Virus record (IMG/VR): IMGVR_UViG_3300043449_000139
Span: 1 to 36,903 of that record
From: a virus
Length of the DNA stretch: 36,903 nucleotides
Direction: 5' to 3' (one strand)
Part shown: positions 1-36,903 of the stretch, piece by piece
Numbering within the stretch: the stretch's first letter is position 1
Layout: each line of letters starts with the position of its first letter
Notes under the pieces: generated by a model
The model's database searches: none
The model's input: the letters and a program-made list of their open reading frames with translations, nothing else
Told to the model about the DNA's origin: nothing
Translations under genes and position numbers: made by a program

Positions 1-132
1 AAGTCTGACAAAGAAATCATTGCGCTCCGTCTGACTCCACCCACAACAACAACTTCCCCGATTTTGCACAGAATATCATGGCACTCAAGGGAAGTGAGAC
101 GGCGACCTGTTGCTCCTTTAAACTTGGCAACA
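1..132. repeat. Left copy of terminal overlap (circular contig)
   Basis: Bases 7-132 are identical to 36778-36903, a 126-bp exact match. Going outward, bases 3 and 6 differ from 36774 and 36777, while 1-2 and 4-5 match. The overlap lies inside the ribonucleotide reductase gene and keeps its frame, so the sequence closes into a circle of about 36,771 bp. I read it as an assembly overlap of a circular or circularly permuted genome, not a biological terminal repeat, because it falls mid-gene with no packaging signature. Confidence 0.9.
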
Positions 133-743
133 CAGAATCTATAAAGCTCTTCCAAAGGTCCGGGTCCAGAAGCACGTCCACCGAAGGTCTTGAGTCTTGC
201 TCCGGCAGGTCGAACTCTTGATACGTCGAACTTTGGAATCTCGCCAGCGTATAAAAGAGCCAAGAGTTGGCGAAGTGATTTTGCCCATCCTTCTTTAGAA
301 TCCGACACAACAATAGAACTCTTACTATCAAACAACTGCTCCGGGACTTCAGGTAATTTCTTAACATATTGTTGCTCCACAGAAAAACCGACACCAGTGC
401 CACAGAGAAGGATATACATCGCTTCGTCAAAGGCTTTAGGGTCATCAATCGGTAAATATGAACAGTTAAATGCAGCTACGTTCTGACGCTCTAGCGCAGG
501 TCCTGCTGTCATTACTGCTCTCATACTAGGTACTACAGATAAATCGTTTACAGCTTGTTCTAGTTCACTGCGCAATTCTTTTGTAAGTGTGTAGTTTTGT
601 TTTGTTGCTAGATGCTTCTCCATGAAATCAAAATATCGAGCCACTGTCTCATTCCAGTGTTCACGACGACCTTTATCGTCAAGATAGCGACTGTATCTTG
701 ATTTAGCAATAAAAGTGTTGTACGGAGTCATTGTGTATGGCAT
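1..743 (-). CDS. nrdJ: Class II (B12-dependent) ribonucleotide reductase, N-terminal part (cut by contig end)
   Basis: This is the first part of an adenosylcobalamin-dependent ribonucleotide reductase, which makes deoxyribonucleotides for phage DNA synthesis. I chose the ATG at 743 because AAAGAGG sits a short distance upstream. The frame is open to base 1 and continues, through the terminal overlap, into the reading frame at 36815, giving a joined protein of 634 aa. Residues around 92-96 (FNCSY) hold C94, the likely partner of the N-terminal redox cysteine (C119 in the Lactobacillus leichmannii enzyme). CGTGVGFSVE follows about 20 residues later. The monomeric L. leichmannii enzyme is 739 aa, so this is a compact version. 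The 51-aa gene at 747-902 ends 3 bases upstream, so the two are probably co-translated. A different minus-strand frame, open at 17-448, is a shadow of this gene. Confidence 0.92.
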   Translation of the reverse strand, partial: MPYTMTPYNTFIAKSRYSRYLDDKGRREHWNETVARYFDFMEKHLATKQNYTLTKELRSELEQAVNDLSVVPSMRAVMTAGPALERQNVAAFNCSYLPIDDPKAFDEAMYILLCGTGVGFSVEQQYVKKLPEVPEQLFDSKSSIVVSDSKEGWAKSLRQLLALLYAGEIPKFDVSRVRPAGARLKTFGGRASGPGPLEELYRFCVAKFKGATGRRLTSLECHDILCKIGEVVVVGGVRRSAMISLSD

Positions 744-746
744 ATT

Positions 747-902
747 TTATAAAACCTCTTTTTCTAGTCTATCGGCATTGTCCTCAATTTTATCTGAGAA
801 CATCTCTACGATTTCTTCACTGCTGATGTTTAAAAGCTCTAAGAGTGTTATCTCATCTAAGGCAATCAATCGTTCTTTTATTTCATGAAGCAGTAAAGGC
901 AT
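747..902 (-). CDS. Small acidic helical protein, 51 aa
   Basis: An ATG at 902 opens a 51-aa frame ending 3 bases before the reductase start. The protein is Leu/Glu-rich and probably all-helical: it begins MPLLLHEIKERL and has the segment LLNISSEEIVEMFSDKIED. The pattern resembles short phage proteins with an L-DISSEDIVDRFEDRIEE-like core that are common beside replication genes. No function is known to me. AGAAAGAAAG upstream could serve as the ribosome site. Its position in an unbroken run of minus-strand genes supports it being real. Confidence 0.7.
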   Translation of the reverse strand: MPLLLHEIKERLIALDEITLLELLNISSEEIVEMFSDKIEDNADRLEKEVL

Positions 903-912
903 CTTTCTCTTT

Positions 913-1206
913 CTATTTGTTGTAATACATATCGTTTACTTCATCGTAATGCGTGATGAGGTATTCAATATAATGCTGTGCTTTTTCTAAATCCTGACGA
1001 CCTGCTTTGTAAGGAAATCGAAGTAAGTATTTTAACACATTTGCTGACCAAGGGTCAAGTCCGTATGCAGCCATAACGTCCCAAGGCTGAATAGCAGCTA
1101 CTTTGTAGTGACTACCACCTACCTGACGGGAAAGACTGTCTCCACAGTCCTCCTGACCGTCTGTATAACCGTAAGGATAAGGCATTGCTACTGGTGAATT
1201 ATCCAA
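913..1206 (-). CDS. DUF3310 family protein (SaV-like)
   Basis: This 97-aa protein has the DUF3310 signature: QVGGSHYK, then IQPWDVMAAYGLD, NVLKYLLRF and a C-terminal DLEKAQHYIEYLI helix. The family is widespread in phages, is often labelled nucleotide kinase without direct proof, and lies near nucleotide metabolism genes, as here beside the reductase. I accept a TTG start at 1206 because GGAGGT lies about 8 bases upstream. The next in-frame ATG (1185) has no visible ribosome site. The start overlaps the end of the DnaQ-like exonuclease by 8 bases, suggesting translational coupling. Confidence 0.82.
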   Translation of the reverse strand: MDNSPVAMPYPYGYTDGQEDCGDSLSRQVGGSHYKVAAIQPWDVMAAYGLDPWSANVLKYLLRFPYKAGRQDLEKAQHYIEYLITHYDEVNDMYYNK

Positions 1207-1936
1207 GATGTTTTACCTCCACAGTTTTTTTAATTGATTTAGTTCCTTGCGCCCAGCTTCCGCAATCTCTGCATTGATAACGCTGATAAGAACCAGTTGT
1301 TGAAACTGCTGTACCACGCTTTTGAAGATGCGTAGAACCACAAGTAGGACACCCAGTAATATCTTGATACAGGTTACGATTAGGTGCGTTCTTAATCCAA
1401 GGCAGAAGATTATCGTAAAGACTCTCTAGTAACACTACGTCTTGAATGTTGTACTCTTCCATCCTCTTCCACGCATCTTTATCGCCGTTCATGCACTTAA
1501 CCCACAAGTCATGTCCTTCGTGTGCGTGTTTCTTTCCTAGCCCCAGACGTTGAGAAACATAATCCAACTTATTGCTAGGAAACCTAAAATTACTACGAAC
1601 CACACGCAATAGGTCAATCTGTTTATAAGGCGATGGAGGAAGTAACTTGGTGAGGAGAAATTCCTTGTTGAGAGTAGGAATATCAAACTTAGTTCCATTG
1701 TAATGAATAACAGCATCAGCAGATTCCAGAAGAGCATGGATACCTTTCAACATTGTTTTAGGTTTAGATTGGTGAACAGAATCAAAATAGATGTCATCTT
1801 CACCAAGCCACTTAGCTGCATAGCATAGTGTTTTTGACGATTCCATGATTTGATTAATCGATACATTTTGTTGCCACAGCCCCCAACAATGCACCGTGTT
1901 TGGGGATGTTTCTATGTCAAGAAGCAGAATACGCAT
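1199..1936 (-). CDS. DnaQ-fold 3'-5' exonuclease with C-terminal zinc ribbon
   Basis: A 245-aa RNase H-like exonuclease. It shows the DEDD motifs: LLLDIETSP near the N-terminus (D7, E9), HYNGTKFDIPTL (Exo II, N and D) and YNIQDVVLLESL (Exo III Asp). After about residue 190 a four-cysteine zinc ribbon follows: CPTCG, then YQCRDCG. The core resembles the predicted 3'-5' exonucleases of the RNase_H_2 group found in phages. It is separate from the proofreading domain of the split polymerase and may act in repair or nucleic acid turnover. Its start overlaps by 20 bases the end of the endonuclease VII-like gene upstream, and it is coupled to the DUF3310 gene downstream. Confidence 0.85.
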   Translation of the reverse strand: MRILLLDIETSPNTVHCWGLWQQNVSINQIMESSKTLCYAAKWLGEDDIYFDSVHQSKPKTMLKGIHALLESADAVIHYNGTKFDIPTLNKEFLLTKLLPPSPYKQIDLLRVVRSNFRFPSNKLDYVSQRLGLGKKHAHEGHDLWVKCMNGDKDAWKRMEEYNIQDVVLLESLYDNLLPWIKNAPNRNLYQDITGCPTCGSTHLQKRGTAVSTTGSYQRYQCRDCGSWAQGTKSIKKTVEVKHLG

Positions 1937-2312
1937 TTAGATACTCCATAAGTTTGTTTAATCGTGCTGTTGAATCTTCTACAAGCCCCAGCGCCATATT
2001 ACATTTATCACATAACAACTTACGAACAGTTCCTGTTTTATGACAGTGGTCAACATTTAAAGGACGGCGATGGTGTTCTTTTGCACAGATAAAACAAACA
2101 CCATTTTGTTCTTTAAACATTTTATCATAGTCGTCAACACTAATACCATATTTCTGTTTTAGTTTTGTTTTTCGACTCGACTGTTTTACAGCTTCGGGGT
2201 TATTTTTAGACCATTCTCTAGCTTTCTGATTACAACATTTCTTACACGCTAAATTACGGATATAAAACTCTGTTAGGTTTTTTTCAACTTTACAGGTCTT
2301 ACATATTTTCAT
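1917..2312 (-). CDS. Endonuclease VII-like HNH endonuclease
   Basis: A 131-aa protein with two zinc-binding halves. The N-terminus has CKTCKVEK and CKKCC. The C-terminal part is the Endonuclease_7 core: YGISVDDYDKMF, then CFICAKEHH, NVDHCHKTGTVRKLLCDKCN. The His-Me finger DHCH is intact. T4 endonuclease VII resolves branched DNA, but short stand-alone versions like this are typically homing endonucleases. It starts with an ATGA overlap to the upstream hypothetical gene, and its 3' end overlaps the start of the exonuclease gene. A paralogue of the same family lies on the other strand at 16702-17112. Confidence 0.87.
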   Translation of the reverse strand: MKICKTCKVEKNLTEFYIRNLACKKCCNQKAREWSKNNPEAVKQSSRKTKLKQKYGISVDDYDKMFKEQNGVCFICAKEHHRRPLNVDHCHKTGTVRKLLCDKCNMALGLVEDSTARLNKLMEYLNAYSAS

Positions 2313-2602
2313 TCGTCATCGCCCCAATCATCAAATAATGAATCGATTGATTGTTCACGCTTACGATGTTGAAGAATCATTTCAAATTCTTTTTTGCTGA
2401 TGCTGTATTCTTTATCACGACCAGAAGGATAGTCAGAAATAAACAACACTTTTTCAGAAATTCCATAACCGTATTGAGCAGACAAAAAGTCAGCACACTT
2501 TAGGATAATATTAGTCCATGACTCAAAATCTTCAACAGTAAATTCTTTAGTAATACGACCATCAACATCTTCTAGTTCAAACTTTACTTGCATCATATCC
2601 AT
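2309..2602 (-). CDS. Hypothetical acidic protein, 97 aa
   Basis: Not recognised. The 97-aa product is acidic and ends SLFDDWGDDE, an acidic-aromatic tail like those by which phage SSBs and replication accessory proteins contact partners; that comparison is inference. A mid-section (TVEDFESWTNIILKCADFL) looks helical. The start at 2602 has AGGAG a short distance upstream. The stop overlaps the HNH start by 4 bases (ATGA). Confidence 0.72.
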   Translation of the reverse strand: MDMMQVKFELEDVDGRITKEFTVEDFESWTNIILKCADFLSAQYGYGISEKVLFISDYPSGRDKEYSISKKEFEMILQHRKREQSIDSLFDDWGDDE

Positions 2603-2612
2603 TTTGTTTCTC

Positions 2613-2945
2613 CTATTGTGCCATTAAATCAAAAAACAGTTCTGCATCAACTACTGCTAATGGTTTACAGTTATTTTGTTTAATAATAACTATTGGTTCA
2701 CCATCACCATGTTTTTTGCATTGCTCGTAATAGTTGTAGACGGCAATCTTTGCTAAAGACTTACATTCAAATGTTGCTGGCATTTCTTCCTTAGCAAACT
2801 GAGACATCACAACATCTTCACCATGACTACCCATCGGACAGCTTCGTAAGTCCTTGTCCGTCAGTTGTGGATACCTCGCCAGTAACTGCTTTACTGTCCA
2901 TTGCTGTAGCAGTCGCCCTTTGTTTTTTGCGGAGCTTGTTTTCAA
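2613..2945 (-). CDS. Predicted PD-(D/E)XK nuclease (resolvase-like)
   Basis: This 110-aa protein begins KTSSAKNKGRLLQQW and continues with GEDVVMSQFA and ATFECKSLAKIAVYNYYEQ. The E-D...ECK arrangement fits a PD-(D/E)XK active site, with Asp/Glu of GEDV and the E-x-K of ECK. Comparable small phage proteins are annotated as endonucleases or Holliday junction resolvases. The start is a TTG at 2945, supported by AAAGGA 9-10 bases upstream; no suitable ATG exists. This places its first 39 codons inside the preceding gene (2827-3279) in another frame. A role in debranching or degrading DNA during replication fits its neighbours. Confidence 0.75.
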   Translation of the reverse strand: MKTSSAKNKGRLLQQWTVKQLLARYPQLTDKDLRSCPMGSHGEDVVMSQFAKEEMPATFECKSLAKIAVYNYYEQCKKHGDGEPIVIIKQNNCKPLAVVDAELFFDLMAQ

Positions 2946-3279
2946 GTTTTATTTCCTTTACTTTTGTAAGCATCTTCTTAGGGATGGTAATACTGTTATT
3001 ACACATTCCAACGGTGATAGTCCCTGCGAGTTCTATTTGTTCATCATCTTCAAACACAACAAACCCAACTGACTTACACTTTAAATCTTCACGCTTTGCT
3101 TCGTGCCATTCACCTTGAGCAAGTGCGTCTAACCACTCAACTAAGACGAGCTTGGTGGTGTCCAGACTTGATTTAGGCTTCTTTGGAGCCACAGGAGTTG
3201 TGCGTTCTCCAACACTCGCTGCTGGTCGCCCTCGTAGGCTTTGAGGACTGCTTGATATAGTTCGTTTTCGTTTGTACAT
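2827..3279 (-). CDS. Conserved-type hypothetical protein overlapping both neighbours
   Basis: A 150-aa frame whose core, about residues 42-110, looks like a known small phage family: VLVEWLDALAQGEWHE, then KSVGFVVFEDDEQIELAG and SITIPKKMLTKVKEI. The N-terminal 40 residues are basic and low-complexity (KRKRTISSSPQSLRGRP) and are encoded inside the exonuclease gene in another frame. The C-terminal 39 residues overlap the nuclease gene. The only ATG is at 3279, with AAGGA upstream. No ATG, GTG or TTG lies near the core's N-terminus, so either the long overlaps are real or a non-standard start is used. Function unknown. Confidence 0.68.
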   Translation of the reverse strand: MYKRKRTISSSPQSLRGRPAASVGERTTPVAPKKPKSSLDTTKLVLVEWLDALAQGEWHEAKREDLKCKSVGFVVFEDDEQIELAGTITVGMCNNSITIPKKMLTKVKEIKLENKLRKKQRATATAMDSKAVTGEVSTTDGQGLTKLSDG

Positions 3280-3824
3280 TCTTTAAGAATCCTTTTAGCT
3301 TTAACAGGACCAATACCCTTCAGTCCAATGATGTTATCAATCCTATCGCCAGTGAGTATCTGAGTGTAAAAAGCAGTTAAGCCTTCAAACTCTGAGACAT
3401 AATACTTTTCTTTCTTCCGGTAATTGTAATGCCAACCTCTAAATTGATTAAGGTCTTTGTCAATATGAACCATGATGGTTTCATCTTCAGGAACTGCGTA
3501 AGCAGCAATACCAACGGCATCGTCTGCTTCAATTCCTTGAACAACAGTAAAGCCCCACGATGTCACTAAATGACAACGCAGTGCTTTTAAATGAACAGGT
3601 TTTTCAGATACTCTCTGACCCTTGTACGGAACTGTAACTGCAATAGCATCACGGAAGTTACCTTTGCCCGTTAGGAAGCCCTTGTAATCTTCACAGTCCA
3701 ATTCCATACAAAGTTCAGTCATTGTTTCCTCAAGTCTTGCTATCGCAATAGCTTCCTCTGTATCGTTACTAGAGAAACCTACTGCGTAGCAAAGGCTATC
3801 AGCATCAATGAGAGCAGTTATCAC
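3141..3824 (-). CDS. 5'-3' exonuclease (FEN/T7 gp6-like)
   Basis: A 227-aa flap-endonuclease-family protein, expected to remove RNA primers and degrade DNA 5' to 3'. Metal-binding motifs are visible in order: ALIDADSL near the N-terminus, GIEADDAVGIAA near residue 97, HIDKDLNQF, then TGDRIDNIIGLKGIGPVKAKRIL, which combines metal-binding Asp residues with the helix-hairpin-helix DNA-binding element. The start is a GTG at 3824 in a GTGA overlap with the SSB gene, so the pair is translationally coupled. Its last 139 bases also carry the start of the next gene in another frame. Confidence 0.9.
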   Translation of the reverse strand: MITALIDADSLCYAVGFSSNDTEEAIAIARLEETMTELCMELDCEDYKGFLTGKGNFRDAIAVTVPYKGQRVSEKPVHLKALRCHLVTSWGFTVVQGIEADDAVGIAAYAVPEDETIMVHIDKDLNQFRGWHYNYRKKEKYYVSEFEGLTAFYTQILTGDRIDNIIGLKGIGPVKAKRILKECTNENELYQAVLKAYEGDQQRVLENAQLLWLQRSLNQVWTPPSSS

Positions 3825-4243
3825 AGGATGTCGTTGTCCAAGTCTTCAATCGAAGTATCGTCATCACCACTAGCGTTATACTTCACTAAGTCAGTAATGA
3901 TAATCTTGGATAAAGATGCAGATACACCATCCTTGTTTTTCCACTTCCAGCTATAAGGCTTAATCAAAGCAATTGCTTTAGAGCCGTTACCAACTACATC
4001 TTTAATCTCGTTACCATCTTTGTCAAATGGCTGGATAGCGTAGTTTGACTTCACTGTCAAGAACCAACCCTTTTCAGGTTTGTCTTCACGCTTGCGTGGT
4101 GCAAGACCAATAGACTCCAACGCTTCAACGGCTGCTGTGGACAGGTTAGCCAAATCACATTGGAACTTGCCACTCATGTCGTTTACTTTGTCAAAAAAAG
4201 CCCACTGAACTTCTGCTTGAATCTTAACTGGTTTCAATTCCAT
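3821..4243 (-). CDS. Single-stranded DNA-binding protein (T7 gp2.5-like)
   Basis: A 140-aa protein with an OB-fold-like basic and aromatic core (AFFDKVNDMSGKFQCDLANL, GWFLTVKSNYAIQPF) and an acidic C-terminal tail ending SIEDLDNDIL. This tail is the hallmark of gp2.5-type SSBs, which use it to contact polymerase and helicase. It covers ssDNA during replication and recombination. AAGGAG lies 8 bases before the ATG, one of the strongest ribosome sites on this strand, consistent with high expression. A large AT-rich palindrome (4285-4314) lies just upstream. Confidence 0.85.
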   Translation of the reverse strand: MELKPVKIQAEVQWAFFDKVNDMSGKFQCDLANLSTAAVEALESIGLAPRKREDKPEKGWFLTVKSNYAIQPFDKDGNEIKDVVGNGSKAIALIKPYSWKWKNKDGVSASLSKIIITDLVKYNASGDDDTSIEDLDNDIL

Positions 4244-4284
4244 TTTAAATCTCCTTATCTACTACGTTTAGAAATACTGCCTGT

Positions 4285-4314
4285 TTATTATACAACAGAT
4301 TTTCTGTATAATAA
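4285..4314. repeat. AT-rich palindrome upstream of the SSB gene
   Basis: Perfect 10-bp inverted repeat: TTATTATACA (4285-4294) and TGTATAATAA (4305-4314) around a 10-base loop. An inner CAGA/TCTG pair can extend the stem with a small bulge. Each arm contains a TATAAT hexamer, one per strand. I see no acceptable -35 at 17 bp on the minus strand and no T-run, so it is neither a clear promoter nor a standard terminator. It could be an operator, an RNA processing hairpin or a replication signal. Confidence 0.7.
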
Positions 4315-4333
4315 TTCCACTATGTGAAATAGT

Positions 4334-4519
4334 TTAATGTAAATGCTCACCTGAGTTTGGCACAAAACCAATTAGATTATCCTCTTCTATATCAGAAAGA
4401 GCATTGTTTAAAAAGTCATGTGTTTCATCTAACTGGAAAGAAGATTCTAGTTTATAGGTGTTATCTTTGTAGGCGGTAATGACAATCATTCCTTCTACGT
4501 TATCGTCTACTTTGTTCAT
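4334..4519 (-). CDS. Hypothetical small acidic protein, 61 aa
   Basis: Not recognised. I place the start at the ATG at 4519, which overlaps the polymerase stop codon as TAATG. A longer TTG start at 4537 is possible but would lie fully inside the polymerase gene. The product is acidic (NKVDDNVEG near the start; DIEEDN later) with alternating hydrophobic stretches (GMIVITAYKDNTYKLESSF) suggesting beta strands. It lies between the polymerase and SSB genes, so a replication-linked role is possible but unproven. Confidence 0.6.
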   Translation of the reverse strand: MNKVDDNVEGMIVITAYKDNTYKLESSFQLDETHDFLNNALSDIEEDNLIGFVPNSGEHLH

Positions 4520-5403
4520 TAATGGCTTTCGCTCCAATTTGTTCCTACACTATACTCCGCATCCATAGGACATCGTGTTTTTAAAACCATCCCTGCAATC
4601 CTTGCTGCTTCGACACAGGTTTTACCAACGATTTCAGCGTAGGCTTGCGGAGTTTCAATCTGTATTTCATCGTGTACCCATGCAACAAGTCTATAAGGTA
4701 TTTTGTTCGTCCTGAGCATTTTCGTGGTTTCAATAATCCACTGCTTGGCGACAATAGCTCCAGCGCCTTGTAAGAGTGTATTGACTGCCGAATGTGCGGA
4801 ACGAATGTTAAGTCTCCTACCGTCAAGACCCGGAAGCGTCCCCGTTGCAGACAATCTTTCAACCTTATCACGAAGACTTTTGAGTTTTGGCATTGCTTTG
4901 AGATACCGATTAATAACGGCTTGTCCTTCTCTCGCTGAACAACCAAGAATCTGACCAATTTTTGCGCCACCCGCCCCGTAAAGAAATGCGAACCCAAAAC
5001 GCTTGGCTTCTCCTCGACTGGAAAGACCCGCTGCTTGGCGGTTTTTCTCATGGATGTCTCCTGATAATAATGTATTTGTATAATCTTCGTCTTGCATATA
5101 ATGTGCTAAACAACGAAGTTCTAATTGTGCTAAGTCAATACCAACTAAAGCATTGCCTATCTCTACTGTCCACAATGCACGACACTCTTTTCCATATGCT
5201 GCGTCCATGTTCGGTACTTGCGCCATATTGGGCGACATATGTGTAGCTCTGCCACTAATAGCGCCATTGGTAATGACACGACCATGAACCCTACCGTCAT
5301 CCTTAACCGCTTCTAGCCACGATTCAATCTGTGCTATCCGCTTCTGAAGCATTAAGTATTCTTTTAAACTTTCAGCACATTGTTTAAGTTCTGGATTAGC
5401 CAT
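4519..5403 (-). CDS. Family A DNA polymerase, polymerase-domain half (split gene)
   Basis: This 294-aa chain carries the T7 gp5-type polymerase palm and fingers. Motif A is GIDLAQLELRCLAH (D90). Motif B spans residues 130-143 with R130, K134 and Y142 (RGEAKRFGFAFLYG). Motif C is AWVHDEIQIE (H244, D245, E246). All catalytic residues are present. It starts at a region equivalent to the late thumb (KEYLMLQKRIAQ), so it lacks the exonuclease domain and part of the thumb, which are encoded separately at 5876-6667 in another frame. Its ATG at 5403 lies within the last codons of the HNH gene (8-base overlap), so translation probably depends on reinitiation. Removing 5395-5878 would restore one 554-aa polymerase. 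Confidence 0.93.
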   Translation of the reverse strand: MANPELKQCAESLKEYLMLQKRIAQIESWLEAVKDDGRVHGRVITNGAISGRATHMSPNMAQVPNMDAAYGKECRALWTVEIGNALVGIDLAQLELRCLAHYMQDEDYTNTLLSGDIHEKNRQAAGLSSRGEAKRFGFAFLYGAGGAKIGQILGCSAREGQAVINRYLKAMPKLKSLRDKVERLSATGTLPGLDGRRLNIRSAHSAVNTLLQGAGAIVAKQWIIETTKMLRTNKIPYRLVAWVHDEIQIETPQAYAEIVGKTCVEAARIAGMVLKTRCPMDAEYSVGTNWSESH

Positions 5404-5875
5404 GATTCACAAACCCACAATGTAGTTCTTCTCTTTTTTGTTGCACGGCTTTTGCTGCTTCTTCAACAGTATTAAATAATCCTAAATAATGCTTTGTCCC
5501 AGACTGTCGTATCTCAGCGGAAAACTTCCCACGAAAATGAGGGTAAACCCCTTTTACACCTGTTGTGCTGTTTCTTTTTACTGGTCTATTCCACTGATTT
5601 TGACATCTAGTAACTTCTCGAAGATTAGTAATCCGGTTATCTAGTTTATTGTTATTTATATGGTCAATCTCTACAGGAAAATAACCGTAGTGTTTAAAAA
5701 ATATTAAACGATGAATTGTATAAATTTTACCATCAACTTTAACTCGTTTATATCCGTCTCTGAAAAGATAGCCTGCTTCTTTATCTTTTACAGGATTATT
5801 TCGTTTGTCCTCTTTCCAGAACAGAACTCCGTCTACTTCATAAAATAATGTGTTTAATCTATCTACTGTTAACAT
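5396..5875 (-). CDS. HNH homing endonuclease with AP2-like domain, splitting the polymerase gene
   Basis: A 159-aa protein with an HNH_3-type nuclease core at residues 52-90: IHRLIFFKHYGYFP, EIDHINNNKLDNRITNLREVT (D71, H72, N80). An AP2-like DNA-binding domain follows at 105-145 (GVKGVYPHFRGKFSAEI...LGLFNTVEEAA). The gene fills the 484-base insertion in the polymerase gene almost exactly. Its ATG follows the TAA of the exonuclease half directly, and its own stop overlaps the start of the polymerase half. That leaves no room for a group I intron core, so it behaves like an intronless homing gene that splits its host gene, as known for mobE in the nrdA gene of Aeromonas phage Aeh1. Confidence 0.92.
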   Translation of the reverse strand: MLTVDRLNTLFYEVDGVLFWKEDKRNNPVKDKEAGYLFRDGYKRVKVDGKIYTIHRLIFFKHYGYFPVEIDHINNNKLDNRITNLREVTRCQNQWNRPVKRNSTTGVKGVYPHFRGKFSAEIRQSGTKHYLGLFNTVEEAAKAVQQKREELHCGFVNHG

Positions 5876-6667
5876 TTAGTTTTCCTGTATTATTTCATCA
5901 AGAACATTCTCATCAATAATTATACTGCCTTTTTCCGTGAATTTCTTGGCTTTCCAGCCTTTTTCGATGAGTCTTTCGGCGATTTGCTGACGGCTGCCGG
6001 GGTTGAACGGCTCGATGATGTCCCGAAGAGGCTTGCCCGATGTTTTGTGAACCCGACCGCTGGTAACTTTATCGGGGAAGATTGAAGCCATTTCAACCTG
6101 AATAGTGTCCAGCTTAGTTTTAAGTACAGATAATAATTGTAAAGCCCCAGCTTCATTGAGTTTGAAGCCGTTTCTTTCTTGCTCCGCAATGATGATTGCG
6201 ACCTCGTGTTCGAGCTTGATACTTTCTTTTGAATAGTCATTCTTCATCTCCTGAGTTAAATGTTCATACAGCTTCTTTGTTACTAAAGTATCTTGAATAC
6301 AATACTTTTCCATCTCCTTTGTAAGACCACCATCAAAGTCAGTGAACTCGCCTTTAGCAAATCCCAATCTTTGTCCCCAAGCAGCAAGGCTGTGTCCGTC
6401 TTCTAAGCTAGGGTTATACAACCTAGACAGCACTAGCGTATCCACTACCTGTGCCTTTTTCACAGTAATACCCCAAACTCGTTTCAATACTGGGAAGTCA
6501 AAGAAGATGCCGTTATGCGCCACAATCTCTGAAGTATGATTCATATAAAACTGCAGTCCTGCTGGTTCGTCCCAAACTAAGACCAAATCAGTTTCAACCT
6601 CACGAGTAACTACGCACCAAATCTTGTCATGTGCTAGATTGGTTTCAATATCAAGAATTATTCTCAT
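5876..6667 (-). CDS. Family A DNA polymerase, 3'-5' exonuclease half (split gene)
   Basis: A 263-aa chain with the proofreading exonuclease of a T7-type polymerase: Exo I ILDIETN (D6, E8), Exo II AHNGIFFDFPVL (N52, D57) and Exo III YCIQDTLV (Y122, D126). The thumb follows (KLEHEVAIIIAEQERNGF, then KKFTEKGSIIIDENVLDEI). It stops at TAA (5878-5876), after which the HNH gene starts at once. The sequence just before the stop aligns without gaps to the T7 polymerase sequence that continues in the other half, as I recall that protein. No T7-like thioredoxin-binding insert is apparent. The ATG at 6667 overlaps the upstream gene by 4 bases. Confidence 0.93.
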   Translation of the reverse strand: MRIILDIETNLAHDKIWCVVTREVETDLVLVWDEPAGLQFYMNHTSEIVAHNGIFFDFPVLKRVWGITVKKAQVVDTLVLSRLYNPSLEDGHSLAAWGQRLGFAKGEFTDFDGGLTKEMEKYCIQDTLVTKKLYEHLTQEMKNDYSKESIKLEHEVAIIIAEQERNGFKLNEAGALQLLSVLKTKLDTIQVEMASIFPDKVTSGRVHKTSGKPLRDIIEPFNPGSRQQIAERLIEKGWKAKKFTEKGSIIIDENVLDEIIQEN

Positions 6668-7032
6668 TCGATGATTGTAACCAAATCCGTAAGACTAATC
6701 AAGTACATTCTAGAAGTGTTGTTATCTCCACCACGAACCATTCTTGGCATATTATCGCCAATGTAGTAGCGCAGTTTAGCTACCGGAAACACCAGCGTCA
6801 TGACAATCTCATCACCTTTAGCAAGGTTATGAAACCAGTAGTCTGCTTCGGTAGTGGCAATACCACTAGGACGACCACGACTTTCAAATTCAATAGCAAT
6901 GTTGCCAGTAGACTTCCACATATCTCGCTCAGTCTTAACTTCTATTTTGCTGTTCTGCAACATATCCGCTACTTTTTTCTCAAACACTTGTCCATATTGT
7001 AGGTCAAGGTCAAATCTTTTATCGTTGTTCAT
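6664..7032 (-). CDS. Predicted nuclease-like protein (possible PD-(D/E)XK fold)
   Basis: A 122-aa protein from the ATG at 7032, chosen because it forms an ATGA overlap with the membrane protein gene upstream. Features: YGQVFEKKVADML helix, KIEVKTERDMWKSTGN, then IAIEFESRGRPSGIATTEADYWFH. The EVK / IEFESRGRPSG / ADYW pattern recalls a phage family annotated as PD-(D/E)XK-like or hypothetical. I can see candidate acidic and lysine residues but cannot prove the fold. It precedes the polymerase with a 4-base overlap, so it is part of the replication operon. Confidence 0.62.
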   Translation of the reverse strand: MNNDKRFDLDLQYGQVFEKKVADMLQNSKIEVKTERDMWKSTGNIAIEFESRGRPSGIATTEADYWFHNLAKGDEIVMTLVFPVAKLRYYIGDNMPRMVRGGDNNTSRMYLISLTDLVTIIE

Positions 7033-7235
7033 AAGCATAGTTTTATCAAGCCTCCAAAATACATTAATACTGCCACTGCTTCAACCACGAATAAAGCATA
7101 GTCTTTCTGGTAGACACCCGACCAAGCCCATAACGCACTACCGACTAAACCAAACCAGAGGTTTAACGGAAAGATGTTTAGGCTAGTCAAAGCAATTCCA
7201 ATCAAACACAGAATTGTGCCTGCCCATTTAATCAT
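7029..7235 (-). CDS. Small inner-membrane protein, 68 aa
   Basis: Starting at the ATG at 7235 (AAGGTGTGG upstream, 8-base overlap with the previous gene), the product begins MIKWAGTILCLIGIALTS. It has three hydrophobic stretches: residues 4-20, 26-42 and 45-64. An upstream start at 7274 would overlap more. Comparable small proteins starting IKWA with two or three membrane segments are, as I recall, common in marine and freshwater phages and unexplained. No lysis motif is visible. Confidence 0.68.
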   Translation of the reverse strand: MIKWAGTILCLIGIALTSLNIFPLNLWFGLVGSALWAWSGVYQKDYALFVVEAVAVLMYFGGLIKLCL

Positions 7236-7509
7236 TTGATTCCACACCTTCAGTGCGTTTAATCTCTTGGTCAATCAAGTTCTTTGCTGCTTGAAGCGAC
7301 CTGCTCAACAACTGCATATCTTCTAAATGATAGTTAGCAATTCCGCCAGACGGGACACGATAAGCCTCTAGCGTATCTCGAACAATTTGTTTTAGCGTTG
7401 TTTGAAACTGCACAGGCTCATCAGAATCACCGAAAAAGAAACCATAATCAATCGCACCATTCTCGCCAATCCAAGCATATCCGTCTACTTTAATATTTTT
7501 CTTACTCAT
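7228..7509 (-). CDS. Hypothetical protein, 93 aa
   Basis: Not recognised. I use the ATG at 7509 because it makes an ATGA overlap with the gene upstream; a GTG seven codons earlier is possible. The protein has aromatic N-terminal segments (YAWIGENGAIDYGFFFG) and a C-terminal helix (DMQLLSRSLQAAKNLIDQEI). It is part of the tightly packed accessory run between the primase-helicase and polymerase genes. Confidence 0.65.
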   Translation of the reverse strand: MSKKNIKVDGYAWIGENGAIDYGFFFGDSDEPVQFQTTLKQIVRDTLEAYRVPSGGIANYHLEDMQLLSRSLQAAKNLIDQEIKRTEGVESND

Positions 7510-7736
7510 ACTTTTCTCACTTTTGTCCACGCAGCAAAATGCACGGGATTACCTTCAGGGTCTTTACAGTAGCTATACATACCATCAATGTGTCCAAACC
7601 AGTATTGTGCTGCTTTGTCTACTTCATCGTGGAATGGCGGTATTTTTAATTCGTCATCAACAATGATAAAATGGTCGCCTTTGTTTAACTCGTACAAAGC
7701 ACAATCGTGGTCTGCAATATCGTGTTCATTAATCAT
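7506..7736 (-). CDS. Hypothetical acidic protein, 76 aa
   Basis: Not recognised. The product is acidic and His/Tyr/Trp-rich (MINEHDIADHDCALYEL; AQYWFGHIDGMYSYC). The start overlaps the stop of the gene upstream by one base, and the stop is in an ATGA overlap with the next gene. The packing supports it being a real, coupled accessory gene. Confidence 0.65.
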   Translation of the reverse strand: MINEHDIADHDCALYELNKGDHFIIVDDELKIPPFHDEVDKAAQYWFGHIDGMYSYCKDPEGNPVHFAAWTKVRKV

Positions 7737-7942
7737 TATTCTTCCCTCTTTGGTGGTGGTTTAGCTCCTGATAACTCTCTCATCTTTATCATCAGTTTAC
7801 TCATAGGGTCTAATGTCATACAACGACAGTTTGATATTGCTATCGGAGCAAACACTCTACCACTGTCTGATTCTTCTCGTTGGTCTAAGTAGTCATTAAA
7901 AAAACTACGCACTGCAGCTTTCAGTTCTTCGTGTTCATTCAT
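7736..7942 (-). CDS. Hypothetical small protein, 68 aa
   Basis: Not recognised. The frame is open from 8014, but I choose the ATG at 7942 (MNEHEELKAAVRSFF). It follows GGAAAA and avoids a 50-base overlap with the previous gene, and the extra N-terminus (Trp/Pro-rich) looks untranslated. The predicted protein has a helical N-terminus (AAVRSFFNDYLDQRE), a Cys pair (CRC) and a basic tail (KPPPKREE). Confidence 0.55.
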   Translation of the reverse strand: MNEHEELKAAVRSFFNDYLDQREESDSGRVFAPIAISNCRCMTLDPMSKLMIKMRELSGAKPPPKREE

Positions 7943-7964
7943 TTCAGTTTTCCATTTCCATTTA

Positions 7965-8195
7965 TTATTCCAATTCGGTAGGTGTAGTGGTGGGCATTTC
8001 CATACCATTATCAATCATTCCTTTAACCTTTAGTAGTTCGTACCTACCTTGTAGTTCTTCAATAGCTAACGCAGATTCTAATAACAGACTAGCAATTCTA
8101 TCAGGCTTACCTTCTTGAACAGACTTACGAGTGGTTATCTCCTTACGAATTCTTGCTCTCTCTCTTAACCTGTAAACTAAATCATCAGCAATCAT
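7965..8195 (-). CDS. Hypothetical helical protein, 76 aa
   Basis: Not recognised. It is charged and strongly helical (DDLVYRLRERARIRKEI; IASLLLESALAIEELQGRYELL), possibly a short coiled coil. The ATG at 8195 overlaps the stop of the 55-aa gene upstream (ATGA), indicating translational coupling. Confidence 0.62.
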   Translation of the reverse strand: MIADDLVYRLRERARIRKEITTRKSVQEGKPDRIASLLLESALAIEELQGRYELLKVKGMIDNGMEMPTTTPTELE

Positions 8196-8359
8196 TTTTC
8201 TACCTCTGTTGGTCTTGCTTCATATTCCATGTAGTGCTTTGCACACAGCACACCGTAAGCAATAGCTGGTTTACCTTGTCTTGTTTCTGTATCCCATTCA
8301 CAGAATATTCCATTGTCAATATCATCAGAACGACAACCGCAAGTTAGAATCATTGTCAT
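8192..8359 (-). CDS. Small Cys-containing protein, 55 aa
   Basis: The frame runs from the ATG at 8359 (a second ATG is at 8353) to a TGA overlapping the next start. The product contains CGC near the N-terminus, FCEW, and LCAKHYMEYE, so four Cys and a His are available for a metal site. Function unknown. It starts at one of the repeated stop/SD/start cassettes: AAGAAAGGCACAAGAGAA directly precedes the ATG. Confidence 0.62.
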   Translation of the reverse strand: MTMILTCGCRSDDIDNGIFCEWDTETRQGKPAIAYGVLCAKHYMEYEARPTEVEK

Positions 8360-8375
8360 TTCTCTTGTGCCTTTC

Positions 8376-8546
8376 TTAATTTGGGTCTGCCATAGATGCT
8401 AAAAGACCACCCATAAAACTTGCCAATAAACCCATTACAAATAACAAGGCAACCCCTACATTTCTCTCATCAAAATTAAATCCTGATAGCCACAATGCAA
8501 AAGTAAAAGTAATCGCACCTAGTAAACACCCAATAATGAATCTCAT
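8376..8546 (-). CDS. Small membrane protein, 56 aa
   Basis: The ATG at 8546 opens a 56-aa frame with two hydrophobic segments: residues about 3-20 (FIIGCLLGAITFTFALWL) and 32-51 (VALLFVMGLLASFMGGLLAS). It is probably a two-pass inner-membrane protein of unknown role. The start overlaps the preceding gene by 4 bases, and the same AAGGCACAAGAG ribosome-site cassette precedes it. Confidence 0.62.
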   Translation of the reverse strand: MRFIIGCLLGAITFTFALWLSGFNFDERNVGVALLFVMGLLASFMGGLLASMADPN

Positions 8547-8728
8547 TTCTCTTGTGCCTTTCTTCTTTCAATAATCCAATCTACAAAGACTTTCCAAATT
8601 TCTAAATGTCGCATTGTTTTTTCAATCAAGTAAATTGCTACATAAGATAAGCAAAGACAAATTCCCCATAAGCCAACAAGACTTACAATCACAAAACAAA
8701 ACCATAAATACAATTCTGATAATGTCAT
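8543..8728 (-). CDS. Small membrane protein, 61 aa
   Basis: A hydrophobic N-terminal half (LYLWFCFVIVSLVGLWGI and LCLSYVAIYLI) gives one or two membrane segments. An amphipathic, basic C-terminus ends RRKAQEK. That tail is encoded by the repeated cassette, which also provides the ribosome site of the next gene. Start at 8728 in an ATGA overlap. Function unknown. Confidence 0.62.
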   Translation of the reverse strand: MTLSELYLWFCFVIVSLVGLWGICLCLSYVAIYLIEKTMRHLEIWKVFVDWIIERRKAQEK

Positions 8729-8976
8729 TTCTCTTGTGCCTTTCTTAGTATTGCTCTAGCAAATCTAACCATGTCATCATCAAATTCTCGGTATTCAAAT
8801 ATGGTGGAATCCTTAGTTAATTCCAATATTTCCTTATCTGTTAGTGTCTTTGCTGGATGGATGTAGAGTGGTTCAGTATCAAAAAACTGTTCTGTCATTG
8901 GTTTATTAAAAGCTAACTCCCACCTATTGTCAGAGTTTTTCATTCTCCACATCCACGCTACTGGTTCATTGTTCAT
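8725..8976 (-). CDS. PVAW/HPAKTLTD accessory protein, copy 1
   Basis: This 83-aa protein begins NNEPVAWMWRM and continues with PLYIHPAKTLTDKEILEL and the C-terminal FARAILRKAQEK. It is a paralogue of the protein at 9440-9679. This modular pattern recurs in many small phage proteins I associate with Burkholderiales-type phages, always without known function. The start at 8976 overlaps the previous gene by 11 bases. Confidence 0.68.
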   Translation of the reverse strand: MNNEPVAWMWRMKNSDNRWELAFNKPMTEQFFDTEPLYIHPAKTLTDKEILELTKDSTIFEYREFDDDMVRFARAILRKAQEK

Positions 8977-9298
8977 TTTTCATTGCCTCCTCAATACTGA
9001 TTACTCTCATCATACCTAAGCCACCTTCTTCAAGCTGTGTAGCCATGTTGTTCATTACCATATTAGTGTAAGCACTCCACCCTTGTTTATCTTTGTAGCA
9101 CTTGTATACACTGCCAGAGTATCCTATGACATCATAATATAACTCATGCTCTACAATCTTCTCAATACCACTATTCATTCGCCACTCATCTGAACCGCCA
9201 AAGCCTCCATACCAAGACCCAACTAATTTATCAATCCGTGGATTGTCGGGGCTGGTGATACGCACAATTGTCCACAAATCAGGTGTATATTCACTCAT
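8966..9298 (-). CDS. Hypothetical protein, 110 aa
   Basis: Not recognised. I place the start at the ATG at 9298 (MSEYTPDLWTIVRIT) because the repeated AAGGCACAAGAG site sits immediately before it; an in-frame ATG at 9343 lies inside the previous small gene. The product is Gly/Trp/Tyr-rich (GSWYGGFGGSDEW; YKCYKDKQGWSAY), suggesting a compact beta-rich domain. Its stop overlaps the next start. Confidence 0.62.
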   Translation of the reverse strand: MSEYTPDLWTIVRITSPDNPRIDKLVGSWYGGFGGSDEWRMNSGIEKIVEHELYYDVIGYSGSVYKCYKDKQGWSAYTNMVMNNMATQLEEGGLGMMRVISIEEAMKNEQ

Positions 9299-9314
9299 TT
9301 CTCTTGTGCCTTTC

Positions 9315-9443
9315 TTAAATACTGGCTTTGCCAAACAAAACATACTTAATTGGAAAAGTAAATAATCGAATTAACCTACCAAATATAAATGAACCACCTG
9401 ATGTATCAAATTCAATCGTATATTCTTTTATTGTTGGCTTCAT
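9315..9443 (-). CDS. Very small hypothetical protein, 42 aa
   Basis: The frame from the ATG at 9443 gives MKPTIKEYTIEFDTSGGSF and a hydrophobic, basic C-terminal half (LIRLFTFPIKYVLFG). Support comes from the ATGA overlap with the gene upstream and from the repeated cassette beginning at its stop codon, which supplies the next gene's ribosome site. Function unknown. Confidence 0.5.
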   Translation of the reverse strand: MKPTIKEYTIEFDTSGGSFIFGRLIRLFTFPIKYVLFGKASI

Positions 9444-9679
9444 TTCTCACTCGCTTTCTTTAGTATTGCTCTAGCAAAATCTTTTACTTGGACCAAAGTA
9501 AATGCTGGTTTCACATTTTCGAACCACAGTTTTTCTATTTCCCCATCTGTTAGTGTCTTTGCTGGATGGGTGTAGAGTGGAATTGTGTAAGCCCCTTCTT
9601 CTCTATCGTGTTCTTCAGGACTGATTGAGTCATAAATACCTCCATCTTTATCCAACATTCCCCACGCTACTGCTTTCAT
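9440..9679 (-). CDS. PVAW/HPAKTLTD accessory protein, copy 2
   Basis: A 79-aa paralogue of 8725-8976. It shares AVAW at the N-terminus, PLYTHPAKTLTDGEI in the middle and DFARAILKKASEK at the end; the first third is divergent. The DNA of the two middle segments is also nearly identical. The start at 9679 is in an ATGA overlap. Likely a duplicated accessory gene; function unknown. Confidence 0.68.
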   Translation of the reverse strand: MKAVAWGMLDKDGGIYDSISPEEHDREEGAYTIPLYTHPAKTLTDGEIEKLWFENVKPAFTLVQVKDFARAILKKASEK

Positions 9680-10002
9680 CTTCCATCCGCAATCAGTTTA
9701 TCAACAGCAACATCAATCTCGTTACCAATCATCCAGCGCCACTCAGTCATATCACCATTACAGGCAATCACAGATGGAGCCACAGTCTTAGGGTCGACAT
9801 CCCATGACGCACTGCGTAGCCAGCGATAACGCTCTGCATCAGCATAGATTTCTTTATTGTCTTGTATGCGACCAAAGACATCCTTGTTAAGTGTACGCAA
9901 TCGGTCTATTTCTAGACACAATGCGTTGATGTAATTACGAGTGACAGAATACTCATCCTGTTTCGCATACTCTCTTGCTGCTTCGACTAAATCTTTGCTC
10001 AT
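9676..10002 (-). CDS. Hypothetical phage protein with AERYRWLR motif, 108 aa
   Basis: The product has a helical N-terminus (LVEAAREYAKQDEY; ALCLEIDRLRTL), then DAERYRWLRSASWD and a C-terminal EIDVAVDKLIAD helix. The AERYRWLR...(D)xAID pattern is a common one in small phage proteins, with no known role. Start at 10002 in an ATGA overlap with the HNH gene upstream. Confidence 0.68.
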   Translation of the reverse strand: MSKDLVEAAREYAKQDEYSVTRNYINALCLEIDRLRTLNKDVFGRIQDNKEIYADAERYRWLRSASWDVDPKTVAPSVIACNGDMTEWRWMIGNEIDVAVDKLIADGR

Positions 10003-10553
10003 AGTGTGTCCTCTTTATGTAATTTTAACACATTCTCGGCAAAGGTTACAAGTTGTTCTAGTGTAGCAGAGCTTTTCATTGTGTTAGCTAAGTTAGAAAT
10101 AACTTGCACATTACCTTTGACATAGCCTAGCTCAGGTTTAATTTTATCAAGAGATGGCGAAGACCACTCTGTAAAAGGTTCTAACTTAATTCCAAGATAT
10201 GGGCAATGTGTCGGAACAACAATGTCTTCAACAGTGATGTTCAAAATAGTCTTGTATTTCTTAGCCCGTGCTTTAGCATTTTGTAAAAGGTATTTTTCTT
10301 GATTTGCTATCTTCCATAGTTTCTGCTTTGCCAAATCTTGCACAGGGTCAGCCTTGTATTTATGTCGTTTATTCTCTCCTGTACGAGCGCAAATTGTTTC
10401 TTTGTTTTTCAAATAATACTCCTTGTTACGTTGTTTTAATGATTCTTTATTTTTCTCTCTGTACGCTTTTCCTGTTTCTGCTTTTTGCTCTTTCTTAGCG
10501 TCTTTAGTTTTCTGATAATATTCTCTATAATACTCTGCTCTATTTCGTGTCAT
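9999..10553 (-). CDS. HNH-like endonuclease (VDKI.P..GY...NVQ family)
   Basis: A 184-aa protein. The first 75 residues are highly basic and repetitive (REYYQK, REKNKESLKQRNKEYYLK), a likely non-specific DNA-binding arm. The C-terminal domain has HCPYLGIKLEP, SPSLDKIKPELGYVKGNVQVIS, then TLEQLVTFAENVL, the signature of a phage HNH-like group also seen at 12181-12747. A consensus promoter at 10571-10599 ends 18 bases before its ATG, and AAGAAAGGGG provides the ribosome site. Probably a homing-type endonuclease. Its stop overlaps the next gene start by 4 bases. Confidence 0.75.
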   Translation of the reverse strand: MTRNRAEYYREYYQKTKDAKKEQKAETGKAYREKNKESLKQRNKEYYLKNKETICARTGENKRHKYKADPVQDLAKQKLWKIANQEKYLLQNAKARAKKYKTILNITVEDIVVPTHCPYLGIKLEPFTEWSSPSLDKIKPELGYVKGNVQVISNLANTMKSSATLEQLVTFAENVLKLHKEDTL

Positions 10554-10570
10554 ATTGCCCCTTTCTTAGT

Positions 10571-10599
10571 ATTATACACTAAAATGTTTCAGTTGTCAA
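10571..10599 (-). promoter_or_regulatory. Consensus sigma70 promoter
   Basis: Read on the minus strand: TTGACA (10599-10594), a 17-bp spacer, TATAAT (10576-10571). Both hexamers are perfect. The expected start is near 10564, only about 11 bases before the HNH start codon at 10553. It should drive the accessory and replication genes downstream, using host RNA polymerase. Confidence 0.9.
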
Positions 10600-10606
10600 C
10601 ATATAT

Positions 10607-12211
10607 TTAAAGAGCGTTATCTTCAAAGGTTTCAATTAAACGATAGGCGCTTCTGTCAAAGTATAGACTACCAGCAAACCCTGTTTCACCGGTATATCGA
10701 GACTTCAACAATCTTAGTTTTGTTGTGTTCTTATCTGTCTCATTATCTGCCTGCTGATTTCTTTCTAAACCCACTACGGCATCAGATAATTGACTAATTC
10801 CTTGGGTTCCTCGAAGGTGTGAAAGACCAATTTCTACTCCGTTTTCTAGTCCTTTGTTGCCTTCAATTCTACGAGTATGGGATACTCCAAACAAACCGAT
10901 GCCTGTTTCCTCAACAAATGTCCGTAATCTAGTTAGTAACATATCTAAACCCTTGCGTTCATCCGTGTCAATACCTGATAGAACCATCTGATAGTGGTCT
11001 AGGAATATCCACTTACAGTCCTGTGCTTTAGCCATCCAACGAAGTTTTGACATAACTACATTAATGTCTAGCGAACCGAAGTGAGCAAAGATTGTACATC
11101 TGCCGGTTCCCATAGTGTTATCAAAAGCTGCTTTGTATTCTTCATCAGTGTAAACTGTGTGGGGTAAATGAAGTGCTTTCCCTGCCTCAAAAGCCATAAT
11201 ACCTAACGCTGTTCGTGCAGGTTTTTCTTCTAGGAAAGCAAGACCAATGTTGTCATTTGTTGTTTTAAGTAAATGGTGTACTAATTGTCTTAACACAGTA
11301 GACTTACCCTGTCCTGTTGCACTAGCAATGGTGATTAACTCGCCTCCACGAATCCCGCATAACATATTATCCAATGTACTGAAAGGATAGTGTGCATCAG
11401 GTAGTCGTTGCGGTTCTCTTAGCTCATCCCATAAATCTTTTCCGTTAATTAGTCCTTCTGGTCTGAACTGTTCCGCAGACCACCAACTATCAATAAATTC
11501 TTTACCAGCATTATTCTCAAGGTAATCGCAAGCATCCTTGTATCCTTTCTTGTGCTTCATTACTTTAACCTTACCACCAAACAACTCCGCTACTGCTTGA
11601 GCTGCTTTCTGCCCCGGCTCATCAGCATCAAAGCAAATCACAATGTTCTCGAATGTATCAATCCATTCATACTGTGCTTTGCAATCTTTTAGAGCTGCTT
11701 GTGCGCCATTGCGTACTGATACACAAGGGTATTTGCTACCTTGCATCTGGTAGCTTGCTAGTGCATCTAATTCACCTTCGCAGATAGTCAGGTAGCGACC
11801 AGCTTTAGTGAATAGATTCTGTCCAAAAAGCGTAGCATCTTTAAAGTCCCCAGCAATACTAAAATCTTTGGTTTCCACTAGCCTAGTCTTAATTGCTGTC
11901 ATTACTCCGTCAGCATCAAAGTAAGGATAGTAGTGTTTGCCATTGTCTTGCCTTACTCCGTAGGCTATGCAAGTAGCCGAAGTAATACCACGACTAACGA
12001 TAGAAGTAGAAGAGCTATTGTCATAAAAATTTAAGTCCTTATTCATTGGTTTAACTACTTTCGTGTGTGTTGTTGTGCCGTCCCCAGCCGTGTATATCTC
12101 GCATTTAAAACAGTAGGTATGGGAATCTGAGTAAACAGACAACGCATCACTACTGCCACAATCGGGGCATGGAGCATGGTTTAGGAATTGTGAGCTATCA
12201 CTGCTTTGCAT
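10607..12211 (-). CDS. Primase-helicase (T7 gp4-like)
   Basis: A 534-aa replicative primase-helicase that unwinds DNA and makes primers at the fork; T7 gp4 is 566 aa. The N-terminal zinc finger has C15, C18, C34 and C37 (CPDCG...YCFKC). The toprim region has TICEGELDALAS near residue 137 and ICFDADEPGQKAA near 195. The RecA-like helicase has Walker A SATGQGKST near 297, FLDHYQMVLSG as the Walker B region, GVSHTRR, and a C-terminal LRLLKSRYTGETG arm. The ATG at 12211 follows GAAGAGG and overlaps the HNH gene by 31 bases. Together with the polymerase and SSB it forms a T7-type replisome. Confidence 0.95.
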   Translation of the reverse strand: MQSSDSSQFLNHAPCPDCGSSDALSVYSDSHTYCFKCEIYTAGDGTTTHTKVVKPMNKDLNFYDNSSSTSIVSRGITSATCIAYGVRQDNGKHYYPYFDADGVMTAIKTRLVETKDFSIAGDFKDATLFGQNLFTKAGRYLTICEGELDALASYQMQGSKYPCVSVRNGAQAALKDCKAQYEWIDTFENIVICFDADEPGQKAAQAVAELFGGKVKVMKHKKGYKDACDYLENNAGKEFIDSWWSAEQFRPEGLINGKDLWDELREPQRLPDAHYPFSTLDNMLCGIRGGELITIASATGQGKSTVLRQLVHHLLKTTNDNIGLAFLEEKPARTALGIMAFEAGKALHLPHTVYTDEEYKAAFDNTMGTGRCTIFAHFGSLDINVVMSKLRWMAKAQDCKWIFLDHYQMVLSGIDTDERKGLDMLLTRLRTFVEETGIGLFGVSHTRRIEGNKGLENGVEIGLSHLRGTQGISQLSDAVVGLERNQQADNETDKNTTKLRLLKSRYTGETGFAGSLYFDRSAYRLIETFEDNAL

Positions 12212-12747
12212 AATTTCAAAACCTCTTCATCTGTAAATGTGCTTTTTGATAAGTTATACCACCAACAAACAATTTGCACATTGTCTTTCGTGTATCCCTT
12301 ATTAGGGTCTATTTTGTCTACGCTTGGGGAAAATGGGCTTCTATCTTTATAGTTTCTTCCTTTAGTTTTTATTTCAAACTTATTTCCAGTTTTTGCACAC
12401 ACCTCATTAACAAGTGTCTGATGGATTTCGTTCATGTCTAAATCAAAATCAATGCCTTTGTCTTTAGCCCGACTCCAACAAGCGTGCCAAAGACTATAAG
12501 CCGTTCTATAAGTTGGATAGCAAGACTGGCACAACATTAAGTTTTGTTTTGCTCCGCCTCCTAAAACCTTATAACCAGTCCCACAACACGAACAAGTGCG
12601 AAGTGTGTTTGGTTCCCTTTCTTTTCTTGTTTTTGCTGCACGACATTCTTTACAGTGGGGTAAATACACCATATTTCCTGAGCGTGCTTTGTTTTGCCCA
12701 AAAGTAGTAAATGGTTTTGTTTCTTGACAAGTTTTACAAGTTTTCAT
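12181..12747 (-). CDS. HNH-like endonuclease with zinc fingers
   Basis: A 188-aa protein from the ATG at 12747, which has GGAGG 4 bases upstream; an in-frame ATG at 12804 lies upstream of the promoter and is unlikely. The N-terminus holds zinc-binding pairs (CKTCQETKPF...HCKECRAAK), then CSCCGTGYK...LCQSCY. The C-terminal domain reads SPSVDKIDPNKGYTKDNVQIV, the same family as 9999-10553. It has its own consensus promoter and overlaps the start of the primase-helicase gene, as homing genes often do beside conserved replication genes. Confidence 0.8.
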   Translation of the reverse strand: MKTCKTCQETKPFTTFGQNKARSGNMVYLPHCKECRAAKTRKEREPNTLRTCSCCGTGYKVLGGGAKQNLMLCQSCYPTYRTAYSLWHACWSRAKDKGIDFDLDMNEIHQTLVNEVCAKTGNKFEIKTKGRNYKDRSPFSPSVDKIDPNKGYTKDNVQIVCWWYNLSKSTFTDEEVLKLCKAVIAHNS

Positions 12748-12765
12748 GTGTCCTCCAAAAACTAC

Positions 12766-12794
12766 ATTATAACAGATGTCACAAGTTTTGTCAA
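12766..12794 (-). promoter_or_regulatory. Consensus sigma70 promoter
   Basis: Minus strand TTGACA (12794-12789), 17-bp spacer, TATAAT (12771-12766), all perfect. The expected start is near 12759, leaving a 12-base leader that consists mainly of the GGAGG ribosome site for the HNH start at 12747. It should drive the HNH and primase-helicase genes and probably beyond. Confidence 0.92.
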
Positions 12795-12816
12795 TAGAAA
12801 ACAATAAATATGTTTA

Positions 12817-13014
12817 TTAGAATCCTGCACTATCGACATCCTTTAGTTCATACTCAATATCCAATACTTCCTCTTTAGCAATCTTTTCTGCTGGCATCTC
12901 TTCAATAGCACACCAGCAATCCTCTTCCGTATCGCCGTATACCGACACCGAATAGGTCACAGTCACAGTAAAGTTTGCTACCACTCCCACAGGCTCTTCT
13001 TTATAATAAATCAT
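12817..13014 (-). CDS. Hypothetical acidic protein, 65 aa
   Basis: Not recognised. The product is beta-rich and acidic (NFTVTVTYSVSVYGDTEEDCW; LDIEYELKDVDS). The form TVTYSVSVYGDTEEDAW recalls small phage proteins of unknown role. Its start overlaps the preceding gene by 4 bases, and its stop lies just before the promoter at 12766-12794. Confidence 0.62.
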   Translation of the reverse strand: MIYYKEEPVGVVANFTVTVTYSVSVYGDTEEDCWCAIEEMPAEKIAKEEVLDIEYELKDVDSAGF

Positions 13015-13226
13015 GGTTTCACCTCAATTATTCCTTGTTTAACTCGATAAGGATACCTAGATTCTAAATAAAAGCATCTAAACACCCCGTCCTTAACACT
13101 TAACCACCCATACCAGTCGCTATGAATTGTAGTGTAGTTTCCACAGACCTGATGGTCTATCTCACCCCTAGCGACAGAATACCCTAAAAACCCACTAAGA
13201 CACGCTACAAGCGCATAACGCAACAT
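13011..13226 (-). CDS. Small protein with N-terminal membrane or signal segment, 71 aa
   Basis: The N-terminus LRYALVACLSGFLGYSVARG is a short hydrophobic stretch after one Arg, consistent with a signal peptide or membrane anchor. The rest (HQVCGNYTTIHSDWYGWLSV; VFRCFYLESRYPYRV) is aromatic with two Cys that could pair in the periplasm. Function unknown. It is coupled to the next gene by a 4-base overlap. Confidence 0.6.
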   Translation of the reverse strand: MLRYALVACLSGFLGYSVARGEIDHQVCGNYTTIHSDWYGWLSVKDGVFRCFYLESRYPYRVKQGIIEVKP

Positions 13227-13229
13227 CGC

Positions 13230-13421
13230 CTATACCTCGGTATTAACTACTGGGACTAAGCGGTCTATCGCTTCATTTAAGCGGTTTCTGAAGTCCGCCA
13301 TAATTTCCTCATAGCCATATTGACCACATAAAGACACCATCTCTTCTAAGACAAAGTGCTTATGTAGCTCCGCTTGTGCGTATTCTAGCTCTAATCCAGA
13401 CATCTCATCAAATTCCAACAT
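13230..13421 (-). CDS. Hypothetical helical acidic protein, 63 aa
   Basis: Not recognised. It begins LEFDEMSGLELEYAQAELHK and is likely all-helical. AGGAGGGG lies close upstream of the ATG at 13421, a strong ribosome site. The candidate minus-strand promoter at 13443-13471 lies just upstream, so this may be the first gene of its transcript. Confidence 0.65.
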   Translation of the reverse strand: MLEFDEMSGLELEYAQAELHKHFVLEEMVSLCGQYGYEEIMADFRNRLNEAIDRLVPVVNTEV

Positions 13422-13442
13422 AAACCCCTCCTATTAGGATAC

Positions 13443-13471
13443 AGACTAAGCATAGACAATTTAAAAGTCAA
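13443..13471 (-). promoter_or_regulatory. Possible promoter for the 13421 gene
   Basis: Minus strand TTGACT (13471-13466), 17-bp spacer, TAGTCT (13448-13443). The -35 is good and the -10 poor. Placement before a gene with a strong ribosome site supports it. The region 13422-13647 (226 bases) otherwise holds no gene that I can support. Confidence 0.4.
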
Positions 13472-13494
13472 TACTTGTGGTTAAAATAAAACAC

Positions 13495-13523
13495 TTGACA
13501 ACATTTTAAAACTTGACTATAAT
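13495..13523 (+). promoter_or_regulatory. Consensus promoter reading into oppositely oriented genes
   Basis: Plus strand TTGACA (13495-13500), 17-bp spacer, TATAAT (13518-13523), perfect. No plus-strand gene follows; the next genes (13648 onward) are on the minus strand. Its transcript would be a non-coding RNA or antisense to the early small genes. I see no clear terminator before 13648. Confidence 0.8.
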
Positions 13524-13647
13524 GCTTTACGACATTACTATCGTTGATTGTTTCTTAATGTTAGTTATAAATCATTACTTCATAGCAAACAACATAGATA
13601 CATCATAGACTATATAGAACCTATGATACCCGCAAGCGAGGGCAGAA

Positions 13648-13893
13648 TCAACGCTCCTCCCAGTAGTCATCAATCCCGTCATCGTCATAATCTTCTATGT
13701 AGTCATCATCCTCCAACAACTCACCATTGCCCGTATCGCTTTCACTTAACAGGTCGTTACGCACTTGTACAGGGATATAGGCATCAACTGATTTAAGGCA
13801 GGTAGAGCACATCTCCAAGAATTGCCTAGTAATACCATGCCGAATCGTTGACTCATAGTCATTTAATGCTGTATTGCAACAAATACATCTCAT
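13648..13893 (-). CDS. Zinc-ribbon protein with acidic tail, 81 aa
   Basis: The N-terminus MRCICCNTALNDYEST with MCSTCLKS about 25 residues later forms a four-Cys zinc site. The last third is extremely acidic (LLEDDDYIEDYDDDGIDDYW). Small phage proteins with a CxxCxxxLxDYE start are common and of unknown role. An acidic tail could mimic DNA or bind a host protein, which is inference. AGAAGGG lies upstream of the ATG. Confidence 0.7.
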   Translation of the reverse strand: MRCICCNTALNDYESTIRHGITRQFLEMCSTCLKSVDAYIPVQVRNDLLSESDTGNGELLEDDDYIEDYDDDGIDDYWEER

Positions 13894-13971
13894 AATATAG
13901 CCCTTCTGAGCGTTTTAGCTCTTAGTTAATAGGTAGACATCAAGTATACTATAAAACTGCTATAAAGCCCC

Positions 13972-14061
13972 TTAAAATTGATTTAAAAGCCAATGAATCA
14001 CTTGAGTGTATAGACACAAGCCAATAAGCCAGTAGAGCACTGTTTCAGGTCTTAGTTTCAT
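13972..14061 (-). CDS. Tiny membrane protein, 29 aa
   Basis: The ATG at 14061 overlaps the preceding stop (ATGA). The protein begins MKLRPETVLYWLIGLCLY and ends QVIHWLLNQF: a positively charged start followed by one membrane helix. Too short for family recognition. Support comes from the ATGA coupling and the similar tiny genes beside it. Confidence 0.5.
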   Translation of the reverse strand: MKLRPETVLYWLIGLCLYTQVIHWLLNQF

Positions 14062-14204
14062 AATGGTGAGCAATTCACATATCTGCCATCATTACAGATA
14101 AAACAAACTTGTGACCCTTTAGGGGTGTCGATTATGACTGTTTGACAAGCATAGGACAAACCCGACATAGTTAAGAAAACCATTAAGCATATAATTTTAT
14201 TCAT
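14058..14204 (-). CDS. Small secreted Cys-rich protein, 48 aa
   Basis: GGAGG lies 8 bases before the ATG at 14204. The product has a clear signal peptide (NKIICLMVFLTMSGLSYA) and a mature part of about 29 residues with four Cys (the first directly after SYA, then VCFICNDG and VNCSPL). The AC junction loosely resembles a lipobox but lacks the usual Leu at -3. Expected in the periplasm with disulfide bonds. Function unknown; an envelope-modifying or superinfection role is speculation. Confidence 0.65.
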   Translation of the reverse strand: MNKIICLMVFLTMSGLSYACQTVIIDTPKGSQVCFICNDGRYVNCSPL

Positions 14205-14205
14205 T

Positions 14206-14295
14206 TTAAAACCCTCCAGTCCGATAAGTATAAATAATTAGGGGTATCGTAAAACATAACAACCCCAATAGACAACCCTGTAAAAATTTAAGCAT
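14206..14295 (-). CDS. Tiny membrane protein, 29 aa
   Basis: GGGAGG lies 6 bases before the ATG at 14295. The product, MLKFLQGCLLGLLCFTIPLI followed by IYTYRTGGF, is a single hydrophobic helix with a short polar tail. Its last codons contain the ribosome site of the signal-peptide gene, so the two are coupled. It overlaps the previous gene by 8 bases. Confidence 0.5.
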   Translation of the reverse strand: MLKFLQGCLLGLLCFTIPLIIYTYRTGGF

Positions 14296-14476
14296 TTGAT
14301 ACCTCCCTCTTAACCATGTAATTAAAATATGCCTCAGCTAAGTCTAATTGAGACTTGCTAAAGCTGGCGATTGTCTTTGAGTGTGTGCCAACATTCTTCA
14401 TCACGTCAAAGCCTGTATTGCACTTTAAAACCCAATAAGAGCCTGATTCTTTAAGAATATATGATTCTTTAATCAT
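14288..14476 (-). CDS. Hypothetical protein, 62 aa
   Basis: Not recognised. It looks like a small beta-alpha protein (ESYILKESGSYWVLKCNTGF, then SKSQLDLAEAYFNYMVKRE). The start at 14476 overlaps the previous gene by 8 bases. Its end contains the GGGAGG ribosome site of the tiny gene that follows. Confidence 0.6.
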   Translation of the reverse strand: MIKESYILKESGSYWVLKCNTGFDVMKNVGTHSKTIASFSKSQLDLAEAYFNYMVKREVSNA

Positions 14477-14708
14477 GGTTTGCCTCTTCCTTATGATTTT
14501 CTGCTATTTCATGCCAGTTAACTTCATCAAGAAAAGCGAGAGCATAAGACCTAGCTATTCCCTCGCTACTTTCTTCGATATAGCTTACAACATAATCTTT
14601 TAAGCTATCAGCATCGGTATAATATTCCGTTGCCCCGTCATCAAAGAATTCAAGATTAATTCTCCATGTAGCGTAATTTGTCCAGCCATTGTAAGTTTCT
14701 TGTTTCAT
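14469..14708 (-). CDS. Hypothetical NGWTNYATW protein, 79 aa
   Basis: I choose the ATG at 14708 with TTTGGAG upstream over the in-frame TTG at 14723. The N-terminal motif YNGWTNYATWRINLEFFD is shared by a widespread small phage protein family of unknown function (DUF7249-type, name from memory). The remainder is acidic and helical (DSLKDYVVSYIEESSEGIA). Confidence 0.7.
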   Translation of the reverse strand: MKQETYNGWTNYATWRINLEFFDDGATEYYTDADSLKDYVVSYIEESSEGIARSYALAFLDEVNWHEIAENHKEEANHD

Positions 14709-14737
14709 TTTGTAAATCTCCAAAGTTAGGATACTGA

Positions 14738-14932
14738 TTACGATTGTACATTATTAAAATAACTACCGAATGACTGACGTGCTACTAGGTTGGATGCTTT
14801 ATTCAGAATTAAGAAGTCTCCATCACACAAGTAAAACAGTTCAATTCTAAACTCAGTTTCACGAATGAATGTTATGTCTGAGCGTTGACTAAAACCTAAG
14901 GATAAAAGTACATTACGTTTTGATTGAATCAT
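14738..14932 (-). CDS. Hypothetical protein, 64 aa
   Basis: Not recognised. The product starts MIQSKRNVLLSLGFSQ and alternates hydrophobic and charged residues (ITFIRETEFRIELFYLCDGD), suggesting a small beta sheet. Its ATG lies two bases after the stop of the gene upstream, with AAAAGGAA available as ribosome site. Confidence 0.6.
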   Translation of the reverse strand: MIQSKRNVLLSLGFSQRSDITFIRETEFRIELFYLCDGDFLILNKASNLVARQSFGSYFNNVQS

Positions 14933-14934
14933 GA

Positions 14935-15087
14935 TTATTCCTTTTCTAAACGAGTGATTTGCTCTTCAACTGCATCAATTGCCAAGCGGACCTGGTCCAA
15001 TATTTCCCAATCACCTGCAACTAATAATAATTCATCTTCAACCCTCAATGCGTTCAAGAGTTCTGTGAGTGTGTTTTTGTTCATCAT
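14935..15087 (-). CDS. Small acidic helical protein, 50 aa (first gene of the minus-strand half)
   Basis: The ATG at 15087 (a second at 15084) opens a 50-aa frame starting MMNKNTLTELLNALRVEDEL and ending AVEEQITRLEKE, helical and acidic. AGAAAGG lies upstream. It is the last minus-strand gene before the large control region, so its transcript probably starts in 15.1-15.3 kb, where I find only weak promoter matches. Confidence 0.6.
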   Translation of the reverse strand: MMNKNTLTELLNALRVEDELLLVAGDWEILDQVRLAIDAVEEQITRLEKE

Positions 15088-15539
15088 GATTTATTGCCTT
15101 TCTTATCTACTGTTATTGAGAATGATTCTTATTTACTAATTGTATTGCTTGCTGCGATGAATGTAGTATCAGGATTAAAACACCTAGTGTATACCTAGGA
15201 CATACCCTAAGTTGCAAATAAACAACTATAACTATTTGTAATGATTCAGACCTTCTTTAGACTAAGGGTTTACCCTAATAAAATAGAGTTCTCCGACTGG
15301 GAATACTAACCTATCAAAACAGGCTAAAAGCTCTCAAAAGCTCTGTAATCGATTCCTATGTCATTGTCATGTTAGCCTGGCATTGTCTTGCTTTATCATG
15401 GGAATTGTTGTATCAACACAACTGTATGGATGAACAGTATCAGGTATTGATGTTAGTGGCTGCTAACTAAGTAGGTCTGATATGTCCCCCTGTAGTGGTG
15501 CAACATCGACATACACACAAGTCAGTGCAGACTAACTTA

Positions 15540-15582
15540 ATTGACTCTGTCCCCATTACAGATAATATTGACTCTGTCCCCA
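15540..15582. repeat. 16-bp direct repeat with -35-like cores
   Basis: ATTGACTCTGTCCCCA occurs at 15540-15555 and again at 15567-15582, 27 bp apart. Each contains TTGACT. The first is followed at 16 bp by TAATAT, so weak tandem promoters are possible. The reverse complement, TGGGGACAGAGTCAAT, also recalls end repeats that I associate with REP/IS200-type elements, from memory only. Confidence 0.75.
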
Positions 15583-15838
15583 ATATAGCGATACTGTGGT
15601 GTCAATACAACACTGTGGTATAGAAACAACGCTGCAGAATGACATAGGGGGGAGGGGTGTTGCTGATGTGTTAATGTTGTTGGAGGCGCCATAGCATACA
15701 AAAAGGTAAAATAGACTGTATTGCACTGCAATGTAAGTTACTGAAAATAAAAGATAAAATAGACAACATTGTTTAGAATGGAAAATGCTCACCTCTGAAG
15801 GAGGGTCTGCGGAGGCTAACACTGTTAAGGTAGCCCCG

Positions 15839-15864
15839 CAGTAAGTGCGTGAGTCACCTTACTG
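15839..15864 (+). repeat. Inverted repeat (hairpin) in control region
   Basis: CAGTAAGTG (15839-15847) pairs with CACCTTACTG (15855-15864), leaving one bulged C and a 7-base loop. It lies about 80 bases upstream of the structural promoter with no T-run after it. Possible operator or cruciform. Confidence 0.55.
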
Positions 15865-15942
15865 TGAACGCTGTCTGCGCTGCCGTAGGCGTCTTAGACA
15901 ACCCTATCCTAGATACTTTAAACACTGTTTATAAAATAATGC

Positions 15943-15971
15943 TTGACAGAATCACGAAAGTATGCTAAAAT
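15943..15971 (+). promoter_or_regulatory. Main structural-gene promoter
   Basis: TTGACA (15943-15948), 17-bp spacer, TAAAAT (15966-15971). The predicted start is near 15978, giving a leader of about 195 bases before terS. It is the only strong promoter ahead of the packaging and head genes. Confidence 0.9.
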
Positions 15972-15977
15972 CGCTTT

Positions 15978-16146
15978 ACAAGTGAAAAGCACACAATAAA
16001 GATACTGTATAGTCCCCTTCGGGACGACAAGTTATAGCGCCCTGTAGCACGGGGGACGAAAACCAATAGGTTGTCCCCCTCTCCGATAGCGAACAACGAA
16101 TCTTCCGATAGCACTCTATAGTATTTATAGGGCTTTAGTTTTTTTT
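15978..16146 (+). ncRNA. Structured leader / possible attenuator RNA
   Basis: Hairpin 1 is GTCCC (16012-16016) with GGGAC (16021-16025). Hairpin 2 is GGGGGAC (16051-16057) with GTCCCCC (16073-16079), enclosing AACC/GGTT with an AATA loop. TCCGATAGC occurs at 16082-16090 and 16104-16112. A terminator-like hairpin and eight T end the segment. The 5' GTCCC could also pair with the GGGGGAC of hairpin 2, so competing folds are possible. No small gene with a ribosome site is visible inside. It could be a short non-coding RNA, an attenuator for the structural operon, or both. Confidence 0.6.
16114..16146 (+). terminator. Rho-independent terminator-like element before terS
   Basis: Stem CTCTATA (16114-16120) and TATAGGG (16126-16132) with one GU pair and a 5-base loop, a 6-base gap, then TTTTTTTT (16139-16146). 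The stem is AT-rich and set slightly back from the T-run, so termination is likely partial, allowing read-through into terS. Confidence 0.6.
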
Positions 16147-16171
16147 ATGTCTCCTATTAGGATAAAGACTC

Positions 16172-16636
16172 ATGTCAGATGATTTGTCTTCAAACGAAGT
16201 GTTGGTGGTTGAAAAACCTAAAAGACCAAAGATTAAACGACGTGAAGTTGTCAATGGGAAACCTAAGCGTGGTCGTCCAACAAAGGCGGCTATCGCCAAG
16301 AAAAAGAATCCCGGCATACTGGGTAGACCTCCCGGCGATGCTGCTAGGATTGCTGAGTTTAAGGCTAGACTACTAGCCACTGCTGGTGATAGTGTTATTA
16401 CAAAGATTATAGAGACTGCATTGGCGGATGGTCATCCAGCGCAAGGGGCAATGCTCAAGTTCTGTGGAGAACGATTATTACCATTATCTAGCTTTGAGGC
16501 TAAGAGTGGTGGCGGTACTCCGCAGATTAGTATTAATATTACTTCTTTGGGAGCGCCACAGATAGAAGAAGCTGAAGTAGTTGACAGTATTAGTTACACT
16601 GATGTAGAATATAAAACTGAAGGGACCGACTCGTAA
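16172..16636 (+). CDS. terS: Probable terminase small subunit
   Basis: A 154-aa basic protein encoded before the large terminase gene. The N-terminus has two AT-hook-like basic stretches (KRGRPTKAAIAKKK; GILGRPPGDAARIAEF). A helical region follows (KARLLATAGDSVITKIIETA) and GAMLKFCGERLLPL, with an acidic tail (EEAEVVDS). The layout fits small terminase or packaging proteins that recognise phage DNA and recruit the large subunit. AGGA lies about 10 bases before the ATG. It is the first gene after the leader RNA. The assignment rests on position and general character. Confidence 0.72.
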   Translation: MSDDLSSNEVLVVEKPKRPKIKRREVVNGKPKRGRPTKAAIAKKKNPGILGRPPGDAARIAEFKARLLATAGDSVITKIIETALADGHPAQGAMLKFCGERLLPLSSFEAKSGGGTPQISINITSLGAPQIEEAEVVDSISYTDVEYKTEGTDS

Positions 16637-16694
16637 GAGCTTTCAGCACGTCGCAGGTGCGTGCGGTCAAACACCTGTACCACTCCTCTGAAAG
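16624..16694 (+). other. Pseudoknot-like RNA element between terS and the HNH gene
   Basis: Three pairings are visible: GACCG (16624-16628) with CGGTC (16664-16668); CTTTCAG (16640-16646) with CTGAAAG (16688-16694); CAGGTG (16654-16659) with CACCTG (16672-16677). The first crosses the second, forming a pseudoknot. CTC-GTAA-GAG (16630-16639) is a small GNRA-capped stem, and CACG/CGTG (16647-16650, 16660-16663) is an alternative to the third. It starts over the terS stop and ends at the HNH ribosome site. Confidence 0.45.
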
Positions 16695-16701
16695 GGATAA
16701 A

Positions 16702-17112
16702 ATGATTAAATGTACGAAATGCGCTGTAGAGCGTCCTGAAACAGATTATCACTGGCACTATCGTGATAAAGGTATTAGAAGAAAACATTGTAAAATTTGT
16801 AGGTCTGCTGTTGAAAAGAAAAGACAACAACAAGATACATATAAAGTAAAACGACAAGACTATTGTTTACAAAAGAATTACGGTATTACAAAAGAAGAAT
16901 ACGAAGTTCGACTAGAAAAGCAAAACTACTCGTGTTTCTTGTGTAAAACAAAAATTGGGAATAAAGCCTTAGCTGTAGACCATTGTCATACCACAGGCGC
17001 TGTAAGAGATTTATTATGTAGTCCTTGTAATACTGGACTAGGTTCTTTTAAAGACAATCCACAACTGCTAAAAGATGCAGCGGACTATATAGAAAAACAT
17101 GGCAGAACTTAA
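16702..17112 (+). CDS. Endonuclease VII-like HNH endonuclease at the terL start
   Basis: From the ATG at 16702 (GAAAGGGATAAA upstream) the product is 136 aa. N-terminal zinc pairs CTKCAVERP and CKICRSA are followed by YGITKEEYEVRL, CFLCKTKIGNK, VDHCHTTGAVRDLLCSPCNTGLG and an ADYIEKH helix. It is the same family as 1917-2312. The frame is open back to 16621 but has no good earlier start. The 3' end overlaps the terL start by 14 bases. Lying between terS and terL, it is best read as a homing endonuclease inserted at the terL start and using the terL ribosome site. Confidence 0.87.
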   Translation: MIKCTKCAVERPETDYHWHYRDKGIRRKHCKICRSAVEKKRQQQDTYKVKRQDYCLQKNYGITKEEYEVRLEKQNYSCFLCKTKIGNKALAVDHCHTTGAVRDLLCSPCNTGLGSFKDNPQLLKDAADYIEKHGRT

Positions 17113-18352
17113 TTTTGAATTACTAAATTGGCAAAGACAGGTTTTTACTGATAAAACCAGATTTAAGGTAATTGCAGCAGGAAGACGTTGTGGTAAATCT
17201 CGGTTATCCGCAATAACATTGTTGATTGAAGGATTAAACTGTCCTAAAGGGTCATCCGTTATGTACGTGGCTCCGACCCTTGGACAAGCTAGAACAATTA
17301 TTTTTGACCTGTTACAAGACTTAGGTAGACAAGTAATTAAATCAGCGCATATTAATAATCTTGAAATTACACTGATTAATGATATAAAGATTTTGGTACG
17401 TGGTGCAGATAATCCTGACTCATTAAGGGGTGTTTCACTATCATATCTTGTAATGGATGAAATGGCATTTATTAAACCAGAGATTTGGGAACGAGTGCTT
17501 CGTGCTGCGTTGTCAGATAAAAAAGGTAGAGCGATGTTTATTTCTACCCCTTCTGGTCGCAATCACTTCTATGAGTGGTTCCAGTTAGGACAGTCAGGCG
17601 ACGATGAGGATTGGAAATCTTGGCACTTTACCACTGCAGATAACGAGACAATTGACCCTAAAGAGATTGAAGCAGCAAAGCGGACATTAAGTTCCTTTGC
17701 GTTTAACCAAGAGTATTTGTCTTCCTTTAACAATGCTGGTTCTGGATTGTTTAAAGAAGAGTGGATTAAGTTCGGTGAAGAACCTAAGAATGGTTCATGG
17801 TACATTGCAGTTGACTGTGCTGGCTTTGAAGAAGTCGGTAAGAAGCAAACCAATAAACGATTAGATAAAACCGCAATAGCGTGTGTAAAGGTAGATAACG
17901 ATAATGTGTGGTTTGTGGACAAGATTGAATGTGGTCGTTGGTCAACTGAAGACACTGCACTGCGAATACTCAAAAACATACAAGAGTATCAGCCGCTGGC
18001 AGTAGGGATTGAGCGAGGAATCGCTAAGCAAGCTATTATGAATCCTTTGATGGATGCGATGCGTAGGATGAACTGTTACGCTCACATTGAAGAATTGACG
18101 CATGGTAACAAAAAGAAAGTAGATAGAGTTACTTGGGCGCTACAGGGTAACTTTGAGCATGGTAGGATTGTGCTGAACGCTGAAACTGACTTTGATTTAT
18201 TTGTAGATGAGTTGTTGATGTTTCCAACGCAAGGTGTACACGACGATACTGTCGATGCTCTAGCGTACATTGAACAAATCGTAAGACCTAACTTTGATGC
18301 TGATGATGGCGGAGATGAGTGGGAAACTTTAGATGTGATAAGCGGATACTAA
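17099..18352 (+). CDS. terL: Terminase large subunit
   Basis: A 417-aa ATPase-nuclease that drives DNA into proheads and cuts it. The ATPase domain has Walker A AAGRRCGKS (residues 26-34) and Walker B LVMDEMAF near 120, followed by FISTPSGRNHFYEWF (coupling motif). The RNase H-like nuclease domain has YIAVDCAG near 238, GIERG near 303 and HDDTVDALAY near 380, giving the expected acidic residues. The ATG at 17099 lies inside the HNH gene and has little ribosome site of its own, so expression probably relies on coupling. The next gene follows after one base. Confidence 0.95.
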   Translation: MAELNFELLNWQRQVFTDKTRFKVIAAGRRCGKSRLSAITLLIEGLNCPKGSSVMYVAPTLGQARTIIFDLLQDLGRQVIKSAHINNLEITLINDIKILVRGADNPDSLRGVSLSYLVMDEMAFIKPEIWERVLRAALSDKKGRAMFISTPSGRNHFYEWFQLGQSGDDEDWKSWHFTTADNETIDPKEIEAAKRTLSSFAFNQEYLSSFNNAGSGLFKEEWIKFGEEPKNGSWYIAVDCAGFEEVGKKQTNKRLDKTAIACVKVDNDNVWFVDKIECGRWSTEDTALRILKNIQEYQPLAVGIERGIAKQAIMNPLMDAMRRMNCYAHIEELTHGNKKKVDRVTWALQGNFEHGRIVLNAETDFDLFVDELLMFPTQGVHDDTVDALAYIEQIVRPNFDADDGGDEWETLDVISGY

Positions 18353-18353
18353 T

Positions 18354-18770
18354 ATGAAATGTCCTATTGCGACACAAGATGTAAAAGTAAATCTTAAAAA
18401 CAGAGACTGGGCATTTAAGAATGTCGGATATGGTCCTGCTAATCCAGATGAGCCTAATGGTGCTTTCTGGAACGCTAAAGCAAATGAATGGCAGACTGAT
18501 GTAAAACAAGCTAAGTCTATGCGTTGTGGTAACTGCTCTGCCTTTATTCAAACCCATGACATGATGGAATGTATTCGTACTGGCATTGACGCAGAAAAAG
18601 AAAGCTATGCAGAAGATGTAGTAGAGTCTGCTGGTTTAGGTTTTTGTGAACTGTTTGACTTTAAGTGTGCAGATACTCGTACTTGCAACGCTTGGCTCGT
18701 TGGTGGTCCGATTACCAATGAAAAAGAAGAATACATTGATGAACCCTTTAAAGATTCAACCGAAGACTAA
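18354..18770 (+). CDS. Conserved-type Cys-rich protein between terL and portal
   Basis: A 138-aa protein with Cys at MKCP, MRCGNCSAF, GLGFCELFDFKCAD and RTCNAWLVGGP, plus MECIRTG. The last Cys cluster and GGPI recall a phage family compared with high-potential iron-sulfur proteins, from memory. It might bind a metal or an Fe-S cluster. Its location among head genes suggests a virion or assembly role, but nothing proves it. Confidence 0.7.
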   Translation: MKCPIATQDVKVNLKNRDWAFKNVGYGPANPDEPNGAFWNAKANEWQTDVKQAKSMRCGNCSAFIQTHDMMECIRTGIDAEKESYAEDVVESAGLGFCELFDFKCADTRTCNAWLVGGPITNEKEEYIDEPFKDSTED

Positions 18771-18778
18771 GGAATATA

Positions 18779-20779
18779 ATGGCTGAGAAAATGGACATGA
18801 ACGAAGGCACTAAGTGGGAAGAACCCTCTGAGTCCGATAACGAATTAACAGCGTTTGTTGTTGCACACTGTAATCGCTGGAGAGATAGTCGTGACCAGAA
18901 CTACTTAGAAGACTGGCAAGAATACGAGCGTATCTTTCGTGGTGTCTGGGCTTCTGAAGACAGGACTCGTGATTCAGAGCGTAGCCGCCTAATCAGTCCA
19001 GCCACTCAGCAAGCGGTAGAAACCCGCCACGCTGAAATCATGGAAGCTGTGTTTGGTAATGGTGAGTTCTTTGACATTAAAGACGACATTGAAGACTACA
19101 ATGGTAACAAGATGGATGTTGAAGCACTCAAGTCTTTATTAAAAGAAGACTTAGAGCGTTACAAGATTCGTAAAGCGGTAGACTCAATTGAACTGATGGC
19201 AGAGATTTATGGTACTGGTATCGGTGAAATTATGGTTAAGACCGATAAAGAGTACATTCCTCAGACTCAAGCTATTCCGGGCAGTGACCAAGCAGCCTAC
19301 GGAGTGCAAGAAAAAGAAGTATTCTTTGTAAAAGTCAACCCAGTTAACCCTAAGAACTTCTTGATTGACCCTAACGCTACTTCGATTGACGAAGCAATGG
19401 GTGTTGCAATTGAGAAGTTTGTCTCTATCCACAAAGTGGTAGAAGGCATGGAAAAGGGTATTTATCGTAAGGTTAACATTGGACCTGCTGGAATAGATGA
19501 CGACCTAGAAGTAACTCAAGAAGTTATTCAATATCAAGATGACAAGGTTAAACTCTTAACTTACTACGGATTAGTCCCTAGAGAGTATTTAGAAGCTCTT
19601 GAGAACGACGGAGAAGAGGTAGTTGACCTGTTCCCAGATGATTCAGTTGCAGACAACTACAGCGACCTCGTAGAGGCTATTGTGGTCATTGCTAATGATG
19701 GTTTACTCCTCAAGGCTGAGAAGAACCCCTACATGATGAAAGACCGTCCTGTAGTTGCGTATCAGGATGACACAGTACCGAATCGTTTCTGGGGTCGTGG
19801 CACAGTTGAGAAAGCCTACAATATGCAAAAGGCTATCGACGCACAACTTCGTAGCCATTTAGACAGTCTTGCATTGACAACTGCTCCGATGATTGCAATG
19901 GACGCTACTCGCTTACCTCGTGGCGCTAAATTTGAAGTTAAACCCGGTAAAGCTATTCTCACTAACGGCAATCCGTCTGAGATTATGATGCCTTTTCACT
20001 TTGGCACAACAAGTCCTGAGTCTGCTGCTACTGCTCGTGAGTTTGAGCGTATGTTGTTGATGGCAACTGGTACTTTAGACAGCCAAGGAATGGTTACACA
20101 GGCTTCTCGTGATTCTAGCGGTGCTGGTATGTCAATGGCTGTGTCTGGAATTATCAAGAAATACAAGCGCACCCTAACAAACTTCCAAGAAGACTTCATG
20201 GTTCCATTGATTAAGAAGGCTGCTTTCCGTTATATGCAATTTGACCCTGAGCGTTATCCTTCTGTAGACATGAAGTTCATTCCTACCGCTACTTTGGGTA
20301 TTATGGCTCGTGAATACGAACAACAACAGCTCATTGGCTTGTTGCAAACACTAGGACCTAACACTCCTGTATTGCCTATTATCCTTAAAGGCATTATTGC
20401 GAACTCCAGTCTGTCAAATCGTGCTGAAATGGAAGCTGCTCTGACACAAATGAGTCAACCTGACCCAGCGCAAGCACAAATGCAACAAATGGCAGTGCAG
20501 ATGGACATGGAACAGAAGCAAGCAACCACTCAATCGTTGCAAGCTAGAGCGCAAAGAGACCAAGCAGAAGCACAAAAGACTGTAGTTGAGACCCAATTAC
20601 TGCCTGAAGAGCTAAAAGCAAAGGTTATTAGTTCACTTTCTACCAATATTGAAGGCGATAACGCACAAATGCAGTTTGAACAACGTGCCAAAATTGCTGA
20701 TTTGATGCTCAAAGAGAAAGATATTGAGAACAAAGGCAAGATTGTAGAATTACAGATGCAGAAAAACCGTCAAATGTAA
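18779..20779 (+). CDS. Portal protein
   Basis: A 666-aa protein typical in size for podovirus portals, forming the dodecameric DNA gate of the capsid. Features: RDQNYLEDWQEYERIFRG near the start; a long central mixed domain; VPNRFWGRGTVEKAYNMQKA and QLRSHLDSLALTTAPMIAMD, portal-type crown and clip helices; a C-terminal Gln-rich coiled coil from about 560 (AQMQQMAVQMDMEQKQ; IENKGKIVELQMQKN) that may form the barrel. Start at 18779 with AGGAATATA upstream. It follows terL and precedes scaffold and capsid genes, the standard order. Confidence 0.92.
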   Translation: MAEKMDMNEGTKWEEPSESDNELTAFVVAHCNRWRDSRDQNYLEDWQEYERIFRGVWASEDRTRDSERSRLISPATQQAVETRHAEIMEAVFGNGEFFDIKDDIEDYNGNKMDVEALKSLLKEDLERYKIRKAVDSIELMAEIYGTGIGEIMVKTDKEYIPQTQAIPGSDQAAYGVQEKEVFFVKVNPVNPKNFLIDPNATSIDEAMGVAIEKFVSIHKVVEGMEKGIYRKVNIGPAGIDDDLEVTQEVIQYQDDKVKLLTYYGLVPREYLEALENDGEEVVDLFPDDSVADNYSDLVEAIVVIANDGLLLKAEKNPYMMKDRPVVAYQDDTVPNRFWGRGTVEKAYNMQKAIDAQLRSHLDSLALTTAPMIAMDATRLPRGAKFEVKPGKAILTNGNPSEIMMPFHFGTTSPESAATAREFERMLLMATGTLDSQGMVTQASRDSSGAGMSMAVSGIIKKYKRTLTNFQEDFMVPLIKKAAFRYMQFDPERYPSVDMKFIPTATLGIMAREYEQQQLIGLLQTLGPNTPVLPIILKGIIANSSLSNRAEMEAALTQMSQPDPAQAQMQQMAVQMDMEQKQATTQSLQARAQRDQAEAQKTVVETQLLPEELKAKVISSLSTNIEGDNAQMQFEQRAKIADLMLKEKDIENKGKIVELQMQKNRQM

Positions 20780-20788
20780 AGAAATGCC

Positions 20789-20817
20789 TTGACTTTTTAA
20801 TAAAGTTGTGGTAAAAT
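20789..20817 (+). promoter_or_regulatory. Promoter for scaffold and capsid genes
   Basis: TTGACT (20789-20794), 17-bp spacer, TAAAAT (20812-20817). The expected start is near 20824. Just downstream a near-palindrome centred on AGTACT (20832-20845) and AAGT repeats may form an operator. It would boost scaffold and capsid transcription. Confidence 0.85.
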
Positions 20818-20866
20818 ACTAAAAATAAGTAAGTAAGTACTCACTTCTCCTAAAGGACAAAGAAGA

Positions 20867-21130
20867 ATGATGGATGAAAAGCTACAAGCCTATTACGAGG
20901 CGAGATTCTCGATGATGGCAACAGAAGGTTGGAAAGACCTGATTGAAGATGCTCAAGGCTTCTTTGATGGAATAAATAAAGTAGCAGCAATACAGAATGA
21001 AAATGATTTGTTTATGAAGAAAGGTCAGTTAGACGTTCTTCAGTGGCTTTTAAGCCTTAAAGACAGTTCATCACAGACCTACGAACAACTCATGAACGAC
21101 TCTTCGGGAGAAGCTCAGCATGAGTCTTAG
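20867..21130 (+). CDS. Hypothetical head-region protein, 87 aa
   Basis: A helical, acidic 87-aa protein (EARFSMMATEGWKDLIEDAQ; KKGQLDVLQWLLSLKDSS). Small proteins of this type (EGWKDLIED...F..KGQL..L) often precede the zinc-ribbon and scaffold genes in related podoviruses, as I recall. Function unknown. It is the first gene after the 20789 promoter, with AAAGGA upstream. Confidence 0.72.
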   Translation: MMDEKLQAYYEARFSMMATEGWKDLIEDAQGFFDGINKVAAIQNENDLFMKKGQLDVLQWLLSLKDSSSQTYEQLMNDSSGEAQHES

Positions 21131-21353
21131 GGTATTTAATTTCCTCTGTGAAGAGGGACACTTGCACGAACACTTTGTTAGTTATGAGGTGACAGAAGTA
21201 TCGTGTAAGGATTGTAGTAAACCTGCACTAAAGCAGTTATCAGCAACCACAATTTATTTGGAACCGTTCTCTGGATTACATCCAAGTGCGTCAGATAGGT
21301 GGGCTAGAAATAGAGCTGAAAAACAGAAACTAGAGCAGAAACAAAACTCCTGA
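21120..21353 (+). CDS. FmdB-like zinc-ribbon protein, 77 aa
   Basis: The N-terminal zinc ribbon is FLCEEGHLHE (Cys, His) with SCKDCSKPALKQLSAT. The latter half, HPSASDRWARNRAEKQKLEQ, is basic and helical. This arrangement is common in phages next to scaffold genes and of unknown role. The start overlaps the preceding gene by 11 bases. Confidence 0.72.
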   Translation: MSLRVFNFLCEEGHLHEHFVSYEVTEVSCKDCSKPALKQLSATTIYLEPFSGLHPSASDRWARNRAEKQKLEQKQNS

Positions 21354-21358
21354 GATAC

Positions 21359-21375
21359 CTTTATCGCAGATAAAG
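21359..21375 (+). repeat. Short hairpin before scaffold gene
   Basis: CTTTATC (21359-21365) and GATAAAG (21369-21375) form a perfect 7-bp stem around a 3-base GCA loop, directly after the zinc-ribbon stop. There is no T-run, so it is likely an RNA processing or stability element. Confidence 0.5.
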
Positions 21376-21428
21376 CCTCAGATTATTAATCCTAAAATCA
21401 CTTGATACGGTGACAGGAGACTTTAAAA

Positions 21429-22235
21429 ATGGCAGCCCAATTTATTGATGACAACGAACTGTTGGATAACCAAAACCAAACAGCCGATAATATTACTGAT
21501 GAGACTTCTAACGAAGCAACCCCAGAAGTAACAGCACCTGTAGAAGAATTACCTGAGAAGTACAAAGGTAAGTCTGCTTTAGAAATTGCTAAGATGCACC
21601 AAGAAGCTGAAAAGCTCATTGGACGACAAGCAAACGAGGTGCATGAAGTTCGGAGTTTAGCAGACCAGTTATTAAAACAGCAACTCGATTCCAACAAGAA
21701 AATAGCAGCCCCGATTGAAGAATCGCTTGAAGAAGACTTTTTTGCAGACCCAGCTAGTGCGGTCAACAGACAAGTAGAGAAGCATCCTGCAGTTCTTGAA
21801 GCTAGACAAGCAGCTTTAGAAATGAAGAAGATGAAGACGGCACAACAATTGTCGTCTAAACATCCTGATTTTGCCACCGTCGCATCAGACGCTGGATTCC
21901 AAGATTGGGTTAAATCTTCTGCAATTCGTATAAATCTGTTTGCTAAAGCTGACGCTGAATATGATTTTGAATCCGCTGATGAATTGTTAAGTACCTACAA
22001 GGAACTTAGACAAATCAAACAACAGAATCAAAGTACTCAAACAGCAGCAGTGGAAAGTAAAGCACAAGAACAGGCAATGAAGGCAGCTACAGTCGATGTT
22101 GGTGGCTCTGGTGAAACCAGCAGAAAAGTATATCGAAGAGCAGACCTTATTAAACTGAGAATGACAGACCCTGACCGCTATATGGCACTTCAAGATGAAA
22201 TCATGAGTGCTTATGCCCAAGGACGAGTCAAGTAA
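21429..22235 (+). CDS. Scaffolding protein
   Basis: A 268-aa protein directly before the capsid gene. It is acidic and disordered at the N-terminus (ITDETSNEATPEVTAPVEEL), with long helices in the middle (ALEIAKMHQEAEKLIGRQA; ARQAALEMKKMKTAQQL) and a C-terminal basic helix-turn (RRADLIKLRMTDPDRYMALQ) as in T7- and P22-like scaffolds that bind coat protein. It guides prohead assembly and then leaves. ACAGGAG upstream of the ATG is a good ribosome site. Confidence 0.85.
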   Translation: MAAQFIDDNELLDNQNQTADNITDETSNEATPEVTAPVEELPEKYKGKSALEIAKMHQEAEKLIGRQANEVHEVRSLADQLLKQQLDSNKKIAAPIEESLEEDFFADPASAVNRQVEKHPAVLEARQAALEMKKMKTAQQLSSKHPDFATVASDAGFQDWVKSSAIRINLFAKADAEYDFESADELLSTYKELRQIKQQNQSTQTAAVESKAQEQAMKAATVDVGGSGETSRKVYRRADLIKLRMTDPDRYMALQDEIMSAYAQGRVK

Positions 22236-22267
22236 TTTTAGAATTATTAATTTAAAGGAAATTTATC

Positions 22268-23188
22268 ATGGCACTAGGTACAGACCACGTAACGGTCACA
22301 ACAGCAAATACATTCATCCCTGAAATTTGGAGTGACGAAATTGCCGCTGCTTACAAAAAATCATTAGTAGCAGCTAATTTAGTTAAAAAGATGTCTTTCA
22401 AAGGAAAAAAAGGCGATACAGTTCATATCCCTGTTCCAACTCGTGGTTCTGCAGCTTCAAAAACTGCTGGCGCACAAGTTACTTTGATTGCTGCAACTGA
22501 ATCAGAAGTAACAGTATCTATCAACAATCACTACGAGTACAGCCGTTTGATTGAAGATATTGTCGAAGCTCAAGCATTATCTTCACTACGTCAGTTCTAC
22601 ACAGACGACGCTGGTTACGCTTTGGGTAAACAAGTTGACACAGACTTGATTAAACTAGGTCGTATCGCTCAAGGTGGTGCTAATACAGCCGCTTACACTA
22701 AGGGTTACATTGGTGGCGACGGTTCAACATTGTATGTTGCTGGTTCAAACAACGCTTCTGCATTGACTGATGCTGGTATCCGTCGTGCTATCCAGCGTTT
22801 GGATGACAGCGATGTTCCAATGGATGGTCGTTTCTTCATCATCCCTCCATCAAGCCGTAACACATTGATGGGCTTGGCTCGTTACACTGAGCAAGCGTTT
22901 GTTGGTGAGCAAGGTTCTGCTAACACCATTCGCAATGGTGAAATCGGTAACCTCTACGGTATGCCTGTATTTGTATCTAGCAATGCTGATACAACTTCTG
23001 GTTCTACTGCAGCTCGTGCTTGCTTAATGGCTCACAAAGATGCAATGGTATTGGTTGAGCAAGTTGGTGTTCGTTCACAGACTCAGTACAAACAAGAGTA
23101 CCTCGGTACATTGTTCACTGCAGACACACTCTACGGTGTAGCTGAGTTGCGTGACTACGCTTCTGTTGCTTTGATTGTTCCAGCTTAA
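22268..23188 (+). CDS. Major capsid protein
   Basis: A 306-aa protein fitting an HK97-fold coat of a podovirus: MALGTDHVTVTTANTFIPE, IWSDEIAAAYKKSLVAANLV, GDTVHIPVPTRGSAASK, YEYSRLIEDIVEAQ, RRAIQRLDDSDVPMDGRFF, then a C-terminal AELRDYASVALIVPA. Codon use is clean and repetitive, as expected for a highly expressed gene. AAAGGAA precedes the ATG. A terminator directly after the gene is the usual way to raise coat expression over the tail genes. Confidence 0.93.
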   Translation: MALGTDHVTVTTANTFIPEIWSDEIAAAYKKSLVAANLVKKMSFKGKKGDTVHIPVPTRGSAASKTAGAQVTLIAATESEVTVSINNHYEYSRLIEDIVEAQALSSLRQFYTDDAGYALGKQVDTDLIKLGRIAQGGANTAAYTKGYIGGDGSTLYVAGSNNASALTDAGIRRAIQRLDDSDVPMDGRFFIIPPSSRNTLMGLARYTEQAFVGEQGSANTIRNGEIGNLYGMPVFVSSNADTTSGSTAARACLMAHKDAMVLVEQVGVRSQTQYKQEYLGTLFTADTLYGVAELRDYASVALIVPA

Positions 23189-23207
23189 GTAGTAACTTAG
23201 TTTGACT

Positions 23208-23241
23208 CTGCCCCGGTAGCGACTGCTGGGGCAGTTTACTT
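23208..23241 (+). terminator. Terminator after the capsid gene
   Basis: CTGCCCC (23208-23214) pairs with GGGGCAG (23228-23234), with an inner AGC/GCT pair, followed by TTTACTTT. A strong GC stem with a short, interrupted T-run suggests partial termination. The left flank, TTGACTCTGCCCC, closely matches the repeats at 15540 and 15567. Confidence 0.72.
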
Positions 23242-23284
23242 TAGTGCTCTAGCAAGAGTTTTAAAATAAACTGTGGAGATACAA

Positions 23285-23449
23285 ATGGTTAAGTTTAAAT
23301 GCAAAGTTTCTGGCAACATTATTTCTTTTGAACAAGAAGTAGACATTGTTACAACTCGTGAGAACCCTGCTTACGAAGAAGTTAAAGAAGAAGTAAAACC
23401 TGCAGTAAAAACTACTAAGAAAACCGTAACAACTTCTGAGGAAGTTTAA
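23285..23449 (+). CDS. Small basic protein after capsid, 54 aa
   Basis: The product begins MVKFKCKVSGNIISFEQEVD and ends with a Lys/Thr/Glu-rich tail (VKTTKKTVTTSEEV). A protein starting KFKCK-SGN next to the capsid gene is common in related marine and freshwater podoviruses, from memory. It may be a minor head component. GGAG lies 8 bases before the ATG; the stop abuts the fibre start. Confidence 0.7.
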   Translation: MVKFKCKVSGNIISFEQEVDIVTTRENPAYEEVKEEVKPAVKTTKKTVTTSEEV

Positions 23450-26146
23450 ATGTCTATCTACAGAGGTCCCGGTGGTTCAGGTGATGCAGTTAACGACGCA
23501 TCCAGTGAAGCAACATTAGTTGCTCAGTTAGCTGCAGAAGCTCAAGTTGACGCAGACGCTGCTCAAGCCTCTGCTACTGCTGCAAGTACATCAGCATCTA
23601 ATGCTTCTACTTCGGCATCTAGTGCTTCTACGTCTGCAACTAATGCAGCTAACTCAGCCTCATCAGCATCTACGTCTGCTACCAACGCTGCAGCTTCTGC
23701 TTCTACAGCTACTACTAAGGCATCTGAGGCATCTACTTCTGCAACGAACGCAGCGAGTAGTGCATCTTCTGCATCTACATCAGCAACTGCTGCATCTGGT
23801 TCAGCATCTACTGCAACTACACAGGCAACTAATGCGTCCACTTCAGCAAGTTCAGCAAGTACTTCAGCAACTAATGCTTCAAACAGTGCATCGGCTGCTT
23901 CCACTTCTGCAACCAATGCAGCAAGTTCAGCTACATCCGCTTCAGGAAGTGCTTCTACAGCAACTACTCAAGCCTCTAATGCCAGCACTTCTGCTACTAA
24001 TGCAGCTTCCAGCGCAACGAGTGCTTCAGGGTCAGCATCCACAGCCACAACACAAGCAGGAATAGCCACTACTCAGGCTTCTAACGCTTCTACATCAGCT
24101 TCTGCTGCGTCTACTTCTGCATCTAATGCAGCTACATCGGCTACTAACGCAAGTAACTCAGCTTCTACAGCATCTACGCAAGCTACTAATGCAGCAACTT
24201 CAGCAACTAATGCAGCAACTTCTGAATCTAATGCGGCAGCATCTTACGATAGTTTTGATGATAGATATTTAGGTCCTAAATCAACAGCACCTACATTAGA
24301 TAACGACGGTAATGCGTTATTAACTGGTGCTTTGTATTTTAATACATCCTCTAGTTCTATGAAAGTCTGGAATGGTTCAGCTTGGTTAGATGCTTATGCT
24401 TCATTATCTGGTGCATTGATTGCTACCAATAACTTATCAGATTTAAATAATACAGCTACTGCTCGTGCTAACTTAGGTGTTGCTATCGGTACTAACGTAC
24501 AAGCGTATGATGCTGATTTATCCGCTATAGCTGCATTAGCCCCTACTGCAGATAACTTTATTGTTGGTAACGGAACTACTTGGACTTTAGAAACTCCAGC
24601 ACAATCGAGAACTTCTTTAGGTTTAGGTACTGCTGCTACAACGGCATCTACAGATTATGCTACTGCTGCTCAAGGAACTTTAGCTGGAACAGCACTACAA
24701 CCAGCAGCAATTGGCTCAACTGTGCAAGGGTACGATGCAGACTTACAAGCTATTGGTGATATTGCTGGTACATCAGGGTTACTTAAAAAGACTGCTGCAA
24801 ATACTTGGTCATTAGATACAAGCACATATTTAACCTCTGCGGTTACTTCCGTTACAGGAACTGCCCCAGTAGTATCAAGTGGAGGAGCAACCCCAGCTAT
24901 TTCTATGGCTGCTGCTACTTCAACTGTTAATGGTTATATGACTAGTACATATGCTGCTAAACTTGACGGTATTGCAGCAGGTGCAACAGCTAATACAGGT
25001 ACAGTTACTTCTGTCGGTGGAACAGGTACAGTATCGGGTCTTTCTCTAAGTGGAACAGTCACAACAACAGGTAACTTAACGCTTGGCGGAACACTAGCAG
25101 TTACTCCTTCTAACTTTGCTTCACAAACAGCCAACACTGTACTGGCTGCTCCTACTGGTGTTGCTGGAGTGCCTACATTTAGAGCTATTGTTGCAGCGGA
25201 TATTCCAACACTAAATCAGAATACTACAGGAACTGCATCAAATGTTACTGGTACTGTAGCCGTAGCCAACGGTGGAACTGGTTCAACTACGTCGGCTGGT
25301 GCATTAACAAATTTAGGTGCTTATGCTGCCTCAAATCCAAATAGCTATACAAGTAATACACTAACTGCTGGAACAGGTATTTCTGTAAGTGCTTCTACAG
25401 GGGCATCAACTATTACCAATACTGGTGTTACATCTATTGTAGCTGGTACTGGTATTTCTATATCAGGTGCTGCTGGAGCAGTAACAGTAACAAATAGTGC
25501 TACTTCTGCTTATGTTGGTAATCGCGGTCAAGCATTTACAGCAAACGGAACATTTACTATTCCTACTGGAGTTACTGCATTAAAAATTACAGTAGTTGGT
25601 GGTGGCGGTGGAGGTGGTAGTTCTTATGGTCAAGCCTCAGGAAACGGAACTGCACACGGTGGCGGTGGTGGTGGTGCAGCTATTTCTTATTTAACTAGTC
25701 TAACAGCAGGAAATACTTTAGCAGTAACTGTTGGTGGAGGTGGTGCAGCAGGAGGTACAGGAACAGGCGGTACTGGCGGAACTTCCTCTGTTGCATCTGG
25801 AACACAAACTATTACAACTATTTCTGCTACTGGGGGTGTTGGAAGCGTAAATTCTTTTGCTGCTCCAACCAATCAAAATGCTTCAGGTGGTGTTGGAAGT
25901 GCGGGAACAATAAATTTATATGGTAATCCGGGTGGTCTAGCTGTTGCTGATTCTTTAGCAAATTATTATTCTGGTGCTGGTGGTGCTAGTTTACTTTCAC
26001 CACAATCACAAAGTGCACTTGCTAATACTCGTAATGCTATTGCAGGTCAATCTTATGGTGGTGGTGGCGGTGGTGCTAGTGGAACATCTACTGGACAGTG
26101 GTCTGCTGCTGCGGGCGCTGCAGGTATTGTAATTTTTGAATGGTAA
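23450..26146 (+). CDS. Long tail-fibre protein with Ala/Ser/Thr repeats and Gly-rich tip
   Basis: An 898-aa fibre. Residues about 30-265 are a low-complexity repeat built of units such as SATNAASSASSASTSA, like the shafts of lambda-type side fibres. A junction domain follows (YLGPKSTAPTLDNDGNAL...MKVWNGSAWLDAY), then repeated fibre motifs (NLSDLNNTATARANLG; VAVANGGTGSTT). The last 200 residues are a glycine-rich domain with runs of G (VVGGGGGGGSS) ending IVIFEW, a form known at receptor-binding tips. It probably binds the host surface. Its place right after the capsid gene, before the adaptor genes, is unusual. The repeats cause large shadow frames on both strands. Confidence 0.87.
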   Translation: MSIYRGPGGSGDAVNDASSEATLVAQLAAEAQVDADAAQASATAASTSASNASTSASSASTSATNAANSASSASTSATNAAASASTATTKASEASTSATNAASSASSASTSATAASGSASTATTQATNASTSASSASTSATNASNSASAASTSATNAASSATSASGSASTATTQASNASTSATNAASSATSASGSASTATTQAGIATTQASNASTSASAASTSASNAATSATNASNSASTASTQATNAATSATNAATSESNAAASYDSFDDRYLGPKSTAPTLDNDGNALLTGALYFNTSSSSMKVWNGSAWLDAYASLSGALIATNNLSDLNNTATARANLGVAIGTNVQAYDADLSAIAALAPTADNFIVGNGTTWTLETPAQSRTSLGLGTAATTASTDYATAAQGTLAGTALQPAAIGSTVQGYDADLQAIGDIAGTSGLLKKTAANTWSLDTSTYLTSAVTSVTGTAPVVSSGGATPAISMAAATSTVNGYMTSTYAAKLDGIAAGATANTGTVTSVGGTGTVSGLSLSGTVTTTGNLTLGGTLAVTPSNFASQTANTVLAAPTGVAGVPTFRAIVAADIPTLNQNTTGTASNVTGTVAVANGGTGSTTSAGALTNLGAYAASNPNSYTSNTLTAGTGISVSASTGASTITNTGVTSIVAGTGISISGAAGAVTVTNSATSAYVGNRGQAFTANGTFTIPTGVTALKITVVGGGGGGGSSYGQASGNGTAHGGGGGGAAISYLTSLTAGNTLAVTVGGGGAAGGTGTGGTGGTSSVASGTQTITTISATGGVGSVNSFAAPTNQNASGGVGSAGTINLYGNPGGLAVADSLANYYSGAGGASLLSPQSQSALANTRNAIAGQSYGGGGGGASGTSTGQWSAAAGAAGIVIFEW

Positions 26147-26152
26147 TCTAAT

Positions 26153-26407
26153 ATGACAACTCAAAATTATCTAATTGTTAAAAATAATGTGGTAACTAAT
26201 TTAGTCATGTGGGATGGCGGTTCAGATTGGACACCGCCAACAGATGCAACTATGCTTATTCAAGCTACTACTCCAGCAATGATTTGGGTGCTTAATCTAA
26301 ATGTAACACCTAGAGTATTTGAATTAATACAAGTAGAAGGTGTTGGTAATATTGGTTTTACTTGGGACGGTACAGTTCTTACAACTAATGAACCTAAACC
26401 AGTATGA
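26153..26407 (+). CDS. Fibre-associated small protein, 84 aa
   Basis: An 84-aa protein with NYLIVKNNVVTNLVMWDGG, DATMLIQATTPAMIWVLNLN and IGFTWDGTVLTTNEPKP. It resembles short proteins encoded just after phage fibres, probably fibre tips or assembly helpers (DxxGxTWDG pattern); the role is inferred from position. The start lies 7 bases after the fibre stop. Confidence 0.68.
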   Translation: MTTQNYLIVKNNVVTNLVMWDGGSDWTPPTDATMLIQATTPAMIWVLNLNVTPRVFELIQVEGVGNIGFTWDGTVLTTNEPKPV

Positions 26408-26423
26408 TGAAAGTAAACCTTAA

Positions 26424-26630
26424 ATGACTGATTCCATTGAGCGTATCGCTGTGTTAGAAGCTGAAGTAGAAAAACTACAAGAAAGCCAGAAAGAGATACT
26501 GGAATGTATCCATGCCGTGCGTGATGAGATGATGCGTTATAAAGGCTTCTTAGGGGGAGTCGCTTTCTTAGCTTCTGGTATTGGTATCTTCCTGACCTTG
26601 TTTAAGGACTGGATTTTAAAACACTTATAA
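26424..26630 (+). CDS. XhlA-type coiled-coil membrane protein (holin-associated)
   Basis: 68 aa: an N-terminal coiled coil (IERIAVLEAEVEKLQESQ; EILECIHAVRDEMM) and one C-terminal membrane helix at residues 41-60 (GFLGGVAFLASGIGIF), then a basic end (KDWILKHL). This is the architecture of the XhlA/hemolysin family, which partners holins, though it could also be a tail-associated membrane protein. It is distant from the main lysis pair at 34.7-35.5 kb. Confidence 0.68.
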   Translation: MTDSIERIAVLEAEVEKLQESQKEILECIHAVRDEMMRYKGFLGGVAFLASGIGIFLTLFKDWILKHL

Positions 26631-26636
26631 GGCAAT

Positions 26637-26984
26637 ATGCGTTCACATTCAGTTGGTAAAAATTTAGTAGCAAATACCAAAACAACCTTGTTCGTTGTTC
26701 CAACTAGGAACATGGCATTGTGGAAGCTGCTGTACGCTTTTAATAACACTTCTTCAGCTAAGACATTTAGCTGTTGGTGGTACGACAAGAGTGAAAACGT
26801 AGAAGTAGCGATTGCTTCTTCTTATCCACTTTCTTCTAAAACATTCTTTTTGCTAGGTGATGGCAATTATGTTGTTTTAGATGAGGGAGATGAAATTAGA
26901 GCTATCTCTGAAACAGGTGCTACCACTACTGTTGTGATTACAGTAGAGTTAGACGCTAGGTCAACTGTACAAAACTTTGCTTAA
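26637..26984 (+). CDS. Hypothetical virion-region protein, 115 aa
   Basis: A beta-rich 115-aa protein: SVGKNLVANTKTTLFVVPT, MALWKLLYAFNNTS, then YVVLDEGDEIRAISETGATT and VVITVELDAR. The form (stretch resembling VPxGxxAxxxxLxxxN, EGDEIR) recalls phage proteins in fibre or decoration positions. Function not known. It follows the membrane protein after 6 bases. Confidence 0.65.
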   Translation: MRSHSVGKNLVANTKTTLFVVPTRNMALWKLLYAFNNTSSAKTFSCWWYDKSENVEVAIASSYPLSSKTFFLLGDGNYVVLDEGDEIRAISETGATTTVVITVELDARSTVQNFA

Positions 26985-26993
26985 AGGATTAAT

Positions 26994-27155
26994 ATGCCAC
27001 TCAAATCAGGTAAATCACAAAAGACTATTTCTTCAAATATCAAGAAAGAAATGAAAAGCGGTAAACCACAGAAGCAAGCAGTAGCTATTGCAATGAGCAA
27101 AGCAGGAATGACTAAAAAACCAATGAAGAAGACGGGAGCAATGCGTGGCTACTAA
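26994..27155 (+). CDS. Small basic protein, DUF6496-like, 53 aa
   Basis: [20 protein letters not shown] and [15 protein letters not shown] are the features of a basic phage protein family (DUF6496 by memory). It is very Lys-rich, so it probably binds nucleic acid or packs in the virion. AAAGGATTA precedes the ATG. It overlaps the next gene by 11 bases. Confidence 0.75.
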
Positions 27156-27300
27156 ACCCGGATTGTACGCAAATATCGCTGCCAAGAAAGCTCGTATTAA
27201 GGCTGGCTCTGGCGAGAAGATGCGTAAAGTAGGCTCTAAAGGCGCTCCTACTGCTAAAGACTTTAAAGACTCTGCTAAGACTGCTAAGAAGAAGAAATAA
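27145..27300 (+). CDS. Small basic protein, 51 aa
   Basis: It starts at a GTG (27145) with GGGAG upstream inside the previous gene. The product has [20 protein letters not shown] and [17 protein letters not shown] and ends KTAKKKK. The pattern [28 protein letters not shown] is a frequent phage protein of unknown role. The last base of its stop is the first base of the next ATG. Confidence 0.75.
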
Positions 27301-27551
27301 TGCCAAAGAAAGCGTTTCAGAACCCTGAAGGTGGTCTCAATCAAAAAGGTAGAGACTACTACAACAAGACTACTGGTTCTAAGCTAAAGCCACCAGTGTC
27401 TGCTAAAGAGGCTGCAAAGTCGCCTAAAGCGGCTGGACGACGCAAGAGTTTCTGTGCTCGAATGGGTGGTGTTGCTGGTCCTATGAAGGATGAAAAAGGC
27501 AGGCCAACCCGTAAAGCATTGGCATTAAAAAAGTGGGACTGCGGTTCATAA
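27300..27551 (+). CDS. DUF6321-like basic protein, 83 aa
   Basis: An 83-aa basic protein: NPEGGLNQKGRDYYNKTTGS, LKPPV, then RRKSFCARMGGVAGPMKDEK and a C-terminal ALALKKWDC. The SFCARM-GV-GPM core identifies the DUF6321 type of phage protein (name from memory). The three small basic genes in a row may encode head-interior or DNA-associated proteins. Confidence 0.78.
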   Translation: MPKKAFQNPEGGLNQKGRDYYNKTTGSKLKPPVSAKEAAKSPKAAGRRKSFCARMGGVAGPMKDEKGRPTRKALALKKWDCGS

Positions 27552-27560
27552 AAATAATTA

Positions 27561-27589
27561 TTGACACACAGCCAAAACTGTGTTAAACT
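27561..27589 (+). promoter_or_regulatory. Promoter for tail and ejection genes
   Basis: TTGACA (27561-27566), 17-bp spacer, TAAACT (27584-27589). The spacer contains an inverted repeat, ACACAG...CTGTGT, with a 6-base centre. The predicted start near 27596 is about 6 bases before the ATG at 27602, so the AGGA ribosome site (27592-27595) would sit at or before the transcript start. Confidence 0.82.
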
Positions 27590-27601
27590 GCTTAGGAAAA
27601 T

Positions 27602-28258
27602 ATGGCATCTAAAAACTACCTAGAACTAACTAACGATGTGTTAGTCCGACTGCGTGAGCCAGAGGCTTCCTCAGTGTCTGATAACGCTTATGTTAAACTC
27701 ATTTCTAAATATATTAATGATTCTAAGCGTCAAGTAGAAGATGCCTATAACTGGAATAGCTTATCAGAGACTCTTTCAGCCACTACGACTGCAGACATCT
27801 TTAACTATGTCTTAGAAGGCACAGGTCAGCGTTTTCGTGTGATTGATGTCCTAAATGATACTAGCAACACTACTCTTAAAAACGCTACTACTGGCTGGAT
27901 GAACCAAATGTTTTTGTTGGGTTCTGTTACAAAGAACTCACCAATGTACTATAACTTTAACGGTACAAATACTGACGGTGATACACAGGTAGATTTATTC
28001 CCTATTCCCGATGGTGCATACAACATTCGTTTTAACGTCATTCGACCACAAGTAGAATTAGTAGCTAACTCAGACAAACTCTTAGTTCCACACGAGCCTG
28101 TAATTCTCGGTGCATTGGCTAGAGCGCAAGCTGAGCGTGGTGAAGACGGAGGTGTACAGTCTGCTGAGACTTATGCACTCTTTAAGCAAAGTCTATCCGA
28201 TGCTATCTCGTTAGAGTCAGCAAGATACATTGAAGAATCTGAATGGTATAGCGTCTAA
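27602..28258 (+). CDS. Head-tail adaptor (tail tubular protein A-like)
   Basis: A 218-aa protein: NYLELTNDVLVRLREPEASS, then LISKYINDSKRQVEDAYNW, a middle beta region, VDLFPIPDGAYNIRFNV and a C-terminal helix ending EWYSV. This is the pattern of podovirus adaptor/connector proteins that sit under the portal (T7 gp11 or SU10 adaptor type). It is coupled to the next gene by a one-base overlap. It is the first gene after the 27561 promoter. Confidence 0.85.
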   Translation: MASKNYLELTNDVLVRLREPEASSVSDNAYVKLISKYINDSKRQVEDAYNWNSLSETLSATTTADIFNYVLEGTGQRFRVIDVLNDTSNTTLKNATTGWMNQMFLLGSVTKNSPMYYNFNGTNTDGDTQVDLFPIPDGAYNIRFNVIRPQVELVANSDKLLVPHEPVILGALARAQAERGEDGGVQSAETYALFKQSLSDAISLESARYIEESEWYSV

Positions 28259-29877
28259 TGGCTGGAGAACTCAGAACTTCCTCAATTGCTGCACCGGGAT
28301 TCTACGGACTCAACCTCCAAGAATCAAGTATTACTTTAGCTTCGGGATTTGCACTTAAAGCACAGAACTGTGTGATTGACCGATATGGTCGTATTGGTGC
28401 TCGACGTGGTTGGACACCTTTAAATGCTACCAACGCTGATTTAGGGTCTAACCCAATTGAAGCTATGATGGAAGTAGTTGATGGCGGTGACAACACTATC
28501 ATCTCTGCTGGTAACAATAAGTTATTTACTGGTCGTGCAACACTTACACAAAAGTTAGTTCGTAATGCTACTAACTCAGGCAACGCTACTTACACTATTA
28601 CTGCTAATAACTGGCAGATGGGTGCGATGCCTTACGGAGATGTAAACGACTTTCAACCTCATGCGTACCTTGCACAGGCTGGACATCCAATGTTGGTGTG
28701 GCACGAGTTACCCGTGTCTGGTGGTGCTGGACACGCTCACGATTCAGGTACTTTTGGCTTTCAACAAGTCGGCGACATTGGCACATTGCCAGCAAACCAC
28801 AGCACTGCTAGTTTTCAACCTAACGCTGTATTGTCTGCTTATGGACGTATCTGGGTAGGTAATATTGTTGGTGATACACAGACTGTTTACTTTAGTGACT
28901 TGTTGCGTGGTACAGACTTTACAACAGGTTCTGCAGGTTATTTAAACCTACAAGAAGTGTTTCCTAATGCTGATAACATTGTCGCTATCGCTGCACATAA
29001 TGGCTTCTTAGTTATCTTTGGTCGTAACAACATCGCTATCTACGCTAACCCGATTGATACAGGTGCATTAGTATTACAAGACATTATTTATAATGTAGGA
29101 TGTCTGTCAAGAGACTCTATTCAAAACATTGGTACAGACTTGCTGTTCTTGTCTAATGCAGGTGTTCGTAGTCTTGCTCGTGTGATTCTAGAGAAATCGC
29201 TTCCCATGAACGATGTGTCTAAGAATGTTCGTGACGATTTAATGGGTAACGTATTCTCTGAAGCTGATTTAGGCAAGATTAAAAGTATTTATCACGAAAG
29301 AGATGCTATTTATTTATTGTCGCTTCCGACCACTAAGTTTGTTTATTGCTTTGACACTCGCTCACGATTAGAAGATGGTTCAGCTAGAGTAACTGTTTGG
29401 GATAACTTAGAGCCTAAGTCTTTTTGTATTACACAAGCTAAAGAACTATTGATTGGTAAAACATCTTACATTGGGAAGTATTTTGGTCATTCTGATAACG
29501 GCTCTTCTTACCGCTTACAGTATTACACGAACTACTTTGATTTTGATGCTTCTACAAAACTCAAGATTTTAAAGAAGATTGGCTGGGTTCTCATTGGAGG
29601 TACAAACCAGTCTGTAGCGGTTAAGTGGGGTTTTGATTACACTGAAAGTTATAACGCTACCACTTATACGCTAGACACTGCAGTTGTGTATGAATACGGT
29701 ATTGGTGAATACAATATTGCTGAATACTCTTCAGGCATTGTATTAGATAGATTCTCTATCAATGCTGGTGGTGCAGGAACAATTATGCAACTTGGTTTAG
29801 AAGCAGACATCAATGGAAACCCTATGTCAATTCAGAAGATTGACGTTGCGGTTAAAGCAGGTAAAACATTAGTTTAA
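28258..29877 (+). CDS. Tail stabilisation / nozzle protein
   Basis: A 539-aa, largely beta protein. Typical segments: GFYGLNLQESSITLASGFAL, AQNCVIDRYGRIGARRGWTP, then repeated strands (YGRIWVGNIVGDTQTVYFSD; AAHNGFLVIFGRNNIAIY; GTDLLFLSNAGVRSLARV). These match the P22 gp10-like stabilisation proteins used by many podoviruses as tail nozzle, closing the portal after packaging. Position after the adaptor supports this. It starts on the last base of the adaptor gene. Confidence 0.85.
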   Translation: MAGELRTSSIAAPGFYGLNLQESSITLASGFALKAQNCVIDRYGRIGARRGWTPLNATNADLGSNPIEAMMEVVDGGDNTIISAGNNKLFTGRATLTQKLVRNATNSGNATYTITANNWQMGAMPYGDVNDFQPHAYLAQAGHPMLVWHELPVSGGAGHAHDSGTFGFQQVGDIGTLPANHSTASFQPNAVLSAYGRIWVGNIVGDTQTVYFSDLLRGTDFTTGSAGYLNLQEVFPNADNIVAIAAHNGFLVIFGRNNIAIYANPIDTGALVLQDIIYNVGCLSRDSIQNIGTDLLFLSNAGVRSLARVILEKSLPMNDVSKNVRDDLMGNVFSEADLGKIKSIYHERDAIYLLSLPTTKFVYCFDTRSRLEDGSARVTVWDNLEPKSFCITQAKELLIGKTSYIGKYFGHSDNGSSYRLQYYTNYFDFDASTKLKILKKIGWVLIGGTNQSVAVKWGFDYTESYNATTYTLDTAVVYEYGIGEYNIAEYSSGIVLDRFSINAGGAGTIMQLGLEADINGNPMSIQKIDVAVKAGKTLV

Positions 29878-29886
29878 GGACACAAC

Positions 29887-30669
29887 ATGGCAGATTATAA
29901 TAAAGCAACGAATTTTACCGCTAAAGACGGACTTCCGACAGGAAACGCTGGAAAGATTGTTAAAGGTGCAGAAATTGATACTGAGTTAACCGCTATTTCG
30001 TCAGCGATTGCGTCAAAATCAAACATCAATAGCCCAACATTTACTGGTACTCCAGCAGCTCCTACTGCGTCTGCTAATACAAACACGACTCAAATAGCCA
30101 CAACAGCGTTTGTAACTGCAGCCGATGTTGCAGAAAGAACTGCTACAACTACTCTGACAAATAAAACATTAACTTCACCTACTATAAATACTCCGACTAT
30201 TGCTGGAGGAAGTATTACTGGAATTACTGATTTAGCTGTAGCCGACGGCGGTACAGGGCAGTCTAGTTATACAGACGGGCAGTTGCTAATTGGTAACTCC
30301 ACAGGAAATACATTAACTAAAGCAACCCTGACAGCGGGTTCAGGGATTTCTGTTACCAACAGTGCTGGTGCAATAACACTTGCATCTACTGTTGTTTCAG
30401 CATCTAGTAACACAGCAACTAGTGGTTATATTACACTTGTTAATGGAACAATTATGCAGTGGGGTAAGGTAACTGGAACAACCAGTTCACAATCTATTTC
30501 ATTTCCAATTGTATTTCCAACAAATGTTGTTTCTATAACAGCTCAATTCGCAACCACAGGAACTTCAGGTGCATCTAGTTGGGCTGTCAATTCGTACACT
30601 ACATCTGGATTTGTGTTTGTTACAGGAAATCCGGGTGAAACAACTTTCTGGTTTGCTGTTGGATATTAA
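29887..30669 (+). CDS. Second tail fibre with gp53-like receptor-binding end
   Basis: A 260-aa fibre. The N-terminal part (NKATNFTAKDGLPTGNAGK, AEIDTELTAISSAI) is the form used to attach short fibres. A linker follows (PTFTGTPAAPTASAN; TTLTNKTLTSPTINTPTI; DLAVADGGTGQSS). The C-terminal 80 residues are IMQWGKVTGTTSSQSISFPI to TFWFAVGY, a recognisable fibre-tip domain (gp53-like C-terminal). It shares ADGGTGQSS-type motifs with the 898-aa fibre. Probably a receptor-binding protein. Confidence 0.85.
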   Translation: MADYNKATNFTAKDGLPTGNAGKIVKGAEIDTELTAISSAIASKSNINSPTFTGTPAAPTASANTNTTQIATTAFVTAADVAERTATTTLTNKTLTSPTINTPTIAGGSITGITDLAVADGGTGQSSYTDGQLLIGNSTGNTLTKATLTAGSGISVTNSAGAITLASTVVSASSNTATSGYITLVNGTIMQWGKVTGTTSSQSISFPIVFPTNVVSITAQFATTGTSGASSWAVNSYTTSGFVFVTGNPGETTFWFAVGY

Positions 30670-30959
30670 TGGTTAAAGTACCTGTCGTCATTCGTGAAGA
30701 CTACACAATGTTGTTAGAGCTTTATGACAACTTATTGTGGTTTCACTCAGATGTCCGTAAATGGACACCAGCAATTAAAGTAAAGTATTTAGAAGATTTA
30801 AACTTGTTGCAACACTTAGTGTCTATTCCTATTATGGCTATGGCACATGAAGATAATAAAAAACTAGTAAAGTTTGGTAAGTCAATCGGGTTTGAGTTTA
30901 AAACAGATTTTATAAATCAGGATAATCAAATGTATCACATATATAGTAGGAGTCTATAA
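30669..30959 (+). CDS. Hypothetical protein, GNAT-like fragment, 96 aa
   Basis: A 96-aa protein: LYDNLLWFHSDVRKWTPAIK, a helical middle, VSIPIMAMAHEDNKKLVKFG, KSIGFEF and YHIYSRS. The C-terminal KKLVKFGKSIGFEF pattern resembles the end of acetyltransferase-like phage proteins, but no acetyl-CoA loop is visible, so activity is unlikely. Comparable genes sit between fibre and ejection proteins in related phages. It overlaps both neighbours by one base. Confidence 0.65.
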   Translation: MVKVPVVIREDYTMLLELYDNLLWFHSDVRKWTPAIKVKYLEDLNLLQHLVSIPIMAMAHEDNKKLVKFGKSIGFEFKTDFINQDNQMYHIYSRSL

Positions 30960-32023
30960 TGGGTGGATTTACTTCAGCAGCGGGTGGGCTTGTTGGCACA
31001 GTCGGTGGAATAATTGGCGGTTCTAAAGCAGCAGACGCTGCTAAAGGACAGGCAGAAGCATTACGAGCTGCTGCCGATAAAGCATCAGCAATGGCGCAGT
31101 TCAACCCTTATGGGATGACAACTGCCTTTGGTACATCTAAGTTTGAAGACGGCAAAGGTAGTTATCAACTGTCTCCAGAGCTACAAGCTATCCAAAGTAG
31201 ACTGTTTGGTCAAGCAGGTGCTTATGACCCTACACAAGTAGCTCAAGCTGCACAACCTATTTATGGCGGTGCTTCTAGTCTCTTTAACTTAGGTCAACAA
31301 TACCTAGCTAAGTCTCCTGAGCAAGCTGCTCAAGACTTTATGACACAACAACAGGGCTTGTTAGCTCCCGGACGTGAGGCTGCACAGGCTCGTTTAGGAA
31401 CAACCAACTTTGGTCGTGGTACAGGCGGTCTAGCAGTTAACACAGGCACTGGTGGTTCTCCGTCTAATCCTGCCGCACAAGCACTGTATAATGCACAAGC
31501 AAGACAAGACTTAGAACTGGCTGCACAAGCTGAACAAGCTGGCATGGCTAGAACTAAGTTTGGTGCTGGTTTATTTGGTACTGGTGGTGAATTGTTACGT
31601 CAAGTACCTTCACTGACAACTGCTGGGTATAGTCCACTAGAAGCTCAGTTAGGTCTTTTAAGAACAACTGAAACAATGGGACAAGACCCGTTCAAACTTA
31701 GTACTTCCTTAGCTGACCAATATGCTCAAGCAGGTGCAAGAGCTGGTGCATTGTATCTTCAGCCTCAACAAGCAGCAGCACAGGCATATAGCCAGTATCA
31801 AGGCTACAGCCCAATGGCAATGGGTATACAAGGGGTTGGTTCTGCTATACAGTCTTTTGGTAGTCCTAGCAGTTGGTTTGGCGGTCTTATTGGTGGTGGC
31901 GGCAGTAGTGCTGCTCCAATGTATTCAGGCTCTTCAAATTTCTACGGCGGAGCAAGTCCAACCATGAGCCAAGGTAGATTAAGTTCTTCTGAAGCAAATG
32001 CTGGTGGTGGGTTTGGATACTAA
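30959..32023 (+). CDS. DNA ejection / internal virion protein, 354 aa
   Basis: A Gly/Ala-rich protein. The N-terminus GGFTSAAGGLVGTVGGIIGG is a hydrophobic glycine-zipper-like segment, followed by KAADAAKGQAEALRAAADKA. The middle is Gln/Ala-rich helix (QAAQDFMTQQQGLL), and the end is Gly/Ser-rich (GGLIGGGGSSAAPMYSG). Such proteins form part of the channel that carries DNA through the cell envelope. Three like this follow one another here. Assignment by composition and position. Confidence 0.78.
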   Translation: MGGFTSAAGGLVGTVGGIIGGSKAADAAKGQAEALRAAADKASAMAQFNPYGMTTAFGTSKFEDGKGSYQLSPELQAIQSRLFGQAGAYDPTQVAQAAQPIYGGASSLFNLGQQYLAKSPEQAAQDFMTQQQGLLAPGREAAQARLGTTNFGRGTGGLAVNTGTGGSPSNPAAQALYNAQARQDLELAAQAEQAGMARTKFGAGLFGTGGELLRQVPSLTTAGYSPLEAQLGLLRTTETMGQDPFKLSTSLADQYAQAGARAGALYLQPQQAAAQAYSQYQGYSPMAMGIQGVGSAIQSFGSPSSWFGGLIGGGGSSAAPMYSGSSNFYGGASPTMSQGRLSSSEANAGGGFGY

Positions 32024-32036
32024 TTAAGGAAAAATT

Positions 32037-33194
32037 ATGGCAGATAATATTGTAGGTGGTTTATTTGGGGTGGACCCTGCGGCATTTCAGCGTCAACAAC
32101 AAGCTCGTGAGTATGCTCAAGATTATCGAGCAGTTCAATTAACTCCTTTGGAACAATCTAAACTTGCTATTTTGCAAGGTAGTAGAGCGTTTGGACGAGG
32201 AGTTGGAAGTTTGTTAGGAATGGAAGACCCTGAGTTGCAAAAAGTTTCTGCTATTAAACAACTGTCTACACAGTTTGATTTAACATCTCCAGTAGGTATG
32301 CGTGAATTTGCTCGTGCGTTACAACAGGACGCTCCTAATGAAGCTATGATGGCTTCACAACGTGCTGATGAAATGGAAAAAAGTGGTTTAGGTCTTCAAA
32401 AGACACAATTAGATATTCAAAGAACAGAAGGAACAATAGCTAAGGAACAGTTGTCTGCTTCACAAGAAGAGAAACTTCGTGCTGAATTGTCAGCCCTACC
32501 TCCTAACGCATCAGAACAAGATGTTATTTCAATAGTAACTAAGTATGGTTCTCCTGATAAGATTCTTCAAGTTTTACAGCGTTCACAAGATGCAAAACTA
32601 CGTAGAGCAGAAATTGCTGCAACTAAAGGAGCTGCTCCAGCTAAACCTTTGTCTGCTAGTTTACAAAAGAGCGAAGATAAAGATTTGGAAGCTATTGACA
32701 CTTATACAGCACAAGCTGAAGCACTTGGTCCATCAATTAAAAACTTGACTCCAGATGCTAAAGGTGTTCGCAAGTTAAACCTAAGTCCTGTTAACAATGC
32801 TAAGTATATGGCACAAAATGCTATCGGTAACTCTACTGAGGAAAGTCGTGCGTATGAAGCCTTGAAATCTGCAGTGGACACAGCTGTTAACTTACAAGTT
32901 AGTGCTGAAAAAGGTGTACAGACAGATAAAGACGTATTGCGTTTTGCTAATGCTTTGGTTGCTGCTTACGGACGCAATGACTCAGAGGCTTCTTTACAAG
33001 CATTAAACCGCTATAATGCAGCTATTGTAAAAGCTAAAGACCGTACTGCTTCTCGTATTGACCAACGACGTACTTCTCAGAAAGTAGAGCCTTTGTTTGC
33101 AGGTCAAGCACCAGCACAGCCTACAACACAACCTTCTGCTGAAAAGAAAACTCGTACACTCACGTCTGGTCTTGTTGTAACTATTGAGGATTAA
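32037..33194 (+). CDS. DNA ejection / internal virion protein, 385 aa
   Basis: A 385-aa, mostly helical, polar protein: MADNIVGGLFGVDPAAFQRQ, KLAILQGSRAFGRGVGSLLG, then long Gln/Glu/Lys-rich coiled coil (KSGLGLQKTQLDIQRTEGTI; SASQEEKLRAELSALP). C-terminal ARFANALVAAYGRND-like segment. The layout agrees with internal core proteins of podoviruses. AAGGA lies upstream. No lytic transglycosylase motif is visible. Confidence 0.75.
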   Translation: MADNIVGGLFGVDPAAFQRQQQAREYAQDYRAVQLTPLEQSKLAILQGSRAFGRGVGSLLGMEDPELQKVSAIKQLSTQFDLTSPVGMREFARALQQDAPNEAMMASQRADEMEKSGLGLQKTQLDIQRTEGTIAKEQLSASQEEKLRAELSALPPNASEQDVISIVTKYGSPDKILQVLQRSQDAKLRRAEIAATKGAAPAKPLSASLQKSEDKDLEAIDTYTAQAEALGPSIKNLTPDAKGVRKLNLSPVNNAKYMAQNAIGNSTEESRAYEALKSAVDTAVNLQVSAEKGVQTDKDVLRFANALVAAYGRNDSEASLQALNRYNAAIVKAKDRTASRIDQRRTSQKVEPLFAGQAPAQPTTQPSAEKKTRTLTSGLVVTIED

Positions 33195-33196
33195 TA

Positions 33197-34684
33197 ATGC
33201 CAAAATATACCATTAATGGTGTAACCTACAATTCTGCTACAGAGTTGTCCGATGCAGATTTAGAAGAGTTATCTGGCGGAGCAGCACAGGCTCCAGCTCA
33301 AGCTGCACAAGCTCCACAGAAGCGTTCAATTCCAGATGAGTTAGCTCGTCAAGTTGGTTTAACTGCTCGTGCTGGTTACGAAGCATTTACATCTCCTGCT
33401 ACTATGATATTAGAAGCTGTTAGAGGCGGTGTCAATCTTGGTGCTCAAGCACTTGGTTCAGACTATCGTATGGCTTCTCCTGCGGCAGCTCAGGGTCAAA
33501 TGCTAAGTCAAGTGTTACCAACCCCTGAAACTGCAACAGAACGAGCTGTACAGGCTGGTACGCAAGCGATGGCAAGCACTGCGGGAATGGCTAAGTTAGC
33601 TCCTAATGTCCCGGCTCTTGCGGCTGACTTAGTTCGTCAAGTACCTACTGCTGCTGTTGCTGGTCTTGCTGCACAACCAACTGCTGAAGTTGTTAAGGAA
33701 GTAACTGGAAGTGATACTGCTGCCACTATTGCAGGTATTCTTGCTGGTACAGTAGCTGCAGCGACAACAGGTAAAGGTCTTGACTACAAATATCGCCCTA
33801 GAGAGACTATTGCTCAAGTCAAACAAAAAGCTGTTCAATCCTATCAAGCGGTTGAGGATGCTGGAATTACTTTAAAGCCAACAAGTGTACAAGGTATGAT
33901 TCAAAAAATCAATACTGCGCTTGACGATGCTCGTATGGTTCCCGGCACAGACTCTGCTAGAGAAGTAACTGCTCGTTTAAATGAAATAACTCGTGTCTTG
34001 GGAACAAACACTGAACTTCCGTTTAGCTCATTAGACAAAATGAGAGGAATGTTAAACGACTTAAAAGCGAGTAAAGATGCTGATGTACAGCGTTTAGGCG
34101 GTGTGGCTGTTACAAAAGTTGATGACTATATCAGTAACATCACAGGTAAAGACATCATTGCTGGTAAAGACGGTATTGATAAAGCCGTTAAAGATATTAT
34201 GTCTGCCCGTAAGGACTGGAGAAACGCTAACAGAGCACAGACTCTAGAAGATGCTTTGAATGTGGCAGAAGTAAAAGCCTTAGACCCTAAAGCATCTGAA
34301 AGCGAATTGATTCGTAGAGGCATGATTAATTTAGCAGCAAACAAAGACAAAATGAAAGCGTTCACACCTGCTGAACAAAACATCATTAAGTCAGTAGCTA
34401 AAGGCGGTCCGTTTGACTCTGTATTGTCTCTTATTGCTCGTTTTAGTCCACTACGTTCACAGTTAGCTGCTGCAGGAGCTGGTTATGGTGCTACGCAAGC
34501 GCCTATGTTGACTGCAGCTGTTGCTGGTGGTGGTTTGACAGCTGATTTACTACAAGGTGCATTACGTCGCCAAGCGGCAACAAGAGGTATTCAAGAAATT
34601 GCTTCAGGAGCAACTCCTAGAGCGCCTAACTTGGCTTATCGTGGTTTATTAACTGGTGCTCTGAATCCACCTGAAGGACAATAA
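33197..34684 (+). CDS. DNA ejection / internal virion protein, 495 aa
   Basis: It begins PKYTINGVTYNSATELSDAD, a short beta hairpin motif common at the start of such proteins, then an Ala/Gln linker. Several hydrophobic Ala/Gly helices follow (AADLVRQVPTAAVAGLAAQP; TAATIAGILAGTVAAATTG), then a long helical region and a final AGAGYGATQAPMLTAAVAGG. The membrane-active segments support a role in forming the ejection channel, like P22 gp16 or gp20. It overlaps the next gene by one base. Confidence 0.76.
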   Translation: MPKYTINGVTYNSATELSDADLEELSGGAAQAPAQAAQAPQKRSIPDELARQVGLTARAGYEAFTSPATMILEAVRGGVNLGAQALGSDYRMASPAAAQGQMLSQVLPTPETATERAVQAGTQAMASTAGMAKLAPNVPALAADLVRQVPTAAVAGLAAQPTAEVVKEVTGSDTAATIAGILAGTVAAATTGKGLDYKYRPRETIAQVKQKAVQSYQAVEDAGITLKPTSVQGMIQKINTALDDARMVPGTDSAREVTARLNEITRVLGTNTELPFSSLDKMRGMLNDLKASKDADVQRLGGVAVTKVDDYISNITGKDIIAGKDGIDKAVKDIMSARKDWRNANRAQTLEDALNVAEVKALDPKASESELIRRGMINLAANKDKMKAFTPAEQNIIKSVAKGGPFDSVLSLIARFSPLRSQLAAAGAGYGATQAPMLTAAVAGGGLTADLLQGALRRQAATRGIQEIASGATPRAPNLAYRGLLTGALNPPEGQ

Positions 34685-35058
34685 TGGACCCAATAACACT
34701 ACTAGCAGCATTTGCTCCGTTAGCAGTCGATTTAGGAAAGTCTTTAATTGCTAAGTTTGTAGCGCCTGATACCTTTAAGCCAGCCACTATAGAACAATAT
34801 ACTCAAGTCAAACAATTAGATTTGGATATGTTCAAGGCTTTAAACGATGCAGGTGGCTCTAATCCTACTTACCTGTGGGTAGAGGCTATCATACGTCTCC
34901 AACGTCCTCTGGTGGTTGCTGTAGCCCTCGGAGCATGGGCTTGGACACACATCATGGGTACACCTTCTCCTGAAGTAGATAACTTTGCCGCTATTGTAGG
35001 GTTCTACCTCTTTGGTGACAGAACTATGTTCTACGCTAAAAACGGAACTGCTAAGTGA
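34684..35058 (+). CDS. Holin-like protein (3TM type), 124 aa
   Basis: Three hydrophobic segments: residues 4-24 (ITLLAAFAPLAVDLGKSLIA), 74-91 (RPLVVAVALGAWAWTHI) and 100-112 (FAAIVGFYLFGDR), with the cytoplasmic end RTMFYAKNGTAK. This resembles the phage and GTA 3TM holin family, which makes the membrane holes for lysis. It is followed by the endolysin with a GTGA overlap, a normal lysis cassette. Confidence 0.8.
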   Translation: MDPITLLAAFAPLAVDLGKSLIAKFVAPDTFKPATIEQYTQVKQLDLDMFKALNDAGGSNPTYLWVEAIIRLQRPLVVAVALGAWAWTHIMGTPSPEVDNFAAIVGFYLFGDRTMFYAKNGTAK

Positions 35059-35483
35059 ATCTTACAGAGCATTTTACATTAGAAGAACTGACTGTTACTT
35101 CTCATAGACAGTTTGATAACACTCCTAAAGCAGGTGAACTAGCTAATCTAATGCGAGTGGCAGCTTTGCTTGAGCAGGTTAAGACAGTCTTAGGCGGTAA
35201 GCCAATCATGATTAATTCTGGCTTTAGGTCTAAACAAGTAAATGATGCTGTAGGCTCTAAAGATACTAGCCAACATCGTATTGGCTGTGCAGCAGATATT
35301 AGAGTCCCCGGCATGACCCCTAAACAGGTCGTACAGGCTTGCATTGATGCGGACATACCCTACGACCAAATCATTGAAGAATTCGCCTCATGGACGCACA
35401 TAAGCGTTCCTGATATGCCAGCTAGACCACCACGCAAACAAGCCTTAATTATTGACAGAAACGGCACTCGCCCGTTCAAATAA
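35055..35483 (+). CDS. Endolysin, M15 peptidase type
   Basis: A 142-aa zinc peptidase that cuts cell-wall cross-bridges. Motifs: HFTLEELTVTSHR near the start, MINSGFRSKQVNDAVGS (R58), SQHRIGCAADIRV with H74 and D81, and WTHISV with H115, giving the H-D-H zinc site. No signal peptide, so release depends on the holin. The start is GTG at 35055 in a GTGA overlap. It is the last plus-strand gene. Confidence 0.92.
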   Translation: MNLTEHFTLEELTVTSHRQFDNTPKAGELANLMRVAALLEQVKTVLGGKPIMINSGFRSKQVNDAVGSKDTSQHRIGCAADIRVPGMTPKQVVQACIDADIPYDQIIEEFASWTHISVPDMPARPPRKQALIIDRNGTRPFK

Positions 35484-35490
35484 TGTAGCG

Positions 35491-35524
35491 TATAGTATAC
35501 ATTTTTGTGTTTTTGTATACTATA
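35491..35524. repeat. Perfect 11-bp palindrome at the convergent junction
   Basis: TATAGTATACA (35491-35501) and TGTATACTATA (35514-35524) surround a 12-base T/G loop. It lies 8 bases after the endolysin stop, between the two converging gene sets. As RNA it can fold on either strand, but no T-run follows outside the stem. TATAGTATAC also occurs near 13.95 kb on the minus strand. Confidence 0.75.
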
Positions 35525-35562
35525 AGAAACACTTTACAATCCCTTAATCATAACTTTACAAT

Positions 35563-35584
35563 AAAAAACCCCTCCGAAGAGGGG
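35563..35584 (-). terminator. Rho-independent terminator for the minus-strand half
   Basis: Read on the minus strand: CCCCTC (35584-35579), TTCG loop, GAGGGG (35574-35569), then TTTTTT (35568-35563). A textbook terminator 25 bases after the reductase stop. It ends the whole replication transcript. Confidence 0.95.
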
Positions 35585-35609
35585 CTAAAGTACTACCACA
35601 CACAAGGAA

Positions 35610-36903
35610 TTAGATTTCACACCCACCTGCGGTGCAGCTCAACATCTGAGCGCCTTCGACATTATCGTCGTATTCTTTGAAGTTCTCCCAGTCTACTGTA
35701 TCAGGAACCAACGACTTTAATCGGTTGTAGGCTTCTTCGTCACATTCTTCGTAAGGTGCTTGTTTGTAAGTACCACCATCCATCGGCAGAAACGACACTC
35801 CAGTCACTTCATCAAAATGCTTGAACGTCCAAGCTCCAACATCCATCCATTCTTTCTCTAAGACAGAAATAGTCACAGACGGCTTATGCTCACAGTAGTG
35901 ACGCTGGAAAATCAACCACAAGCGTAAGTGCTCAATCGCAGTCAAGTCTTCACGCAATAGTCCACCTTCGGCGACAGCAACAGGGAAACTAAAGACTGTT
36001 GTTGACTCAGGTTTCATCACACAAGGCTCGGCAACAAAACCAGCTTGAATCATGAACTGAGTTAAAGGGTCTTTATTGTCAGCTCTAACACGACGGATAT
36101 AATACTTGCTATGCTGAGGATGAATACCACTCGCAGTAGAACATAGTTGCGATACAGTTCCTTCAGGCTTAACTGCGGTAACAGCAACGCTTTGGTTAAT
36201 CCCAATAGCAGCAGCAAAATCAGCGTTAGTATTAATAGCGATATCACGGAGTTTCTCCAATCTAGCAGGTAAGTCTACATCATCAGGGTTATTCAACAAA
36301 GTGTTGTCGCAAATACCAGTCATCGACACACCTAAGAGTGCTTCTTCTTCAGTGTTCTTCTGCCACACTTTACGCAAGTAAGGGAAGTCTGTTAACGACG
36401 CTTGAAAAGTGCCAAGAATTGTTGCCAAACGAATCTTATTGCTGATGGAGTCAATATCATCATCGCTACGAATAATACAGCTAGATAAGTTGCAAAATTG
36501 ATAAGGACGTAGAATAATTTCAGAACAAGGGTTAGTACCAAAAGCATAAGTTGCATCACGTCGTCCATTCTTAGCAGCCTGTACTTGGCTCGCTTCTCTG
36601 TTGAAGATTCCACGCTCTCCTGAGTGTGATTCATAAATAGAACTCCATTCCCGCATAAATTGACCAATAGAGGGTGTCTCAATGTAAGTAGCAGAGTTGT
36701 TTGCTAATGCACGTTGACCTTGACCATCCCACCAGTTACCTGCTTTAGCATGCGCCATCTTATCGTCTGACAAATCAGACAAAGAAATCATTGCGCTCCG
36801 TCTGACTCCACCCACAACAACAACTTCCCCGATTTTGCACAGAATATCATGGCACTCAAGGGAAGTGAGACGGCGACCTGTTGCTCCTTTAAACTTGGCA
36901 ACA
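35610..36903 (-). CDS. nrdJ: Class II (B12-dependent) ribonucleotide reductase, C-terminal part (cut by contig end)
   Basis: This is the main part of the adenosylcobalamin-dependent reductase that starts at 743 and crosses the contig ends (634 aa joined). Active-site residues in joined numbering: NPCSE (C330, E332) and YQFCNLSS (C341), with the same 11-residue spacing as C408/C419 of the L. leichmannii enzyme. VKPEGTVSQLCSTASG and KYYIRRVRA are typical of the monomeric RTPR type. The end, SCTAGGCEI (C627, C632), matches the C-terminal redox pair. An internal ATG at 36815 is not the start. A strong terminator follows. B12 must come from host or environment. Confidence 0.93.
   Translation of the reverse strand, partial: VAKFKGATGRRLTSLECHDILCKIGEVVVVGGVRRSAMISLSDLSDDKMAHAKAGNWWDGQGQRALANNSATYIETPSIGQFMREWSSIYESHSGERGIFNREASQVQAAKNGRRDATYAFGTNPCSEIILRPYQFCNLSSCIIRSDDDIDSISNKIRLATILGTFQASLTDFPYLRKVWQKNTEEEALLGVSMTGICDNTLLNNPDDVDLPARLEKLRDIAINTNADFAAAIGINQSVAVTAVKPEGTVSQLCSTASGIHPQHSKYYIRRVRADNKDPLTQFMIQAGFVAEPCVMKPESTTVFSFPVAVAEGGLLREDLTAIEHLRLWLIFQRHYCEHKPSVTISVLEKEWMDVGAWTFKHFDEVTGVSFLPMDGGTYKQAPYEECDEEAYNRLKSLVPDTVDWENFKEYDDNVEGAQMLSCTAGGCEI
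36772..36903. repeat. Right copy of terminal overlap (circular contig)
   Basis: Copy of 1-132. It differs only at 36774 (A against G at 3) and 36777 (A against T at 6). In the reductase frame both changes are at third codon positions (GAC/GAT Asp; TCA/TCT Ser), so the protein is unchanged. Confidence 0.9.

Follow-up and report, generated by a model that had tools for sequence, protein, structure and literature searches.

A predicted structured leader and a Shine-Dalgarno hairpin upstream of the terminase genes in a lineage of uncultivated freshwater phages

Introduction

The late genes of phage lambda are preceded by a strong promoter, pR', and a leader of fewer than 200 nt with a T-run (6S RNA, terminator tR'). 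Other phages carry a structured RNA of about 170 nt, such as the pRNA of phi29, a phage that lacks the small terminase subunit TerS, or translational operators such as the T4 gp32 and RegA targets and the MS2 coat operator. The put RNA of HK022 suppresses both intrinsic and Rho-dependent termination by way of the beta' zinc-binding domain. It comprises about 70 nt, forms two stem-loops and resides on early operons, with putL located just downstream of its promoter (PMC9378689).

Here, we analyze the region in front of the late genes of a virus that belongs to a lineage of uncultivated freshwater phages without isolates (virus record IMGVR_UViG_3300043449_000139). The window, i.e., the whole stretch of DNA under study, comprises the 36,903 bases of this record. 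How late genes are switched on is of particular interest in these phages, which have neither a close isolate in the phage collection nor a Q-type antiterminator nor a detected RNA polymerase. An original prediction, made from the letters of the window, had described a structured leader of the structural operon in which competing hairpins would control termination. The leader itself is borne out by folding energies beyond chance and by co-varying helices, and the proposed check for covariation among relatives revealed compensatory changes in three of its helices (P1, P3, and P4); the termination control found little support.

Genomic setting and relatives

The early genes are located on the minus strand and encode a primase/helicase, parts of a family A DNA polymerase, a gp2.5-like SSB, a RusA-like resolvase, and a ribonucleotide reductase whose gene runs across both ends of the record (the names polymerase and reductase were assigned by eye from the sequence). 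The late genes occupy the plus strand from terS to about 35.5 kb, and the region studied lies directly 5' of terS. This first late gene (16172-16636, plus strand) encodes a protein of 154 aa, regarded as the small terminase subunit by position, for which no Pfam or PHROG match was found. The same holds true for the 87-aa product of the gene at 20867 (20867-21130), which sits between portal and scaffold. An endonuclease VII-type homing-like gene (PF02945) is present between terS and terL (16657-17112), and genes of a similar HNH type break up the primase and polymerase regions. A terminator-like hairpin is located just 3' of the major capsid gene (23208-23234) and recurs, with different sequences, in all 15 unique relatives. 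At the far end, a canonical minus-strand terminator (35567-35586; AGCCCC, TCTTCGG and AGGGGTT, then a T-run) closes the early operon ending with the RNR gene and faces the end of the late operon.

The predicted promoter before the leader was confirmed as a sigma70-type element, TTGACA-17-TAAAAT with TG before the -10 (15943-15971, plus strand), and nearly all relatives have an equivalent; transcription in the window would start at about 15978. The next strong promoter on this strand (TTGACT-17-TAAAAT, 20789-20817) serves as the gene at 20867's own. This agrees with the statement that all head genes up to 20.8 kb depend on a single promoter, although a weaker match occurs inside terS (16581). 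Elsewhere on the late strand, a perfect consensus promoter (TTGACA-17-TATAAT) is followed by an RNA-like unit of about 110-130 nt (13495-13650), which overlaps the early ORF 13648-13893 in antisense orientation at its 3' end and is conserved, with its position kept, in about 20-25 relatives; it may act as an antisense RNA, prime replication, or serve as a second leader.

A search of IMG/VR with TerL yielded hundreds of relatives, all of them environmental contigs. Where TerL is 76-100% identical, the leader layout recurs; it is invariably single-copy and flanked by a sigma70-type promoter and terS. A DNA-level comparison with the phage collection gave no match, and the TerL relatives in that collection are distant (at most about 29% identical among the matches listed). 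DNA patterns for the window-type leader, termed class I, and for class II matched 63 and 38 contigs, respectively. All 44 unique class I motifs are situated upstream of terS/terL, as are 34 of the 35 unique class II motifs, the exception lying at a contig end; a motif search of the bacterial and archaeal genome collection did not retrieve class I. Class II and III leaders combine a 5' hairpin with a 17-bp closing helix that shows compensatory changes, and the class II leader forms one closed domain with paired ends. More distant relatives have other structured leaders at the same position, some of which fold well; one of these distant types, type V, has no excess folding energy. At three type V loci (L147, L163, and L168), the region upstream of terS is leader-like, very different and strongly conserved in sequence, and could be another kind of element. 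The original statement that the leader is not recognized as a known family agrees with Rfam: when the window and 12 related loci were searched, none of 4227 families gave a match reaching the family cut-off (a single sub-threshold chance match fell on the minus strand), and a literature search retrieved no description of these leaders.

The upstream domain of the leader

The leader in the window has a fold z of -1.78. The mean for 25 homologous leaders is -2.25 versus -1.27 for upstream DNA, and that for class II is -3.68 versus -2.31, with the antisense strand scoring nearly as well as the leader strand in this comparison. Applied to all class I leaders aligned together, RNAalifold returned only two pairs, since turnover of P2 and P3 leaves them misaligned; alignment-free arm tests were used in its place.

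Helix P1 is formed by CAATAA (15994-15999; CTATAA, CTATAT, or CAATAC in relatives) and TTATAG (16032-16037), with one A.A mismatch in the window. It was the top helix in an unbiased scan, 95.7% of its cells are paired in 50 sequences, and one pair changes between A-U, U-A, and C-G. The two predicted hairpins are both present. P2 (GTCCC-CTTC-GGGAC, 16012-16025) has a sequence that turns over in relatives, e.g., to CTGC..GCAG. P3 (16051-16079) pairs GGGGGAC with GTCCCCC and AACC with GGTT around the loop AATA, giving 7 + 4 bp and a 3-nt bulge, GAA; 20 distinct stems occur in 55 leaders, and Watson-Crick pairing amounts to 97% for matched arms versus 53% for swapped arms. Further downstream, the block ATAGCGAAC (16086-16094) is near-invariant in the class I alignment and looks unpaired. 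It is followed by P4 (ATC-TTCC-GAT, 16100-16109), a hairpin of only 3 bp whose arms co-vary (ATC/GAT, GTC/GAC, GCC/GGC) and are paired in all 15 distinct rows tested; none of 500 shuffles reached its covariation score. The element TCCGATAGC is indeed found twice in the window, as predicted (16082 and 16104), but is not kept as a repeat in relatives, where the second copy, which is the 3' half of P4, varies to CGACAGC and CGGCAGC. The block CTATAGTA coincides with a weak hairpin, P5 (CTATAG/TTATAG, 16116-16130), for which covariation was not shown. Its 5' half is almost invariant while its 3' half drifts, and CTATAGTA would therefore be recognized as a sequence rather than as a hairpin.

Two further candidates were rejected. 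A long-range helix, P0, between the 5' end of the transcript and the bases before the T-run showed GTTCA/TGAAC swaps by eye but no significant support (p = 0.29 and 0.17). A boxA-like signal in the linker reaches at least 8/9 in 7 of 45 linkers against about one expected, but these sequences are related, and the window scores 6/9. Judged by the substitution patterns of its helices, the leader is real and under selection.

A conserved hairpin at the Shine-Dalgarno sequence

Directly 3' of the T-run lies a hairpin that the original prediction, while correct about the adjacent leader, had missed, and that is the most widely conserved part of the leader. This hairpin, P6 (GTC-TCC-TATTA-GGA-TAAA-GAC, 16149-16169, plus strand), holds the Shine-Dalgarno sequence of terS. 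Its general form is arm-UCC-loop-GGR-YAAA-arm, in which UCC pairs with GGA of the Shine-Dalgarno sequence and YAAA is a 4-nt bulge in the outer stem. Of the 268 terS loci for which sufficient upstream DNA was available, 247 have P6, which occurs there in 71 unique sequences with co-varying arms. Among 41 forms of equal length with seven pairs, all four outer pairs co-vary and 96.2% of the cells are paired, a percentage inflated by the selection of forms by pattern for at least three (terS loci) or at least four (all fetched DNA) outer pairs. Independent evidence comes from the variety of the arm sequences, from slid controls (covariation score 0.437 versus 0.171 in shuffles and at most 0.078 when slid) and from the near-zero count in reversed DNA, where a single copy with at least four outer pairs was found as opposed to 152 unique copies in all fetched DNA.

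The distribution of these 152 copies is narrow: 82 precede terS, 41 precede homologues of the gene at 20867, three lie in front of a small ORF situated between leader and terS, and for the remaining 26 no ORF was found. P6 in the fetched DNA precedes almost only terS and the gene at 20867. In the window, the second copy (CTTC-TCC-TAAA-GGA-CAAA-GAAG, 20844-20865, plus strand) stands immediately before the latter gene, and both copies come after promoters (15943 and 20789). P6 alone is only moderately stable in the window (-3.6 kcal/mol) and may therefore influence translation only slightly. Across the subclades compared, the sequences indicate that the upstream fold varies, whereas its position and P6 stay the same.

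Proposed function and alternatives

The reading that we favor, at a probability of roughly 55%, is that of an untranslated leader of the late mRNA for packaging and head proteins, which is read through by the polymerase, in which P6 gates translation of terS and whose upstream domain acts in cis. Host sigma70 RNA polymerase would start at about 15978 and most likely read through the leader into terS. The transcript would contain two modules. The first is the folded upstream domain with P1-P4 and the invariant ATAGCGAAC and CTATAGTA, which appears at a constant position with an architecture that differs by subclade; it probably acts in cis, with the polymerase, the stability of the RNA, or P6 as its target. 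The second is P6, predicted nearly lineage-wide to hold the Shine-Dalgarno sequence of terS in a paired state and present also before the gene at 20867. It most likely sets or regulates translation of both genes as a translational operator or brake. Conservation, position, covariation, and Shine-Dalgarno pairing are features of the aligned sequences themselves; from them we infer that translation is limited or regulated by P6, that the polymerase normally passes through the leader, and that the upstream domain works in cis. The conserved leader together with the shared Shine-Dalgarno hairpin provides a concrete, testable control point for late genes and adds two candidate RNA elements not represented in Rfam.

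For the upstream domain, the leading idea by analogy is put-like antitermination, which would be compatible with the role of P6 but which we regard as tentative. According to this idea, the domain acts as RNA only, binds the elongating host polymerase, and lets it read past pause sites and terminators along the late operon of roughly 20 kb. It fits the location at the start of a long-operon transcript and the strong terminator-like hairpin that all 15 unique relatives have behind the major capsid gene, although this terminator may simply be leaky. No Q-family antiterminator was detected in the genome (PF03589 and PF06530, for which the positive controls matched) and no match to a phage RNA polymerase (PF00940, in a search without positive control), and HK022 put RNA works without a dedicated protein factor (PMC9378689). 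On the other hand, no two-stem put-like fold is common to the classes, the architecture varies, and a boxA-like sequence occurs in few members only. Still more speculative is an RNA-only device in which the leader modifies host polymerase without a phage protein and P6 is a two-gene operator tying TerS to the product of the gene at 20867 or to another phage protein.

It is unlikely that the leader is a passive stabilizer of the 5' end of the late mRNA without a specific partner. Many different hairpins could serve this purpose, and the architecture does turn over between subclades, but the invariance of ATAGCGAAC and CTATAGTA and the covariation within the 3 bp of P4 point to specific recognition.

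We consider it quite improbable that the leader is a termination or attenuation switch at 16146, like the terminator in the leader of lambda pR'. The eight T are present in the AT-rich linker upstream of terS as predicted (16139-16146, plus strand), they follow a strong promoter and about 170 nt of leader, and a T-run of at least five T occurs in 46 of 58 unique leaders. The predicted terminator-like hairpin at the leader end, however, is a short, AT-rich stem (CTATAG/TTATAG) separated from the T-run by 8 nt, and a scan of the plus strand between 15000 and 17500 found no terminator. Roughly a fifth of close relatives lack the T-run; in some otherwise near-identical leaders a TTAAAAAATT-like sequence takes its place, and no such run follows class II leaders. 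The alternative pairing GTCCC:GGGGGAC can form in the window but recurs with a match of at least 5 bp in only some close relatives; a conserved mutually exclusive pairing, the hallmark of an attenuator, was thus not found, nor was the tested long-range helix abutting the T-run supported. With no GC-rich stem, losses of the T-run, and no conservation of the alternative pairing, these comparisons make a termination switch unlikely as a general function; this particular phage could have such a switch at 16146, and since T-runs persist in so many close relatives, there may be a weak or conditional transcript end nearby.

Least probable of all is a leader cut or terminated into a small RNA that acts in trans, whether in packaging as phi29 pRNA does, on the host polymerase as 6S RNA does, or on host mRNAs. 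In its favor one could cite the constant position next to the terminase genes, the single closed class II domain with paired ends, and the presence of another conserved RNA-like unit on this strand, but any late operon starting with terS gives the same position, there is no conserved end, the folds differ between subclades, and these phages, unlike phi29, have TerS.

Comparison with known systems

The leader resembles that of lambda pR' in its strong promoter, in its length of fewer than 200 nt before late genes, and in its T-run. It differs in that neither a Q-family antiterminator nor a supported intrinsic terminator at the leader end was found, in that the T-run is not universal, and in its co-varying RNA structure. 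With phi29 pRNA it shares a structured RNA of about 170 nt in a phage genome; here, however, this RNA is the 5' leader of terS mRNA, its sequence and fold vary, TerS is present, and the location beside the terminase genes follows from terS being the first late gene.

As with HK022 put, host sigma70-type polymerase appears, given the predicted start, to make a phage transcript that carries a folded RNA close to its 5' end, and no dedicated antiterminator protein was found. Unlike put, the leader has about 170 nt, comprises P1-P5 plus P6, belongs to a late operon, and folds differently in each subclade; instead of the size and two stems of put, class II presents a different, closed domain. The leader is therefore not a member of HK022 put RNA, and put would serve as a functional comparison. 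The closest parallel for P6 is provided by the phage translational operators, i.e., the T4 gp32 and RegA targets and the MS2 coat operator: P6 is a conserved hairpin that pairs the Shine-Dalgarno sequence, holds the ribosome-binding site, and is common to two genes. It is set apart from them by the 4-nt YAAA bulge after GGR and by its conservation at terS across an uncultivated lineage, in which it probably acts as an operator.
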